The notes beneath the pieces are model-generated. The model searched no databases and was not told where the DNA came from. It worked only from the letters and a program-made list of their open reading frames with translations. 64,000 bases of DNA, from contig NZ_CP036455.1 in the NCBI RefSeq assembly GCF_004323735.1, positions 3,157,101 through 3,221,100 of the forward strand, given 5' to 3'. This document shows positions 1-64,000 of the stretch, one piece after another. Within the stretch, counting starts at the first letter, position 1; each line of letters begins with the position of its first letter. Made by a program: the position numbers and the translations under genes. This stretch comes from Streptomonospora litoralis. GTDB lineage: Bacteria > Actinomycetota > Actinomycetes > Streptosporangiales > Streptosporangiaceae.

Positions 1-252
1 CGCAGCCGGCAAGCGCTTGGGACGGGGCGGCCTCGGCGGCATGGACGGCACCTGAAGACGGATAACGTGAAAATCGGCAGGATTTTCTTAGACGTCACGA
101 CACGAGCACCTTTCCCTCGTGTCGCGACGGCGGCCGCAGCTACTGCGGCGTACTCTCGTAAATACAGCCCACCTCGCCGATTGGTCTGAACCACAACGGC
201 GCCGACGGCGAGGACGGGACGCGGGGACGCATCGAGAACGGGTGGAAAGAAC
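1..252 (+). other. Left edge and leader of the GNAT gene
   Basis: Reading from base 2, a short open frame runs to a TGA at 53-55 and could be the 3' end of a gene lying mostly outside the window; it is too short to identify. It is followed by a perfect 7-bp inverted repeat, GAAAATC (69-75) and GATTTTC (81-87), with a 5-base loop and a short T stretch. This could be a weak terminator or an operator. A second small palindromic motif, TGGTCTGAACCA, lies near 181-192, upstream of the GNAT gene. No gene is convincing between 56 and 252. Confidence 0.25.
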
Positions 253-807
253 ATGGAAACTTCGTTGGCGGCCAAAACACACGGTGGAGTTCCGACGCTG
301 CGCTTCCGCTACCTGGGACCCGCCGATGTAGACGAGCTCGCCGGCCTGTGGGCGGCGCTGCACGAGCAGCACACGGCCACGGCGCCGCACCTCGAAGACA
401 TCATCACCCGCGTGAACGCCGACGAGTCCTGGCGCCGCCGCCGGGCGCAGTACCTGGCCTGGCTGCACGAGCCCGAGACCATTGCCGTGGTCGCCGAGCG
501 CGGGGGCGAGGCGGTCGGCTACGCCATGGTCACCATCCGCGAGAACCAGCAGGGCTCCTGGGACCGGGGCAGCCGGGTCGCCGTCGTGCAGACCCTCTCG
601 GTTCACCCCGACCACGCCGGCACGGGTGTGGGATCGGGCCTGCTGGAGGAGCTGCGCCGCCAGGTCGGCGCCATGGGCATCCACGACCTGGAACTGACCG
701 CACTCGCCACCAGCTCCGAGGACATCCGCTTCTTCGAGCAGGAGGGCTTCCGGCCCTTCGTGACGACGATGGTCAGCCGCATCGGGGCCTTCGGCGGCCA
801 CGACTGA
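253..807 (+). CDS. GNAT-family N-acetyltransferase
   Basis: This 184-residue protein has the GCN5-related acetyltransferase fold, which moves an acetyl group from acetyl-CoA to an amine. The acetyl-CoA site is visible at about residues 111-135: a strand ending in SVHP, then HAGTGVGSGL in place of the usual R/Q-x-x-G-x-G/A loop. Motif B follows around 146-168 with FFEQEGF. Residues 15-95 form the variable substrate-binding half. The ATG at 253 is preceded by GGAAAG at a good distance. The gene stands alone, ending before a convergent MerR gene. The substrate cannot be predicted. Family call is firm, function open. Confidence 0.85.
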   Translation: METSLAAKTHGGVPTLRFRYLGPADVDELAGLWAALHEQHTATAPHLEDIITRVNADESWRRRRAQYLAWLHEPETIAVVAERGGEAVGYAMVTIRENQQGSWDRGSRVAVVQTLSVHPDHAGTGVGSGLLEELRRQVGAMGIHDLELTALATSSEDIRFFEQEGFRPFVTTMVSRIGAFGGHD

Positions 808-885
808 GGCCCCTTTCCCGGAAGGGTTCCTGATCACGGCGCAAGAGGTTCCCGGTGCGGTCGTCGCGCAGCCGACCCGGCGCGC

Positions 886-1332
886 TCACGCCTCGCCGGC
901 GCCGCGGCCCGGCGGCGCGCTCGGGGGCGCAGCCGGGTCGGCGGAGGCGGCCGCCCCACCCAGGTGGGCGTCGTAGACACCGATCTTGCGGTCCAGGTAG
1001 CCCACGGTGGACGCCAACCTGTCCATCTCCGCACACAGCCGCATCCGGTGCTCGGCCAGCATGGCGCGACGCCGCTCCATCGTCTCGGGCCCGCTGCGGA
1101 CCAGCTCCGCGTAGTCCAGCATCTCTTGAATGGACATTCCCGTGCCCCGCAGCCGGTTGACCAGCTCCAACCGCTCCAGTTCCGGTTCGCCGTAGAGGCG
1201 CTGTCCCGACGCCGAACGCGGTACCGGGTCGATGAGCCCGATGCGCTCGTAGTACCGCAGCGTGTCGATCGTGAGGCCGCTGCGTTCAGCGGCTTCGGAA
1301 ACGGTGAGGCGACGTACCGGCGCGTTGCTCAT
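886..1332 (-). CDS. MerR-family transcriptional regulator
   Basis: This 148-residue protein is a MerR-type activator/repressor. The N-terminal winged helix-turn-helix (about residues 8-75) contains the typical run TIDTLRYYERIGLI followed by GQRLYGEPELERL. A helical dimerisation segment spans about 76-125, with an Ala/Pro-rich tail. There is no cysteine pattern typical of metal-sensing MerR proteins. The single Cys (near 100) lies in the dimer helix, so an organic or redox signal, or none, is more likely. The frame stays open far upstream on this strand, but the MerR domain starts at once from the ATG at 1332, and everything beyond is repeat-island DNA. The target promoter is unknown; no oxidoreductase partner is adjacent. 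Confidence 0.88.
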   Translation of the reverse strand: MSNAPVRRLTVSEAAERSGLTIDTLRYYERIGLIDPVPRSASGQRLYGEPELERLELVNRLRGTGMSIQEMLDYAELVRSGPETMERRRAMLAEHRMRLCAEMDRLASTVGYLDRKIGVYDAHLGGAAASADPAAPPSAPPGRGAGEA

Positions 1333-1424
1333 ACCCGCGAATCTAGCCCCCGCCCCCGCATCGCCGGTGGCGCGCCCGCGGGGAGAACAGCCACCGGCGC
1401 CGAAGACACGTTGGGCGAAGCGCC

Positions 1425-1720
1425 CGCCGGTGGCGGTTGCGGCGGGGCGGCCCCGGCCCGCTGGGCGGCCTTGTCGGTCTGCCGGGCAACGGGCGGACTT
1501 GACTGAAAAGCGGCGGCGAGGGCGGCGGACGGTCGGGCCCGCACCCATCGGGTCGGGTGCCCGCCGGTTGCGCTGGCCGACGGTTGCGGCCCGGCTCCAC
1601 TCGGCGGCCTTGTGATCTGCCGAGTGGCGGGTGGTCTGACGGGGAACAGCGGCGGCAACGGTGGCCACGGGGCCGGGCCCGCGCCCACCGCACCCGGTGC
1701 CCGCCGGTGGCGGTGGGCGG
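1425..1720 (+). repeat. Two tandem copies of a ~140-bp GC-rich intergenic repeat unit
   Basis: Two related copies (about 1425-1565 and 1565-1720) share the landmarks GGCGGCCTTGT, a CTGCCG core, a GAAAAGCGGCGGC or GGAACAGCGGCGGC block, CGGGCCCGC and GGTGCCCGCCGG. The same unit recurs inverted at 2400-2560 and 51965-52250, and direct at 34735-34895 and 51230-51385. Long spurious open frames cross it because of GC content, but none has a recognisable domain. Confidence 0.75.
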
Positions 1721-1935
1721 CGAACGCGGTGGGGCCGGGCCCGCGGTGGTCGGCGGCGGTCATGCAGCCGGATCGGGGCCCACGAGATGCACGTACGTGC
1801 GGCGGCGTCCGCCTCGGCGCCCTCCGAGGCGCCACCCGCGCACGGCCATTTCGCGATACGAAACAATGCGGGGCTTTTTGTCCGTCAATGCCTGATTTCA
1901 CGGTGGGCCCGCGTCCGCGCCCGCGCCGCGGCGGC
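1720..1935 (+). repeat. Conserved ~210-bp non-coding module (copy 1)
   Basis: This stretch aligns by eye at roughly 80-85% identity with 51395-51605. Shared landmarks are GGCGGCGGTCATGCAGCCGG, the 12-bp palindrome GCACGTACGTGC (1788-1799), CGCGATACGAAACA, TTTTGTCC and CGGTGGG. A later block around 2190-2225 (GGCCCGGCC then AACACGGCG) also matches 51640-51665. Small insertions and deletions between the copies shift any reading frame, so I treat it as non-coding. Confidence 0.75.
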
Positions 1936-2264
1936 GACGGCCCACGAAGCGCACCGAATGGCGCGAAAACAGCCCCCGACGTCGACTTTTCGTGCACCTC
2001 GTCGCCACGGCGCCCGCCGACGCCACCCGCAAAACGGGCATAGCCCCCCAAAAGCCCACCCCATTGGGTGGTGGGGCAGTCGGAAGCGACACCCGGGCGC
2101 AACGAGCGACGCGTCGTCGCCCCCGGCCCCCCGATCCGGCGCACCACCGGGCCGCGCGAGCACCCGCAACCGCGCCACACCCCGCGGCCCCCTGCCTGCG
2201 CGGGCCCGGCCACAACACGGCGGCGCCTCTCAGTCCCCGCGCCCGCTACGCCCGACGTTCCGAA

Positions 2265-2350
2265 GTCGACCGCGACGATCGTGGCCAAAATCCCAAAAAA
2301 CGCCGCTGGATCTCGTCATACGGGCACAATCGCCGCGCCGCCCTGCGACA
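2265..2350. repeat. Imperfect hairpin core of repeat island 1
   Basis: GCGACGATCGTGGCC near 2268 can pair, with mismatches, with GGGCACAATCGCCGC near 2333. It sits about 60 bp after the AACACGGCG landmark, the same relative place as the hairpin at 51718-51770 in island 2. It also resembles the hairpin at 61611-61692 (GGCACGATCGCCGC). This is an A/T-richer pocket in very GC-rich DNA, and no gene is present. Confidence 0.45.
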
Positions 2351-2399
2351 TAACGGGCACGCGAGCGCCTCCCGGCTCCCCGCGTCCTCGCCGCCCCCG

Positions 2400-2560
2400 C
2401 CGGGCGCGCCACCGGCGAGCACCCGACCCGGTGACTGCGGGCCCAACCGTCCGCCGCCCTCGCCGCCGCTTTTCAGTCAAGTCCACCCGCCACCCGGCAG
2501 ACCAACAAGGCCGCACAGCCGACCCGAGCCGCCGCTTCTTGTCCAGGGCGCCTGGATCCC
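2400..2560 (-). repeat. Inverted copy of the ~140-bp repeat unit closing island 1
   Basis: On the minus strand this reads like the unit at 1425-1565: GGCCTTGTTGGTCTGCCGGG, then GGACTTGACTGAAAAGCGG, CGGCGGACGG and GGGTGCTCGCCGG. The identity to the first copy over the central 60 bp is very high. Its opposite orientation gives the island long terminal inverted repeats. The rest of the gap to about 2720 shows no gene. Confidence 0.72.
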
Positions 2561-2762
2561 GCCCGGCGCCAAGGCCGCGCAGCCGACCGCAGGCGCCCCC
2601 GCGTGGACGGGACACGCGGAAGTCCGGAACTTCACGTAGTACTACCAGGCCGGCTCCCGGCACTCCTTCACGGTGGTTGCGGCCGCGGCCGCGCCGCAGG
2701 GAGCCGGCAGCGGCCGACCCCCTTGACATCGCTCGGGCCGAACGACAAGCTGCATGCCATCA

Positions 2763-2794
2763 ATCTAATACATTGTTTAACTTGATCTAGTACA
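2763..2794 (+). promoter_or_regulatory. 22-bp-spaced direct repeat upstream of the FMN-binding gene
   Basis: ATCTAATACA (2763-2772) and ATCTAGTACA (2785-2794) are near-identical direct repeats whose starts are 22 bp apart, two helical turns, in an unusually A/T-rich pocket. A TTGACA lies at 2723-2728. The arrangement suggests an operator for a regulator that binds direct repeats. No such regulator is adjacent, so the role is inferred. Confidence 0.4.
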
Positions 2795-2808
2795 AAATGA
2801 GGGCATTG

Positions 2809-3477
2809 ATGGCCGTCCAGCAGAGCCCGCACGACGCCGACTATCCCGCTACCCCGCGCACCACCCCGGCCCGCAAGGCCGACCGCGTCGGCTACGACCG
2901 CACGGGCGTCCACGCCGTTCTCGACGCCGACTACATCTGCCATGTCGGCTTCGTCGCGGACGGCGCGCCGGTCGTGCTGCCCATGCTCTACGCCCGCGTC
3001 GCCGAACGGCTTTATCTGCACGGCTCGACCGGTGCGCGGGCGCTGCACAGCGCCCGCGACGGGCTGCGTGTCTGCGTCACCGTCACGCTGGCCGACGGCA
3101 TCGTCCTCGCGCGCTCGGCGGTACACCACTCGGTGAACTACCGCTCCGTGGTGGCGCACGGTGTGGCCCACCGGGTGGGCGACGCCGCCGAGTGCCGGAC
3201 GGCGCTGGACGCCCTGATCGACGCGCCCTTCCCGGGCCGCTCCGCCGACTGCCGCCCGGCCGACTCCAAGGAACTCGCCAAGACCGCCGTCCTGCGGCTC
3301 GACCTGCGCGAAGTGTCGGCCAAGGTCCGCTCGGGCGGCGTGAACGAGGAACCCGGGGACCGCGACCTGCCCCACTGGGCGGGCGTGGTCCCCGCCCGGC
3401 GCGCCTACGGTCCGCCCGTGCCCGATACCGGATCACCCGGTCCTCTCCCCCACTACCTGCGCGGACTGCCCGCGTAA
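2809..3477 (+). CDS. Pyridoxamine 5'-phosphate oxidase-like FMN split-barrel protein
   Basis: The protein (222 residues from this start) matches the NimA/PNPOx-related family of flavin-nucleotide-binding split barrels. Visible signs are the opening RKADRVGYDRTGVHAVLDA, the strand HVGFVADGAPVVLPMLYARV, the FMN-loop-like LYLHGSTGARAL and NYRSVVAHG. The C-terminal half has KTAVLRLDLREVSAKVRSGG as in the family. Such proteins bind FMN or related flavins; specific reactions are rarely known. An ATG at 2797 in the same frame is possible, but GAGGG at 2799-2803 sits correctly for the ATG at 2809. The direct repeat just upstream suggests specific regulation. Confidence 0.8.
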   Translation: MAVQQSPHDADYPATPRTTPARKADRVGYDRTGVHAVLDADYICHVGFVADGAPVVLPMLYARVAERLYLHGSTGARALHSARDGLRVCVTVTLADGIVLARSAVHHSVNYRSVVAHGVAHRVGDAAECRTALDALIDAPFPGRSADCRPADSKELAKTAVLRLDLREVSAKVRSGGVNEEPGDRDLPHWAGVVPARRAYGPPVPDTGSPGPLPHYLRGLPA

Positions 3478-3527
3478 GGCCGCGGCCCGCGCGCCGCAAC
3501 GGCGGGGCGCCGGCGGCGTCGGAGCAC

Positions 3528-3533
3528 TAGGCT
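3528..3533 (+). promoter_or_regulatory. Leaderless -10 box for the zinc-motif coiled-coil gene
   Basis: TAGGCT ends 7 nt before the GTG at 3541, and no Shine-Dalgarno sequence is present. This is the usual geometry of an actinobacterial leaderless promoter. Confidence 0.5.
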
Positions 3534-3540
3534 CGGCACC

Positions 3541-4779
3541 GTGGCACCAAGCGACGCGAACACCTGCAACTTTCCCGGCTGCTCCCGAAGCGTGCCGCGC
3601 AGCTCCGCGCCCGGGCGCCCGCCGCAGTACTGCGACCTGCCCGAGCACACCCGGTGGCGCGCCTGGCGGGAGCGCCAGCGCCAGCAGGAGCAGACCGACG
3701 GGCAGGCCGGGCAGGATTCCGCGGCGGCCGACACCGCCGCGCCGACCGCCGCCCCGGCGGTCGCGACACCGGTCAGCGACGCGCGGTTGCGCGCGGACGA
3801 ACTGCTCACCCGCTTCTCGGTGCAGGCCGAGCAGCTCGCCGCCACGCTGGGCTCCGCTCGTGAGGCGTTCGCCGCCATGACCGACCCGGCCGGAGTCGAG
3901 GCGCAGGTGGAGGCGGCGCGCCTCGACGCCGCGCGCAGAGTGGCCGACGCGGAGTCGGCGCGCCTGGAGGCCGACAACCGGCGCCGCGCCGCCGAAGCCT
4001 CGCGCGCCGACGCCGACGACGCCGCCGCGTCCGCCGTGGCGGCGGCCGGAGCGGCCGAGCGGATGGCCGACCAGGCCCGCACCCGACGCGATGCCGCCGA
4101 GTCGGAGCGCGACGGCGCAGCCGCCGACGCCGACAGCGCCCGTGCCGAGCGGGCCGCTGCGCACGTGGAGTACGAGGCCGGACTCGCCCAAGCCCAGCAC
4201 CGCATCGACGCGACCGAACACGCCGCCGAGCAGCGCGTGGAGGCAGAGCGGCGGCGCGCGGCCGACGAGCTGGCCGAGGTCCGCGAGCGCGCCCGCGCCG
4301 AGGAGGCGGCGCTGCGCGAGCGGCTGTCCGAGCAGAACCGGCTCGCCGACGCGGCCGCCGAACGCGCCGACGACGCCGAGCGGCGCGCCGGGGAGTCCCG
4401 GCTGCGCGCCGAGCGGGGGGAGGCCGAGGCGGCGGATGCGCGCGGCCGCGCCGACGACCTTGCGGCCGAGCGCGACAGGCTTTCAGCTGCGCTGGAGCAG
4501 GAGCGCGGCGCCGCCGCCGAGGAGCGCGAGCGCCACCGCGCCGAGCTGGATCGCCGCGAGGCCGCGGCCGCCGACTCCCTCGCCGAGGCCAAGCAGGACG
4601 CCGCTGCGCGCCTGGCGGCGGTGGACGACGCCCGCGCCCAGGCGCTGCGCCGTGCCGAACGCGCCGAGGCGCAGCTGGACGAGGCGCTGGCCGACCTCAA
4701 ACAGATGCGCGGCTTGGGCGCCGCCGAGCCCGCACCGGTGCCGCGTTCCGACACCGGCGGCACCGCCGGGCCGGGCTGA
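3541..4779 (+). CDS. Zinc-motif N-terminus fused to a long Ala/Glu/Arg-rich coiled coil
   Basis: This 412-residue protein has no family I can name with confidence. Residues 9-36 carry a compact Cys/His set, C9-x4-C14-x16-C31-x4-H36, which could hold one zinc ion. From about residue 75 to 400 the sequence is almost continuously heptad-like and rich in Ala, Glu, Arg and Asp, with almost no hydrophobic core, predicting a very long coiled coil. KfrA-like plasmid proteins and DNA-binding coiled-coil proteins have a broadly similar layout, but there is no clear helix-turn-helix here. The GTG at 3541 is chosen because of the -10 box 7 nt upstream and because it keeps the Cys cluster. Function unknown; a structural or nucleoid-associated role is a guess. 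Confidence 0.75.
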   Translation: MAPSDANTCNFPGCSRSVPRSSAPGRPPQYCDLPEHTRWRAWRERQRQQEQTDGQAGQDSAAADTAAPTAAPAVATPVSDARLRADELLTRFSVQAEQLAATLGSAREAFAAMTDPAGVEAQVEAARLDAARRVADAESARLEADNRRRAAEASRADADDAAASAVAAAGAAERMADQARTRRDAAESERDGAAADADSARAERAAAHVEYEAGLAQAQHRIDATEHAAEQRVEAERRRAADELAEVRERARAEEAALRERLSEQNRLADAAAERADDAERRAGESRLRAERGEAEAADARGRADDLAAERDRLSAALEQERGAAAEERERHRAELDRREAAAADSLAEAKQDAAARLAAVDDARAQALRRAERAEAQLDEALADLKQMRGLGAAEPAPVPRSDTGGTAGPG

Positions 4780-4854
4780 CACGGCGGCGCGGCCGGGAGC
4801 GCCGCCCGCGCGCGAAAGTGCGGGGACGGGCCCGCGGCCGCAGCGGTGCGGCGC

Positions 4855-4872
4855 TAGAGTTTGGTCTAGACC
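4855..4872 (+). promoter_or_regulatory. Promoter with overlapping palindromic operator for the cyclase gene
   Basis: A -10-like TAGAGT (4855-4860) is followed at once by the perfect 10-bp palindrome GGTCTAGACC (4863-4872), where transcription would start. A GGTC...GACC dyad is typical of GntR/FadR-type sites. A repressor bound here would block initiation. The cognate regulator is unknown. Confidence 0.4.
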
Positions 4873-4936
4873 TCTGCCCCCGACTCGGGGGCGGCGATCC
4901 CGGGAACGCAGCGACGGCAGGAAAGAGGGCGGAGCA

Positions 4937-5608
4937 ATGACGCAGCTGGTCGACGTCAGCCACCAGATCGCGGCGGGCATGACCACCTACCCCGGCCTGC
5001 CGGGGCCGGTCATCGAGGAGCACATCTCCTTCGAGGAGTCCCAGGCGAACTACGCCCAGGGCACCGAGTTCACCATCGGCCGCATCTCGCTCGTCTCCAA
5101 CACCGGCACCTACCTCGACACCCCCGCTCACCGCTACCGCGACGGCGCCGATCTCGCCGACCTGGACCTGGAGAAGGTCGCCGACCTGCCGGGCGTGGTG
5201 ATCGACGCGCCGCACGGCGGCGAGCGCGCGATCACCGCCGAGGCGGTCAAGGGGATCGACGTAGCCGGACGCGCGGTCCTCCTGCGCACCGGCTGGGACC
5301 GGCACTGGCGCTCCGAGCAGTACGGTTCGCCCGAGCACCCCTACCTCGCCGCCGACGCGGCGCGGGTGCTGGCCGACGCCGGAGCCGCGCTCGTGGGCAT
5401 CGACTCGGTCAACGTCGACGACACCTCACAGCAGAGCCAGGGGTCCCGGCCGGTGCACTCGCTGCTGCTCGCCGCAGGCATCCCCGTCGTCGAGCACCTG
5501 TGCCTGCTGGACCGGCTGCCCGAGACCGGCTTCTCCTTCTTCGCCGTACCGGTGAAAATCCGCGGACTCGCCACCTTCCCGGTCCGCGCGTTCGCCCTGG
5601 TGCGGTAA
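4937..5608 (+). CDS. Cyclase/kynurenine-formamidase-like metal hydrolase
   Basis: This 223-residue protein belongs to the cyclase family (kynurenine formamidase, isatin hydrolase relatives), which usually hydrolyse amide bonds in small cyclic or aromatic substrates with bound metal. It opens with VDVSHQIAAGMTTYPG, as the family does. The metal motif normally reads H-x-G-T/A-H-x-D-x-P-x-H; here it is NTGTYLDTPAHRY, keeping Asp and the last His but with Asn and Tyr in place of the first two His. That variant is, from memory, a recognised actinobacterial subgroup, so substrate and even activity are uncertain. A purine-rich ribosome site (GGAAAGAGGGCGG) precedes the ATG at 4937. It stands alone downstream of its own palindrome-bearing promoter. 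Confidence 0.82.
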   Translation: MTQLVDVSHQIAAGMTTYPGLPGPVIEEHISFEESQANYAQGTEFTIGRISLVSNTGTYLDTPAHRYRDGADLADLDLEKVADLPGVVIDAPHGGERAITAEAVKGIDVAGRAVLLRTGWDRHWRSEQYGSPEHPYLAADAARVLADAGAALVGIDSVNVDDTSQQSQGSRPVHSLLLAAGIPVVEHLCLLDRLPETGFSFFAVPVKIRGLATFPVRAFALVR

Positions 5609-5670
5609 CCGCCCGCCGCCCGGGCGCGTGGGGCCGCCGGCCGGTCCGGGCGCTCGGGCGGCGGTCGGCC

Positions 5671-6168
5671 TCAGCCCAGGACGCGGGACAGAAACGTCCC
5701 CACCCGCGAGGCCGTCCGCTCGATCTGCTCATCGAGGGTCATGTCCTCGGGCAGGCGTCCGCCCGCGGCGGGGGACTTGATGCCGCGGACGTACAACGGG
5801 CATGCCAGATCGGCGCACATGTGCACCCCCGCCGAGTCGCCCTGGCGGCCCGCCGCGCCGGCCTTGCGGGCGCTCATCAGTTCCACCCCGCCCGCCGGAT
5901 GGCTCGTCACGCACAACGAGCACAGACTGCGCCGGGTGACGTCGCGCGTGCGCCGGGCCGCCGAGCGCAGGACGACTCCCACCAACCGGGAGCCGTGCTC
6001 GCCCACGAGGTAGCCCCGGTCCGGCGCGGCCGGATCGCGCCATCCCAGAAAGTCCAAGTCGTCCCACGGGAGGTCGGCGAGGTCGCGGAGTACGGGCAGC
6101 CGCTTGGCCTCGCCCTTGGAGCAGTTGACGAAGGAGGCGCGGATATCGGATTCGGTTGCCGGATTCAC
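5671..6168 (-). CDS. FBP-domain protein with treble-clef zinc motif
   Basis: The 165-residue protein resembles the FBP C-terminal treble-clef family, related to the zinc domain of the FusB-type proteins that bind elongation factor G. The zinc ligands are visible as SLCSLC in the middle and HMCADLAC near residue 125, with the family-typical VGVVLR before and MTLDEQIERTASRVGTFL at the end. The start is set at the GTG at 6168, which gives VNPATESDIRASF, the expected beginning; the frame extends 37 residues further upstream to an ATG but without family similarity. A ribosome-associated role is inferred from the family only. Confidence 0.75.
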   Translation of the reverse strand: MNPATESDIRASFVNCSKGEAKRLPVLRDLADLPWDDLDFLGWRDPAAPDRGYLVGEHGSRLVGVVLRSAARRTRDVTRRSLCSLCVTSHPAGGVELMSARKAGAAGRQGDSAGVHMCADLACPLYVRGIKSPAAGGRLPEDMTLDEQIERTASRVGTFLSRVLG

Positions 6169-6275
6169 GTTCGCGGACGCTAGCAACGCCCGCGAACGAG
6201 CCACAATCGGTTTTCCGGCCGGACACGTGCCGATGCCCGGCGCGGCGCCCGCCCGAAGGCGCCGCGCCGCCGGCC

Positions 6276-8399
6276 TCACAGGTCGGCGTCGACCTCCTCC
6301 TGGGCCCGGCGGCGCTCCCGCTGGGCGCGGCGCTGCTGTTCGCGCTCAGCTGCGCGCGTGTCCTCGGCCACCGCCGTGCGCATGGACGACGACAGCGCGC
6401 GCAGCTCCATGTTGATGCGCGGGTAGTCCACCAGCCGCGGCAGCGCACCCAGCCGCGGCGTGCGCCGTTTTCGCAGCGAGGCGATCAGCTCGTCGAAGGC
6501 CAGATCCAGCCGCTGCAAGGTGATCTGGGAGGCGGGCGGCGGCTTCTCCAGCGCCAGGGCCGACAGCGCCAGGTACCCGCTGCGCTGCGCGGCCACCACC
6601 ACCGGCCACAGCGGCTGGGTGGACTCGGCGCGCGGCACGTCGCCGATGGCGCTGTCGTAGACGCCGCGCAGGCTCACCAGCGCCGAGCGCAGGTCGCGCC
6701 GCAGCCGGTAGGTGCGGTCCGCACTCGGCTCGACCTCCGGGTCGAGCACCGCCAGCAGCGTCGTGCGGGTGTTCTCCAGCACGTCGACGATGGTCTGCGG
6801 CAGCCGCGCGGCCGACGCGCGCCGCCACAGCACCACCGCGCCGACCATGCCGGCCAGCGAGCCCAGCAGGGTGTCCACCAGGCGCGCCTGGGCGAGCTGC
6901 TCGACCGGGTTGGGGGCGGCGGTGTGCGCGAGGATCAGCGCCATGGGTGTCAGGAAGATGCTGGCGTAGAAGAAGTTGCGTGGCACCACCAGCTGGGTGA
7001 GCCCCATGAAGCACGCGGCCAGCACGACCGTGACGGCCAGCGGCAGCTGCACACTCAGCAGCAGTGCGCCGATGAGCACGCCCACCAGCGTGCCCAGGGC
7101 GCGCTGGAGTGAGCGGTTGACGGTCAGCACGACGTTGCCGCCCTGCAGGACCGCCGTCGCGGTGATGGAGATCCAGTAGAACCGGTCGATCCCCAGCGCC
7201 AGGCCGGCGACCCCGGCGACGGCCACGGTGATGCCCATGCGCAGCGTCGTGGGGCGCAGCAGCGAGCCGCGCGACAGGCTGGAGCGCAGCGACTGCAGCA
7301 GCGGCGGGTAGCGGACGTCGTGCAGTTCCAGCCCCCGCCCCTGCACCTCGTGCTCGCTGCGCCGCGCCGCCTGCGCCGTGCGGGCCAGCCGGCTGTACAG
7401 GCGGCCTTCCAGCGAGCGCGGGCGCAGGCCCCGGCGCAGCTCGTCCAGTTCGTTCTCGTCGGGGGCCAACTCCGGTTTGCCGACGGCACCGGCCAGCGCG
7501 TCGGCGAAGTCGCTCGCCACGGCCGGCAGCCGTTCGGTGCGGGCCAGCGAGACGTCGGTGGCGGCCAGGTGGATGTCGGAGACCCAGCGCAGCAGTGCGC
7601 GCAGCCGGGCCGCGGTCGCGGTGTCGCGGTAGCCGCGGGTCTGGCTGAGCAGCACGATGCGCCAGGCCCGGGCGACCGCGATCGAGGCGTCGTGCTGGAC
7701 GTGGTCCAGGCGGGGTGTCCCGATCGCCCGCAGCAGAGCCGCCAACTGGTGGAACGCGTCGGCGACGGCGCGGTGCTCGGGATGGCGGCCGCGCACCAGG
7801 CCCTCCGACATCGACACCAGCCAGCCCACGCCCGCGCCGAGCGCCGCGATCAGCGCATGAAGCGGCACGTCGGCCAGCCCGCCCGAGGCGATGGTGGAGA
7901 TGGCGCAGACCAGGACGAAGAACAGGGCGCCGGGCCGGTCCACCCGCAGCGCTCCGCACAGCCAGGTGGCCGCACCGGCCACCGCGCCGATGGCCAGGGC
8001 CGCGGCCCACGGGTTCATCCCGCTGAGCGAACCGATGGCGACGCAGGTCACGAAGCCGAGCCCGACCACGGCCAGGGCCACCGAGCGGTACTGGAAAGGG
8101 GTGTCCTTCTCGTAGAGGACCGTCATCGAGCCCAGCGCCGCCAGCGTGCCCACCTGCGGCCCGAACAGCACCGCGGCCAGTCCGAAGGAGGACGCCATCG
8201 CCACGGCGGCCTTCACGGCGGTGCTCCACGCCCAGCCGCCCGAGGCCAGGCCGAACAGCGCCTTCAGGTCGACGCGCTGGTGCGGGCGCTCGGCGACTTT
8301 GGGACGCACGCGCGTCGGCGGGTTCCAGACGGGCTCGCTCGGTGTCGGGTCGTCTGCTCCGCTGCTCGTCGTGGCCCCCTGGTCATGCACGGTCCCCAT
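6276..8399 (-). CDS. FUSC-family integral membrane protein
   Basis: The protein (707 residues from this start) has the two-block layout of the FUSC/aromatic-acid exporter-like family. A hydrophobic block of about six helices lies at residues ~53-205, followed by a soluble helical region rich in Arg and Ala. A second block of about six helices is at ~383-525 (beginning RMGITVAVAGVAGLALGIDRFYW), and the protein ends in an Arg/Glu-rich tail. Family members export aromatic acids or other small molecules, but substrates are mostly unknown. The frame runs upstream to a GTG at 8462. The ATG at 8399 is preferred because hydrophilic, plausible N-terminal sequence begins there, though neither start has a good ribosome site. 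It faces the divergent GntR-type gene. Confidence 0.8.
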   Translation of the reverse strand: MGTVHDQGATTSSGADDPTPSEPVWNPPTRVRPKVAERPHQRVDLKALFGLASGGWAWSTAVKAAVAMASSFGLAAVLFGPQVGTLAALGSMTVLYEKDTPFQYRSVALAVVGLGFVTCVAIGSLSGMNPWAAALAIGAVAGAATWLCGALRVDRPGALFFVLVCAISTIASGGLADVPLHALIAALGAGVGWLVSMSEGLVRGRHPEHRAVADAFHQLAALLRAIGTPRLDHVQHDASIAVARAWRIVLLSQTRGYRDTATAARLRALLRWVSDIHLAATDVSLARTERLPAVASDFADALAGAVGKPELAPDENELDELRRGLRPRSLEGRLYSRLARTAQAARRSEHEVQGRGLELHDVRYPPLLQSLRSSLSRGSLLRPTTLRMGITVAVAGVAGLALGIDRFYWISITATAVLQGGNVVLTVNRSLQRALGTLVGVLIGALLLSVQLPLAVTVVLAACFMGLTQLVVPRNFFYASIFLTPMALILAHTAAPNPVEQLAQARLVDTLLGSLAGMVGAVVLWRRASAARLPQTIVDVLENTRTTLLAVLDPEVEPSADRTYRLRRDLRSALVSLRGVYDSAIGDVPRAESTQPLWPVVVAAQRSGYLALSALALEKPPPASQITLQRLDLAFDELIASLRKRRTPRLGALPRLVDYPRINMELRALSSSMRTAVAEDTRAAEREQQRRAQRERRRAQEEVDADL

Positions 8400-8573
8400 G
8401 GTAGAGGGAGGTCCGCGGCCGCGCCCCGCCCGCCGTGCCGCCGCCGCGGCGAGCTCCGTCACCGCCGCCTGCGCCGCGGATCACGCCGCCACCGCCCGGG
8501 CCCGCGGCCGGCGGCGCTGCGCGGGCGCGGACGGCGCTTTGACACCTCTCGGCGGCTCGGCAAGTCTGGTCGC

Positions 8574-9377
8574 ATGGCCGGCCGTACCGGGGACTTCCCT
8601 CCGCTGACACCGCAGGCGCTCACCGAGCTGCTGGAGGACGCCGTCGTGTCGCGGGAGTGGCGACCGGGGGACAAGCTCCCCTCCGAGCGCCGCCTGGCCG
8701 AGCGGTACGGCGTAAGCCGCCCGGTGGTGCGCGAGGTGCTGCGCCGCCTGCAGGAGCGCGGGCTCATCGTGGTGCATCCGGGCCGCGGCAGCTACGTCCG
8801 CAGGCTCCGGGCCACCGAGGGCGGTACGTCGCTGGAGCTCCTGGTGCGCCGCGGCGACGTGCGGGTGCGCGAGCTCGTCGCGGCCCGGCGGATGCTGGAG
8901 ACCGAGACCGCGGCCCTCGCGGCGGACCAGCACACCGAGGAGGACGCCCGCAGGATGCGCGACGCGCTGGCCGCCTTCGACGCCGGCCGCGGTGTCGCCG
9001 CCGGCGCCGACCTCGATGTGGCCTTCCACGAGGCCATCGCGATCGCATCGGGAAACACCGTCCTGCAGCTCATGTTCGGCGCCATCCGGCCGCTGACGCA
9101 CGGCATGGTGGTGCGCAGCCTGACCGACCGCGAGACCCGGCGCATCGGGGCCCCGGTCCACCACGACATCCTCGCGGGCATCCTCGCCCGCAAGGCCGAG
9201 GACGCCCGCGAGGCGATGGCGCGGCACATCGAGCTCGCCGAGGAGCTCTACGGCGCCGACCTCGACCGCCCGCTGCGCGAAGTCCTGCAGCGCCGTGCCG
9301 ACCATGAGCCGGAGGTGGCCGCGCTGCTGGAGCGCATAACCGGAGCGCTCCACCCGCCCGGTGACGCCCCTCGGTGA
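8574..9377 (+). CDS. FadR-subfamily GntR transcriptional regulator
   Basis: This 267-residue regulator has an N-terminal GntR winged helix (about residues 10-75, with WRPGDKLPSERRLAERYGVSRPVVREVLRR split around the recognition helix). It is followed by an all-helical FadR-type ligand domain (FCD) with the conserved FHEAIAIASGN segment and a later HHDILAGI motif carrying His residues that in this fold bind metal or acid ligands. It lies directly upstream of a sugar-acid-type catabolic operon in the same direction. A FadR-like palindrome sits between them (9486-9498), so it most likely represses that operon until a pathway intermediate binds. A TTGACA (8539-8544) lies upstream. No Shine-Dalgarno is visible at the ATG. 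Confidence 0.88.
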   Translation: MAGRTGDFPPLTPQALTELLEDAVVSREWRPGDKLPSERRLAERYGVSRPVVREVLRRLQERGLIVVHPGRGSYVRRLRATEGGTSLELLVRRGDVRVRELVAARRMLETETAALAADQHTEEDARRMRDALAAFDAGRGVAAGADLDVAFHEAIAIASGNTVLQLMFGAIRPLTHGMVVRSLTDRETRRIGAPVHHDILAGILARKAEDAREAMARHIELAEELYGADLDRPLREVLQRRADHEPEVAALLERITGALHPPGDAPR

Positions 9378-9423
9378 TCCCCGGATCCGCCCGCCTGCAC
9401 GGCCGCCGAAACGGGCGCGCCGT

Positions 9424-9446
9424 CCGCGGCGGCGGGGCCGCCGCGG
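9424..9446 (+). terminator. Hairpin between the regulator and the catabolic operon
   Basis: A perfect 9-bp GC stem, CCGCGGCGG (9424-9432) and CCGCCGCGG (9438-9446), with a 5-base loop, lies 46 bp after the regulator's stop codon. It has no T-tract, as is common in actinobacteria. It would separate the regulator transcript from the operon promoter that begins right after it. Confidence 0.5.
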
Positions 9447-9449
9447 TCC

Positions 9450-9498
9450 TTGACACCGCGCCGCAGCCAAACGATAGTGGCGAAACCGGTCTGACCGG
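9450..9498 (+). promoter_or_regulatory. Operon promoter with FadR-like operator
   Basis: TTGACA (9450-9455), a 17-bp spacer and GATAGT (9473-9478) form a good housekeeping-type promoter. Eight bases downstream lies the odd-centred perfect palindrome CCGGTCTGACCGG (9486-9498). Its core GGTC-N-GACC is the same as in the E. coli FadR site, and the flanks (AAC...) also agree. It covers the likely start site and ends 9 bp before the ATG of the first structural gene, so binding should repress. Confidence 0.65.
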
Positions 9499-9507
9499 AC
9501 TATCCGC

Positions 9508-10725
9508 ATGGAGCCGCCCGTGAAGATCGTCGCCGTCGAGACGCTGCGCACCGGCATCCGCCCCAACCTGTGCTTCGTGCAGCTGCACACCGACACCGGC
9601 GCCGTCGGGCTCGGCGAGGCGTTCTACGGCCCCGCCGCGGTCGAGGGCTACCTCCACGAGCAGGCCGCCCCCGAACTCCTCGGCCAGGCCGATCCGGCGC
9701 CCGAGCCGCTGGCCCACCGGCTGCGGCCCTACACCGGCTACCAGGGCAGCGGCGCGGAGACCCGCGGCAACGGCGCCGTGGACATGGCGGCCTGGGACCT
9801 GCTCGGGCAGCGGGCGGGGATGCCCCTCGTCGACCTGCTGGGCGGCGCGGTACACGAGTCGGTCCCGGTGTACAACACCTGCGCGGGGGCGCGATACGTG
9901 GCCGCAAGCAGCCGCCAGGAGTCGGACAACTGGGGGATGTCCCCGGAACAGGGCGCGGAAGAGCCCTTCGAGGACCTGCGCGCCTTCCTCCACCGGCCCG
10001 GCGAGCTGGCGGCCGAACTGCGGGCCGAGGGGATCGGCGGCATGAAGATCTGGCCGTTCGACCAGGCGGCCGAGCGCTCCGGGGGTGCTTGGATATCGCA
10101 CGACGACCTCGCGCGGGGTGTGGGGACCGTGGAGTCCGTGCGCGAGGCCGTCGGGTTCGACATGGAGGTGATGGTGGAGCTCCACGGCCTGTGGTACCCC
10201 GCCGCCGCGGCCGAGATCTGCCGCGCCCTTCAGCCCCTGCGGCCCGCCTGGGTGGAGGACCCCGTCCGCCCCGACGCCGCCGAGTCCCTGGCGCGGCTGC
10301 GCTCCGAGACCGGGGTACGGGTGGCCGCGGGCGAGACGTGCACGGGCCGTCGGGCGTTCCTGCCGCTGCTGGCCGCCGGCGCGGTGGACGTCGTAACCGT
10401 CGACCCCGGTTGGACCGGCGGTGTCACCGAGGCGCACAAGGTCGCTTCGCTCGCCGACGCCCACGGCGCCGCAGTCGCCCCCCACGACTGCACCGGCCCG
10501 GTCTCGCTCGGCGTCGCGACGCACCTGGTATGCAACGCACCCAACGGACTCGTGCAGGAGAGCGTGCGGGCGTTCCTGCGTACCTGGTACCCCCTCCTCG
10601 CCGAAGGGCTGCCGGAGATCGCGGGCGGCCGCACCGCCCCCACGCGCGCGCCCGGCCACGGCATCCGGTTGCGCCCCGAGTTCCTCGCCCGCACCGACAC
10701 GCGCAGCCGCGTGACGCGGCTGTAG
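9508..10725 (+). CDS. Enolase-superfamily (mandelate racemase/muconate lactonizing-type) dehydratase
   Basis: This 405-residue enzyme has the enolase-superfamily capping domain followed by a barrel. Metal ligands are visible as E224 (in VELHG), E250 (in WVEDP) and E276 (in AAGE), with a likely general base H326 (APHDCTG) and K180 in MKIWPFD. These proteins abstract a proton next to a carboxylate; in sugar catabolism they are usually sugar-acid dehydratases or racemases. As first gene of an operon with a dehydrogenase, hydrolase and sugar transporter, a sugar-acid dehydratase is the likeliest role, but the substrate cannot be read from sequence. The ATG at 9508 is taken; a GTG at 9520 is an alternative. 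Confidence 0.85.
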   Translation: MEPPVKIVAVETLRTGIRPNLCFVQLHTDTGAVGLGEAFYGPAAVEGYLHEQAAPELLGQADPAPEPLAHRLRPYTGYQGSGAETRGNGAVDMAAWDLLGQRAGMPLVDLLGGAVHESVPVYNTCAGARYVAASSRQESDNWGMSPEQGAEEPFEDLRAFLHRPGELAAELRAEGIGGMKIWPFDQAAERSGGAWISHDDLARGVGTVESVREAVGFDMEVMVELHGLWYPAAAAEICRALQPLRPAWVEDPVRPDAAESLARLRSETGVRVAAGETCTGRRAFLPLLAAGAVDVVTVDPGWTGGVTEAHKVASLADAHGAAVAPHDCTGPVSLGVATHLVCNAPNGLVQESVRAFLRTWYPLLAEGLPEIAGGRTAPTRAPGHGIRLRPEFLARTDTRSRVTRL

Positions 10726-10742
10726 CCGGGAGCAGGACCGCC

Positions 10743-11873
10743 ATGGACGGCCGCACTCCCGCCGCCGGGGACACGATGCCCGCCCTGCGCTGGCACGGGC
10801 CCCGCGACCTCCGCCTGGACACGGTCGCAGTGCCCGAGCCGGGACCGGGTACCGTCCTGGTCGCCGTGGAGCGCGTCGGCCTGTGCGGCACCGACCTGGA
10901 GGAATACACCGACGGCCCCGTGCAGATCCCCGCCGCCGCGGCGCATCCGCTCTCGGACCGGCGGGCGCCCGTGGTCCTGGGACACGAGGTCGTGGGCCGG
11001 GTGGCGGCCTGTCCCGGTGGGGAGCTGCGGACAGGCGCCCGGGTGGTGCCCGACGTGGTCGTGGGGTGCGGCCGCTGCTGGTGGTGCGGCCGCCATCAGC
11101 CGGGCCTGTGCCCGACGGGCGCCGTGCGCGGACTGCAGGACGACGGCGGCCTGGCGCACTACATGGCGGCCGACGCCGCCCGCGCCGTGGAGGTCCCCGA
11201 GCACGTGCCGGCCGACGCGGCGGGTTTCGCCGAGCCGCTGTCGGTCGCCGTGCGTGCGCTGCGCAAGGCCGGAGACCTCTCCGGGGCCTGTGTGGCCGTG
11301 CTCGGCGCCGGAACGATCGGGCTGCTGACCGCCGCGGTCGCCGCCGCCCGCGGCGCCGGCCGGGTGCTCGCCGTCGATCCGGTCGCGACGCGGCGCCGGC
11401 TCGCCGAGGGGTTCGGGGCGGCCGCGGCGCCACCCGACGGTGCCGCCGACCTCGTGGGGGACGCCTCGTGCGGCCGCGGCGCCGATGTCGTGGTCGAGTG
11501 CTCGGGCACGCCGCCGGCGGCGGCCCAGGCGCCCCTGCTCGCCCGGCGCGGCGGAACCGTCGTCCTGGTCGGCACGCCGCCGCCGGGCACCGGCATCGCC
11601 GTACGGGAGGTCGTCGCGCGCGAGCAGCGCGTCCTCGGCAGCGTCGCCCACATCTGGGACGAGGACACGGCCGCGGCGGTGGCGCTGCTGTCCCGGGGCA
11701 CGATCGACCCCTCTCCCCTGCTCTCCGCCGTGGTGCGGCTCGAAGACGCCGTTCACGGCGGGTTCGAACGCCTGCTGCGCGACCGGGACGCACTCAAGGT
11801 CCTCGTCGCGCCCGGCCCGGCCGAGGCACCCGGCGGTGCCCCGGTCCCCGCTGCGCCAAGCCCGCGACCGTGA
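10743..11873 (+). CDS. Zinc-dependent medium-chain alcohol/polyol dehydrogenase
   Basis: This 376-residue protein is a medium-chain dehydrogenase of the sorbitol/threonine dehydrogenase type. The catalytic zinc ligands are C48 (GLCGTD), H81-E82 (GHEVVG) and E164 (AEPLSVA). The structural zinc site is C109-C112-C115-C123. The NAD(P) fold shows GAGTIG at 188-193. Such enzymes oxidise a hydroxyl of a polyol, sugar or sugar acid. It starts 17 bp after the dehydratase gene, and the hydrolase gene follows 12 bp downstream, so they are co-transcribed. The Pro/Ala-rich C-terminal tail of about 20 residues is an addition. Sugar or sugar-acid oxidation is inferred from context. Confidence 0.87.
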   Translation: MDGRTPAAGDTMPALRWHGPRDLRLDTVAVPEPGPGTVLVAVERVGLCGTDLEEYTDGPVQIPAAAAHPLSDRRAPVVLGHEVVGRVAACPGGELRTGARVVPDVVVGCGRCWWCGRHQPGLCPTGAVRGLQDDGGLAHYMAADAARAVEVPEHVPADAAGFAEPLSVAVRALRKAGDLSGACVAVLGAGTIGLLTAAVAAARGAGRVLAVDPVATRRRLAEGFGAAAAPPDGAADLVGDASCGRGADVVVECSGTPPAAAQAPLLARRGGTVVLVGTPPPGTGIAVREVVAREQRVLGSVAHIWDEDTAAAVALLSRGTIDPSPLLSAVVRLEDAVHGGFERLLRDRDALKVLVAPGPAEAPGGAPVPAAPSPRP

Positions 11874-11885
11874 GGGAGCGACGCG

Positions 11886-13001
11886 ATGACCGAGACCGGA
11901 CCCGTCCGCGCGATCACCATGTGGGACTTCTCGTGGCTGGAACGGCGGTGGCCCGGCGCCGGATACGAGGATTGGGACCGCGCGCTGGACGAGCTCGTGG
12001 AGCGCGGCTACGACGCCGTCCGCATCGACCCCTACCCCCACCTGCTCGCGGCCGATGCCGCCGCCGAGTGGGAGCTGCTGCCGATCTGGGACCAGCACGA
12101 CTGGGGCGCCCCGGGCCGCATCGGAGTGCGGGTCGAGCCGGCGCTGACCGACTTCGTCGCCGCGTGCGCCCGCCGCGGCGTCGCGGTCGCCCTGTCGAGC
12201 TGGTTCCGGCCCGACACGACCGGGCGGCACAGAGACCTGCGGTCCCCCGCCGACCTCGCCGCGATCTGGACGGCCACGCTCGACCGGCTCGCCGAGGCCG
12301 GGCTGCTCGGCTCGCTGCTGTATGTGGACCTGTGCAACGAGTACCCGCTGCAGCTGTGGGCGCCGTGGCTGGGACGGGAGGATGACCCCTCCCGGTTGGA
12401 GCCCGACGTCCACCGCTGGATGACCGAGTCGCTGGCGGCGGTGCGCGAGAGCCATCCCGGCCTGCCCTACTGCTTCTCCTTCGCCACGGAGCTGCGCAAC
12501 TGGAGCCGGCAGGACGTATCGGCGCTGGACCTGCTGGAGCCGCACGTGTGGATGGCCCACCCCGAGGTGAGCGACTTCCACGACCAGGTCGGCTACGACC
12601 TCGAAGCCTGCACGTTCGACCCCCGGCAGTTCGCCGCTCTCGTCGCCGGCGGCGAGGCCCTCTACCGCAGCCGCCCCGAGCACTGGAACGCCCTGCTGCG
12701 CTCGGCTGTGGCCGACATGGCCCGATGGTCGCGGGCGACCGGAAAGCCGCTGGTCACCACGGAGGCATGGGCGGTCATCAACTACAAGGACTGGCCGCGC
12801 GCCGACTGGGGCTGGGTCAAGGAGCTGTGCGAGATCGGCGTGGAGGAGGCGCTGCGTACGGGCCGCTGGGCGGCCGTGTGCACCAGCAACTTCTGCGGAC
12901 CGCAGTTCGTCGGCATGTGGCGCGACGTGGCCTGGCACCGCCGGCTGACCGACCGCATCCGCGGCGCCCCGGCCGAAGTCTCGCTGACTACCGCCGGCTG
13001 A
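11886..13001 (+). CDS. Cellulase-like (clan GH-A type) glycoside hydrolase, no signal peptide
   Basis: This 371-residue protein looks like a TIM-barrel glycoside hydrolase related to GH5-like enzymes. A candidate acid/base Asn-Glu pair is N151-E152 (VDLCNEYP), and a candidate nucleophile is E293 (VTTEAWA). A barrel-opening ITMWDFSW lies at residues 10-17 and many aromatic residues would line a sugar site. There is no signal peptide, so it acts in the cytoplasm, presumably on an imported oligosaccharide or glycoside. It sits between the dehydrogenase and transporter genes with a 12-bp gap upstream and 30-bp gap downstream. Actinobacterial relatives are usually annotated only as cellulase-like. 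Catalysis on cellulose itself is unlikely given the location. Confidence 0.75.
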   Translation: MTETGPVRAITMWDFSWLERRWPGAGYEDWDRALDELVERGYDAVRIDPYPHLLAADAAAEWELLPIWDQHDWGAPGRIGVRVEPALTDFVAACARRGVAVALSSWFRPDTTGRHRDLRSPADLAAIWTATLDRLAEAGLLGSLLYVDLCNEYPLQLWAPWLGREDDPSRLEPDVHRWMTESLAAVRESHPGLPYCFSFATELRNWSRQDVSALDLLEPHVWMAHPEVSDFHDQVGYDLEACTFDPRQFAALVAGGEALYRSRPEHWNALLRSAVADMARWSRATGKPLVTTEAWAVINYKDWPRADWGWVKELCEIGVEEALRTGRWAAVCTSNFCGPQFVGMWRDVAWHRRLTDRIRGAPAEVSLTTAG

Positions 13002-13031
13002 CCGCCGCCACGAGACGAGGAGGTTCCCGCC

Positions 13032-14351
13032 ATGCACTCCAGCACCGGGCCGACCGGCGAAAGGGGCGCCGGCAGCGGAACAGGAGGCGACGCCGCGCCG
13101 AAGGCGCGGGCGAGCGGCCGGTTCATCACCCTGCTGGTGCTCAACCAGTTCGGCATCTGGCTGGCGATCCTGCCGCCGGCGACCGTGACGCTCGCGCTGC
13201 GCGTCGAGCAGGTCGTCGGCCCCGCCGAAAAGGAGTCGGCGCTGGCCCGCCTGCTGAGCATCGGCGTGCTGCTGGCCCTGGTGGGTACGCCGCTGTTCGG
13301 ACGGCTCTCGGATCGCACGAGCGGGCGGCTCGGCCGCCGCCGGCCGTGGATCCTCGGCGGCATCGTCATGACGTTCGCGGCCCTGACGCTGGTGGCCACC
13401 GGCCCCACCGTGCCGCTGCTGCTCGCGGGCTGGTGCCTGGCCCAGCTGTCCATCAGCGCGGCGTTCGCCGCCACGACCGCGCTGATCCCCGACAAGATCC
13501 CGGTCGAGCAGCGCGGCTTCGTATCGGGACTGATGGGCATGATGATCCCGGTCGGCACGCTGGCCGGGCACTTCCTGGTGCAGCTGGCCCCGAACATCCA
13601 GCAGTACCCGGGCAGCATCGTGCTCATGTTCCTGGCACCGGCCGGCGCGGGCGTGCTGGCCTGCACGGCGTTCGTGGTGCTCGTGGGCGACACCGACCAG
13701 CCGCCTGCGGTTTTGGAGCCCTACGGCCTGCGGCAGTTCCTGCGCAGCTTCTGGGTGAACCCGGTGCGCCACCCCGACTTCGCCTGGACCTTCGCCAGCC
13801 GGTTCCTGGTCTACATGGGCTACTCGACGCTCATGGGCTACCAGGTGTACTACCTCACCGACCATCTGGGCCGCAGCTCCGGCGAGACCCCGCGGCTGGT
13901 GTTCTACGTGACGCTGGCGATGGCACTGGCGAGCGTGGCCAGCGCCTGGTCGGGCGGCAAGTGGTCCGACCGCACGGGCCGTCGCAAGCCGTTCGTCTTC
14001 GGGTCGGCGGCCGTGATGGCGCTGGGCTTCGCCGGCGTGGCCTACGCCCCCGAGTACCCGGTTTTTCTGGCCATGGCCGCCGTGATCGGCCTGGGCCACG
14101 GCCTGTTCCTCGCCGTGGATCTGGCGCTGGTCAGCCAGGTGCTGCCGAACCCCGACGACACCGCCAAGGACATGGGCGTGTTCAACTTCGCCAACACGCT
14201 CCCCCAGTCCCTTGCGCCGGCGCTGGCGCCCTACCTGCTGGCGATCGGCGCCGCGGGCGGCACGGGCAACTACGCGGCGCTGTTCGTCGCGGCGGCCGTC
14301 TTCGGGCTGGCCGGCGCCGTGGCGATCTACCCGGTGGCCCAAGCGCGGTGA
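13032..14351 (+). CDS. MFS transporter, sugar-type (GPH/SLC45-like)
   Basis: This 439-residue protein has about twelve hydrophobic helices and the major-facilitator loop signature between helices 2 and 3, RLSDRTSGRLGRRRPWI, which is of the glycoside/sucrose-cation symporter type. A matching loop KWSDRTGRRKPF follows in the second half. It has a hydrophilic N-terminal stretch of about 35 residues. GAGGAGG lies just upstream of the ATG at 13032. As the last gene of the operon it probably imports the glycoside that the upstream hydrolase cleaves. The substrate is not known. Confidence 0.86.
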   Translation: MHSSTGPTGERGAGSGTGGDAAPKARASGRFITLLVLNQFGIWLAILPPATVTLALRVEQVVGPAEKESALARLLSIGVLLALVGTPLFGRLSDRTSGRLGRRRPWILGGIVMTFAALTLVATGPTVPLLLAGWCLAQLSISAAFAATTALIPDKIPVEQRGFVSGLMGMMIPVGTLAGHFLVQLAPNIQQYPGSIVLMFLAPAGAGVLACTAFVVLVGDTDQPPAVLEPYGLRQFLRSFWVNPVRHPDFAWTFASRFLVYMGYSTLMGYQVYYLTDHLGRSSGETPRLVFYVTLAMALASVASAWSGGKWSDRTGRRKPFVFGSAAVMALGFAGVAYAPEYPVFLAMAAVIGLGHGLFLAVDLALVSQVLPNPDDTAKDMGVFNFANTLPQSLAPALAPYLLAIGAAGGTGNYAALFVAAAVFGLAGAVAIYPVAQAR

Positions 14352-14413
14352 GCAGGCCCGCGGGTATGCGGACGGTCCGCGGAAGCGTGGCGGGCGGGTC
14401 GCCCGGTGGACGT

Positions 14414-14430
14414 GCGGGCGGGGCGCCCGC
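14414..14430 (+). terminator. GC hairpin after the catabolic operon
   Basis: GCGGGCG (14414-14420), a GGG loop and CGCCCGC (14424-14430) form a perfect 7-bp stem, 62 bp after the transporter stop. It has no T-run. A further GGGCG/CGCCC dyad lies just upstream. Confidence 0.4.
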
Positions 14431-14549
14431 CGAGCGGTGGGATGCGGCGAGGCACCGATAAGGTCGGTTGGTCGGCCCCGTGCCGGCACCCGCACCCGCC
14501 GTCCCCCCGCGGGCGCCGCCCGCCCCGCATGCGAAAGAGGACAACCGCC

Positions 14550-15239
14550 GTGCAGCTGTACGGAGCCGCCAAGACGGTCATCGCGCCGGTCACCAGAGGC
14601 ATCTGGCCGCTGCGCAAGGAGGGCCTGCACCACATCCCCGCCGAGGGACCGGTGATCCTGGCCGCCAACCACCTCTCCAACATCGACCCCCTGTTCATCG
14701 GCGTCGCCGTTCCCCGGCAGGTGACGTTCATCGCCAAGCGGGAACTGTTCGCCGAGGGCAACGTCGCCCAGCGCACCTTCACCCGCGCGCTGCGCGCCAT
14801 CGGCCAGCTCTCCGTCGACCGCAGCCCCGGGCAGAGCTCGCGGGAGGCCATGGAACAGAGCCTGAAGATCCTCGGCAACGGCGCCGCGTTCGGCATCTTC
14901 CCCGAGGGCACCCGCTCCCCCGACGGGCGCCTGTACCGCGGACAGACCGGCTTGGCGTGGCTGGCGCTGGCCTCGGGGGCTCCGGTCGTCCCCCTCGCGC
15001 TGGCCGGGACCGACCGCATCCTGCCCCACGGCCGCCGGATCCCCGCGCTGCGCCGGATCGGGATCCGGGTGGGTCCCCCGGTGGACTTGTCGCCGTGGTT
15101 CGGCGAGGAGGGCAAGGCGCGTTCGCGCCGGGCGGCGACCGACGCCGTCATGGCGGCGATTCAGCGCCTTTCGGGGCAGGAGCCGGTGCCGCGCTTCGCC
15201 GCGTCGGTCAAGGCCGAACTGGGCTCCGGCAAGGTCTGA
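14550..15239 (+). CDS. plsC: 1-acylglycerol-3-phosphate O-acyltransferase (PlsC family)
   Basis: The protein (229 residues from this start) is a PlsC-type acyltransferase, which adds the second acyl chain to lysophosphatidic acid at the membrane. The catalytic H-x4-D motif is NHLSNID (H41, D46), and the acceptor motif is FPEGTRS (E119-R122). The family spacing between them is normal. The open frame extends upstream, but AGAGG 10 bases before the GTG at 14550 and the immediate start of family sequence (VQLYGAAKTV) favour this start; an ATG at 14529 is an alternative. It lies downstream of the catabolic operon but after a likely terminator. Several paralogues are usual in actinomycetes, so the exact substrate is uncertain. 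Confidence 0.83.
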   Translation: MQLYGAAKTVIAPVTRGIWPLRKEGLHHIPAEGPVILAANHLSNIDPLFIGVAVPRQVTFIAKRELFAEGNVAQRTFTRALRAIGQLSVDRSPGQSSREAMEQSLKILGNGAAFGIFPEGTRSPDGRLYRGQTGLAWLALASGAPVVPLALAGTDRILPHGRRIPALRRIGIRVGPPVDLSPWFGEEGKARSRRAATDAVMAAIQRLSGQEPVPRFAASVKAELGSGKV

Positions 15240-15685
15240 CCACACCGGGGGCGGCCACCGCCCCCTCACCTCTGCCGGCCCTCTGGCGGGTCCACGTGGC
15301 GCGGACCCGTGCCCGAACCGCGCCGAGGTGCGGGCCCCGGCGCAAGGTGGCGCGCTCTTGCGACCGCGTCCTGCACCGGTTCCGCGACCCGCGCAATCCG
15401 GAGTTCCGCCCGGCGGAGGAGGATCTGCGCGGCCCCTAGTCGTTCCCGATCCGGTTCCGGCCCCTCGATTCCCTCGACGACGCGCACGTCACACCCGGCG
15501 TGAGGTAATCCACAGCCCGCGTCCGGCTTAGTGCCCCGGGCCGCGGCGTTGGCCGCCCAAGAGGGTCGACATCGCCTCCGACGTGCGCTGACACGTCGGC
15601 GGCGCGCGGCCCCGGCCCGGTGCGCGCGGTGGGAGGGCCGTTGCCTATCTTCATAGTCGGTTTAGTAGGCTTTATCCGCGGAAGA
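15240..15685 (+). other. Gene-free stretch between plsC and fprA
   Basis: I see no convincing gene in this ~450 bp. It is GC-rich at first and becomes distinctly A/T-richer from about 15645 as the ferredoxin reductase promoter is approached. Short open frames here lack ribosome sites and recognisable sequence. Confidence 0.4.
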
Positions 15686-15709
15686 TAGAATTAGGTTAGC
15701 CTAACCTCG
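15686..15709 (+). promoter_or_regulatory. IdeR/DtxR-type iron box overlapping the fprA promoter
   Basis: TTAGGTTAGCCTAACCTCG (15691-15709) matches the 19-bp DtxR/IdeR consensus TWAGGTTAGSCTWACCTWA except at the last two bases. It overlaps a -10-like TAGAAT (15686-15691), so iron-loaded IdeR/DtxR would block transcription. The box begins 81 bp before the ATG of the ferredoxin reductase gene. Confidence 0.8.
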
Positions 15710-15771
15710 TTCAGCGTGCCCGGGATCACAGCACCGCACCCCGAGCAGACGCGACCAATGGAGATGTGCCA

Positions 15772-17145
15772 ATGACGCGACCACTGCGCGTGGGAATCGT
15801 GGGGTCCGGCCCCGCGGGTATTTACGCGGCCGACCTGCTGACCAAGGACGAGACGCTGGCCGCGTGCGCCACGCCGGTCAGCATCGACGTCATCGACAGG
15901 CTGCCCACCCCCTACGGCCTGGTCCGCTACGGCGTGGCCCCCGACCACCCCCGCATCAAGCAGATCCAGCAGGCCCTGCACAAGGTGCTGGACAAGCCCG
16001 AGGTGCGGTTCCTCGGCAACGTCGACTACGGCAGCGACCTCAAACTCGAGGACATGCGCCGCCACTACGACGCCGTCGTCTTCGCCACCGGCTCCGACCG
16101 CGACCGGCCGCTGGACATCCCCGGCGCCGACCTGCCCGGCTGCCACGGCGCCGCCGACTTCGTCTCCTGGTACGACAGCCACCCCGACGTGGCCCCCGAG
16201 TGGCCGGTCGACGGCACCGGCGCCGCCGTGATCGGCGCGGGCAACGTCGCCGTGGACGTCGCCCGGATCCTGGCCAAGGACGCCGAGGACCTCCACGACA
16301 CCGACATCACCGACAACGTCCACCGGTCGCTGGCCGCAAAGCGGGTCACCGACGTGCATGTTTTCGCCCGCCGCGGGATCGCCCAGGCCAAGTTCACCCC
16401 GATGGAGCTGCGCGAACTGGACAAGCAGCCCGGCGTCGAGGTCGTCGTCGACCCCGAGGACTTCGACCTGTGCGAGGCGAGCATGGCCGCCATCGAGGAG
16501 TCCAACCAGGTCAAGACGAACGTCAAGATCCTGCAGAACTGGGCGATCCGCGACCCGCGCGGCGAGCCCCGCCGGCTCCACCTGCACTTCCTGCACCGGC
16601 CCGCCGAGGTGCTGGGCGAGAAGCGGGTGCGGGGCCTGCGCACCGAGCGCATGGAGCTGACCGGCGACGGCGGCGTGCGCGGCACCGGCGAGTTCGTCGA
16701 CCACGAGGTGCAGGCCGTCTACCGCGCCGTGGGCTATCTCGGCTCGCCGGTGGCCGACCTCGCCTTCGACCAGGAGCGCGGCGTGATCCCCAACGACGGC
16801 GGCCGCGTGCTCGACCTCGACGAGCGGCCGGTGCCCGGCGTCTACGCGACCGGTTGGATCAAGCGCGGACCGGTCGGCCTCATCGGCCACACCAAGGGCG
16901 ACGCGCTGGAGACCGTGACCAACCTGGTGGCCGACCGGGCCGACCTGGCCCCGGCGGCGGAGCCGGAACCCGAGGCGTTCCTGCGCCTGCTCGACGAGCG
17001 CGGCGTCGCCTACACCGGCTGGGAGGGCTGGCAGCGGCTGGAGGCGCACGAGGAGTCCCTCGGGCTGCCGCACGGCCGCAAGCGGATCAAGGTCCGCGAA
17101 CGTGCGGAGATGACGCGCATCGCACGCTCCGATCGATCCGCCTGA
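15772..17145 (+). CDS. fprA: Ferredoxin/adrenodoxin-type NADP+ reductase
   Basis: This 457-residue flavoenzyme is of the adrenodoxin reductase/FprA class, which passes electrons between NADPH and ferredoxins. The FAD motif GSGPAG is at residues 11-16, followed by PTPYGLVRYGVAPDHP, a class hallmark. The NADP motif GAGNVAVD is near 155-162, and ATGWIKRGPVGLIGHTK near the end binds FAD as in the family. GGAG at 15760-15763 fits the ATG at 15772; a GTG two codons earlier is possible. The iron box in its promoter indicates induction in iron starvation, consistent with a role in supplying electrons for iron mobilisation or Fe-S work. A terminator follows directly. Confidence 0.92.
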   Translation: MTRPLRVGIVGSGPAGIYAADLLTKDETLAACATPVSIDVIDRLPTPYGLVRYGVAPDHPRIKQIQQALHKVLDKPEVRFLGNVDYGSDLKLEDMRRHYDAVVFATGSDRDRPLDIPGADLPGCHGAADFVSWYDSHPDVAPEWPVDGTGAAVIGAGNVAVDVARILAKDAEDLHDTDITDNVHRSLAAKRVTDVHVFARRGIAQAKFTPMELRELDKQPGVEVVVDPEDFDLCEASMAAIEESNQVKTNVKILQNWAIRDPRGEPRRLHLHFLHRPAEVLGEKRVRGLRTERMELTGDGGVRGTGEFVDHEVQAVYRAVGYLGSPVADLAFDQERGVIPNDGGRVLDLDERPVPGVYATGWIKRGPVGLIGHTKGDALETVTNLVADRADLAPAAEPEPEAFLRLLDERGVAYTGWEGWQRLEAHEESLGLPHGRKRIKVRERAEMTRIARSDRSA

Positions 17146-17158
17146 GGGATCCCGCCCG

Positions 17159-17195
17159 CGGATGCGGTCGGGTCGCCACCACCCGGCCGCATCCG
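17159..17195 (+). terminator. Terminator hairpin after fprA
   Basis: CGGATGCGGTCGGGT (17159-17173) and ACCCGGCCGCATCCG (17181-17195) form a 15-bp stem with one mismatch and a 7-base loop, beginning 13 bp after the stop codon. No T-run follows. Confidence 0.65.
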
Positions 17196-17427
17196 GTGTG
17201 ACGTGGATTACCCGCCCTGTTCCCCGCATTCGCGGAACACAACGGCGCCGTGATGGGTTACAGTCGCCAGTGGCCGGTGTGGTAGCAAGTGTCCCCCGGG
17301 CCTCACCTATTGCCTTCGCGGAATACCGCGTGCGGCGCCCGCTTCGGCGGACGACCGTACGGACTTCGGAGCCGCGTTGTGCCCTGCGCCGAGAGGCGAC
17401 CGCCACACCGGCCACTCATCCTCTTCC

Positions 17428-17463
17428 CCGCCCCGCACTTCTGCCCCTCAGAAGGCGGGGCGG
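17428..17463 (+). promoter_or_regulatory. Leader hairpin just upstream of the penicillin-binding protein gene
   Basis: CCGCCCCGC (17428-17436) pairs with GCGGGGCGG (17455-17463), and inside it TTCTG pairs with CAGAA around a CCCCT loop. The hairpin ends 21 bases before the GTG start and is not the end of any gene, so it may act in the mRNA leader as an attenuator or RNA stabiliser. The rest of 17196-17427 shows no gene. Confidence 0.45.
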
Positions 17464-17484
17464 CGCTGTTCGGAAGGACCAATC

Positions 17485-19956
17485 GTGGACGACGACCGGC
17501 GCCCCTCCGGGCCGGGTGAGCCCTCCTCGCCGCCTCCTGCGCCGTCGGGCCGGCACGACGGCGACGCGAACCGCCGCTTGGAGCAGGACGCGGCACCGGC
17601 CTACGGTGCGCCCGCGCCCCCGGAGCATTCCGAGGGACCCCCGCCGGAGGCGCCGCGGCCGTATGCGCCGCCACCCTCGCCGCAGTGGCCCGGCGCCGGC
17701 AGTGCCGAGCCGCCGCGCCACCCCGCCCCAGAGCCGCCGCAGCAGCAGCCGGGCGCGCACGGCGACGGCACACCCGCCGAGCAGTGGGGCCAGGCCGCCC
17801 CCTCCTCGCCCTATTCGATCCCCGGACGCGGCCCCGCCGGGCCCTCGCACCCGGACCGGCAGCCGCCCTCGCCGCCGCACGGCCCCGCGCCCTCCGTGCC
17901 GCAGGAGGCCCCTCCGCCCTACGCCGCCGACCACCGGCCCCCCTTCACCCCGGCAGAGGGTCCGCCGGCGGCCGCGCCGTACCCGCCGCCCGAGGGGCAC
18001 ACCCCGGCGGCGTCCCACGACGGCCCGCCGCCTTATGCGGCCACCGGCCACGGGTACCCCTCGGTCCCGGCCGACGACCGCGATCCCTTCGCATCCTCGG
18101 CGGCGGGCGATCCCTTCTCACCGCCCGACGGGCCCCGCCACACCGAGCCGCAGCCGGCGGTCGCGCCGGCGGCCCCCCCGAGCGGCGCGGTGTTCACCCG
18201 CGGCGGCGCGAGCGGCCCTGTGCCCGTTCCGCCCGAGACGCCGCACGCCGGCCCCGGGCCGGGCGGCCCCGGCGGCGACCCCTTCGGCAGCGACCGTCCC
18301 GTTCCGCGGCGCCGCTCGCGCAAGGGGCTGCTCATCGGCATCGTCAGCGCCGTGGTGGTCCTGGCGCTCGCGGGCGGCGGAGCCTCCTGGTACGTGCTGA
18401 CGCTGCCCGAACCGGAGGAGACCGCCGCGGCCTATGTGCGCGCGTGGAACTCCCAGGACTACGCGGCCATGACCGGCCTCGCCGACGGCGGCGATCCGGC
18501 CGCCGCCTTCAAGCGGTTGGACGGCAACCTCGGCATCGAGCAGACCCGGGTGACCACCGGAGCGGTCGAGGAGGTCGGCGACGGCGCCGTCGTCCCCTTC
18601 GAGGCGACGTTCACTCTCAGCAACGCCGGCGAGTGGAGCTACTCCGGCGAACTCCCTCTGGTTCGCGTCGAACGGGAGTGGAAGGTCGACTTCGGCCCCG
18701 GGGTGGTCCACCCCGACCTCGGCGAGGGGCAGACCCTCGTGCGCACCAACGAGTGGGGCGAGCGCGGGCACATCCTCGCCGCCGACGGCAGCCGGCTGGA
18801 CGACGGCACGGCGTCGGGCTCGGTGCAGATGATCCTCGGCGAGGTGGGCACGGCCGCCGAGGAGGACCTCGCCGACCTCGGCGCCGCCTACGAGGTCGGC
18901 GACCCCGTGGGTGTCAGCGGGGTGCAGAAGGCCTACGAGGAGCGTCTGGCGGGCGAGGCCAGCACCGCCATCCGCGTCGTCGAGGCGGGCACCGCGCCTC
19001 AGGACGTACCCGAGGACGCTCCCACCGCGGGCTCCATCGAGGGACAGGACGGCAAGGACGTCACCCTCAGCATCGACCCCGCGGTGCAGGCCGCCGCCGC
19101 GCAGGCGATCATCGGCCAGTCCAAGCCCACCGCGATGGTCGCCCTGCGCCCGTCGACCGGCGAGGTGCTGGCCGCCGCCAACGTGCCCGGCGGCTTCAAC
19201 CGCGCGCTGGACGGGCAGTACCCGGCCGGCTCCATCTTCAAGATCATCTCCTACAACGCGCTGCTGGACTCCGGCATGGGCATGGACGCGGCGATGAACT
19301 GCCCCAAGACCACCGAGGTGGGCGGGCGCACGTACAAGAACGCCGGCGACGCCGCCTACGGCGCCCAGACGGTCACCGAGGCCTTCGCCACCTCCTGCAA
19401 CACCGCGCTGGTACAGGAGGTCGCCGACCGGCTCGACGGCGCGTCGCTGCTCGCAAGCGCCGAGCAATTCGGCTTCAACACCGGCTTCCACAGCGGCCTG
19501 CCGGTCTTCAAGCCCTCGCTCCCCCAGCCCGACAGCGTCAGCCTGCTGACCGCCTCCAGCATCGGCCAGGGCAAGGTGCTGACCTCGCCGCTGCACATGG
19601 CGTCGCTGCCCGCAGCCGTGGCCGACGGCTCGTGGCGGGCGCCCATGCTGGTCACCGAGCCCGCGCCCGCCGAGCGGCCGGAGCCCGCGCCCATCGCCAA
19701 CGCCCAGAACCTGCGCGACATGACGCGGGCGGTCGTCACCGAGGGAACCGCCGAGAACGTCGGCTTCACCGGCGAGGTGCACGGCAAAAGCGGCACCGCG
19801 GAGTACGGCACCGCCGCCGAAGGCGAGGAACTGCCCGCCCACGGCTGGTTCGTGGGCTACGAGGGCGACATCGCGTTCGCGGTCGTCGTCGAGGACGGGC
19901 AGAGCGGCTCGGGGGCCGCGGCGCCGCTGGCCAAGTCCTTCCTGGACGCGCTCTAA
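17485..19956 (+). CDS. Penicillin-binding protein (class B-type transpeptidase) with long proline-rich N-terminus
   Basis: This 823-residue protein cross-links peptidoglycan outside the membrane. Residues 1-275 are a cytoplasmic tail extremely rich in Pro, Gly and Ala. A basic RRRSRK stop precedes a single membrane helix at ~282-305. An NTF2-like (MecA_N) domain and a dimerisation segment follow, then the transpeptidase domain. Its motifs are S583-I-F-K586 (active-site Ser), S637-C-N639 and K768-S-G-T. GGAAGGA precedes the GTG at 17485. Resemblance to the MecA/PBP2a layout is common in actinomycetes and does not by itself mean drug resistance. The tail could bind cytoplasmic partners or be phosphorylated, but that is inference. 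A strong leader hairpin lies just before the start. Confidence 0.92.
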   Translation: MDDDRRPSGPGEPSSPPPAPSGRHDGDANRRLEQDAAPAYGAPAPPEHSEGPPPEAPRPYAPPPSPQWPGAGSAEPPRHPAPEPPQQQPGAHGDGTPAEQWGQAAPSSPYSIPGRGPAGPSHPDRQPPSPPHGPAPSVPQEAPPPYAADHRPPFTPAEGPPAAAPYPPPEGHTPAASHDGPPPYAATGHGYPSVPADDRDPFASSAAGDPFSPPDGPRHTEPQPAVAPAAPPSGAVFTRGGASGPVPVPPETPHAGPGPGGPGGDPFGSDRPVPRRRSRKGLLIGIVSAVVVLALAGGGASWYVLTLPEPEETAAAYVRAWNSQDYAAMTGLADGGDPAAAFKRLDGNLGIEQTRVTTGAVEEVGDGAVVPFEATFTLSNAGEWSYSGELPLVRVEREWKVDFGPGVVHPDLGEGQTLVRTNEWGERGHILAADGSRLDDGTASGSVQMILGEVGTAAEEDLADLGAAYEVGDPVGVSGVQKAYEERLAGEASTAIRVVEAGTAPQDVPEDAPTAGSIEGQDGKDVTLSIDPAVQAAAAQAIIGQSKPTAMVALRPSTGEVLAAANVPGGFNRALDGQYPAGSIFKIISYNALLDSGMGMDAAMNCPKTTEVGGRTYKNAGDAAYGAQTVTEAFATSCNTALVQEVADRLDGASLLASAEQFGFNTGFHSGLPVFKPSLPQPDSVSLLTASSIGQGKVLTSPLHMASLPAAVADGSWRAPMLVTEPAPAERPEPAPIANAQNLRDMTRAVVTEGTAENVGFTGEVHGKSGTAEYGTAAEGEELPAHGWFVGYEGDIAFAVVVEDGQSGSGAAAPLAKSFLDAL

Positions 19957-20104
19957 GCGCCCGCGGCCGCACGCAGCGGGCCGTGTCCCGCGCGATAGGC
20001 CGCGGCCGGTCCGCCCGGCCGCCGCTCATGTCCACCGTGCGGCGGCCGGGCCCGTCAGCGTGTCGGCTCGCCGCCGAGTCCGCCGGTGCGCGGGCCCCGG
20101 CCGC

Positions 20105-20401
20105 TCACCCGGTGCCGCCGCCCGCCCCCGGCTGCGCGGCACCAGGCGAGGCGGGCGTCGTGGGCGGGGCCGTGCCCTGCACGGGCGCACTGAAATAGAG
20201 CCCGGCCAGCATGGCGCACAGCACGAGGACCGCCACCCCGATCAGCATCCACAGCAGCCACCGCCCCGGCCGCTCGTCGTCGAGGTAGGAGTCGTCGTCG
20301 GCGCCGAAACTGCGCAGGTGCCCGTCGAGGTCGGGATCGTCCTCCGCCAGCGCGTGCTCCATCTCGGCGAGGATCCGCCGCTCGTACTCACGCAGTGACA
20401 T
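20105..20401 (-). CDS. DUF3040-family small membrane protein
   Basis: This 98-residue protein begins MSLREYERRILAEMEHAL, close to the usual DUF3040 opening. It has one hydrophobic segment at about residues 48-70 (RWLLWMLIGVAVLVL) and ends in a Pro/Gly/Ala-rich tail. GGAGG lies just upstream of the ATG at 20401. A GTG at 20443 in the same frame also has a very strong AAGGAGGA site, so translation may begin 14 residues earlier. DUF3040 proteins are widespread in actinobacteria and of unknown function. It is convergent with the penicillin-binding protein gene. Confidence 0.85.
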   Translation of the reverse strand: MSLREYERRILAEMEHALAEDDPDLDGHLRSFGADDDSYLDDERPGRWLLWMLIGVAVLVLCAMLAGLYFSAPVQGTAPPTTPASPGAAQPGAGGGTG

Positions 20402-20667
20402 CGCACCCTCCTCGCCGTTCGCGGACGAGCGGCTACCGGTCACAGCCGCTCCTCCTTATAAGTCTCTAACCCCGTGTCCTCCGCGCAGTCGTGCGCGTAA
20501 CGATTTCGTGTCCGAATACGAGATTCGCGGAGGAAGTGGGCGCGCGTGCTCCTGCCGCGGCGGCGCTGCGCCCCGCACAGGGGCCGATCCGGCGCACCTG
20601 CGACGCGGGCGTAGGGTCGAAGGCGCGCGCCGCGCAGCACTCGAAACCGGCCAGACGGGAGCCTCCC

Positions 20668-21105
20668 ATGTCCGACGCGACCACCGGAGCAGCCGCCGAG
20701 GCGCCCCCGTCGCGCAGTGCGGCCCGCCGGGCCGGGTGGGTGGCGCTGCGGCTCTTCCCCCGGGTGATGGGCGGGATCACGGTCGTCTACGCGGTCCTGG
20801 TGCTGGTGGCTCCCGCGACGATGCTCGCGCCGATGGGTCTGGCGCCCGGCGAAGCGGGCATGGACGCCCTCGCCCGCGCCATGCTGGTCCGCGATCTCGC
20901 CTGCGGTGCGGCCATGGTCCTGGTGCCGGCGGGGTGGCCGCTGCTGACGGCGATCGCGGTGCGCGTGGCCTCCGACTTCGGCGACGCCCTCGTGCTAGGG
21001 CTGAGCCTGCCCGATCCCGGCGCGCGGCTCTCGGCCGTGCTCGCGGCCGGCGGGTTCGGGACGCTGTGCGCGCTGAGCGCGCTCGGCGCGCAGCGCAGCA
21101 GGTGA
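20668..21105 (+). CDS. Small integral membrane protein, function unknown (DUF4267-like?)
   Basis: The 145-residue protein has a hydrophilic start (1-25) and hydrophobic segments at about 33-55, 72-100 and 121-142, giving three or four membrane helices. RDLACGAAMVL in the second segment and VRVASDFGDALVL in the third recall small DUF4267-type membrane proteins, but I am not sure of that. GGGAG lies before the ATG at 20668. It is divergent from the DUF3040 gene and convergent with the lipoprotein gene. No function can be given. Confidence 0.7.
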   Translation: MSDATTGAAAEAPPSRSAARRAGWVALRLFPRVMGGITVVYAVLVLVAPATMLAPMGLAPGEAGMDALARAMLVRDLACGAAMVLVPAGWPLLTAIAVRVASDFGDALVLGLSLPDPGARLSAVLAAGGFGTLCALSALGAQRSR

Positions 21106-21188
21106 TCCGGGTTCGCGGGCGCCTCCGCGGCAGTAACCGTTGCGGCTGACTGCGGTCGTCACAAGGCCCTGTGCCCCTCGCTTGGGGC

Positions 21189-22784
21189 CTATCCGGACGT
21201 GAGCCGGGCGGCGGGTCCGGGGGCGCTCTCGGCGCGGTAGTCGTCCAGGGCGGTCACGTGGTAGCGGACGGGGCCCTCGCCGGGGTCGGTGTCGGTGAAG
21301 GCGGGCCGATCGTCGCCGGCGCCGGTGACGGCGACCAGGTGCCGGGCGTCGGCCAGGTCGCAGGCGTCGCGCCCTTCGCCGGGCACGCGGTAGACGGCGT
21401 AGAAGCGGGCGTCGGGCACGCCCTGCCACCGCAGGCGCACGGTGTCGTCGGATCCGCGCTCGGCGGTCAGGTCGGTGACGGGCTCGGGCGGGCGGTTGGC
21501 GCCGTCGGCGGTCGGCGGGAGGGCGGGGCGCCGGTAGTGTTGCTCGCCGACCGTCTGCATGGCCTCCTCGGCGCGCCCGGTCAGATCGCTGATGGAGAAG
21601 TACACGTCGCCGCCGACCTCGCTGTGCTCGGCGTTGAGGTCCAGTTGGCGCGAGAGCGCGTCAGCGCCGCGGAAGCCCTCCTCGCCGACCCGGTAGGCGG
21701 CCTGGCCGATGTAGAGGTCGACGCCGCTGCCGGACACGAGTTCGGACCACCAGGGCACGAGCTTCGCGTAGTCGGCGATGCCGTAGCCGCGCGGCCAGTA
21801 GAGCTGGGGGACGACGTAGTCGACGGTGCCCTGCCGTACCCAGGCGCGGGTGTCGGCGAACTGGGCGCTGTAGGACTCCAGGCCCTCGGTGTCGGAACCG
21901 GCCGGGTGGCTGTCGTCGTTGCGCCAGATACCGAAGGGCGAGATGCCGAACCGCACCCAGGGCTTGGTGTCCTGGATGCGCTCGTGGATCTCGGCCACGA
22001 GGGTGTCGACGTTGTGGCGGCGCCAGGCGGCGCGGCTGTCGAAGCCGTCGCCGTGGCGCCGGAAGCTGCGGTCGTCGTCGAACTCCTCCCCCTCGGCCGG
22101 ATAGGGGTAGAAGTAGTCGTCGAAGTGCACGCCGTCGATGTCGTAGCGCCGGACGACGTCGAGGACGACGTCGCCGACCCATTCGCGCACATCGGGGTTG
22201 CCGGGGTCCAGATAGCCCTCGTCGCCGTATTCGATCAGCCAGCCCGGGTTCCGCTTCGCGGGGTGGTCGTCGGCGAGGTTCTCCAGGTCGGGGTCCTGCC
22301 ATCCGACCCGGTAGGGGTTGAACCAGGCGTGCAGTTCGATGCCGCGCCGGTGGGCCTCGCGAACGGCGAACTTCAGCGGGTCGTAGCCGGGGTCGCCGCC
22401 CTGCTCGCCGGTGAGGTAGCGCGCCCAGGGCTCCATGTCGGACTCGTAGACGGCGTCGGCGGTGGGGCGCACGTGCAGGAAAACCGCGTTGAGCCCCATA
22501 CCGGAGGCGCGGTCGAGCATCTTGCGCAGCTCGGTGCGCTGCTTCTGCTCACTCAGGCCCGGCCGGGAGGGCCAGTCGATGTTGCGCACGGTGGCGATCC
22601 AGGCGCCGCGCAGCTGCCGTTTCGGGTACGCGGGGTCGCCGGCGCAGTCCTCGGGGACGGGCCGGGTGCCGCGCGCTTGAGGCGAAGCGGTCTCCTGGCC
22701 GGGACCGGGGGGCGACCACGGTACGCAGGCGCCGAGCAGCGGCACCGTCGCGACCAGGGCCACAGCGCCGAGCAGACGTCGCAT
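21189..22784 (-). CDS. GH10-like (GHL10) lipoprotein hydrolase
   Basis: This 531-residue secreted lipoprotein has a signal peptide ending in the lipobox LLGAC (Cys20). The main domain (about 50-400) matches the glycosyl-hydrolase-like 10 family: RGAWIATVRNIDWPS, LNAVFLHVRPTADAVY, ELHAWFNPYRV, then DGVHFDDYFYPYP and VRFGISPFGIWRN. Relatives are thought to act on cell-wall or extracellular glycans, but activity is rarely proven. Residues ~420-531 look like a fibronectin type III-type module (PPEPVTDLTAERGSDDTVRL). GGGAGG precedes the ATG. It is divergent from menF. A surface-anchored role is clear; the substrate is not. Confidence 0.87.
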   Translation of the reverse strand: MRRLLGAVALVATVPLLGACVPWSPPGPGQETASPQARGTRPVPEDCAGDPAYPKRQLRGAWIATVRNIDWPSRPGLSEQKQRTELRKMLDRASGMGLNAVFLHVRPTADAVYESDMEPWARYLTGEQGGDPGYDPLKFAVREAHRRGIELHAWFNPYRVGWQDPDLENLADDHPAKRNPGWLIEYGDEGYLDPGNPDVREWVGDVVLDVVRRYDIDGVHFDDYFYPYPAEGEEFDDDRSFRRHGDGFDSRAAWRRHNVDTLVAEIHERIQDTKPWVRFGISPFGIWRNDDSHPAGSDTEGLESYSAQFADTRAWVRQGTVDYVVPQLYWPRGYGIADYAKLVPWWSELVSGSGVDLYIGQAAYRVGEEGFRGADALSRQLDLNAEHSEVGGDVYFSISDLTGRAEEAMQTVGEQHYRRPALPPTADGANRPPEPVTDLTAERGSDDTVRLRWQGVPDARFYAVYRVPGEGRDACDLADARHLVAVTGAGDDRPAFTDTDPGEGPVRYHVTALDDYRAESAPGPAARLTSG

Positions 22785-22993
22785 TTACCCGTTTACCTCC
22801 CGGCCGATACTCGTATATGGCATTCCGGAAAAGGATAAGCGGCCGCGGGCACCCGCGCGTCCGGTCCGGCGGAATCCGTCGAGTGGAGCGCCGCACAAAC
22901 AGTGCCCGTGGCGCGTCATGGCGGCGGACAGACGGCGGGCGGCGGGTCGGTCGCCGTCCTGGCCGGGATTTCGGACTCCTAAGATGGGCGGTT

Positions 22994-24277
22994 GTGACCA
23001 CCGCCCCACACGACCCGGCAGACCTGCCGGCCCTGACAGTGCGCACCGTGCCGCTGGCCGGGGCCCCCGACCTGATCGCGCGCCTGGGCCCGGCCGCCCC
23101 GATGGCCTGGCTGCGCCGCGGCGAGGGCCTGGTCGGCTGGGGCGAGGCGGCACGGCTGGAGTTCCCGGCGGAGTCGGCACCCGAGGGCACCGGCCGCTTC
23201 GCCGGCGCGGCCCGGGCCCTGGACGCGCTGCGGGCGCGCGCCCGGGTGCTCGACGAGGTCGGCGCACCCGGCACCGGCCCGGTGGCCTTCGGCGGATTCA
23301 CGTTCGACCCGCGCTCGGGCGGCTCGGTGCTCGTCGTGCCGCGCGTGGTCGTCGGCTACCGCGGCGGCCGCGCCTGGGTCACCACCGCCGCCCGCGGCGG
23401 CGAAGAGCAGCCGGCCGAGGCGCCGGACGCCATCGCCGAAGGACCGCCGCCCGCACCCGTGGGTCCGCTGGACTGGCAGGCGGGCTCGCTCAGCGCCGGG
23501 GAGTGGGGCGCGGCCGTGGGACGGGCCGTGGAGCGGATTCGAGGCGCGGAGCTGGACAAGGTCGTCATGGCCCGCGACGTGATCGCCCGCGCCCGCGCCC
23601 CGATCGACGTGCGCACCCTGCTGGGGCGGCTGGCCCGAAGCTACCCCGACTGCTACACGTTCTCGGTGGCGGGGATGGTGGGGGCCACACCGGAGCTGCT
23701 GCTGCGCCGCGAGGGCGACGAGGTCGAGTCGCTGGTGCTGGCCGGCACCCGGCCGCGCGCCGCCGACCCCGGCGAGGACGCCCGACTGGGCCGCGAACTC
23801 CAGGAGTCCGCCAAGGACCGCGAGGAGCACCGCTACGCGATCGACTCGCTGCGCGCCACGCTGGCCCCGCTGTGCGCGTCGGTGGAGGCGCCCGAGCGGC
23901 CCCGCCTGCTCCGGCTGGCCAACGTCCAGCACCTCGCCTCCCCCGCCCGGGCCCGCCTGCTGCCCGGCGCCTCGACTCTGGATGCGGTGGCGGCCCTGCA
24001 CCCCACCGCGGCGGTCGGGGGCTCCCCCACCGGCGCGGCGATGCGGATGATCCGCGAACTCGAGGGCATGGACCGGAGCCGCTACGCCGGGCCGGTGGGC
24101 TGGATCGACGGCGACGGCAACGGCGAGTGGGGCATCGCGCTGCGCTGCGCCCTCGTCGAGGGCGCCCGCGCGCGGCTGTTCGCCGGCTGCGGCATCGTCG
24201 CCGGGTCCGAACCGGCGGCCGAGGTCGCCGAGTCCGAGTCCAAACTGCAGGTGATGCGCGCGGCGCTGACCGATTGA
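22994..24277 (+). CDS. menF: Isochorismate synthase
   Basis: This 427-residue enzyme converts chorismate to isochorismate, the first step of menaquinone synthesis. It has the chorismate-binding fold in its C-terminal two-thirds: FSVAGMVGATPELLLRREG, LAGTRPRA, the long conserved [15 protein letters not shown] segment and GPVGWIDGDGNGEWGIALR, ending GCGIVAGSEPAAEVAESE. The GTG at 22994 has a TAAGAT box 8 nt upstream (22980-22985) and no ribosome site, so it is probably leaderless; the frame extends further but into unrelated sequence. EntC/DhbC-type siderophore enzymes are similar, but menD, menC, menB and menE lie within 7 kb. Confidence 0.9.
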   Translation: MTTAPHDPADLPALTVRTVPLAGAPDLIARLGPAAPMAWLRRGEGLVGWGEAARLEFPAESAPEGTGRFAGAARALDALRARARVLDEVGAPGTGPVAFGGFTFDPRSGGSVLVVPRVVVGYRGGRAWVTTAARGGEEQPAEAPDAIAEGPPPAPVGPLDWQAGSLSAGEWGAAVGRAVERIRGAELDKVVMARDVIARARAPIDVRTLLGRLARSYPDCYTFSVAGMVGATPELLLRREGDEVESLVLAGTRPRAADPGEDARLGRELQESAKDREEHRYAIDSLRATLAPLCASVEAPERPRLLRLANVQHLASPARARLLPGASTLDAVAALHPTAAVGGSPTGAAMRMIRELEGMDRSRYAGPVGWIDGDGNGEWGIALRCALVEGARARLFAGCGIVAGSEPAAEVAESESKLQVMRAALTD

Positions 24278-24338
24278 ACCGTACCGCTCGTCGGGCGCCC
24301 GCCGCGCCTGCGACTGCGGCGGCCTTTCGCCCGCGGTC

Positions 24339-25121
24339 CTACTCGGCGACCTCGAAGTCGGCGAAGTCGAATCCGGGCGAGACGAAGCAGCTCACCAGCG
24401 CCTCCTGGGAGGTCAGCGGGCGCGCCGCTTGCCAGGTGCCCGCCGGGACCACCGACTGCAGGCTGTGCCCCGCCTCGATGTGCGGCCCCAGGATCGTCCA
24501 GGAGTCGGCCTCGGGCCGCTCCCCGGTGCCGCCGAAGGACAGCTTCAGCGGACCGCCGAGGTTGTACACCCACACCTCGTCGGAGCGCACCCGGTGCCAG
24601 CGCGAGCGCTCGCCGGGGTTGAGCAGGAAGTGGATGCCGGTGGCGGTGGCGCGCGGGCCGGGGTAGCCCTCCGGGTGCACCTCGGCGCCGGCGGTCCAGG
24701 TCTGGCGGAACCAGCCGCCTTCGGGGTGGGGCAGCAGGTCCAGCCGCTCGGCGGTGGCGCCGCGCTGCTCCACCGCGACGTACGCGCCCTGCGGGTCGCG
24801 GCGCAGGTAGCGCACGCCGATCACCGCATCGCGCGGGACGGGCCCGTAGATGTGGGGGAACAGCGCGTCCTGGGCCACCCCCGGCGGCGGGGCGGGCGCG
24901 GGGGCCTCCCAGCGGACCTCGGCATCCAGCCGGCCGGTGTCGATTATCAGCACCAGTTGGGGTTCGGCGGCCTCGGCGTAGACCGCGTTCGCCACCGCCA
25001 GCACGGTAGCGTCGTCCGGCGAGGCGTGTACGAACCCCTCGCTGTACAGGGACTCCGGCGCGATCGGGCCCTCACCGTCGCGCCAGGTGCTCACACCCGT
25101 CATGTGCCGCAGGTACCGCAT
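24339..25121 (-). CDS. Fusion of DUF952 domain and DUF985-type cupin
   Basis: The 260-residue protein joins two domains of unknown function. Residues 1-115 are DUF952-like (RYLRHMTGVSTWRDGEGP, SEGFVHASPDDATVLAVANA, LFPHIYGPVPRDAVIGV). Residues ~125-260 are a DUF985/cupin_5 domain (LLPHPEGGWFRQTW, ATGIHFLLNPGERSRWHRV, DEVWVYNLGGPL). The His/Glu residues of the cupin barrel could hold a metal, but catalytic activity is not established. The ATG at 25121 begins exactly at the DUF952 domain. It lies 82 bp downstream of menD in the same direction, inside the menaquinone cluster, with menF convergent. A direct role in quinone synthesis is possible but unproven. Confidence 0.85.
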   Translation of the reverse strand: MRYLRHMTGVSTWRDGEGPIAPESLYSEGFVHASPDDATVLAVANAVYAEAAEPQLVLIIDTGRLDAEVRWEAPAPAPPPGVAQDALFPHIYGPVPRDAVIGVRYLRRDPQGAYVAVEQRGATAERLDLLPHPEGGWFRQTWTAGAEVHPEGYPGPRATATGIHFLLNPGERSRWHRVRSDEVWVYNLGGPLKLSFGGTGERPEADSWTILGPHIEAGHSLQSVVPAGTWQAARPLTSQEALVSCFVSPGFDFADFEVAE

Positions 25122-25203
25122 AGCCGCACAAGCTAGCAGGCCGTCGCGCCGCCGGTGCGGCCGGGGCGCCCGGTACCGCCGCGCTTCGAGCGGCGCGGCC
25201 GGA

Positions 25204-26934
25204 TCAGAGCGCCAGCGCGGCGTCGACGGCCTCCTGCAGGCTGCGGCGCAGCCCCGCGGATTCGGTGCGGCCGGTGCGCACCTCGACGATGCGCAGCCCT
25301 TCGCCCAGCAGCGCCTTGGGCAGATCCGAGGCCCACTCCAGACGCGTGTAGCCGAGGTCGCCCGTGTGGGCCACCCGCTCCATCGACACCCCGTGCGGGG
25401 TGCCGAACAGCCGCTCGAAGCGGGGGTGGCCCGCCTGCTCCAGCCCGGAGAAGATACCGCCGCCGTCGTTGTTGACCACCACGACGGCCAGATCCGGGCG
25501 CTCTTCGCCGGGCCCCAGCAGCAGGCCGTTCTGGTCGTGCAGCACGGCGAGGTCCCCCAGCAGTGCGCACGCCCGCCCGCCGCCGGCGCCCTGGTGGGCC
25601 AGCGCCGCACCCACGGCCGCCGAAACGGTGCCGTCGATGCCGCTCACCCCCCGGTTGCCGATGATCCTTGCGCCGCAGCGCGGGCTCATCGCGGCGTCCA
25701 GGTCGCGGATGGGCATGCTCGAACCGGCGAACAGCAGCGAGCCGTTGGGCAGTTGGGCGGCCAGGTCGCGGGCCAGCCGCACCTCGCTCAGCGCCTCCTC
25801 CGCGTCGAGGACGCCGTCGACGGCGGCGCGCGCCCGGCGCTCGGCCTCCTGCCAGGAGCGCGCCCAGTCGGTGCCGGGATCGGCCCCGGCCGGGGCGGCC
25901 ACCGCCGGCGCGACGTCGGTGGCGGTGCGCACCGGGTCGGCGAAGCACCGCGGCGTGCCCACCGCCACGTGCCGGCGAGCGCGCCGGAGGTAGTCCAGCA
26001 GCTGGCGGGAAAGCCCGGGCCGGCCCGCGGTGACGACCAACTCGGGCTCGTGGTCGGCGACGAACCGCGGCGAGGCCAGCAGGTGGCGGTAAGCCGAGAC
26101 CGCGTCGGCGCGGCGCGCGTTCGACGTCGGCTCGGCCAGCAGCGGCCAGCCCGTCCGGGCCGCCAGCGCGAGGTAGGGGATCGGGTCGTAGTCGCCGTCG
26201 CCGCAGACGATCGCGCCGCGTTCGACCGCCGGCAGCTCCATCGGCGCGGGCTCCTGCGGCGGGGCCTGCCGCTCGATCCACGGTCGGCCCGATTCGCGCC
26301 CGGTCAGCGGCTCGGGCCAGCCGGCGGGGTCGGCGAGTGCGGCCGCCGCGTGGTCACCGTTGGCCTCGGGCCCCCCTTCGTCCGGATCGGCCAGCGGGTG
26401 CTCGGGCACCAGCGGGTCGCGGAAGGCGAGGTTGAGGTGTACCGGCCCCGGCCGGCCGGTCTCGGCCGCCGCCCATGCGCGGCAGGCCAGCGAACGCCAG
26501 TAGGCGGTCATTCCCGGCACCGCCTCGGGGGTGCCCACCTCGGTGAACGACCGCACCGCGGAGCCGAAGAGGCCGATCTGGTCGACGGTCTGGTTGGCGC
26601 CGGTGCCGCGCAGTTCGGGAGGGCGGTCGGCGGTGAGGACCAGCAGCGGCACCCCGCTCTCGTCGGCCTCCAGCACAGCGGGGTGGAAGTTGGCCGCCGC
26701 GGTGCCCGAGGTGCACACGAGCGCGACGGGGCTGCGGCGGGTGCGGGCCAGGCCCACCGCGAGAAAGGCCGCCGACCGCTCGTCGATGCGGACGTGCACC
26801 CGGATCCCGGGATGGGCGTCCAGGGCCAGCGCCAGCGGTGTCGAGCGCGACCCCGGCGCGACGACGGCCTCGCCCAGCCCGCATCGGGCCAGTTCGTCGA
26901 CGAGAACGCGCGCCAGAGCGGTAGACGGGTTCAT
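25204..26934 (-). CDS. menD: 2-succinyl-5-enolpyruvyl-6-hydroxy-3-cyclohexene-1-carboxylate synthase
   Basis: This 576-residue thiamine-diphosphate enzyme joins isochorismate with 2-oxoglutarate (SEPHCHC synthase). It begins MNPSTALARVLVDELARCG and shows the MenD PGSRSTPLAL, RIDERSAAFLAVGLART and TSGTAAANFHPAVLEA. The N-terminal catalytic Glu is in DERSA. The thiamine/magnesium motif is GDLAVLHDQNGLL through VVVNNDGGGIF. Length is normal. On the minus strand it follows menC, separated by ~360 bp, so it probably has its own promoter; a TAGAGA-like -10 lies just upstream. It is convergent with menF across the DUF952-cupin gene. Confidence 0.94.
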   Translation of the reverse strand: MNPSTALARVLVDELARCGLGEAVVAPGSRSTPLALALDAHPGIRVHVRIDERSAAFLAVGLARTRRSPVALVCTSGTAAANFHPAVLEADESGVPLLVLTADRPPELRGTGANQTVDQIGLFGSAVRSFTEVGTPEAVPGMTAYWRSLACRAWAAAETGRPGPVHLNLAFRDPLVPEHPLADPDEGGPEANGDHAAAALADPAGWPEPLTGRESGRPWIERQAPPQEPAPMELPAVERGAIVCGDGDYDPIPYLALAARTGWPLLAEPTSNARRADAVSAYRHLLASPRFVADHEPELVVTAGRPGLSRQLLDYLRRARRHVAVGTPRCFADPVRTATDVAPAVAAPAGADPGTDWARSWQEAERRARAAVDGVLDAEEALSEVRLARDLAAQLPNGSLLFAGSSMPIRDLDAAMSPRCGARIIGNRGVSGIDGTVSAAVGAALAHQGAGGGRACALLGDLAVLHDQNGLLLGPGEERPDLAVVVVNNDGGGIFSGLEQAGHPRFERLFGTPHGVSMERVAHTGDLGYTRLEWASDLPKALLGEGLRIVEVRTGRTESAGLRRSLQEAVDAALAL

Positions 26935-27291
26935 TCGGTCTCTCTAGTTCGAACAGCGTGTGTACAAGTATCCGCGGCGCCCGCGGTGCGGACGGCCCGC
27001 CCCCGTGGTGCCTCCCGCTGCGGCCACCGCGGTGCCGTCGGCGGGCGGTCCGGGCAGGTCAACGGGAAGGCAGCGGGGACCCAACCTCTGCCCTGCAACG
27101 GCCGATGGCGCGGTAATCGTCCCGGGACGCCGATAGATCCCCTGGAATGTGACCTGAATCGCCTTCAGCATGTGGCCGGAACCGGTGAATGCGCTCGGCG
27201 CGGCTTTCCCCCTCCCGACGTCGCGGCGCGCCCGCCTCCTGTGACACCTACCCGCTCTCACGCATTCAACCGATGCGGCGGAAAAAGAGGG
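26935..27291 (-). other. Gene-free stretch between menC and menD
   Basis: No convincing gene is visible in these ~357 bp. Short minus-strand frames here lack ribosome sites and family features. It should contain the menD promoter: an A/T-richer run (TACTTGTACACACG on the minus strand, ending near 26960) lies 20-40 bp upstream of the menD ATG. Confidence 0.4.
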
Positions 27292-28302
27292 TCAACGATC
27301 GGCTCCGGGCTCGCCGCCCGCGGAGGCGTCGCCCCGTCCGCCCCGGGCCGGTCCGGGCGGCGCGAAGCGGCGCGCGGCCTCGGCGCGGCGCAGCCACGGC
27401 CGGGCGTCGGCCTCCACACCGGCGAGGCGGGCCTCGTCGACCCGGGGCCGGCGCACCGGCAGGAAGCCCTCCTGCGGCAGCAGCGGATCGGCGGTGACGT
27501 CGCCGGTGAGCAGGTGCATGGTGGCCAGTCCGCAGGCGTAGGGCAGCTCGGGCAGCGCCGCGGCCAGGGCGACCCCGGCGGCCAGCCCCACCGACGTCTC
27601 CACGGCGCTGGAGACCACCACCGGCAGCCCGCAGGCCTCCGCGACCTCCAGCGCGGCGCGCACCCCGCCCAGCGGCTGCACCTTCAGCACCACGATGTCG
27701 GCGGCCCCCGCGGCGCGCACCCGCAGCGGGTCCTCCGCGCGGCGCACGGACTCGTCGGCGGCCACGGGAACCTCGCTGCGGCGCCGCACCCGGGCCAGCT
27801 CCTCCAGAGTGGCGCAGGGCTGCTCCGCGTACTCCAGCTCGAACCGGGACAATTCGCTCAGCATCCGCACGGCGGTGTCGACGTCCCAGGCGCCGTTGGC
27901 GTCGATGCGCACCCGCCCCGCGGGACCGATGGCGTCGCGCACGGCCTCGACCCGCGCGATGTCGTCGGCGGCCTCCTGCCCCGCCTCGGCGACCTTCACC
28001 TTCGCGGTGGAGCAGCCGGCACCGGCGACGATGCGGGCCGCCTCCTTGGGGCCGACCGCGGGCACCGTGGCGTTGACCGGGACGCGATCGCGCACGGGAT
28101 CGGGCCAACCCAGCTCGGCGGCCTCGCGGCAAGCCGCCCACCACCGGGCGCACTCGCGCGGCGGGTACTCGGGAAACGGTGAGAACTCGCCCCATCCGGC
28201 GGGGCCGCTCACCAGCAGCCCCTCGCGCACCCGCAGCCCGCGGAAGCGGGTGCGCATCGGAACGGCGAACGCGCGCGCCTCGCCGAGCTCGCTACGGCCC
28301 AA
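27292..28302 (-). CDS. menC: o-Succinylbenzoate synthase
   Basis: This 336-residue enolase-superfamily enzyme dehydrates SHCHC to o-succinylbenzoate. The catalytic Lys motif KVKV is near residue 101, metal ligands are D in RIDANGAW, E in EYAEQP and D in AADES, and the second Lys is in VVLKVQPLGG. It has the shortened actinobacterial N-terminus and an extra Gly/Ala/Arg tail of about 25 residues. The stop of menB lies only 25 bp upstream of its start on the same strand, so menB and menC form an operon. Confidence 0.92.
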   Translation of the reverse strand: MGRSELGEARAFAVPMRTRFRGLRVREGLLVSGPAGWGEFSPFPEYPPRECARWWAACREAAELGWPDPVRDRVPVNATVPAVGPKEAARIVAGAGCSTAKVKVAEAGQEAADDIARVEAVRDAIGPAGRVRIDANGAWDVDTAVRMLSELSRFELEYAEQPCATLEELARVRRRSEVPVAADESVRRAEDPLRVRAAGAADIVVLKVQPLGGVRAALEVAEACGLPVVVSSAVETSVGLAAGVALAAALPELPYACGLATMHLLTGDVTADPLLPQEGFLPVRRPRVDEARLAGVEADARPWLRRAEAARRFAPPGPARGGRGDASAGGEPGADR

Positions 28303-28327
28303 GTCCCCTCCCGCCGGACGCTGTCGT

Positions 28328-29182
28328 CTACGGCCGGCGCGGGAAGCGGTCGAACTCCGGGCGCCGCTTCTCCTTGAACGCCTCGCGGCCCTCCTGGGCC
28401 TCCTCGCTCATGTAGTAGAGCATGGTCGCGTCGCCGGCGAACTGCTGCATGCCCGCCGCGCCGTCGCTGACCGTGTTGATGGCCCCCTTGACCATGCGCA
28501 GGGCCAGCGGGGACTTCTCCAGCATCTCCCGCGCCCAGGTCACCGTCTCCTCCTCCAGGCGCTCCAGCGGGACGACGGTGTTGACCAGCCCCATCTCGCG
28601 CGCCTCTTCGGCGGAGTACTGGCGGCACAGGTACCAGATCTCGCGCGCCTTCTTCAGCCCGACCGTCTGGGCCAGCAGCCACGAGCCGTAGCCCCCGTCG
28701 AAGGAGCCGACCTTGGGGCCGGTCTGGCCGAACCTGGCGTTGTCGGCGGCGATGGTCAGGTCGCAGCAGACGTGCAGCACGTGTCCGCCGCCGATGGCGT
28801 ATCCGGCGACCATGCAGACGACGGGCTTGGGCAGACGGCGGATCTGCACCTGCAGGTCGAGCACGTTGAGCCGGCCGATGCCCTGGCGGGCCACAGGGTC
28901 GTCCGCAGCGCCTACATAGCCATCGTCGCCGCGGATCTTCTGATCACCGCCGGAGCAGAACGCCTGGTCTCCGGCGCCGGTGAAGATGATGACGCCGACC
29001 TCGGAGTCGTCACGGGCGGCGTTGAAGGCGTCCTGGAGCTCGAAGAGCGTCTGCGGCCGGAAGGCGTTGCGCCGCTCGGGCCGGTTGATCGTGATCTTGG
29101 CGATCCCTTCGGCGGTCTCGTAGATGATGTCGGCGTACTCGCCCGACCGCTGCCAATTCACGCCACTCACGACTGCCGTCAT
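28328..29182 (-). CDS. menB: 1,4-Dihydroxy-2-naphthoyl-CoA synthase
   Basis: This 284-residue crotonase-fold enzyme closes the second ring of menaquinone from o-succinylbenzoyl-CoA. Hallmarks are [12 protein letters not shown], the oxyanion-hole [28 protein letters not shown] and [13 protein letters not shown], all typical of MenB rather than other crotonases. The ATG at 29182 is immediately adjacent to AAGGAG, which is too close. A GTG at 29170 gives a spacing of 12, so the true start is uncertain by four codons. It is first in the menB-menC operon and divergent from menE. Confidence 0.94.
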
Positions 29183-29411
29183 CTCCTTCGCTGCGTCATC
29201 CGGCTGAAGTCGAGGGATCGGCCGCCGGGCTGAATGCCGGAAAGGCCCGCATGCGGGGCCGAACCCGTCGCAGGCCAACCCTAATCGGTTCGGCGCCCGC
29301 CGACGCACGCCCCACCTCCTTGTTCGCTGCCCGCGCGTCCGCCGGGGGCGGCGCCCCGCCCACCCGCCCGGCGTCGAAGACCGCGTCGGGGCGGCGCTAG
29401 CCTTGGCTGGC

Positions 29412-30605
29412 GTGGCGAACCGACCGCTGCAGGCGGTGATGGGCCTGGAGCCCGCGCAGCTGACCGACCTGCTCCACGACTCCCTGCAGGGCCGCGGCCC
29501 CGCGCTGCTGCCGCTCGACCCCGACCTGCCGCGGCCCCGTCTGGAGGCCGTGCTGGAGGCGATGCGGCCCGCGTCGCTGCGCACGCCCGAGGCCACCACC
29601 TCGCTGGCCGGAGCGCACGGCACGGGCGAGGACGTCGCCCTGACCATCGCCACCTCCGGCTCCACCGGCGCTCCCAAGGGCGTGGAGCTGTCCTCCCCGG
29701 CGCTGCTGGCCTCGACCCGCGCCTCCCTGCGGCGGATCGGCGCCGACAGCGGCGACCGGTGGCTGTGCGTACTGCCGCACGCCCACATCTCGGGCCTGCT
29801 GGTACTCATCCGGGCACTGGCCGCGGGGACCGACCCCCTGGTGCAGCCCTTCGAGACCGAGTCCGCGATGCGCACCGCCGAGCGCCACCGCCCGCACGTG
29901 TCCCTGGTGCCCACCCAGCTGCACCGGCTGGTGGCCGCCGGTGCCGACCTGTCCCGCTTCGGCACCATCCTGGTAGGCGGTGCGGCCGCCCACGAGGGCC
30001 TGCTGGACGCCGCCCGAGCCGCCGGCGGCCGGGTCGTCACGACCTACGGCATGAGCGAGACCTGCGGCGGCTGCGTCTACGACGGGGAGCCGCTGCAGGA
30101 CGTCCGGGTGCGCCTCGATCCGGACGGCCGGATCCTGCTGGGCGGGCCCGTCCTCTTCGCCGGGTACCGACTGGCCCCCGAGACGACCGCGGAGCACCTG
30201 GTGCACTCCTCGGGCACGAGGTGGCTGCGCACCGGCGACCTGGGGCGCTTCGACGGCGACGGCCGCCTCGTGGTGCGCGGCCGGGCCGACGACGTCGTCA
30301 ACACCGGCGGGCACAAGGTGGTCGCCGGCGAGGTGGCCGCGCTGCTGGCCGGCATGGACTCCGTGGCCGAGGCCGCGGTGGTGGGCCGTCCCGACCCCGA
30401 GTGGGGCGAGCGCGTGACGGCGGTGGTCGTGCCCGCCGATCCCGCGTCCCCGCCCGGCCTGGAGGAGGTGCGGGCCCGGGTCGGCGCGCACCTGCCCCGC
30501 TACGCCGCTCCGCGGGAACTGGAGATCCGCTCCCGCCTACCCTTGCTGACCTCGGGAAAGATCGACCTGTTGGCGCTACGCAGGGGCGCCGCCGAGCGCG
30601 ATTGA
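29412..30605 (+). CDS. menE: o-Succinylbenzoate-CoA ligase
   Basis: This 397-residue acyl-adenylating enzyme activates o-succinylbenzoate with ATP and CoA. The ATP loop is [16 protein letters not shown], the A5-type motif is [13 protein letters not shown], and the C-terminal signature is [13 protein letters not shown] with GKIDLLALR near the end (catalytic Lys). The N-terminal part is short, as in other actinobacterial MenE. A TAGCCT box (29398-29403) lies 8 nt before the GTG at 29412, and no ribosome site is seen, so it is probably leaderless. It is divergent from menB, sharing a ~230-bp promoter region. Confidence 0.9.
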
Positions 30606-30896
30606 CGCGGCCGCGCATGGGCAGGAGGATCAGTGACCGCGATCTTTCGGTAACGGATCAGCCGATGGGGGAACTTCGCACGCCGGACAGGCGTCTACCA
30701 AGGCACCGAAATCCCTACTCCCCCTGTGAAGGAGGTCGGCGGTGCGGACGAGTCGACTCCGCCCCGGCGGGGGGCGATGCGCCGCTTCGGGCCGGGGGCG
30801 TTCGACCCGCTCATACCCGCGCAGCGGGCCGATCCGCGCCGTATTCGACCGTGACCTAGACCACGTCCCGCGAGATCTAATCGAGACCGGGAACAT

Positions 30897-30925
30897 TTGA
30901 CTCTCTGACACGTTAGACATAGTGG
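30897..30925 (+). promoter_or_regulatory. Candidate promoter of the sigma factor gene
   Basis: TTGACT (30897-30902), a 17-bp spacer and TAGTGG (30920-30925) lie 67 bp before the sigma gene's ATG. The preceding DNA (30606-30896) is gene-free; its last part is A/T-richer and may hold further control sites. Confidence 0.4.
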
Positions 30926-30991
30926 CGTGCGAACACGGCGGGCTCCTTACCGCCACGCGCCTGACGTCTTGGAAGGGAGGGAGGTGCCTTC

Positions 30992-32323
30992 ATGTCGCGC
31001 ACTGCCCTAGCCACTTCTCCCACGGTGGCGGAGACCGCAGACGGCAAGGATGTCGCGTCCGCGTCGCTGGACGAGCTGATCACTCGGGGGCGCTCCCAGG
31101 GACACCTGTCCCTTGCGGAGCTCCGGGCCGCGTTCTCCGCGGCCGGCATCAGCCCGGCCGACGGGCGCTCCATCCTGCGCGAACTCGCCGACGCCGGTGT
31201 GCGGCTCGCCAACGGGGGCGGCGATGCCGGAGCGGTGGAGTCCGTCGACGCCGACGCCGAGGACGAGGCGCTCGAGGAGGCGCTCGACACCGCACCCCAG
31301 CAGGCTCCCGAGGCCACAGCCGAGGATACCGAAGCGGTGAGCCCACCCGCCGCCGAACCGGAAGGCCCCGAGGCCGACCTCGACGACCAGTCCCCGGCGA
31401 TGGGCGACTCCGTCCACACTTACCTCAAGGCGATCGGTCGGCGCCAGCTCCTCACCGCCGAGGAGGAGGTCGACCTCGCCAAGCGGATCGAGGCCGGGCT
31501 CTACGCCGAGTACCGCCTGGGCACCATCGAGGAGTCCCCCGGCCCCGAGGAGCTCAGCGAGAACGACCACGCGGACCTCACCGAGATCGCCGAGGACGGC
31601 CGACGCGCCAAGCAGCACATGCTGGAGGCCAACCTCCGGCTGGTGGTCTCGGTCGCCAAGAAGTACAGCGACCGCGGGATGTCTCTGCTGGACGTCGTGC
31701 AGGAGGGCAATCTCGGGCTGATCCGGGCCGTGGAGAAGTTCGACTACACCAAGGGCTTCAAGTTCTCCACCTACGCCATGTGGTGGATCCGCCAGGCCAT
31801 ACAGCGCGGCTTCGCCGACTCGGCCCGCACCATCCGGCTGCCCGTGCACGTCCTGGAGCTGCTCAGCAAGGTGAGCCGCCTGGAGCGGGACATGCACCAG
31901 AGTCTGGGCCGCGAGCCCACGCCGGAGGAGCTGGCCAAGGAGCTGGACAAGACCCCGTCGCAGATCGAGGAGCTGCTGCGGGTCACCCGCCAGCCGATCA
32001 GCCTGGACTCCACCATCGGCGAGGACGGCGAGACCCGCATCGGCGACCTCATCGAGGACATCGACGCCTCGGAGGCCTCCGAGGTGGTCGACCGCCAGCT
32101 GATGGCCGATCAGCTGCGCCGGGCGCTGGAGGACCTCGAACCGCGCGAGGCGACGATCATGTCGCTGCGGTTCGGGCTGATGGACGGGCGTCCGCGGACG
32201 CTGGACGAGATCGGCAAGCATCTCGGCCTGACCCGCGAGCGCATCCGCCAGCTGGAGAAGCAGTCGCTGTCGAAGCTGCGCCACCCGAGCCGGGCCCAGC
32301 AGCTGCTCGACTTCGCGAGCTGA
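30992..32323 (+). CDS. RNA polymerase sigma factor, group 1/2 sigma-70 (RpoD/HrdB-like)
   Basis: This 443-residue sigma factor has a short region 1.1-like domain (about residues 25-74, [20 protein letters not shown]) and an acidic linker (80-135). Region 1.2 is at ~139-172, region 2 at ~211-275 ([46 protein letters not shown]), then region 3 and region 4 ending [20 protein letters not shown]. The region 1.1-like domain and complete region 2-4 suit the principal sigma factor or a close paralogue. It is shorter than Streptomyces HrdB, so whether it is the essential one cannot be settled here. GGAAGGGAGGGAGG precedes the ATG. A strong terminator follows. Confidence 0.92.
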
Positions 32324-32404
32324 CGGGGCGGCGGTTCCATCCGCCGCCCTGGTCGGCCCGCGGGCGGCGACCGATGCGGCCGCCCACAATCCGATACCGG
32401 CTCT

Positions 32405-32442
32405 GACCCCGTGCCCGCCGTTGTGCGGGCACGGGGTCTTTT
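32405..32442 (+). terminator. Strong intrinsic terminator after the sigma factor gene
   Basis: GACCCCGTGCCCGC (32405-32418), a 6-base loop and GCGGGCACGGGGTC (32425-32438) form a perfect 14-bp stem followed by TTTT. This is the only textbook U-tract terminator I see in the window. Confidence 0.93.
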
Positions 32443-32591
32443 CGCGCCCGGTACCCCCAGCTACCCGGCGCCGCTCGCGGCTCTGCGGGCACCGGGGGCG
32501 CCCCCGAGCCGCGCACGGGGACCCCCTGAAGTTCCCCGGAGATGCCCCTCGGCGGGCGGACAGCGCCCGTCCGCGGCGTCACAATGTGAGC

Positions 32592-33002
32592 ATGCCTGAC
32601 GAATCCTCCACCGCCCGCCCCGGCTCCGACGCACCCGCCGCGGCACCGAACGCGCGCTCGGCCGGAGCCGACCTCGCCGCGTCGCTCCAGGCGTCGCGCG
32701 AGCTCGGTCCCGACTACGACGAGGCCATCGCCGCGGCCATCGTGGAGCGGCTCGACCACACCGTCGAGGAACGCGTCCGCAACCAGCTCTCCGCGGCCGG
32801 CATCGACCCGCGGAACCCGGCCAAACCGGCCCAGCCGTCCGACCAGTGGTGGGGCAAGTGGGTGATGGGCCTGCTGTCCATGTGCCTGGTGATCCCGCTC
32901 TCCGCCATCGGCGGCTCCTTCATGGGACCGGCCGGCGTCATCATGGCCTGGGCGGGCGTCATCGTGCTCTACGTGGCCACCATGGTCGCCGGCCGCCGCT
33001 GA
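32592..33002 (+). CDS. Small membrane protein, function unknown
   Basis: The 136-residue protein has a soluble, partly helical N-terminal region (1-85, with DYDEAIAAAIVERLDHTVEERVRNQL) and two hydrophobic segments at about 88-108 and 111-133. The opening residues are Ala/Pro/Ser-rich. It resembles short actinobacterial membrane proteins of unknown function, with the helical part probably facing the cytoplasm. The ATG at 32592 is chosen as the first plausible start after the sigma-gene terminator. It is followed convergently by a GntR-type regulator that could be related functionally, though nothing proves it. Confidence 0.75.
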   Translation: MPDESSTARPGSDAPAAAPNARSAGADLAASLQASRELGPDYDEAIAAAIVERLDHTVEERVRNQLSAAGIDPRNPAKPAQPSDQWWGKWVMGLLSMCLVIPLSAIGGSFMGPAGVIMAWAGVIVLYVATMVAGRR

Positions 33003-33023
33003 CCGGCCCCGGCGGCAGCCGCC

Positions 33024-33386
33024 TCAGCCGCGCAGTGCGGCGCGGACGATGTCCAGCGCCTCGGTGCGATCCAGCCCCAGCCTGGCGATCACATCGGCGT
33101 AGCTGCGGGCGGCCGCCACCGCCTCGGCGCGCTGGGCGTCGCCGTCGGCGGCGATGTAGGTACCGGAGCGGCCGCGGGTCTCGACGACCCCGGCCTGCTC
33201 CAGCTCGCGGTAGGCCCGCGCCACCGTGTTCACGGCGACGGAGAGCGTCTCGGCCAGTGCGCGCACGGTCGGCAGCTTGTAGCCGACCGGAAGTTCGCCC
33301 TTGGCGGCGGCGTTGGCCACTGCGGCCCGTATCTGCTCATACGGGGGAACCTTCGACGTCGGGTCGATGCGGATCGCGTCCGGCAT
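33024..33386 (-). CDS. Short GntR-family (YtrA-type) regulator
   Basis: This 120-residue protein has a GntR winged helix (about 12-75, with VPPYEQIRAAVANAAAKGEL, KLPTVRALAETLSVAVNTV and ARAYRELEQAGVVETR) followed by only a short dimerisation helix. That is typical of the YtrA subfamily, which often controls ABC transporter or membrane-protein operons. No ABC operon is adjacent; the neighbouring convergent membrane protein and the upstream small gene are possible targets. The ATG at 33386 begins at the normal family start (MPDAIRIDPTSKVPPYEQI). Confidence 0.87.
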   Translation of the reverse strand: MPDAIRIDPTSKVPPYEQIRAAVANAAAKGELPVGYKLPTVRALAETLSVAVNTVARAYRELEQAGVVETRGRSGTYIAADGDAQRAEAVAAARSYADVIARLGLDRTEALDIVRAALRG

Positions 33387-33435
33387 CCTCGCCCCCACTC
33401 CCTGTAACCTGCGGTGCCTGCGGCGTGCGCGCGAA

Positions 33436-33467
33436 CGCCTCTTTTCGATACTCCCACTTGAGAGGCG
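33436..33467 (-). promoter_or_regulatory. Inverted repeat between a small gene and the GntR gene
   Basis: CGCCTCT (33436-33442) and AGAGGCG (33461-33467) form a 7-bp dyad around 18 bases. It lies 16 bp after the stop of the upstream minus-strand gene and 50 bp before the GntR start, so it may be a weak terminator or an autoregulatory operator. Confidence 0.3.
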
Positions 33468-33482
33468 AGCGACGCACGTCCC

Positions 33483-33872
33483 TCAGACCGCGGCAGGATT
33501 GCGCGGTAGGCGCTCGACGCCGTGGAGCCGGTGGTCCTCGCGCGCGGTCAGCAGCCGCTCGGCGGTCTCGGTGGCCCGGCGGACCTCGGGGGTGGCCAGC
33601 CGCTTGCGGCGGAAGATGCCGTCGGTGTACCCGCGCGCGCCGATCAGCACCCGCTCGCGGGCGTAGGCGGCGCGCATCGCCTCGGTCAGCGCCGTATCCA
33701 GGGCGACGCCGCGCCGGTGCAGCTCGTGGAAGTCGGCGTCGGCGCGCTGTGCCTCGGTGAGCCGCTCCTCGGCGTCGGCGACCGCCCGGACCAGCTCCGG
33801 CAGCCGCTCCGCTGCGCTCTGGTCCTCGGCATAGCGCTTACGCGCGGCGTCGTCGGGCTTCCGCTTCGCCAT
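33483..33872 (-). CDS. Hypothetical charged helical protein
   Basis: The 129-residue protein is highly charged (Arg, Glu, Asp, Ala) and probably all-helical, with a likely coiled-coil section RYAEDQSAAERLPELVRAVADAEERLTEAQ (residues ~13-42). There is no signal peptide or membrane segment and no domain I recognise. GGAG sits just before the ATG at 33872. It lies upstream of the YtrA-type regulator in the same direction and may share its transcript. Function unknown. Confidence 0.65.
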   Translation of the reverse strand: MAKRKPDDAARKRYAEDQSAAERLPELVRAVADAEERLTEAQRADADFHELHRRGVALDTALTEAMRAAYARERVLIGARGYTDGIFRRKRLATPEVRRATETAERLLTAREDHRLHGVERLPRNPAAV

Positions 33873-34013
33873 GTTCACTCCCGGGATGTGCTGGTGTGCG
33901 GGGGATTCGGTCGAGGGTATCGGCACGTCCCACTCTAGAGGCGGCAAGATCACCTGACGAGCGGTGCGGTGCTTGGCAGAGTCGCCTTTACAAAGTAATC
34001 CTATGATCGGAGC

Positions 34014-34709
34014 GTGAGTCGAAACAACGCGGGCCTCAGCGCCGAACGCATCATCATCGAAGCACTGCGCATCATCGACGGCCAAGGGCTGCGGCGGCTG
34101 ACCATGCGCCGCCTGGGCGACGCCCTGGAGGTCGAGGCCATGGCCATCTACCACCACTTCCCCTTGGGCAAGGAACAGCTCTTCGACGCCGTCGTCGCCT
34201 ACATCAGCGACGTCACCGGCCGCGGGGACCCGGACGCCGAGCAGGAGCCCGGCGACGAGGATCCCGATGAGCCCGGTGCTCCGCAGGGCGCCGACGGGGA
34301 GAAGCAGGACGCGGAGCCCGCCGCCGACGAACGCCCCTGGGACGAGCGGCTGCGCACTTGGGCGCTGGACTACCGCGCCGCACTGCTGGCCCACGCGCAG
34401 GCGCTGCCGCTGTTCATCCACCGCCGCCCCGACACCGAGGCGGCGCTGCGCTCGCAGGAACTGCACTACGCCGCCTTCACCGAGGCGGGGCTGCGAGGCG
34501 AGAACGTGGTCCAAGCGGCCGCGGCACTGGACTCCTATGTCACCGGAGCCGTCATCCACGAGGTGCGCCAGGAAGGACTGCCCGCGCAGCGGCCCGCCGT
34601 ACCCGACGGCCGGTTCCCGCACGCGGCGGCGCTGCACGGCATCGAACTCGACCCCGAGACCCGGTTCACCGCGGGCCTGAACGCCGTCCTCGCCGCGCTG
34701 CGGCCGTGA
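34014..34709 (+). CDS. TetR-family transcriptional regulator
   Basis: This 231-residue regulator has an N-terminal TetR helix-turn-helix (about residues 10-56, with RIIIEALRIIDGQGLRRLTMRRLGDALEV and AIYHHF split over the recognition helix). A TetR_C-type ligand domain follows, with an acidic insert (about 73-105, rich in Glu, Asp and Pro) that looks like a flexible loop. A TATGAT box (34002-34007) lies 6 nt before the GTG at 34014, and no ribosome site is present, so the mRNA is probably leaderless. Its target is unknown. It is not paired with an obvious efflux gene; the next gene downstream is a convergent response regulator. Confidence 0.88.
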   Translation: MSRNNAGLSAERIIIEALRIIDGQGLRRLTMRRLGDALEVEAMAIYHHFPLGKEQLFDAVVAYISDVTGRGDPDAEQEPGDEDPDEPGAPQGADGEKQDAEPAADERPWDERLRTWALDYRAALLAHAQALPLFIHRRPDTEAALRSQELHYAAFTEAGLRGENVVQAAAALDSYVTGAVIHEVRQEGLPAQRPAVPDGRFPHAAALHGIELDPETRFTAGLNAVLAALRP

Positions 34710-34734
34710 TGCCGGCCCGGGGGTATCCGGTGTC

Positions 34735-34895
34735 CGCCGGTGGCGGCAGTCGGCGCAGGGGCGGGCACCGATGCTGTTGGTGACTGGCAGCGCGTACGGC
34801 AGCGGATCAGGTCTGCTGTGCGATCTTGTCGGTCGGCCGGGAATCGGGTGACCTGGAGAAAAAGCGGCGGCGACCTCGCCGCCTCCTCCCCCGCC
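34735..34895 (+). repeat. Lone copy of the ~140-bp intergenic repeat unit
   Basis: Shared landmarks with the units at 1425 and 2400 are GATCTTGTCGGTC, GCCGGG, GAAAAAGCGGCGGCGA and GCCGCC. It is more diverged at its 5' side. It lies between the TetR gene and the response-regulator stop without the module or hairpin found in the islands. Confidence 0.5.
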
Positions 34896-34919
34896 ACCAG
34901 GGACACCGGCCCCGCTCGC

Positions 34920-35576
34920 CTACGGCGTGAGGCCGAGCTCCTGGGCCGCGATGGCCGCCTGGACGCGGCTGCGCAGGTCCAGTTTGGCCAGGACGCGGCT
35001 GACGTGGGTCTTGGCGGTCGGCTCGGTGATGCCCAGCCGCCGGGCGAGCTGGCGGTTGGACAGACCCTCGCCGACGCAGGCCAGCACCTCCCGCTCGCGC
35101 GGCGTCAGCTCGGCGACGGCCTCAGCCGGTACGCCGCCCCCGGTAGCGCCCGCGGGGGCCGCCCCGCCTGCGAAGGCCCCGATGAGCCGCCGTGTCACAG
35201 CGGGCGCGATCATGCCCTCGCCCCGGGCCACGACCCGCACCGATTCGACGAGGTCGTCGGCCTCGATGTTCTTCAGCAAGAACCCGGCCGCTCCCGCGCG
35301 CAGCGCACCGAAGACGTACTCGTCGAGGTCGAACGTGGTCAGGATCAGCACGTCCACGCCGGTTTCGGCGAGTTCGCGGGTGGCGGCGATGCCGTCCTTG
35401 CGCGGCATGCGCACGTCCATCAGCACCAGATCGCAGGCGGTGCGCCGGGCGGCGGCCACGGCCTGCTCGCCGTCGGCCGCCTCGGCGGCCACCTCGATGC
35501 CGGGCGCCGAGTCCAGGATCATCACCAGGCCCGACCGCACCGCCCACTGGTCCTCGGCCACCACTACCCGGATCAT
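34920..35576 (-). CDS. NarL/LuxR-type response regulator
   Basis: The 218-residue protein has a receiver domain with the acidic pocket at E8-D9, the phosphoacceptor D54 (VLMDVRMP), T80/T81 and K102. A LuxR-type helix-turn-helix sits at about residues 150-215 (ELTPREREVLACVGEGLSNRQLA). It would be phosphorylated by the histidine kinase encoded just upstream: the two genes overlap by 4 bp (ATGA), giving translational coupling. The Ala/Gly-rich linker at 128-148 is longer than usual. The regulon is unknown; the divergent membrane protein gene beyond the kinase is a candidate. Confidence 0.93.
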   Translation of the reverse strand: MIRVVVAEDQWAVRSGLVMILDSAPGIEVAAEAADGEQAVAAARRTACDLVLMDVRMPRKDGIAATRELAETGVDVLILTTFDLDEYVFGALRAGAAGFLLKNIEADDLVESVRVVARGEGMIAPAVTRRLIGAFAGGAAPAGATGGGVPAEAVAELTPREREVLACVGEGLSNRQLARRLGITEPTAKTHVSRVLAKLDLRSRVQAAIAAQELGLTP

Positions 35577-37051
35577 CTGCCACCGTCCTCGTCCGTCCGC
35601 GATCGCCCCGCACCCGCATCCGTGGGCGCGCCTGCCTCGGCCGGGCGCCCGTCGCCGCCGAGCGCGTCTGCGCCGCCCGCCTCGCCTCTAAGCCCCTCCG
35701 GGTTCACGGCGGCCGCTGGGGCCTCGGAACCCTCCCCGTCCTCCGCGCCCTCCCCCGCCGCCAGGGGGATCTCCGCCCGCACCTGCCAGACCCGCCGGCC
35801 ACCGGCTCGCTCCGCGGCGAGCGGGCCGGCGCCGAACCGGCCGCCGAGCAGGTGCACCCGCTCCCGCATCCCGGTCAGTCCCGCCCCGGCACCCCGGTGG
35901 TCCAGCACCGCCGTGCGCGCCTCGGCGCCGTCGCCGGAGTCGGCCGAGCCGCCGTCCGCGTAGCCGTTGCGCACCGTCAGCACCAGCCGGCCCCCCGCGA
36001 ACGCGCCGTCCAGGCGGTACTCGACGCGGACCTCCACCCGCATCGGGTCGGCGTGGCGCAGGGCGTTGGTAAGCGCCTCCTGCAGCACCCGGTAGGCGGC
36101 GGCGTCGGCGCGCGGCGGCAGCGGCCGCTGCGGCGGCGACCAGGTGACGGCGACCTCCAGCCCGGCTGCACGGGCGTCCGCGAAAAGCCGGTCGGCGTCG
36201 TCCAGCCGGGGCGTCACCGCCTCCAGCCGAGGGTCCTGTTCGCCGTCGGCACCCCGCAGCACCCGGATCATGGCCCGCATTTCGGTGAGGCCGTGCAGGC
36301 TGCTGTCGCGGATGACCCCGAGGGCGCGTCGCGTCCGGTCGGGGTCCGCCTCGCGCATCGACAGGGCCGCGGTGGACTGGACGGCGATAGCGCTGAGGTG
36401 GTTGGCGATGACGTCGTGCAGGTCGCGCGCCACCCGGCCGCGCTCCTCGGACACGGCGCTGCGCCGGTCCAGCTCGGCCATCCGCTCGATCTGGCGGGCC
36501 CGCTCGCGTTCCAGAGCGGTGCGTTGCCGGTGCTCACGTACGCTCAGCCCGCTGATCACCGGGCTGCCGAAGACGAGCACGTAGAGCCCGAACACTTGGA
36601 CGGCCGCCAGCGGCCCGCCGAGTACCCCGCCCCGCACCAGTGTGAACACCAGTAGCCCCACCAGCGCGGCCCCGGCCGCGCACAGCACGGCCAGCACCCC
36701 GTCCGCCAGCCTGCGCCGCCCCCACACGCACGCCGCGTACAGCGCGTCGCCGTAGTTGATGAGGACCGCCGTGGACGGCCCGACGGCGGCGTCGGCCGCC
36801 ACCACGAGGGTCGCCAGTGCCACGACGGCCCCCGGGGCGGTGCGCCGGAAGAGCAGCAGGGCGCAACTCGCCGCCAGCGTGAGCAGCAGCCACCGGGGAT
36901 CGGCGCCCTCGCGGGGGACGTAGGCGCCCACGGCCCACAGCAGCAGCCCCAGGGTGAACAGCGAACCCGCCCACACCGCGCTGCCGACGTGGGAGCGGCC
37001 GCCCAGGACGGGGCGGTCGCGCAGTTCGCGGCCGGGCAGTCGTGGTCTCAC
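35573..37051 (-). CDS. NarL-family sensor histidine kinase
   Basis: This 492-residue kinase has about five to six hydrophobic segments in residues 22-172, with almost no extracellular domain, so it probably senses a membrane or intramembrane signal. HisKA_3 follows with the phosphorylated H212 in ERGRVARDLHDVIANHLSAI. The ATP domain has RVLQEALTNALRHADP (N-box) and LTGMRERVHLLGGRFG (G-box). An Ala/Gly/Glu/Asp-rich tail of about 65 residues extends the C-terminus. It overlaps the response regulator gene by 4 bp. The intramembrane-sensing layout resembles cell-envelope stress kinases, but the signal is not known. Confidence 0.92.
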   Translation of the reverse strand: MRPRLPGRELRDRPVLGGRSHVGSAVWAGSLFTLGLLLWAVGAYVPREGADPRWLLLTLAASCALLLFRRTAPGAVVALATLVVAADAAVGPSTAVLINYGDALYAACVWGRRRLADGVLAVLCAAGAALVGLLVFTLVRGGVLGGPLAAVQVFGLYVLVFGSPVISGLSVREHRQRTALERERARQIERMAELDRRSAVSEERGRVARDLHDVIANHLSAIAVQSTAALSMREADPDRTRRALGVIRDSSLHGLTEMRAMIRVLRGADGEQDPRLEAVTPRLDDADRLFADARAAGLEVAVTWSPPQRPLPPRADAAAYRVLQEALTNALRHADPMRVEVRVEYRLDGAFAGGRLVLTVRNGYADGGSADSGDGAEARTAVLDHRGAGAGLTGMRERVHLLGGRFGAGPLAAERAGGRRVWQVRAEIPLAAGEGAEDGEGSEAPAAAVNPEGLRGEAGGADALGGDGRPAEAGAPTDAGAGRSRTDEDGGR

Positions 37052-37197
37052 GGCCCCATCTCAGCACGGCGCGGCCGCCGGTACGTACAGCGAAGGTCGT
37101 ACCCCGATCTCCGCACCGCCGACGATGTCCTGCGCGTATCCCGCACGGATCATGGGGGCGCGACGCCGCCGACGGCGGCTGAGAAGAGGGGCCGGAA

Positions 37198-37794
37198 GTG
37201 ATCGTCGGACTGATCGTGGCGTGTGAGGCGCTGTTCTGGGTGCTGCTGCTCGGCGGCCTGGCCGCCCGCTACCTGCTGCGCCGCCGGCGGCTGAGCGCCG
37301 TCGTGCTGCTGATGGTGCCGGTGCTGGACGCCGTGCTGCTGGCGGTGATCGCCGCACACCTGCTTTCGGGGGGCACCGCCGACGCCAGCCACGGGCTCGG
37401 AGCGCTCTACCTCGGTTTCACCGTCGCCTATGGCCACACCATCGTCGGGTGGGCCGACGCGCGCTTCGCGCACCGCTTCGCCGGCGGGCCGCCGCCGGAG
37501 CGCCCACCGAAACGCGGCGCGGCCAAGCTGCGCCACGAGGCCGTGGGATGGGCGCGCGGTACGCTCGCGTGCCTGCTGAGCGCGGCGGCGCTGGGCGGGC
37601 TGATCCTGCTCGTCGGGGACGCCGAGCGCACCGAGGCGCTGCGCCACTCGTTCGCCCCACTGGGGATCTTCATGTTCTGGAACACGGTGATCGCGGTGTG
37701 GGGCGCCGCGGAGGCGGTCATGAGCCCCGGTGCATCCGGAGGAGAAGGCGCGGGCGAAGCAGCGCCGGAAGGCGGCGGCGCGTGGCGGCGCTGA
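37198..37794 (+). CDS. Integral membrane protein, function unknown
   Basis: The 198-residue protein has about five hydrophobic segments: 2-24, 33-56, 66-86, 116-138 and 150-172. A charged loop at 90-112 (RFAHRFAGGPPPERPPKRG) and a Gly/Glu-rich tail are the only polar parts. It resembles uncharacterised membrane proteins found in Streptomyces and related genera. The GTG at 37198 follows a purine-rich AGAAGAGGGGCCGGAA. It is divergent from the two-component kinase, which raises the possibility that it is a target or accessory of that system. Function cannot be assigned. Confidence 0.75.
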   Translation: MIVGLIVACEALFWVLLLGGLAARYLLRRRRLSAVVLLMVPVLDAVLLAVIAAHLLSGGTADASHGLGALYLGFTVAYGHTIVGWADARFAHRFAGGPPPERPPKRGAAKLRHEAVGWARGTLACLLSAAALGGLILLVGDAERTEALRHSFAPLGIFMFWNTVIAVWGAAEAVMSPGASGGEGAGEAAPEGGGAWRR

Positions 37795-37860
37795 GCCGGA
37801 GCGCCGCGGCGCCGGGAGGACGGGCCCGGTGCCGCGGCGCGTGCCGGCGCTGCCGGCTCC

Positions 37861-39684
<1,824 letters not shown>

Positions 39685-39751
39685 GGTCGCCTCACCTCCG
39701 GTCCGGTTGGCCCCAGCGGCCAGGTTTGCAGAACTCGACACGACTGCTCCC

Positions 39752-40768
39752 TCAGGCGCCCACGCGCACGCGGGGGTCGACCCACGCGTACAGCACGTCG
39801 ACGATCAGGTTGGCGATGACCACGAACACCGCCGTGAACATGGTGACGCCCAGCACCACCGGCAGGTCGTTGCCGCGGATCGCGTCGACGGCGAACTTGC
39901 CCAGGCCGGGCAGGGAGAACGTGCTCTCGGTGAGCACCGCGCCGCCCAGCATCAGGCCGAAGTCCAGGCCGAAGATCGTGATGATCGGGGTCAGCGCCGC
40001 GCGCAGGCCGTGCTTGGTGACGACCTTGCGCTCGGCCAGGCCCTTGGCCCGGGCGGTGCGGATGAAGTCCTCGCCCATGGTGTCGAGCATCCCGGCGCGG
40101 GTCAGCCGGGCGTACATGGCGGCGTAGAGGAACGCCAGCGTCACCCACGGCAGCACCAGCCCGTGCGCCCACGCCAGCGGGTTCTCGGTGAAGGCGGTGT
40201 AGCTCCCGCCCGGCGGGAAGATCGGCCAGTAGTAGCTCAGCAGGGCGAGGGAGACCAGGCCGGTGAAGAAGATCGGCAGGGAGACGCCGGCCAGCGCCGT
40301 CATCATCGCGGCGCGGTCGATCAGTGAACCGCGGCGCAGCGCCGAGAGCACGCCGATGGACACGCCGGCCACCAGCCAGATCACGGCGGCGCCGATCGCC
40401 AGTGATCCGGTCACCGGCAACCGGTCCATGAGCTGCGGCCAGACCTCGGTGTTGGTCTTGAAGGAGTAGCCGAAGCACGGGGCGTCGCAGCGGATGATGT
40501 CGGTGCCGCTGTCGTAGTCCTGGCCCATCACCAGACCGGAGACGAACTCCCAGTACTGCACGGTGATCGGCTCGTCCAGGTTCAGCCGCTCCTTCGTCGC
40601 TTCGATCGCCTCGGGGCTGGGCGACTTGCCGATGTAGCGGGCCGCGAGGGCGTCGGAATCGGTGCCGGCCAGGCGCGGCAGCAGGAAGAAGATCGCGAAC
40701 ACGACCATGGTGACCACGAGCAGCAGGACGACGCCCGCGGCCAGGCGGCGGAGAATGTAGCGGATCAC
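39752..40768 (-). CDS. ABC importer permease, DppB/OppB type
   Basis: This 338-residue permease opens VIRYILRRLAAGVVLLLVVTMVVFAIFFLLPRLAG over its first helix, the standard DppB start, and has about six membrane helices. The EAA loop that contacts the ATPase is visible as YARLTRAGMLDTMGEDFIRTARAKGLAERKV across residues ~220-250. A long periplasmic segment with two Cys (near RCDAPCFGY) follows helix 1 and could form a disulfide. It starts at a GTG with only a weak ribosome site. Together with the DppC-like subunit it forms the membrane channel of the importer encoded here. Confidence 0.92.
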   Translation of the reverse strand: MIRYILRRLAAGVVLLLVVTMVVFAIFFLLPRLAGTDSDALAARYIGKSPSPEAIEATKERLNLDEPITVQYWEFVSGLVMGQDYDSGTDIIRCDAPCFGYSFKTNTEVWPQLMDRLPVTGSLAIGAAVIWLVAGVSIGVLSALRRGSLIDRAAMMTALAGVSLPIFFTGLVSLALLSYYWPIFPPGGSYTAFTENPLAWAHGLVLPWVTLAFLYAAMYARLTRAGMLDTMGEDFIRTARAKGLAERKVVTKHGLRAALTPIITIFGLDFGLMLGGAVLTESTFSLPGLGKFAVDAIRGNDLPVVLGVTMFTAVFVVIANLIVDVLYAWVDPRVRVGA

Positions 40769-40902
40769 AGCGGGCGGCCGAAGCCTTCACCTGCCTTGCT
40801 TCACGAGTGAGGTGTCGGGGGGTGCGGGCCGGCTTGTGGCCCGCCCGCACCCGTCAGGCCGCGGCCGGCCCCCCGCGTCGGGGGCCGGCCGGGCCGTCGT
40901 GC

Positions 40903-42660
40903 CTAGTTCTGCTCCAGCCCCAGCGCGGAGTAGTCGTACATCTTGTACGCCTCGCTGAAGTAGACGTTGCTCAGCTCCTCCGGGCGGTAGAGCAGCGCCT
41001 TCTGGTTCAGGTACGGCAGGAAGGTCGCCGACTCCATGGCGAGCTGGTTGACCTGCCCGTAGATGTCGGCGCGCTCCTCGGCGGACTCGGTCTGGACCGA
41101 GCGGTCGAGCAGCTCGTTGACCTTGGGGTCGTCCAGCTCGGACAGGTTGGAGTTGCCGGCCTGCTTGATGGAGTCGCCGTGCATGATCTGCGACATGAAG
41201 CCGTAGCCGGAGGGCCAGTCGGCGCCCCAGCCGTAGGCCATGATGCCCAGCTCCTCGCGGTGGACGAACTCGGGCGAGCCCGCCTGCTCGCTGGTGTAGG
41301 TACCGGCCGGGTAACCCTTCAGGTCGGTCTCGATGCCGTACTGCTTCAGAGCCTGCTGCAGAGCCTCGGCGGTCTTCTTCTCCTTGTCGCGGTCGGAGCG
41401 GTAGGAGATGTTGGTCGAGAACCCGTCGGGCATACCGCACTCCTCAAGTGCCTGCTCGACCTTCTGCTTGCTGCCCTTGTGGCCCTTGGTGCCGTAGGGG
41501 TCGATGTCCTCGTAGCCCTTGATGGAGGGCGGCAGCATGTTGGTGGCGATGTCGCCGGCGATGGTGCCGCCCCAGGCGCCCTGCATGGCGGTCTTGTCGG
41601 CGCCGTAGAGGATGGCCTCGCGGCAGGCCTTGTCGTCGAACGGCTCGACGTTGGGGTTGATCGCGAAGTACAGCAGGAACCCGGTCTGGGGGTTGTCGGC
41701 GTTGGCCTTCAGGTCCTCGCTGCGCAGGATGTCCTGGCGAGCCGAGGCCTCGACGCCCAGGCCGGCGACGTCGACGTGCAGGTCCCCGTTGAGCAGGCGC
41801 TTGTCCCGGTCGTTCTCCTCCTGCTTGAACTGCACCTGGATCTTGTCCGGGCGGTTGCGGGTCAGGGGGTCGGTCTCGGGGTCGTACTCCTCGTTGCGCA
41901 CGAGTGTGAGCGTCTGGCCCGGGGTCCACTCGCTCTCGAACTTGTAGGGCCCGTTGGAGACGACCTTGGTCTGGTACTGGTCACCGGTGTCGGCGTCGGC
42001 GGGCACCGGCGACGTCTGCGGCATGGCGGCCAGGTAGTCGAACTCCGCGAACGGCTTCTTCAGGTGGAACTTGACGGTGCGGTCGTCGGGCGTGGTGACC
42101 CCGGTGAAGTCGTCGAGGTCGTCGTTCTCGTAGGGGCCCTGGTAGTCACCGGCGTCCAGGAGCTGGAAGAAGTAGTTCGGCCCCTTGTTCAGGACCTCCG
42201 GGGCGAAGTTGCTGCGCGCGATGGCGTATTTGACGTCCTCGGAGGTGATCTTCGAGCCGTCCTGGAACCGCAGGCCCTTCTTCAGGGTGTAGGTCCAGGT
42301 GAGCCCGTCGTCACTGACCTCGCCGAGGTCGGTGGCCAGGTCGGGGATGGGCTCCTGGCCCTTCTCGCCGGGCTTCTGGGGGTAGGTCACCAGGGTGCGC
42401 GCGTAGAGCCGCGTGAAGTCCCAGTTGGCGGCGTAGTAGGTGTTGCCCGGGTCCAGGGAGTCGAACTGGTCGGAGTGGGCGAACTTCAGCGTGCCGCCCT
42501 TCTCCGTGCCCTTGTCGACGATGCTGGTGATGGCGGAGTCGTCGACGGAGTAGTCGCCTCCTCCTCCGCCGCCGTCCTCGTTGCCGCCGCCTCCGCAGGC
42601 GGTAAGGAGCATCGCCACCGATGTGCCGGCGGCGGCGAGGCCCAGCCATTTCTTAGTCAC
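40903..42660 (-). CDS. Solute-binding lipoprotein of the peptide-type ABC importer (family 5)
   Basis: This 585-residue lipoprotein captures substrate outside the membrane. The signal peptide ends at the lipobox LLTAC (Cys22), followed by a Gly-rich linker. The SBP family 5 signature is visible as GLTWTYTLKKGLRFQDGSKI and DVKYAIARSNF. The later DKACREAILYGADKTAM and ELGIMAYGWGADWPSGY are also typical. The GTG at 42660 (AAAGGCG upstream) gives a normal signal peptide. The frame upstream belongs to non-coding DNA. It sits between the two permease genes, an unusual position. Confidence 0.92.
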   Translation of the reverse strand: MTKKWLGLAAAGTSVAMLLTACGGGGNEDGGGGGGDYSVDDSAITSIVDKGTEKGGTLKFAHSDQFDSLDPGNTYYAANWDFTRLYARTLVTYPQKPGEKGQEPIPDLATDLGEVSDDGLTWTYTLKKGLRFQDGSKITSEDVKYAIARSNFAPEVLNKGPNYFFQLLDAGDYQGPYENDDLDDFTGVTTPDDRTVKFHLKKPFAEFDYLAAMPQTSPVPADADTGDQYQTKVVSNGPYKFESEWTPGQTLTLVRNEEYDPETDPLTRNRPDKIQVQFKQEENDRDKRLLNGDLHVDVAGLGVEASARQDILRSEDLKANADNPQTGFLLYFAINPNVEPFDDKACREAILYGADKTAMQGAWGGTIAGDIATNMLPPSIKGYEDIDPYGTKGHKGSKQKVEQALEECGMPDGFSTNISYRSDRDKEKKTAEALQQALKQYGIETDLKGYPAGTYTSEQAGSPEFVHREELGIMAYGWGADWPSGYGFMSQIMHGDSIKQAGNSNLSELDDPKVNELLDRSVQTESAEERADIYGQVNQLAMESATFLPYLNQKALLYRPEELSNVYFSEAYKMYDYSALGLEQN

Positions 42661-42739
42661 TGGCGTTCGCCTTTCTCTACGCGAAACGAGTGGTGCGGGC
42701 GCCGATCGGGCGCCGGGACACCGGGGGGTCGGTGGTGGG

Positions 42740-43738
42740 TCAGGATTGGGTGCGGGGGTCCAGCGCATCGCGCAGACCGTCGCCGAAGAGGTTGAACGCG
42801 AGCACCGTCAAGAAGATCGCCAGACCGGGGGCGAGCATGAAATTGGGTGCGGAGTCGTAGTAGTCGACCGCTTCGGACAGCATGCCGCCCCATGTCGCTG
42901 TGGGCGGCTCGACGCCGACGCCGAGGAAGGACAGCGCGGCCTCGAAGAGGATGTTGGTGGGGATCAGCAGCGTGGAGTACACGAGGATCGGCGCCACCAG
43001 GTTGGGCAGGAGCTCCTTGCGCAGGATGTAGAAGTTGCTCGCGCCGAGGCTGCGGGAGGCTTCGACGAACTCGCGCTCGCGCAGGCTCAGCGTCTGGCCG
43101 CGGATGATGCGGCCGATGTAGGGCCAGTTGAAGAACCCGATGATGAACACCAGAATCGCGATGCGCAGCGCGTTGTCCTGGAGCCCGAAGGCGGAGTCGG
43201 GCAGCACCCCGACCATCGCCATGGCGAACAGCAGTAGCGGGAACGCCAGGAAGATGTCCATCAGCCGGCTGATGAGGGCGTCGACCCAGCCGCCGAAGTA
43301 GCCGGCGATGATGCCCATGACGGTGCCGATGACCACCGAGACCAGCGTGGCCAGGAATCCGATGAGCATGGAGATGCGGGCGCCGTAGACGACGCGGCTG
43401 AAGATGTCGCGGCCGGTGACGGGCTCGACGCCGAACAGGTACTCGCCGCTGGCGCCGCCGAAGGCGCCGATGGGCGTGCCCAGGACGGGGTCGATCGTAT
43501 CGCGGTTCCACTGGTTGGGCGGATGCCCCAGCAGCGTCACGATCAGCGGCGCCAGAAGCGCCACGAGCGCCATGAAGACGACGAAGACGCCGCCGCTCAT
43601 GGCGACCTTGTCCTTGCGGAGCCGCATCCAGGCGATCTGGCCCAGGGAGCGCCCGCGGTCGCGCACGCCGCCCTTTTCGGCGAGCGCATCGGAGTGGGCC
43701 TCCTCGGCCGACCCCGGTACGTCCAAAGGCGCGGTCAT
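42740..43738 (-). CDS. ABC importer permease, DppC/OppC type
   Basis: The 332-residue permease has a hydrophilic start of ~35 residues with SLGQIAWMRLRKDKVAMSGG, then the first helix, a long outer loop (GHPPNQWNRDTIDPVLGTPI) and about five more helices. The EAA loop is LREREFVEASRSLGASNFYI. It ends AFNLFGDGLRDALDPRTQS, the standard DppC end. GGGGGAG lies a few bases before the ATG at 43738. It is the first gene of the operon, whose promoter region is the long gene-free DNA to its right. Confidence 0.93.
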   Translation of the reverse strand: MTAPLDVPGSAEEAHSDALAEKGGVRDRGRSLGQIAWMRLRKDKVAMSGGVFVVFMALVALLAPLIVTLLGHPPNQWNRDTIDPVLGTPIGAFGGASGEYLFGVEPVTGRDIFSRVVYGARISMLIGFLATLVSVVIGTVMGIIAGYFGGWVDALISRLMDIFLAFPLLLFAMAMVGVLPDSAFGLQDNALRIAILVFIIGFFNWPYIGRIIRGQTLSLREREFVEASRSLGASNFYILRKELLPNLVAPILVYSTLLIPTNILFEAALSFLGVGVEPPTATWGGMLSEAVDYYDSAPNFMLAPGLAIFLTVLAFNLFGDGLRDALDPRTQS

Positions 43739-44495
43739 AGCACCACTACTCCCCCACTAGTCCCGCTCTGTGCGGCGGCACAGTTCTCCGTTCGGGTCGC
43801 CGGAGATCCCCGGCGACCCAAGCGACGGCGCGACGGTGTGCGCGCACGCCTTGGATCCGCGCTGCATGCGGCGGTGGAGGTGTCCCCGCCGCCCGCGTGT
43901 GGCGGATGTGACCGCAGAACCAGGTAAACCGTGGACAGATGCCCGGTAAACCGCCGGTTCAACGCAGCACGGCGCTTAATGTACGCCGCGGTAACGCACC
44001 GAACGTCCAATTCTCGACGATGTGTCTCAATCGTGACGCGAGCACGACGGATCCGTCACTTGACGTGACATGACCGTGTGCATGCAAATCAAAACCGTTT
44101 GTGCATCAGATGAACACACCGCATTCGAGGGCACGCCCGGGTCGAGGACTCATCCGGCCTGCAGGCCATAATAAACGGAAAATAAGTGCAAAAGTCCCGT
44201 TCGGCAGGTAAATTTCCTGCGCCCGGTCGGGGTCATATCCGCGATCTGCGGTCCGGCCGCACCTATCGGCGCGCCGGCGCCGATTCGAAAAGGGGGCCGG
44301 CGAGTACCGATGAGGGCTGCAGGCGCTGCGGCCGGGAGAGCGCCGCCGCCGCAACCCGGGCGCCTTAGCCGCGCCGGGCTACGCGCGGACAGGCGCGCGG
44401 GCATGACGCGCGCCGGCGCCCCTGCGCGCGGGGCGCCGGGACAGCATCGCGCGGCGGCGGACCGGCGCCCCGGCCCGCCGCGGCGGACGTCCCGC
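43739..44495. other. Long gene-free control region upstream of the ABC importer operon
   Basis: No gene is visible in ~757 bp. The middle (about 43915-44210) is much A/T-richer than its surroundings. It contains a direct repeat GGTAAACCG at 43923-43931 and 43945-43953, starts 22 bp apart. A second similar pair is around TGTGCAT at 44077-44083 and 44100-44106. A TTGACG lies near 44060. These look like operator sites for the importer operon, but no regulator gene lies next to it. Confidence 0.35.
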
Positions 44496-45023
44496 CTACT
44501 CGATCCCGTGCTTGCGCAGCAGGTCCTCGATCTCCCCGAAGTCCTCGTCGCCGCCCGTCTGCTCCTTGGTGCCCTGCTTGCCGCCCTTGGCCTGACCGGA
44601 CTGCCCGGACTGCGGTGCGCCGGCAGCGCCGGCGGCGCCGCCCCCGGCGCCGATGCCGGCGGCGGGGCCGCGGCCCTTCTCGGCCGCCGCGGTCTCGCCG
44701 CCCTTGCGCACACCTACACCGCGCGCCTTCATGACGCCTCCGGCCACCCACAGCACGACGGCCAGCGCGGCCACGGCGACGCCGCCCCACACGACCGGAT
44801 TGAACACCAGCGAGACGAAGAACCCGAACAGGTCGGCGACCAGCCGCCACAGGATCGTCATCAGCCCCATCAGGCCGGCGGCCAGCGGCAGCAGCGACCA
44901 CGCGACGCCGCGGAGACCCGAAGCGGCGCCCCTGCGGCGCCAGACGACCCACGAGATGAGCAGCCCCACGACGGTCAGGGCGGCTCCCAGCATCGGACCT
45001 GCGATGGGCAACGTTTCCGGCAT
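44496..45023 (-). CDS. Membrane protein with Gly/Ala-rich tail, function unknown
   Basis: The 175-residue protein has three hydrophobic segments, about residues 7-28, 41-61 and 66-95 (the last possibly two short helices). A long Gly/Ala/Gln/Lys-rich tail (105-160) follows, ending in the acidic-basic EDFGEIEDLLRKHGIE. The last segment may form a binding helix. The ATG at 45023 gives a normal membrane start. Similar proteins are widespread in actinobacteria without a known role. It is downstream of, and in the same direction as, the HAD and metH genes, but about 100 bp separate them. Confidence 0.72.
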   Translation of the reverse strand: MPETLPIAGPMLGAALTVVGLLISWVVWRRRGAASGLRGVAWSLLPLAAGLMGLMTILWRLVADLFGFFVSLVFNPVVWGGVAVAALAVVLWVAGGVMKARGVGVRKGGETAAAEKGRGPAAGIGAGGGAAGAAGAPQSGQSGQAKGGKQGTKEQTGGDEDFGEIEDLLRKHGIE

Positions 45024-45127
45024 GTCTCCAGTCTTGCATCCGCGTCCAGCGCCGCACATCGGGCGAGTCCCCTAGGGACCGCCCGTGTCGCGGCGCACGG
45101 CGCCCGCCGAGGCGCCCGGACGCGGGG

Positions 45128-45789
45128 TCAGGGGGCGACCAGCGACTCGATCCAGGACATGTCCACGCCGACCAGCGACTCCAGCACCGACAGCCGGCCA
45201 CCGGGTTCGAAGGCGACCTGGTCGAGGACGGCCACGGTCGCGCATCCCGCCGCCAGCGCGGACGCCACCCCCACCCGGGAGTCCTCGAAAGCCACGCACC
45301 CGGCGGGGTCGACGCCCAGCAGCCGGGCGGCCTGGAGGTAAGGGGCGGGGTCGGGCTTATTGGCCTCGACCTCGTCGCCGGCGACCGAGACGTCGAAGCT
45401 GTCCGCCCCGATGGCCCCGATGGCCGAGTCGACCAGGGGCCGCTGCGTGGAGGTGACCAGCGCCGAGGGGACGCCCGAGTCCGCCACGAGGGCCACCAGC
45501 TCCTTGGCCCCGGGGCGCAGCTCGGCGCCCCCGGCCGACTGGCGGGCGAACTCCGCCTGCAGGCGCTCGGCGACGTCGGCGGGATCGGCCCGCACGCCGG
45601 CCCGCTCGATCATGTAGCGGGCCACCGGCACGGCGGCGCCCCCGATGTTGCGGCGGTGGTCCTCATGGGTCCACACCCCGCCGAGGGCGGCCGCCGTCGC
45701 CGCCTCGGCCCGCCCCCACAGGCTCTCGCTGTCGATCAGGGTGCCGTCCATGTCGAAGAGGACGGCCTGCAGGGGCGAGCCGGTGTCGG

Positions 45790-45793
<4 letters not shown>
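45128..45793 (-). CDS. HAD-superfamily phosphatase/phosphoglucomutase-like hydrolase
   Basis: The 221-residue protein has HAD motif I VLFDMDGTLID (D14 nucleophile, D16 acid). Motif II is ALVTSTQR, motif III Lys lies in EANKPDP and motif IV is VAFEDSRVGVASALAAG. The helical cap is inserted after motif I (subfamily IA). It is of the beta-phosphoglucomutase/phosphoglycolate phosphatase group; substrate unknown. Its ATG overlaps the metH stop by 4 bp (ATGA), so it is translationally coupled to methionine synthase. A repair or clean-up role linked to that enzyme is possible but not shown. Confidence 0.9.
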
Positions 45794-49263
<3,470 letters not shown>

Positions 49264-49615
49264 AACCTTCAACTGTAGTGTCGGCCGTCCTCCGCCGCCC
49301 GCCGAGGGGGGCCTCCCCCGGTGTGTCCTGGACGACAGCGCAGGTCAGACGGTGCGCAGCGCAACCAGAAAGTCGCTGCGCCGTGCGCTGGAATGAACGC
49401 GCGCCACCGGGCGGTTATGCCCGTAGGGTCCGTGGCCATAGGGTGGTCGTGGTCCACTGCGAATGCGCGCGGCCGGGCGGGCGGCCGGTTGGCTGTCGCC
49501 GCCGCGGGCAATCGTGGTAGTGCTGGATGGCGCGTGGGCATCACGCGCGATCGACCCGAACGACTGGCCCGGGTCGCCGCACGCGGCGCGCCCGGGAATG
49601 GTGAGGAGGCGGTCA
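49264..49615. other. Shared upstream region of metH and the PAC2 gene
   Basis: No gene is visible in this 352-bp divergent region. It contains an 8-bp inverted repeat, GCGCAGCG (49354-49361) and CGCTGCGC (49374-49381). I looked for a cobalamin B12 box or a SAM-type leader on the metH side and saw none. Confidence 0.4.
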
Positions 49616-50461
49616 GTGACCGAGCTCGACAGCGCGCCCGAGCTCGTCGAGCCTGTCATGGTTGCCGCGTTCGAGGGCTGGAACGACGCCGGCGAGGCGG
49701 CGAGCGCCGTCATCGAGCACCTGGGCTCGACCTGGGACGCCGACGAGCTGCTCGCGCTGCAGCCCGACGACTACTACGACTTCCAGGTCTCGCGCCCGCG
49801 CGCGACCGTGGTCGACGGCGAGCACCGCGGCATCACCTGGCCGACCACGCGTGTCTCCGTCGCCCGGCCCAAGGGCGCGCGCAACGACGTGGTGCTGGTC
49901 AGCGGCCCTGAGCCGAACATGCGCTGGCGCGGGTTCGCCGGCGACCTGCTGTCGATCGCCCGCGAGCTGGGTGTGCGCCGGATCGTGCTGGTCGGTGCGC
50001 TCCTGGCCGACTCCCCGCATACGCGCCCGGTGCCGGTGACCGGCACCACCTCCCCCAGCGCGCTGCGGAACTCGCTGCACCTGGAGCCCACCTCCTACGA
50101 CGGACCCACCGGCATCCTCGGGGTGCTGCACGAAGCCTTCGATTCCGCCGGTCTGGAGGCGGTTTCGCTCTGGGCGGCGGTTCCGCACTACGTCGCGCAG
50201 CCGCCGTGCCCCAAGGGCACCCTGGCGCTGCTGCGGCGGGTCGAGGACGTGCTCGACCTCACCGTGCCGATGGGCGACTTGCCCGAGGAGGCGCGGGCCT
50301 GGGAGCGCGGGGTCGACGAACTCGCCTCGGAGGACGACGACATCGCCGGCTACGTCCGCAGCCTGGAGGAGGCCAAGGACGCCGCCGACCTGCCCGAGGC
50401 CACCGGAGAGGCCATCGCGCGCGAGTTCGAGCGCTACCTCAAGCGGCGCGGCCGCGGCTGA
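49616..50461 (+). CDS. PAC2-family protein (proteasome-assembly-chaperone fold)
   Basis: This 281-residue protein has the PAC2 fold, named for archaeal and eukaryotic proteasome assembly chaperones. Typical segments are PVMVAAFEGWNDAGEAA, the ITWPTTRVSVA strand, VLVSGPEPNMRWRGFAGDLL, VRRIVLVGALLADSPHTRPVPV, and SLWAAVPHYVAQPPCPKGTL. GAGGAGG precedes the GTG at 49616; the open frame upstream is non-coding. Actinobacteria have proteasomes, but a chaperone role for the bacterial members is not established. It is divergent from metH, an order shared with mycobacteria as I recall. Confidence 0.9.
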   Translation: MTELDSAPELVEPVMVAAFEGWNDAGEAASAVIEHLGSTWDADELLALQPDDYYDFQVSRPRATVVDGEHRGITWPTTRVSVARPKGARNDVVLVSGPEPNMRWRGFAGDLLSIARELGVRRIVLVGALLADSPHTRPVPVTGTTSPSALRNSLHLEPTSYDGPTGILGVLHEAFDSAGLEAVSLWAAVPHYVAQPPCPKGTLALLRRVEDVLDLTVPMGDLPEEARAWERGVDELASEDDDIAGYVRSLEEAKDAADLPEATGEAIAREFERYLKRRGRG

Positions 50462-50605
50462 GCCCTCCGCCGCTTGCGCCTGCCGCCCCACTGCGGGCCC
50501 GCGGCGGCTCGCGGCCGGAACCGTGCTCGCGTGACCGGGCGGCACCTACCTTCGTACCCGCAGTCGGCGAGGCGCCGCCGTTGCGGTGCGGCGGCGCCGC
50601 ACCGC

Positions 50606-51022
50606 TCAGGGGCGGATCCGCTGCCACTCCCCCGTGGCCAGCACCGTCGCCCAGGCTCCGGCGATGCGGGCAAGACCGCGCCGGACCTCGTCGACGACCG
50701 CGGGCGCCAGCAGCTGCAACGGTTCGCCCGAGGGCTCCAGCCGCACGGTGACGCGCAGCCCTTCGAGGATCCGCTGACCGCGCTCGATCGCGTCGGCGTC
50801 GAAGGAGCGGCCTCCGGCGCGGTGCAGCGCCGCCGCGATGGCGTCGCGCAGCGAGACCGCCTCCTCGAAGTCGGCCAGGGTGATGGGGATCGCCCCTTCG
50901 GTCACCAGTCGGCGGTCGCGCAGGAAGGCGGCGAGTTCGGCGCGGTCGGTGAGGTCGTCGCCGGTGGAGACGAACGCCTGGACGAGGGCGGCGGCGGAGC
51001 TCAGCTCTGTGGGGGTGGTCAT
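50606..51022 (-). CDS. ABATE-domain protein lacking the CGNR zinc finger
   Basis: This 138-residue protein matches the ABATE domain (LVQAFVSTGDDLTDRAELAAFLRD, EEAVSLRDAIAAALHRA) that usually precedes a CGNR zinc finger in putative stress regulators. Here translation stops right after GEWQRIRP, where the first Cys of the finger would normally follow. The downstream DNA does not encode a CGNR motif in any frame I read. Without the finger it probably cannot bind DNA by itself. The start is taken at the ATG at 51022, with another ATG at 51031. Either a natural short form or an old truncation next to the repeat island is possible. Confidence 0.75.
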   Translation of the reverse strand: MTTPTELSSAAALVQAFVSTGDDLTDRAELAAFLRDRRLVTEGAIPITLADFEEAVSLRDAIAAALHRAGGRSFDADAIERGQRILEGLRVTVRLEPSGEPLQLLAPAVVDEVRRGLARIAGAWATVLATGEWQRIRP

Positions 51023-51229
51023 GGTCACCATCCCACCACGCTCGGCGACGTGCTTGTGACCTGCGCAAGCGCTGCGGCCACAAGTGGCCGCCCTATCCGG
51101 CCCGATATGCCCTGACCTGGTCGTTTCCGTCATCCCCGCGGCGCACGGGCCGGATGCGGCCGCATCGGCACCCGCGGACCTTCGGCCCTGTCGGTGAGTC
51201 GGTGCTGCGTGCCTGGCTGTCGAGGGGTC

Positions 51230-51385
51230 GGGGGGGCGGGGTCGGGGTCGGGGGATCGGGTCCGCTGGGCGGCCTTGCCGGCCGGCCGGGTGAAGGGTGG
51301 TCTTCACGGGAAAGCAGCGGCAACGGCGGCAGCGGGGCCGCGCCCGCGGCCGCCGAATCGGGTGCTCGCCGGTGGCCGTCGCGGC
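51230..51385 (+). repeat. ~140-bp repeat unit opening island 2
   Basis: It matches the unit at 1565-1720: CGCTGGGCGGCCTTG, GGCCGGGTGAAGGGTGGTCT, GGAAAGCAGCGGCAACGGC and GGGTGCTCGCCGGTGGC. It is followed directly by the conserved module, just as in island 1. The preceding ~200 bp (51030-51230) show no gene. Confidence 0.72.
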
Positions 51386-51394
51386 GAAGGGCGG

Positions 51395-51605
51395 CGAGGG
51401 CGGCGGGGCCGGGCCCGCGGTGCTCGGCGGCGGTCATGCAGCCGGACCGGGGCCACGAGTCGCACGTACGTGCGGTGGTATCCGCCTCGGTGCCGCCCCG
51501 AGGGGCCACCCGCACATCGTCATTCCGCGATACGAAACAGAACCGGGTGTTTTGTCCACCAATGCACGATTTCTCGGTGGGTCCGCGCCCGCGCCGCAGC
51601 GGCGA
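51395..51605 (+). repeat. Conserved ~210-bp non-coding module (copy 2)
   Basis: It aligns with 1720-1935 almost throughout, including the 12-bp palindrome GCACGTACGTGC (51462-51473), CGCGATACGAAACA, TTTTGTCC and CGGTGGG. Orientation and order relative to the repeat unit are identical to island 1. Confidence 0.75.
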
Positions 51606-51717
51606 GGCCGCGCCACCCCGCGCGGCCGCCGGCCTGCGCGGCCCCGGCCGTAACACGGCGACACCCAGCCGGCCAACCGGCGCCGGTATGTCCGGTATGC
51701 CGACTCATCCGGCGATG

Positions 51718-51770
51718 ATCGTGATCTTATGGTCACGGAATGCGCTTTCCGGCGACCATAAGTTCACGAT
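51718..51770. repeat. Hairpin core of island 2
   Basis: ATCGTGATCTTATGGTC (51718-51734) pairs with GACCATAAGTTCACGAT (51754-51770) with one mismatch. The loop region can pair further (CGGAA with TTCCG). It lies ~65 bp after the AACACGGCG landmark, the position of the hairpin in island 1. Confidence 0.7.
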
Positions 51771-51785
51771 AGACGGGACAAGCCG

Positions 51786-51847
51786 CGCCGAGTCTGTCTG
51801 TGGGGACGGATTCGGCGCCGAATCCGTCCCCACAGACAGACTCGGCG
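51786..51847. repeat. 62-bp perfect palindrome
   Basis: Every base from 51786 to 51847 is mirrored around the centre between 51816 and 51817 (core GATTCGGCGCCGAATC, outer arms CGCCGAGTCTGTCTGTG and its complement). There is no loop, so it can form a 31-bp cruciform arm or fold back as RNA. It lies 15 bp after the hairpin core, outside any gene. Confidence 0.93.
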
Positions 51848-51949
51848 GGACCGGTGCCGCCCAGCGCAAGGTTTCGACCAGACAATGGCCGGAATCCGGT
51901 GAAAACCACGCGTTGGATGCGCCGACCGGCCCGCGGCGGCCCAACGCCG

Positions 51950-51964
51950 CCCCCCCCCCCCCCC
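51950..51964 (+). repeat. Run of 15 cytosines
   Basis: An uninterrupted C15 tract lies between the palindrome zone and the inverted repeat units. Such tracts slip during replication and sequencing, so its length may vary or be misread. Confidence 0.9.
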
Positions 51965-52250
51965 GGCCGCCGCCACCGGCGAGCACCGGGTGCGTCGACC
52001 GCGGGCCGGACCCTGCGCCGTCCTCGGTGCCCGTCGTTCCCCGTCAGGCGTCCCGCCACCCGGCAGGCCAGCAAGGCCGCCCAGCAGACCCGAGCCGCCC
52101 CCGCCGCAACCGCAACCGGCGAGCACCCGACCCGTCGACCGGGGGCCTGGCCCACTGCCGTCCTCGCCGCGGCTTTTCCCCGCAGGCGTCCCGCCACCCG
52201 GCAGGCCAGCAAGGCCGCACAGCAAACCCGAGCCGCCCCCGCCGCACGCG
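51965..52250 (-). repeat. Two tandem inverted copies of the ~140-bp unit closing island 2
   Basis: Copies at about 51965-52110 and 52110-52250 read on the minus strand with GGCCTTGCTGGCCTGCCGGG, GTGGCGGGACGCCTG and GGGGAA (K) blocks, then GGTGCTCGCCGG. The two share long identical stretches, suggesting recent duplication or gene conversion. They end ~65 bp before the mshC stop codon. Confidence 0.75.
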
Positions 52251-52314
52251 CCACCACGCCACCGCAAGCGTTCCTACGGCTGGGAGTACCGGCTCGACAG
52301 CGCGCCCGGCGCCT

Positions 52315-53541
52315 TTACAACCGCACGCCCAGCAGGGTGTCGGCGGTGTCGCGCATCAGGGCGGGGGCGGCGGGGTCGTCGCCCCCGCCCGCCAGTGCGC
52401 GCTCGGCCCAGTCGTCGAGAGCGGCCACCGCGGCGGCGCTGTCCAGGTCGTCGGCCAGGGCCGCGCGGACGCGCTCAAGCGTCGGCATCGCATCGGGGCC
52501 CGCGCTCCGGTCGGCGGCTGCCCGCCAGCGCTCCAGGCGCTGCGCGGCCTCTGACAGCGAGTCCTCGCTCCACTGCCAGGCGGTGCGGTAGTGGTGGCCG
52601 AGCATGGCCACGCGCACCGCCATGGGGTCGACACCGCGCTTGCGCAGCGACGAGGCGAAGACCAGGTTGCCGCGCGACTTCGACATCTTCTCGCCGTCGA
52701 GACCGACCATACCCACGTGCATGTAGGTGCGGGCGTGCGGGCCGCTACCGGTGGCGCTCCGCGCCTCGGCGGCGCCCATCTCGTGGTGCGGGAAGACCAG
52801 GTCGTCGCCGCCGCCGTTCAGGTCGAAGCCCATGCCCAGCTCGTTCAGCGAGATCGCGCTGCACTCCACGTGCCAGCCCGGGCGGCCGCGCCCCAGCGCG
52901 GTGTCCCAGGCGGGCTCGCCGGGGCGCTCGGCGCGCCACAGCAGCCAGTCCAGCGGATCCTTCTTGCCCAGGCGCTCGGGGTCGCCGCCGCGCTCGGGGA
53001 ACAGCTCGGTCATCTGCTCCCGGCTCAGGCCGCTGACCTCGCCGAACTTGGCGGCTTCGGCGACGGAGAAATAGACGTCGCCCTCCAGCTCGTAGGCGGC
53101 TCCGGCCTCGCGGATGCGGGCGACGAAGTCGGCGATCAGCTGCACCGACTCTACGACGCCGACGTAAGCCCGGGGTGGCAGGATCCGCAGCGCCGCCATG
53201 TCCTCGCGGAAGACCTGGACCTCGTGCTCGGCCAGCTCCCGCCAGTCCTCACCGTTGGCCTCGGCCCGCTCCAGCAGTGGATCGTCGACGTCGGTGACGT
53301 TCTGCACGTAGTCGACCCCGTGACCGGAGTCACGCAGCACCCGGACCACCAGGTCGAAGGTGAGGTAGGTGAAGGCGTGCCCGATGTGGGCGGCGTCGTA
53401 GGGCGTGATGCCGCAGACGTACATCCGGGCCGTGGGCCCGGGATCGAGGGGGCGGAGGGCGCCGGAGACGGTGTCGTGGACGCGGAGCGGACCGCCGCTG
53501 CCGGGCAGGCGGACGAGGTCGGGAGCGGGCCAAGAACGCAT
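52315..53541 (-). CDS. mshC: L-cysteine:1D-myo-inositol 2-amino-2-deoxy-alpha-D-glucopyranoside ligase
   Basis: This 408-residue enzyme attaches cysteine to glucosamine-inositol in mycothiol synthesis. It is a relative of cysteinyl-tRNA synthetase with the HIGH motif at 52-55, KMSKS at 285-289, and zinc ligands likely C43 ([10 protein letters not shown]), C227 (WHVECS) and H252 (PHHE). It lacks the tRNA-binding C-terminal domain, which with [12 protein letters not shown] and [15 protein letters not shown] separates it from CysS. A TATCCT box lies 6 nt before the ATG, so it is probably leaderless. Mycothiol is the main low-molecular-weight thiol of actinobacteria. Confidence 0.95.
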
Positions 53542-53755
53542 GTGCAGAGGATATCGGCCGCTTTGGGCACCGACGGCCCGGACTCACCGTAGTGCCCCCA
53601 CGCCGCCGATGTTCAGCCGATTTTAGCGAGGAGCCCCGGCTCTTCAGAGCCGGGAGGAATCGCTTCTCATCACGTCTCTGCCCCGAATGCGAGCACGCCT
53701 GCGGATATCGGCGTTCGCCCCCCGCCGGGGCGGCGGTGATCGTAGGATCACCGCT

Positions 53756-54909
53756 GTGAAGATCGTCGTGCAGGCCAAACTCGTGCCCGATGCCGCACAG
53801 GCGTCCGCGCTGTCAGCGACCCTGCGCACCCTCAACGAGGCCGCCAACCGGGTCTCGGCGGTGGCCTTCGAGCACGGCGTGCCGCGCGAGTACGAGCTGC
53901 GCAAGCACACCTACGCCGACCTGCGCTCCCAAGGGCTGGGCGCCCAGGCGGCCCAGCACACCATCAAGAAGGTCCGCGACGCCTACACCACGCTGGCGGC
54001 CAATATCCGGGCGGCCGGCCACCTCGGCACACCCGGTTCGAAGCGCCGCCGCAACGCCGAGTCCGCGCCGATCTCCTTCCGGCCCGAAGCCGCCCACCCC
54101 TTCGACGACCGGTGCCTGTCCTGGCAGTACGACCAGCGGACCGTCAGTATCTGGACCACCGCGGGCCGGTTGAAGAACGTGCGCTTCGCCTGCGCACCGG
54201 ACGCCCTCAAGATGCTGATCGAGCACCGGCAGGGCGAATCGGACCTGGTCGAACGCGACGGCGTGTTCTACCTGATGGCCACCTGCGAGGTGGCCGAGGC
54301 CGAGCAGTATGAACCGGACGGGTTCATCGGTGTGGACCTGGGCATCGCCAACATCGCGACCACCTCCACCGGCTACCGGGCGGCCGGGCGGGGCCTGAAC
54401 CGCCACCGCAGGCGCCAGGCCGCCCTGCGGGCCGAACTCCAGGCCAAAAGGACCAAGTCCGCCAAACGCCGGTTGAAGACGCGGCGGCGCAGGGAAGCGC
54501 GCCACGCCGCGAACACCAACCCGCCAAGCAGATCGTGACCGAGGCTGAACGCACCTCGGCCGGTATCGCCCTGGAAGACCTGACGGGGATCCGGCAGAGG
54601 GTACGGCTTTGCAGGCCCCAACGGGTCGCGATCCATTCCTGGGCCTTCGCCCGGCTCGCCGCCTTCATCACCTACAAGGCCAAGCGGGCCGGGGTGCCGC
54701 TGGTGCAGGTGGAGCCGGCCTACACCAGCCGGGAATGCGCCGAATGCCACCACATCGACACGAGGAACAGGGTCGATCGGGCCCGGTTCGTGTGCCGGTC
54801 GTGCGGGGTCGTTGCCCACGCCGACCGCAACGCTTCCCGCAACCTCGCCGTACGCGGCGAGGCTGCGTGGAATGCGGGGCGTGAGTCACGCGTCCCTGCC
54901 ACCCCATAA
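53756..54909 (+). pseudogene. tnpB: Frameshifted TnpB RNA-guided nuclease
   Basis: The first frame (53756-54538, 260 residues) begins VKIVVQAKLVPDAAQ and contains the first RuvC Asp in GVDLGIANIATTS. It then runs off-frame after AANTN to a stop. The second frame (54535-54909) resumes with VTEAERTSAGIALEDLTGIR (catalytic Glu), a zinc ribbon CAEC...CRSC and the final catalytic Asp in HADRNAS. The expected joining sequence (NH-x-I-x-KQIV) has lost about 7 nt, so full-length TnpB (~386 residues) cannot be made without a frameshift. The two frames overlap by GTGA. A TAGGAT box 7 nt upstream of the GTG suggests a leaderless promoter. Confidence 0.85.
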
Positions 54910-54990
54910 GGGGTGTCTGGACGGAGGAGCCCACCCGGCAGCCGGTCGGGCGGCTACCTCCAAGCCCGGCCCTACGGGACCGGGTCAAGC
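54780..54990 (+). ncRNA. Candidate omega-RNA scaffold at the TnpB element's right end
   Basis: Known TnpB guide RNAs cover the tnpB 3' end and right end, and their guide begins just past the element. Here 54923-54961 can fold into a stem (GGAGGAGCC with GGCTACCTCC, one bulge) enclosing CCCGGC/GCCGG pairing. The right-end hairpin and TCAAG follow. The guide would start near 54990 (CTGACCCCCGCC). Exact 5' end is unknown. Confidence 0.4.
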
Positions 54991-55263
54991 TGACCCCCGC
55001 CGGTGGAGCGCGGCGATGGAGGTGACACTCGCCACCACCGCCAGCGCGCACATCAGCGCCAGCTCCTCGTTGCCGAAGCGCCAGTGCAGCACCGCGGCAG
55101 GCAGCGCCACGATGTAGAGCAGCCAGTAGGCGGCCCGCTCCGGCATGCGGGGCCGCCTCCAGCGGCGCGGGCCCGGTGGCTGCGCGGCGGAACGGCCGCC
55201 CATGCCGCTTGCGGCGGGCGGCCCGTCCCGGCCGTCGCGGCCGCGCCACGCACGTCTGACCAT
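54985..55263 (-). CDS. Small membrane protein whose 3' end lies in the TnpB element
   Basis: The protein (92 residues from this start) has a basic, Gly/Pro-rich first half and two hydrophobic segments at about residues 40-57 (AAYWLLYIVALPAAVLHW) and 62-82 (LALMCALAVVASVTSIAAL). Its TGA (54985-54987) lies in the TCAAG right end of the TnpB element, so insertion may have cut or replaced the original C-terminus. Start choice is weak: ATGs at 55263 and further upstream are all possible, and MPERAAYW near 55146 is another. No family is recognised. Confidence 0.5.
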   Translation of the reverse strand: MVRRAWRGRDGRDGPPAASGMGGRSAAQPPGPRRWRRPRMPERAAYWLLYIVALPAAVLHWRFGNEELALMCALAVVASVTSIAALHRRGSA

Positions 55264-55447
55264 CACGGCGACATCGTCATCCCTTCGCCCGTCGGGGCGG
55301 AGTCGTCTCCGCGGACCGCCGCCCGGGTGAGGGCGGGCGGCCTCAGGAGTCCGTACGGGAACCGCGGTCACGCTTCCCGATGCAGGTAGACGTCTGCTGT
55401 CGGCAGGCGGTTTACCCGCCCGGACGGCCGCGGGGCGGCCGCCGGCG

Positions 55448-56260
55448 TCACCGCACCAGGTACCAGGCGGCGGGATCGCCCGGACGGCCGGTGAAACCGT
55501 AGCGCAGCGCGCTGCGGCCGCAGGCGGCCAGAGTGACGGATGAGGTCGCCCACACCCGGCCGCCGTCGAACTCCGAGCGGGCGATCAGCGAGGCGGGGTC
55601 GTCGGTGCGCTCGCCGAACCCGCCCGTGCGGGCGTCGCCGCGGGCGGCGTCGTCCAGCAGTCCGGGCCACGCACCCCAGAGGTCGGCCACGCTCTGGGCG
55701 CGGGCCAGGTGCCGGGGGTCCGGGTCGGGGCGGGTGCGCGCGAACACCGGCCCGTGGCGGCGGGCGCGGGGCGCCTCGGCGTCGCAGCCGGAGTTGACCA
55801 GCACGGTGACTCCCGGCACCAGCCGCACCTCACTCGCCCTGGTGCCGTCCCACGAATGCAGCACCGCCCCGTCGGCATCGGCGATCAGCAGGTGGAAGGG
55901 GTCGTAGTGGCGCGCCTCGCCGGAGTCGAGGCCGAGTTCGCCGCTCTCGGCCGCCGCCAACGGCAGTCGTCCCCGGCTGTAGCGCGTCGTACCGGGCGGC
56001 ACGGTGGTGTCGGCGGGTGATACCGACCCCGGGGGGATGCCGTTCAGCAGCGCGGCCACCCGGGGAGCGCTCCCCTCGGCGGCGTGCGCGGCCAGCCAGG
56101 TGCCGCCCTCGCGTGTGTCGCGCCCGCCGATCAGGGCGGGGCGCTCGGGCCAGTGCGCCGCCGGGGGCTGCCAGGCGCGGTCCAGCATCTCGTCGCGCAG
56201 CGCGGCCAGGACCAGCGGCGTCGACGCGTCCGGGTCGTAGCCGACGATCACCGTGCACAT
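55448..56260 (-). CDS. NRDE/TANGO2-family protein
   Basis: This 270-residue protein begins MCTVIVGYDPD, with Cys2 as in the NRDE (TANGO2) family, whose N-terminal Cys could act as a nucleophile after Met removal. Other family features are the GGRDTREGGTWLA segment, ALLNGIPP and the SWDGTRASEVRLVPG region. Eukaryotic TANGO2 is linked to lipid or haem trafficking; bacterial roles are unknown. The ATG at 56260 has GGAGGCGAG upstream. It is divergent from the VOC gene. Confidence 0.82.
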   Translation of the reverse strand: MCTVIVGYDPDASTPLVLAALRDEMLDRAWQPPAAHWPERPALIGGRDTREGGTWLAAHAAEGSAPRVAALLNGIPPGSVSPADTTVPPGTTRYSRGRLPLAAAESGELGLDSGEARHYDPFHLLIADADGAVLHSWDGTRASEVRLVPGVTVLVNSGCDAEAPRARRHGPVFARTRPDPDPRHLARAQSVADLWGAWPGLLDDAARGDARTGGFGERTDDPASLIARSEFDGGRVWATSSVTLAACGRSALRYGFTGRPGDPAAWYLVR

Positions 56261-56389
56261 CTCGCCTCCACTTCCGCGGCGCCCGCGCATCCGTCGGGGC
56301 CTCGCCCGCACACCTGTCGAACGTGCCCGCACGAGCCGGTGTTCCGCCCCGCCGCGGCGACCGCCGGCGCCGTGTGCCAATCTCGCCGC

Positions 56390-56785
56390 ATGAGCGAGTC
56401 ACAGGTGCGGATCACGGACGTCATCGTCGACTGCCGCGACCCCGAGCGGCTGGCCGCGTTCTGGTCGGCGGTCCTGGGCAGTCGGGTGAAGGTGCGCATC
56501 GGACCCTACGTCTTCCTGGACGGCGGTGCGGGACCGGGGATGGGGTTCCAGCGCAGCGACACACCGGGGACCGGTAAGAACCGCGTCCACCTGGATCTGC
56601 GGGCTGTGGACCCCCGCGCCGAACAGCGCAGGATCGAGGAGCTGGGCGGGCGCCGCCTGCCGGAGTACGCCGAGGGCGGTTTCCTGGTCATGGCCGATCC
56701 CGAGGGAAACGTGTTCTGCATCCTGCCCGAGCAGGCGTTCGACGTCGACGACGCCGGCCGGGCGGACTATCTCGGCGGCGCCTGA
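56390..56785 (+). CDS. VOC/glyoxalase-like protein
   Basis: This 131-residue protein is a vicinal-oxygen-chelate fold protein with the usual ITDVIVDCRDPERLAAFWSAVLG opening across residues ~8-30 and MADPEGNVFCILP near the end. Possible metal ligands are D14, H67 in NRVHLDL and E105-type Glu in DPEGN; the set is that of the glyoxalase-like domain common in actinomycetes. It could be a dioxygenase, resistance protein or simple binding protein; no substrate can be named. It is divergent from the NRDE gene and convergent with the SCO1664 gene. Confidence 0.85.
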   Translation: MSESQVRITDVIVDCRDPERLAAFWSAVLGSRVKVRIGPYVFLDGGAGPGMGFQRSDTPGTGKNRVHLDLRAVDPRAEQRRIEELGGRRLPEYAEGGFLVMADPEGNVFCILPEQAFDVDDAGRADYLGGA

Positions 56786-56819
56786 CGCCGCGGCGCGGCA
56801 GCACCGCACCCGGAGCGCC

Positions 56820-57563
56820 CTACACCGGCGGCCAGGGGATGGCGGGCCAGTCGGGCGAGGGGTAGGGGTGGACCCTGTGGTGGCGCAGCAGTTCGACGCG
56901 CCGCAGCACGGCGTAGCTTTCCGGCCCGGTGAGGTGGCGCCGCAGCTCGCTCGCCACCGGGCTTTCGGGGTCGCGCAGCCGCTCCTCCAGCAGCGCCAGC
57001 CCGGCCAGGGCCTCGTCGGTGAGCGGTTCGCCCTGCCACTGCCACAGCACGGTGCGCAGCTTGTAGTCCTCGGCGAAGGAGACGCCGTGGTCGCAGCCGT
57101 AGAGGTGGCCGGACATCATGGGCAGCAGGTGGCCGATCTTGCGGTCGGAGTTGTTGATGACCGCGTCGAACACCGCCATGCGGCGCAGGCCGGGGTGGTC
57201 GGTGTCGCGGGAGAGCTCGACGAGGTCGACGGACGGGTCGCCGTCGATCCACAACTGCACCATGCCCTCGCCGAAGGGGCCGTCGCGGTGGACGGTCGGC
57301 GGCACGACGTCCCAGCCCAGCGTGTCCGATACCGCGAACGCCGACATCTCGCGGCCGGCCAGGGTGCCGTCGGGGAAGTCCCACAGCGGCCGCTCGCCGG
57401 CCACGGGCTTGTATACGCAGCCGGCCTCGGCGCCGCCGCCCGCGACGGTGCAGTACAGGGTGGCGTTGGACGCCTCGGTCAGCCGCCCCACCGGCTGCAG
57501 CTCGCCGGTGCTCAGCAGCTCCAAGGCGTCGGTGGTCGACAGCCCTTCGAACGACGCGGTCAT
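56820..57563 (-). CDS. SCO1664-family protein
   Basis: This 247-residue protein belongs to the actinobacterial SCO1664 family, distantly kinase-like (PI3/4-kinase-type fold). Visible are ATLYCTVAGGG...CVYKPVAGERPLWDFPDG, with a possible ATP-binding Lys in VYKPV. FDAVINNSDRKIGHLLP is reminiscent of a catalytic loop (N-N-S-D-R-K), and YGCDHGVSFAED of a DFG-like metal site. GAGGACGGGGGAC precedes the ATG at 57563. It is downstream of DUF3090 and histidine phosphatase genes on the same strand, an order I recall from Streptomyces and mycobacteria. Function unknown. Confidence 0.86.
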   Translation of the reverse strand: MTASFEGLSTTDALELLSTGELQPVGRLTEASNATLYCTVAGGGAEAGCVYKPVAGERPLWDFPDGTLAGREMSAFAVSDTLGWDVVPPTVHRDGPFGEGMVQLWIDGDPSVDLVELSRDTDHPGLRRMAVFDAVINNSDRKIGHLLPMMSGHLYGCDHGVSFAEDYKLRTVLWQWQGEPLTDEALAGLALLEERLRDPESPVASELRRHLTGPESYAVLRRVELLRHHRVHPYPSPDWPAIPWPPV

Positions 57564-57603
57564 GTCCCCCGTCCTCACTGCGCTCCCGCTCGACGCGGGC
57601 GCC

Positions 57604-58173
57604 TCACATCCCGCCGGGCTTGTACCCGTTCTGGCGCGGGCAGATGTGCCCCTCGGGGTCGAGTGGCTGACCGCACAACGGGCAGTTGGGACGTCCCGCG
57701 GCGACCACTTTCATCGCCCGACCGGCGAAGGCGCGCGCCTCCCCCGCCGTCAGGTGGACGCGCAGCACGTCGCGGCCCTCGGGCGCGTCCTCGGCGAAGA
57801 CCTCGACCTCCTCCTCGTCCTCGCCTTCGGACTCCTCTTCGACCTGCTGGGCCTCGATGATGACCCGTGCGGACTCGGCGTCCCAGGCCAGAGCGAGCGT
57901 GCCCACCCGGAAGTCCTCGTCGATGGGCTGCTCCAGCGGATCGTCGTCGGACTCGCCGGGCTCGCCGGCCTCCAGCGGATCGCCGAAGCGCTGCCGCACC
58001 TCTTCCAGCAGTTCCTCGATGCGTTCGGCGAGCGCCGATACCTGGGCCTTCTCCACGACGGCGCTGGTGACCCGGCCGCCGCCGGCGGCCTGCAGGAAGA
58101 AGGTGCGCTCCCCCGGCTGCCCCACCGTCCCGGCGACGAAGCGGTCCGGAGGGTCGTATTCGAACACGGACAT
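57604..58173 (-). CDS. DUF3090-family protein
   Basis: This 189-residue protein matches DUF3090: it opens MSVFEYDPPDRFVAGTVGQPGERTFFLQA and ends with a zinc-ribbon-like pair CPLCGQPLDPEGHICPRQNG. The middle (residues ~75-130) has an acidic run EEESEGEDEEEVEVF. The TAGGGT box (58181-58186, minus strand) is 7 nt before the ATG, so it is probably leaderless. It is conserved next to the SCO1664 gene (here 40 bp downstream), implying joint action, but the biochemistry is unknown. Confidence 0.9.
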   Translation of the reverse strand: MSVFEYDPPDRFVAGTVGQPGERTFFLQAAGGGRVTSAVVEKAQVSALAERIEELLEEVRQRFGDPLEAGEPGESDDDPLEQPIDEDFRVGTLALAWDAESARVIIEAQQVEEESEGEDEEEVEVFAEDAPEGRDVLRVHLTAGEARAFAGRAMKVVAAGRPNCPLCGQPLDPEGHICPRQNGYKPGGM

Positions 58174-58278
58174 GCCATGAACCCTAGAGGATCCTGCTCA
58201 GCCTCGCGATTCGCAGGCCGGGTCGGGCCGCACACCGTCTGGCGGCGCCGCCGCCCGGCCGCGGGCGCGCGGCAGTCG

Positions 58279-59046
58279 CTAACCGGCCGGGGCGGTCTGG
58301 GCGCCGCCCGCTCCCCCGCCCACGGCGGCGTCGCCGGAGGACTGCTCGGGCGAGGGCACCAGGCCGGCCGGCGAACCGCCGACGTCGTTGAGGCGCACGA
58401 CGAACGGGCGCACGCTCGTGTAGCGGACCGCGGTCAGCGAGCACGGGTCGGCCTGCACGCGCTGGAACTGGTCCAGGTGCAGGCCGAGCGCGTCGGCGGC
58501 CACCGCCTTGATCACGTCGCCGTGGCTGCACACCACGTAAACGGGGTTGGCCGAGGCGGCGGTCAGGTGGGCGTTCCAGTCGCGCACGGCGGCGACGGCG
58601 CGGGCCGACATCTCGGCGAGGCTCTCGCCGTCGGGGAAGCGGGCCGCGCTGGGGTGCGCCTGGACGGTGCGCCACAGCGGCTCGCCCGCAAGGTCGGCGA
58701 GCCTGCGACCGGTCCAGGAGCCGTAATCGCACTCGTTGAACCGGTCGTCGGTGACCACTCGGCGGCCCGCTGCCGCGGCGACGGCGGCCGCGGTCTCCTG
58801 GCATCGCTCCAGCGGGCTGGAGACGACCGCGGCCAACTCCACGCCGCTCAGCCGGCGGGCGAGCTCCTCTGCCTGGCCGCGGCCGCGCTCGTCGAGGTGC
58901 ACGCCCGGCGCGCGGCCGGTCAGCGTGCTGCCGGTGGTCTCGGTCAGCCCGTGGCGCACCAGGAGCAGGGTCGCCACGGGTTCGGGTGGCGGCTGCTCCC
59001 GGCGCTCGCCGGACTCGGGCTGCGGCTGCTGCGTAGGTGTGCCCAT
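58279..59046 (-). CDS. Histidine phosphatase-family protein (MSMEG_4193-type)
   Basis: This 255-residue protein has the phosphatase/mutase RHG motif in LLLVRHGLTETTGSTLTGR, a second catalytic His in VVCSHGDVIKAV and the ECDYGSWTGRRL loop. It is of the MSMEG_4193 subfamily, often named phosphomutase although the reaction is uncertain. The first ~25 residues are a Gln/Pro-rich extension and the last ~30 a Gly/Ala tail. A TATGGT box (59055-59060, minus strand) lies 8 nt before the ATG, so it is probably leaderless. It is upstream of DUF3090 and SCO1664 genes. Confidence 0.9.
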   Translation of the reverse strand: MGTPTQQPQPESGERREQPPPEPVATLLLVRHGLTETTGSTLTGRAPGVHLDERGRGQAEELARRLSGVELAAVVSSPLERCQETAAAVAAAAGRRVVTDDRFNECDYGSWTGRRLADLAGEPLWRTVQAHPSAARFPDGESLAEMSARAVAAVRDWNAHLTAASANPVYVVCSHGDVIKAVAADALGLHLDQFQRVQADPCSLTAVRYTSVRPFVVRLNDVGGSPAGLVPSPEQSSGDAAVGGGAGGAQTAPAG

Positions 59047-59075
59047 CGGGCGCAACCATATCGGGCGGCCGGCCG

Positions 59076-60239
59076 CTACTGCGCCGACCGGGCCTCGTCG
59101 GCCGTCGGGTCGTAGGGCTGCCCGGTGTAGGGGTCGATGGGCAGGCCCGTCTGCGGATCGATCCGCACGTTCTCGCCGGTGTCGGGGTCGCGGTACTGCC
59201 CGGTCTGCGGGTCCTGCGCCAGACCGGTCTGCGGGTCGATCGGCCAGCCGGTGACCGGGTCGACACCGGCCGAGGGCGAGGGATCGGCGGTGGGCGAGGG
59301 GGTCTCCTGCGGGCTCGGGTCGGCCTGGGTGTCCGGCTCACCCTGCTGCTCGTTCCGCTGTTCCCCGCTCTGCTCGCTCTGCGAGCTCAGCGCCGGGGTT
59401 TCGTCGCCGACCTCGCCGCCGCGCGGCTCCAGCACCCCGAAGCTGACCAGGGTGAGGATGAGGACGCCCAGCGCGCAGCGGTAGTACACGAAGGGCATGA
59501 AGCTGTGCGTGGTGATGAAGCGCATCAGCCAGGCGATGACGACGTAGCCGATGGCGAACGCCACCGCGGTGCCGACGAACGAGGCCGTCCACCCGGCGTA
59601 CTCGTCACCGCCGATGTCGGTGAGCTTGTACAGCCCGGAGGCGAACACCGCCGGCATCGCCAGCAGGAAGGCGTACTCGGCGGCGTCGGCGCGCTGGAAG
59701 CCGAGCAGCCTGCCGCCGGTGATGGTGGCGCCGGACCGCGAGACGCCGGGGACGAGCGCGAGGGTCTGGAACAGCCCGTAGATGATTCCCCGGTTCACCG
59801 TCAGGTCGACGAGGGTGCGGTGCCTGCGCATGTAGCGGTCGGCCAGACCCAGGAAGACGCCGAAGACGATGAGCGTGAGCGCGATCAGCCGCAGGTCGCG
59901 GAAGATGCTGTCGATCTGCTCCTCCAGCGCCAGACCGAGGATGCCGACGGGGATGGTGCCGATGATGACGTACCAGCCCATGCGGGCGTTCATGTCGGAG
60001 CGCAGTTCCCGGTTTCCCAGCGACCGCGTCCAGGTGGACAGGATCGCCCAGATGCGTTTGCGGAAGTAGAGCAGCACCGCCAACTCGGTGCCGATCTGGC
60101 TGACCGCGGTGAATGCGGCCCCCGGATCGGGCCAGCCGAGGAACGCGGAGACCACCCGGAGGTGGCCGCTGGAGGAGATCGGGAGGAATTCGGTCAGTCC
60201 TTGGATAACACCAAGGACGATGGCCTCGAATATGGACAC
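59076..60239 (-). CDS. uppP: Undecaprenyl-diphosphatase with repetitive C-terminal tail
   Basis: This 387-residue membrane enzyme dephosphorylates undecaprenyl diphosphate to recycle the lipid carrier of cell-wall synthesis. The core (1-~275) has the UppP motifs EFLPISSSGHL near residue 17 and PGVSRSGAT near residue 160, and about eight hydrophobic helices. Unusually a ~110-residue hydrophilic tail follows, first Gln/Glu/Ser/Pro-rich, then six DPxTG units of mostly 8 residues (DPVTG, DPQTG, DPQTG, DPDTG, DPQTG, DPYTG). The GTG at 60239 gives VSIFEAIVLGVIQG, the normal start. It is next to the phosphatase gene on the same strand. Confidence 0.93.
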   Translation of the reverse strand: MSIFEAIVLGVIQGLTEFLPISSSGHLRVVSAFLGWPDPGAAFTAVSQIGTELAVLLYFRKRIWAILSTWTRSLGNRELRSDMNARMGWYVIIGTIPVGILGLALEEQIDSIFRDLRLIALTLIVFGVFLGLADRYMRRHRTLVDLTVNRGIIYGLFQTLALVPGVSRSGATITGGRLLGFQRADAAEYAFLLAMPAVFASGLYKLTDIGGDEYAGWTASFVGTAVAFAIGYVVIAWLMRFITTHSFMPFVYYRCALGVLILTLVSFGVLEPRGGEVGDETPALSSQSEQSGEQRNEQQGEPDTQADPSPQETPSPTADPSPSAGVDPVTGWPIDPQTGLAQDPQTGQYRDPDTGENVRIDPQTGLPIDPYTGQPYDPTADEARSAQ

Positions 60240-60640
60240 GGCGGGCTCGGCTCCTGGGTCTTCGTCGGCAGGCGTGGGGCTCCAGCGCCCAGGCGTTCGC
60301 GATCCGGGGGGCGAAGCCGCGGCCGGCCGTGGGAGCGCGCACGACCGGGCGCCCGCACGCCGGCGTGCGGGCGCGTTCGTCACCGACGGGGCGGTGACAG
60401 GGGCGCGACCCGTGCGGCGTGCGGGGGGCGGGACCCCGGCAGCTTACTGGGATCGGAGCCGTCACGACATCCGGGAGGCTCAGCCCCTTGGCCGCGGCGG
60501 CCCTCGGGGCGGGCGCGCGGGAGGGGACGGCGGGCCGCCGACACCGGCGAGAGCGCAGCCACTATCTCACTCTGCGTGACTTCGGGACTGCGCGGTGCGG
60601 GTCAGCGCCAGTGACAGCATAACGCGGTAATCTCCGCGCC
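60240..60640. other. Divergent region between uppP and the aldo/keto reductase gene
   Basis: No gene is visible in these 401 bp. A TAATCT box (60628-60633) lies 7 nt before the ATG of the reductase and suggests a leaderless promoter. Open frames that extend uppP upstream are Arg/Pro-rich and non-coding in character. Confidence 0.45.
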
Positions 60641-61600
60641 ATGGAACAGCGACAGGTGGGTGGATCGGGGCTGTGGGTGTCCCGCACTGCTCTGGGCACG
60701 ATGACCTGGGGAAAGGACACCCAGGAAGAGGAAGCCGCCGATCAGCTCACCGCGTTCGTGGACGCCGGCGGCACCCTCGTCGACACCGCCGACATCTACG
60801 GCGGCGGACAGAGCGAACGCATCGTCGGACGCTTGGTCAGCGGGGTCGTCCGGCGCGACGATGTGATCATCGCCACGAAATCCGGGCACACACCGCAGGG
60901 CTACCGGCCCTGCGACCTCTCCCGCCGTCATCTGCTCGCCGCTCTGGACGCCTCGTTGCGCCGGCTGCGCACCGACCACGTCGACCTGTGGCAGCTGCAC
61001 GTGCGCGACGGGGACACCCCCGTGGAGGAGACCCTGTCCGCGCTCGACGCGGCCCAGCGCGCAGGCAAGGTCCGCTACGCGGGCACCGGCGACTTCACCG
61101 CCTGGCAGTTCGCGACCTACGCCTCCTGGCAGCGCGCCTCCACCCGCTTCGCGGGCGTCCCCATCGTCACCGCCGGATGCGAGTACTCCCTGCTCAACCG
61201 CGCACCCGAACGGGAGCTGCTGCCCGCCCTCGCCGACCAGGGCGCGGGCCTGATCGCCTGGTCCCCGCTGGGCCGCGGCGTCCTCAGCGCGCAGTACCGC
61301 AACGGCATCCCCGACGCCTCCCGCGCCTCCCGCTCCCACATGGCCCAGTTCGTCGAGCCCTACCTGGACGAGCGGAGCGGACGCGTCGTGGAGTCGGTCT
61401 GCACGGCGGCGGAGGGGCTCGGCGTGTCACCCCTCGCGGTCGCTTTGAGCTGGGTCCGCGATCGCGAAGGGGTGGCCGCGGCCACCGTCGGCCCGCGGAC
61501 CACCGCCCAGCTTGAGGAGATCCTGTCCATGGAGGGCGTGGAACTGCCCCGGGAGATCCGCGACGCGCTGGACGACGCGTCCTCGGCGCCGCCACCGTAG
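60641..61600 (+). CDS. Aldo/keto reductase
   Basis: This 319-residue NADPH-dependent oxidoreductase has the AKR barrel. Catalytic residues are in DTADIYGGGQSE (Asp, Tyr), IATKSGH (Lys) and LWQLHVRD (His). The cofactor segment AATVGPRTTAQLEEIL lies near the end. The N-terminal VGGSGLWVSRTALGTMTWGKD is typical of the YajO/potassium-channel beta-like group. The ATG at 60641 has a TAATCT box 7 nt upstream and no ribosome site, so it is probably leaderless. Substrate unknown. Confidence 0.92.
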   Translation: MEQRQVGGSGLWVSRTALGTMTWGKDTQEEEAADQLTAFVDAGGTLVDTADIYGGGQSERIVGRLVSGVVRRDDVIIATKSGHTPQGYRPCDLSRRHLLAALDASLRRLRTDHVDLWQLHVRDGDTPVEETLSALDAAQRAGKVRYAGTGDFTAWQFATYASWQRASTRFAGVPIVTAGCEYSLLNRAPERELLPALADQGAGLIAWSPLGRGVLSAQYRNGIPDASRASRSHMAQFVEPYLDERSGRVVESVCTAAEGLGVSPLAVALSWVRDREGVAAATVGPRTTAQLEEILSMEGVELPREIRDALDDASSAPPP

Positions 61601-61610
61601 CCCGGTATGC

Positions 61611-61692
61611 CCCATATGCGCGGATTTGCCGCTGCGATCGTGCAGGGAGAAGCACCGCTGAAGAACGGCACGATCGCCGCTCCGTTATGCGG
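61611..61692. repeat. Imperfect inverted repeat upstream of the RecD-like gene
   Basis: GCGATCGTGC (61634-61643) pairs exactly with GCACGATCGC (61668-61677), and flanking CATATGCGCGGA / TCCGTTATG pair partly. GGCACGATCGCCGC resembles the hairpin at 2333-2346, and CCGGTATGCCC just before it resembles the approach to the island 2 hairpin. It starts 11 bp after the reductase stop. Confidence 0.5.
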
Positions 61693-61777
61693 TCTCCTGT
61701 GGACAGTTGCAGCGGCCTGTCGTCGGGGCTCGCTAAGCTCCCAGGGACGAAACCGCCGTTGGAGAGGACCGTTCGCC

Positions 61778-63661
61778 ATGTCGGGTACGCCCGGATCCGA
61801 GGCGCCGTCGCAGGTGCCGCCACCGCAGGCCGCCGGGCGGCACCCGGCTGCGGGGGATTCCGGGGGCGGCGACGCGGTGGGGCGGGCGCGCGAGGCGCTG
61901 GAGCAAATGGGCGCTCCCGCCGGGTTGGCGGAGCCGCTGGTAGGCGCGCTGGGCCCGCGGGCCGGGGCCGAAATCTCCACCGACCCCTGGCGGCTGCTGG
62001 CGGTCTCAGGCGTGACCCCCCAGCAGGCCGACTACTGCGCCCGGCACGTCCTGGGCGCCGAAGCTTCTCCCGACGATCCGCGGCGCGGTAAGGCGCTGGC
62101 CGCGCATCTGCTGCGGCAGGGCGCGCGTGAAGGCCACACCGCACTGGAGGAGCAGCGCCTCGCCGGGGCTCTGCGGTCGATGGGCGTCCGCTCGGTCGAT
62201 GCCGCGCTGAGCGCGGCGCTGGACGGCGGCGAGGTGCTGAGCTTCGAGATGGTCGACGAACCCGACGACGGCGACGACTTCGACGGCGGCGACCCGGGCG
62301 AGGTGCCCGACCCCGACCGCTGGTACGCGCTGACCCGCATCGGCCTCGCCGAACAGGACCTCGGCGAGGGGTTGGCCCGCCTCGCCGGCACCAGCGAGCC
62401 GATCATGGACTCCGCGACCGCCGCCGAGACCGTCGAGGCCACCGCCGAGCGCCTCGGCGCCGAGGTCGACCCGCGGACCGCCGCCGCACTGGTCACGGTC
62501 GCGCTGCGGGGCGTCTGCGTGCTCCAGCACGGCGCGGGTGCCCGGGTACCCGTCGCGCACGCGCTGGCCTGCGCCGCCGCCATCGCCGCCGACAGCGAGG
62601 CCGGCATCGCCGTCGCCTCACCCACCGCCCAGGCTGCCGCCGAGGTCAACTCCGCCCTCGCCGATCTGGGCGCCGGAGGCGACGTGGCCGCAGTGCCGCT
62701 GGCTGTGCTGCTGGAGACCCGCTCCCCCGGCGTGCACGGCCGCCGCTCGGAGCGACCGATCGAGGCCGGGCTGGTAGTGGTCACCGGCGCCAGGTGGCTC
62801 GACGTGGACCGGGCCGCCGCGCTCGTCGACGCCTGCGCCGACGGCACGCACCTGGTTCTGCTCGCCGACCCGGCGCAGGCGCCCTCGGCCGCGCCGGGCA
62901 GCGTCGTGGCCGACCTGGTCGCCTCGCGCACCGTGCACGTCGCCGACCTGCCCGAAGGTCCCGACGCGGGTCCGCTGGCACGCATGGCCGAGTCCGTGGC
63001 CGGCGGCGAACTGGAGGAGGTCGGCGCACCGGGCCGCGAGGTGGTGGTCGTGCCCGCGGACTCCGCCGCCGCTGCCGCGCACCGGACGGTGCAGCTCATC
63101 ACCGACTCCATCCCCCGTGCCCTGGAGATCCCCGCCGAGCAGGTGCAGATCGTCGCCGCCACACGCGGCGGCGAGGCGGGCACCGACGCGCTGAACGCGG
63201 TGTGCAAGGAGCGGCTCAACCCCGGTCCGGGCGCTCACGGCGGCCTGGACGCGGGGGACCGGGTTCTCGTGACCGCCGACGGGCCGGGCTGCGCCGCCGG
63301 AGACGTCGGCTACCTGCGTGTCGCAGACGGTGACGACGGCAACGGGCAGGGCGGCGGTGCGCCTGTGCTCGCCGTGGAACTGCCGGGCGGAACTCTGGCC
63401 CGGGTGGCGGACCCGGCGCAGCTGCGGCCGGGGTGGGCGATCACCGTCGCCGCGGCGCACGGCGGCCGCTGGCCCGCGGTCGTCGCGGTGTTCCCGCCCG
63501 AGACGCGGGCGTCGCGGCCGCAGGTCTACACGGCGCTGACGACGGCGCAGCGCCACCTGTCCCTCGTGCAGGCCGCCGGCCCCGCCCTGGCTCAGGGCGT
63601 GCGCGAGAACGCCGCGCTGCCCCGCCACACGCGCCTGGTCCAGGTGCTGCGCGAGGGATGA
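61778..63661 (+). CDS. RecD2-like protein with degenerate helicase motifs
   Basis: This 627-residue protein resembles RecD2-type SF1B helicases end to end. It has an N-terminal helix-hairpin-helix region (STDPWRLLAVSGVTPQQADYCARHVLG across ~67-93) and a RecA-like core. A C-terminal AITVAAAHGGRWPAVVAVFP (~554-573) is followed by YTALTTAQRHLSLVQ (~583-597). Yet the Walker A loop is HGAGARVP (near 252) instead of GGPGTGKT, and the TVHKSQGSE motif has become TVAAAHGGR. ATP-driven unwinding is therefore unlikely. GGAGAGGA precedes the ATG at 61778. It may be a structural or regulatory relic; I know similar actinobacterial proteins only as helix-hairpin-helix domain proteins. Confidence 0.8.
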   Translation: MSGTPGSEAPSQVPPPQAAGRHPAAGDSGGGDAVGRAREALEQMGAPAGLAEPLVGALGPRAGAEISTDPWRLLAVSGVTPQQADYCARHVLGAEASPDDPRRGKALAAHLLRQGAREGHTALEEQRLAGALRSMGVRSVDAALSAALDGGEVLSFEMVDEPDDGDDFDGGDPGEVPDPDRWYALTRIGLAEQDLGEGLARLAGTSEPIMDSATAAETVEATAERLGAEVDPRTAAALVTVALRGVCVLQHGAGARVPVAHALACAAAIAADSEAGIAVASPTAQAAAEVNSALADLGAGGDVAAVPLAVLLETRSPGVHGRRSERPIEAGLVVVTGARWLDVDRAAALVDACADGTHLVLLADPAQAPSAAPGSVVADLVASRTVHVADLPEGPDAGPLARMAESVAGGELEEVGAPGREVVVVPADSAAAAAHRTVQLITDSIPRALEIPAEQVQIVAATRGGEAGTDALNAVCKERLNPGPGAHGGLDAGDRVLVTADGPGCAAGDVGYLRVADGDDGNGQGGGAPVLAVELPGGTLARVADPAQLRPGWAITVAAAHGGRWPAVVAVFPPETRASRPQVYTALTTAQRHLSLVQAAGPALAQGVRENAALPRHTRLVQVLREG

Positions 63662-63806
63662 GGGAGCAACCCGTCGCCATTGCCCGTCGATACCTGCGGA
63701 TACGACGAAGGTGCCCGGTGCCCGACTCCGCCCGAGGCACCCCCGCCGAACCACGTGGCGGCTCGGTGCTGACCGGGCGCCCGGGAGTCCTTTATGTCGG
63801 GTTTCG

Positions 63807-63875
63807 CGGCGTCTATTGCGCGGAAATCGCCACGGATCGGCCTTGGACGTGGTGATTTCCGCGCAATAGACGCCG
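63807..63875. repeat. 28-bp-stem hairpin
   Basis: CGGCGTCTATTGCGCGGAAATC (63807-63828), then CCACG, pair with CGTGG and GATTTCCGCGCAATAGACGCCG (ending 63875). The total is 28 positions per arm with a single mismatch and a 13-base loop. It lies in the gene-free right end of the window (63662-64000), just before another copy of the repeat unit. Confidence 0.92.
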
Positions 63876-63894
63876 ACCGGGCCCAACCGCCGCG

Positions 63895-64000
63895 CGCCGC
63901 GCCCGCCCGGCCACGGGAGCAGATAGCGCCGGCGCGGGCGGGAGGGGCCGCCGCCGTTGTCGCCGCTTTTCCTCCCAGGCGACCCGCCCCCGCCCGGTGC
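63895..64000 (-). repeat. Partial copy of the ~140-bp unit at the window's right end
   Basis: On the minus strand it reads GGGCGGGTCGCCTGGGAGG, AAAAGCGGCGACAACGGC, like the GAAAAGCGGCGGCGA block of the other units. The window ends inside it. With the hairpin just before it, this repeats the hairpin-then-inverted-unit order of islands 1 and 2. Confidence 0.5.

Follow-up and report, generated by a model that had tools for sequence, protein, structure and literature searches.

The island at positions 1425–2560 of the window, by which we mean the whole 64,000-nt stretch of Streptomonospora litoralis DNA analysed here (NZ_CP036455.1; its genome, which comprises a 5.72-Mb chromosome and a 90-kb contig, is labelled G000), raises the question of what kind of element carries inverted repeat arrays around a non-coding core, and how it came to occupy its site. 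An initial annotation had described the island as bounded by inverted copies of one unit and had matched it to no known class. Profile searches show that island 1 comprises, from left to right, two minus-strand units, a 471-nt core, a hairpin zone of ~180 nt and one plus-strand unit. The left units lie at 1455–1581 (outer; unit profile E 3.2e-29) and 1592–1712 (inner; E 1.8e-19), and the right unit at 2401–2528 (E 2.6e-31). The inverted boundaries are thus confirmed, with E values from 2e-19 to 3e-31, and so is the layout of inverted units around a core, except that the left side carries two units rather than one. The core (1752–2222, plus strand) is full length and non-coding (core profile positions 1–465, E 1.9e-127), and its 3' terminus is AACACGGCG. 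The adjoining zone (2213–2396, plus strand; zone A profile E 1.2e-49) is of the type we call A, and the hairpin proposed within it folds, as DNA, no better than shuffled sequences (z +1.57).

Island 2 shows the same order of parts by unit, core and zone profiles, in agreement with the initial annotation. It has one left unit (51256–51376, minus strand, E 3.4e-24), a core with an internal deletion (51426–51660, plus strand), a type B hairpin zone (51650–51955, plus strand; zone B profile E 2.7e-86) and two plus-strand right units (inner, 51965–52094, E 2.2e-23; outer, 52111–52232, E 8.5e-26). The core appears as two core-profile matches, 51426–51606 and 51605–51660 (E 8.8e-50 and 3.2e-4), which join core positions 1–181 to 410–465; positions 182–409 are missing. 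Two hairpins within the zone, at ~51718–51770 and ~51790–51843, are stronger than their shuffles when folded as DNA (z −5.2 and −9.8, respectively). The islands had been said to differ in hairpin and spacer sequence, and this is reflected in the two zone types.

Other parts annotated in the window fared less evenly. A lone half unit does exist near the position reported, 34735, and its place is 34807–34878 on the minus strand (unit profile positions 57–129, E 1.8e-12). At E ≤ 1 neither zone profile matches the hairpin at 61611, which folds no better than its shuffles (z −0.48); its proposed status as a solo part is not supported. Of a third set proposed at the window end, we recover a plus-strand unit fragment at 63948–64000, which is cut by the window and extends to ~64023 in the genome (unit profile positions 53–130 of 130, E 2.6e-7), and a strong hairpin at 63807–63875 (z −8.77 as single-stranded DNA); the core profile is unmatched there and neither zone profile matches the hairpin at E ≤ 1, which leaves its membership of the family uncertain. 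This hairpin is long, nearly perfect and downstream of a gene, and is possibly a terminator or a member of another repeat family.

The islands are not unique to the window. A 1136-base query containing island 1 gave 261 matches in G000, and two core landmark patterns, at ≤3 mismatches, were found at 70 and 72 places, compared with 5 and 0 for reversed-pattern controls, well above background. Iterated nucleotide profiles gave 83 core matches, which merge to 76 copies (39 plus, 37 minus); as these derive from pattern searches and from BLAST under scoring caps, 76 is a lower bound. The units, ~140 bp long and in tandem, number 0–5 per side, and both sides are occupied in 65 of the 76 copies. All 314 units near cores are orientated as expected, minus to the left and plus to the right of the core, with no violations. 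The copies span 215–1945 bp (mean 1173) and total 89 kb, or ~1.6% of the chromosome. Cores are full length in 54 copies and partial or internally deleted in 22, with identities among full-length cores of 78–99.8% (mean 84%); the first 40 cores, aligned with their borders, are 72–99.8% identical. A coding gene within the core was considered and rejected, since in each of the six frames between 25 and 37 of the 40 aligned copies carry stops. When the 76 regions around islands were searched by tblastn with IS5 transposase, no matches were seen at E ≤ 1. The copies look intergenic and non-coding, the intergenic label being approximate because our own gene caller sometimes ran gene starts into islands. 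With regard to a plasmid or phage origin, no match was found. An 18-base core pattern had no matches in viral contigs and one in genome contigs, in a Kapaibacterium MAG, which is taken as chance.

Some copies are almost identical to one another, for example a pair that shares 99.5% identity over 1085 bp at a distance of 21 kb, and several such pairs lack detected terminal repeats (described below), which means that transposition need not lie behind recent copying. Near-identical tracts that stop inside the unit arrays suggest gene conversion between copies; the arrays themselves would grow and shrink by unequal recombination. Core identity declines weakly with distance (Mantel r −0.11; 0.1% of 2000 permutations reached so low a value), a pattern consistent with conversion or hopping on a local scale. 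Transposition as the sole cause of near-identical copies was set aside, as the extents of the identical stretches do not support it.

When outermost units were aligned with their outward flanks, conservation was seen to pass beyond the unit and end abruptly at a sharp terminus, a terminal inverted repeat of 15–17 nt, TARGCCGTGTTTAAGAA. There are two end types: a short one, which closes in ...CCGGCGTTCTTRAACACGGC(C/T)TA, and a long one, in which ~40 further nt precede the same terminus. Of 152 ends, 43 carry the terminal repeat at ≤4 mismatches (33 of them at ≤2), compared with 68 of 3400 equal-length control segments (2%), and the other 109 lack it. By the same threshold, 14 of the 76 islands carry both terminal repeats and 15 carry one. 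The ends are asymmetric: among 37 ends at ≤3 mismatches, 31 follow a scheme with the short type on the left and the long type on the right, and 6 do not. A TA dinucleotide adjoins 29 of the 43 ends (29/39 in the checked set), with a C directly before it in 21 of these 29; the background is 0.98% TA among dinucleotides in the retrieved DNA, where CTAG is rare (0.23 per kb). By hand count, TA is found on both sides of 9 of the 14 two-ended islands, and is missing from at least one side of the other 5. Neither window island has a clear terminal repeat at its ends, bar one weak candidate at 2536–2549 (plus strand), possibly a decayed right terminal repeat of island 1, with 4 mismatches and no adjoining TA. 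Where copies lack termini, as both window islands do, they have presumably decayed.

A search of the whole genome for the terminus at ≤2 mismatches gave 52 places, compared with none for the control. Units were found in 18 of 19 further regions around these repeats (a count that leaves out region L187), which brings the family to at least 94 loci. Both repeats are present at ≤2 mismatches in five of these regions, all short two-ended copies, and TA lies on both sides of four of the five (hand count). The terminus also has a bearing on neighbouring genes. In 9 of 39 ends a called gene has its stop codon precisely at the terminus (six TAA, two TGA and one TAG), and the six TAA stops are made up of the target TA and the first base of the element. 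As CTAG contains the stop TAG, and the start of the element puts A or G after TA, an insertion at a gene end can leave the gene terminated, which helps to explain how so many intergenic copies are tolerated. Taken together, the inverted terminal repeats, the TA beside them and the asymmetry of the ends, as seen on many copies, lend good support to the earlier suggestion of a dispersed, non-autonomous mobile family.

The terminus itself indicates which enzyme may have moved the islands. It is rare, being found at ≤1 mismatch in 5 of 297 genomes of the host family (25 places in G000, nine in G004, five in G023 and one each in G029 and G205), and at no place in the congeners G001, G002, G003 and G005. 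The five places in G023, which belongs to another genus, lie on five near-identical elements of ~1.04 kb (L188, L193, L196, L199 and L202); the pattern matches one end of each, the other end being three bases off. These elements carry an open transposase frame encoding a 302-aa IS5-family transposase (NF033580, 245 bits, cut-off 110; DUF4096, DDE_Tnp_1), and their terminus is TAGGCCGTGTTTAAGAA. Over 17 bases, the short-end consensus of the islands agrees exactly with one end of the G023 element; as an observation in its own right, this exact sharing of a terminus with another genus hints that an IS5-family element has passed between genera. The closest relatives within the window's own genus are six elements in G005, 82–87% identical to those of G023, again with an open transposase frame. 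Their termini, TAGGCCCTGTTTAAGAA, are one base off the terminus of the islands (one of the 12 ends differs by a further base), and they are flanked by CTAG or TTAG. In G000 we see no match to the G023 transposase at E ≤ 0.001, and beyond the terminal repeat the islands have no significant similarity to either element. The partner transposase is apparently now missing from G000, and the family orphaned, as judged from sequence. A related IS5-family element is present in many copies in the congener G002 (contig C1; 36 rows of matches, of which many are divided between two frames), where six aligned copies are CTAG-flanked and have different ends.

A different mobile mechanism, whether IS630-type, Y1/REP-type or spread by recombination only, would make the IS5-like terminus a coincidence. 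Targeting of TA or CTAG is also typical of IS630, and IS630/Tc1 was our first guess as mobiliser from these motifs; moreover, G000 holds three IS630-family copies that are 99.8–100% identical over ~1.15 kb (L218:1300–2516, L219 and L221, at ~1968640, 3903000 and 5228000), one of which directly adjoins the right terminus of an island copy. The IS630 copies nonetheless end differently, in TGTTCTGCGCCTGAAATCC, and it is the IS5 elements of G023 and G005 that share the ends of the islands, so IS630/Tc1 was dropped. Given the 17-base identity with the G023 end and the rarity of the terminus in the host family, we consider any such alternative mechanism improbable.

We then have the question of how the islands are distributed among related genomes. 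The core is represented in five congeners by short weak pieces only (three in G004, two in G003, none in the others). The units are shared with G004: a 12-kb query containing island 1 gave 286 matches in G004 and, among the matches listed, most fall on unit positions. All 18 G004 islands examined have arrays of half units (~72 bp per step), minus to the left and plus to the right, with 178 unit matches in total, around an inner gap of 515–1252 nt that contains several long hairpins. The 465-nt core profile of G000 finds no match in these 18 islands. A profile of the G004 core weakly matches a number of hairpin zones of G000 (best E 1.9e-12; island 2, 6.1e-10), and the reverse search, with G000 zone profiles in the G004 islands, gives nothing at E ≤ 0.001. 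The hairpins of G000 and G004 may thus be distantly related by sequence, though the 465-nt core is not detectably shared. At ≤3 mismatches, no terminal repeat is seen on the 36 outer ends of the 18 islands. Nested in the G004 core lies a stretch of ~290 nt that carries a degenerate version of the terminal repeat (7 of 18 loci at ≤3 mismatches). A palindromic stretch of ~290 bp with the same type of terminal repeat is also found without nearby units at nine G004 loci (L192, L195, L198, L201, L204, L206, L208, L210 and L212).

For six of the 18 islands of G004, the flanks could be placed well in the G000 regions examined. Of these six sites, one is occupied in both genomes (that of island 1), one has a right flank that abuts a G000 island, two are situated beside a lone G000 unit and two are island-free in G000, with gaps of ~147 bp; these proportions are biased towards sharing because the G000 regions compared had been picked for having islands. 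One G004 flank (L149 right) with a weak G000 match of 115 bits was excluded. Conversely, one G000 island has only ~86 bp at its G004 site. The comparison of empty sites that the initial annotation had proposed thus places the boundaries of the islands approximately, no empty site being resolved to the base. At the site of island 1, we see no island in G005, G002 or G003, and a conserved stretch of ~930 bp is present instead. In G005 (L166:1698–2813; the G002 copy is L167) this stretch lies within a 371-aa open frame that, by eye, resembles an aldo/keto reductase. It has weaker matches elsewhere, which suggest paralogues.

The islands might alternatively be chromosome sites that benefit the host, such as sites for nucleoid organisation or insulators of replication forks or transcription, kept at fixed positions. 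No twelfth of the chromosome is free of copies, convergent gene pairs are somewhat overrepresented around them (22 of the 76 copies compared with 55 of 295 long gaps, by our own rough gene caller), and island 1's site is occupied in G004 too. We nevertheless regard this explanation as highly improbable, in view of the even use of strands, the uneven spacing (3 to 14 copies per twelfth) and the 22 of 76 cores that are incomplete. The comparison of genomes argues in the same direction: the core is lacking from five congeners beyond short weak pieces, four of them (G001, G002, G003 and G005) lack the terminal repeat at ≤1 mismatch, and at mapped sites two G004 islands are absent from G000 and one G000 island is absent from G004.

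The hairpin zones raise the further possibility of a function at the RNA level. Among the 64 copies that keep the AACACGGCG end of the core, the zone directly downstream is of type A in 22 and of type B in 42. The long palindromes, S3 and S4, are carried by type B zones, and the original picture of constant ends with variable palindromes fits these copies. S4 has 10 distinct variants, in which 93% of cells are Watson–Crick and 6 of 28 pairs show changes on both sides, compared with 0–2 pairs when the pairing is slid by 1–3 bases; S3 has 27 distinct variants, with 86% Watson–Crick cells and both-side changes at 3 of 20 pairs (slid control, 0–1). The islands might be structured multi-copy ncRNA genes, with core and hairpins selected as one RNA and the C-rich outward arrays (unit consensus C 62, G 38) acting as Rho-type terminators, and the near-constant core length, the many invariant blocks in the 40 aligned copies and the paired changes in S4 would all agree with this. 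In a symmetric tally of palindrome mismatches, G-T is about as frequent as A-C (S3, 28 and 36; S4, 3 and 6), giving no sign that the palindromes are selected as one particular RNA strand. The pairs chosen by RNAalifold disagree, with an excess of G-T over A-C (94 v 19 and 81 v 14), a count that is biased because the program admits G-U pairs. The RNAalifold energy of the core is weak on both strands (−87 and −94 for 590 columns), and Rfam covariance models at gathering scores have no matches in the window. As an RNA gene would also leave the terminal repeats and TA unexplained, and the core is not detectably common to G004, we think this account unlikely.

Overall, the data are best explained by a large non-autonomous DNA transposon of the type II MITE-like kind, of which the islands are copies and which is mobilised in trans, now or formerly, by a transposase of the IS5 family. 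This enzyme would recognise TARGCCGTGTTTAAGAA and insert at TA, with a preference for TA within CTAG, duplicating the TA. We regard this explanation as very probable. The class follows from a terminus shared with IS5 together with similarity that is confined to the terminal repeats, and it replaces the earlier view that no known class applies. The islands appear from their sequence to be mobile, and the shared terminus would point to cross-mobilisation, the element having probably jumped with another element's enzyme. In the mechanism we propose, an IS5-type transposase from another element would recognise the ~15-nt termini, everything between them would be cut out or copied and then placed at a TA, best of all inside CTAG, and insertion would duplicate the TA. 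After insertion, the number of units in the arrays would change and copies would exchange sequence. The intergenic placement of the copies would fit TA/CTAG targeting combined with selection. Several observations sit less easily with an IS5-mobilised transposon, namely the 109 of 152 ends in G000 and all 36 outer G004 ends at which the terminus is not seen, the 5 of 14 two-ended islands that miss TA on at least one side, the likeness to IS5 elements in the terminal repeat only, the several near-identical pairs without detected terminal repeats, and the approximate nature of all empty sites.

Among known systems, type II MITEs are described as resembling their autonomous IS only in the terminal repeats, as including truncated copies without them, and as 50–500 bp in size (PMC10969869). 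The islands likewise match an autonomous IS only in their terminal repeats, occur in truncated copies, carry terminal inverted repeats at both ends of some copies and have no transposase coding capacity. Their mean span of 1173 bp (215–1945) and elaborate interior differ from that description, and we call them MITE-like rather than typical MITEs because the size limit, which is a convention, is exceeded. The nearest published element that we found is BrickBuilt of Porphyromonas gingivalis, a MITE that is non-coding and always intergenic, with IS5-family terminal repeats, an internal minisatellite of 23-bp units, no transposase remnant, variable duplications and 19 copies, both terminal repeats being present in 4/19 (PMC4596501). 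The likeness extends to the IS5-type termini, intergenic placement, internal repeats and small share of copies with both termini. Compared with BrickBuilt as it is described there, the islands are more numerous (at least 76 copies against 19), have larger units (~140 bp against 23 bp), have a conserved core and hairpin zone flanked by two inverted arrays, have TA by their ends rather than variable duplications, and lack a matching transposase in their own genome (PMC4596501).

Two further systems share some traits with the islands. PATEs of Haloquadratum are transposase-free, palindromic, dispersed and subject to core deletions, as are the islands, and are related to IS605, without terminal inverted repeats or target duplication (PMC3119063); the islands, with their terminal repeats and TA, fall outside the PATE definition given there. 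ISMysh01 of Mycobacterium shottsii is also an IS5-family element of an actinobacterium with CTAG at the insertion site, and differs in being autonomous (930 bp) and in the 4-base CTAG repeats reported for it (PMC9241763), TA being the shared part for the islands. In the open-access literature we found no bacterial foldback element, and no actinobacterial MITE, of such build. The two inverted arrays, the large units, the conserved core and hairpin zone, the size, the number and the missing partner set this family apart from BrickBuilt.

In eukaryotes, animals and plants among them, Foldback and Galileo elements have very long inverted ends of tandem subrepeats around a variable middle. The islands are similar in that their long inverted ends consist of tandem units, 0–5 per side and with none of 314 misorientated, and in that the middle varies, the G004 islands sharing units without a match to the 465-nt core; they differ in being bacterial and in having a 15–17-nt terminal repeat outside the arrays, and the likeness is one of build only. 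A Mutator/Foldback family has been named in a nematode (PMC3169594). We tentatively suggest, as a possibility that we regard as less likely than not, that the islands are the bacterial equivalent of foldback transposons. Their inverted satellite arrays would then act as ends prone to recombination, copies at partly shared sites would be homogenised within species, and between species the middle would be replaced (G000 has the 465-nt core, G004 a different middle of ~0.5–1.25 kb), with long perfect palindromes kept by correction at the DNA level and not by RNA function.

Finally, these data serve as a warning for annotation, as such islands can pass for RNA genes or regulatory regions. The two congeners, with shared units and different cores, offer a natural setting in which concerted evolution, the growth of satellites and the maintenance of palindromes can be studied in bacteria. 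In short, the family would extend the known forms of bacterial non-autonomous elements, with ~1.6% of a GC-rich chromosome made up of foldback-built, non-coding elements that are apparently orphaned.
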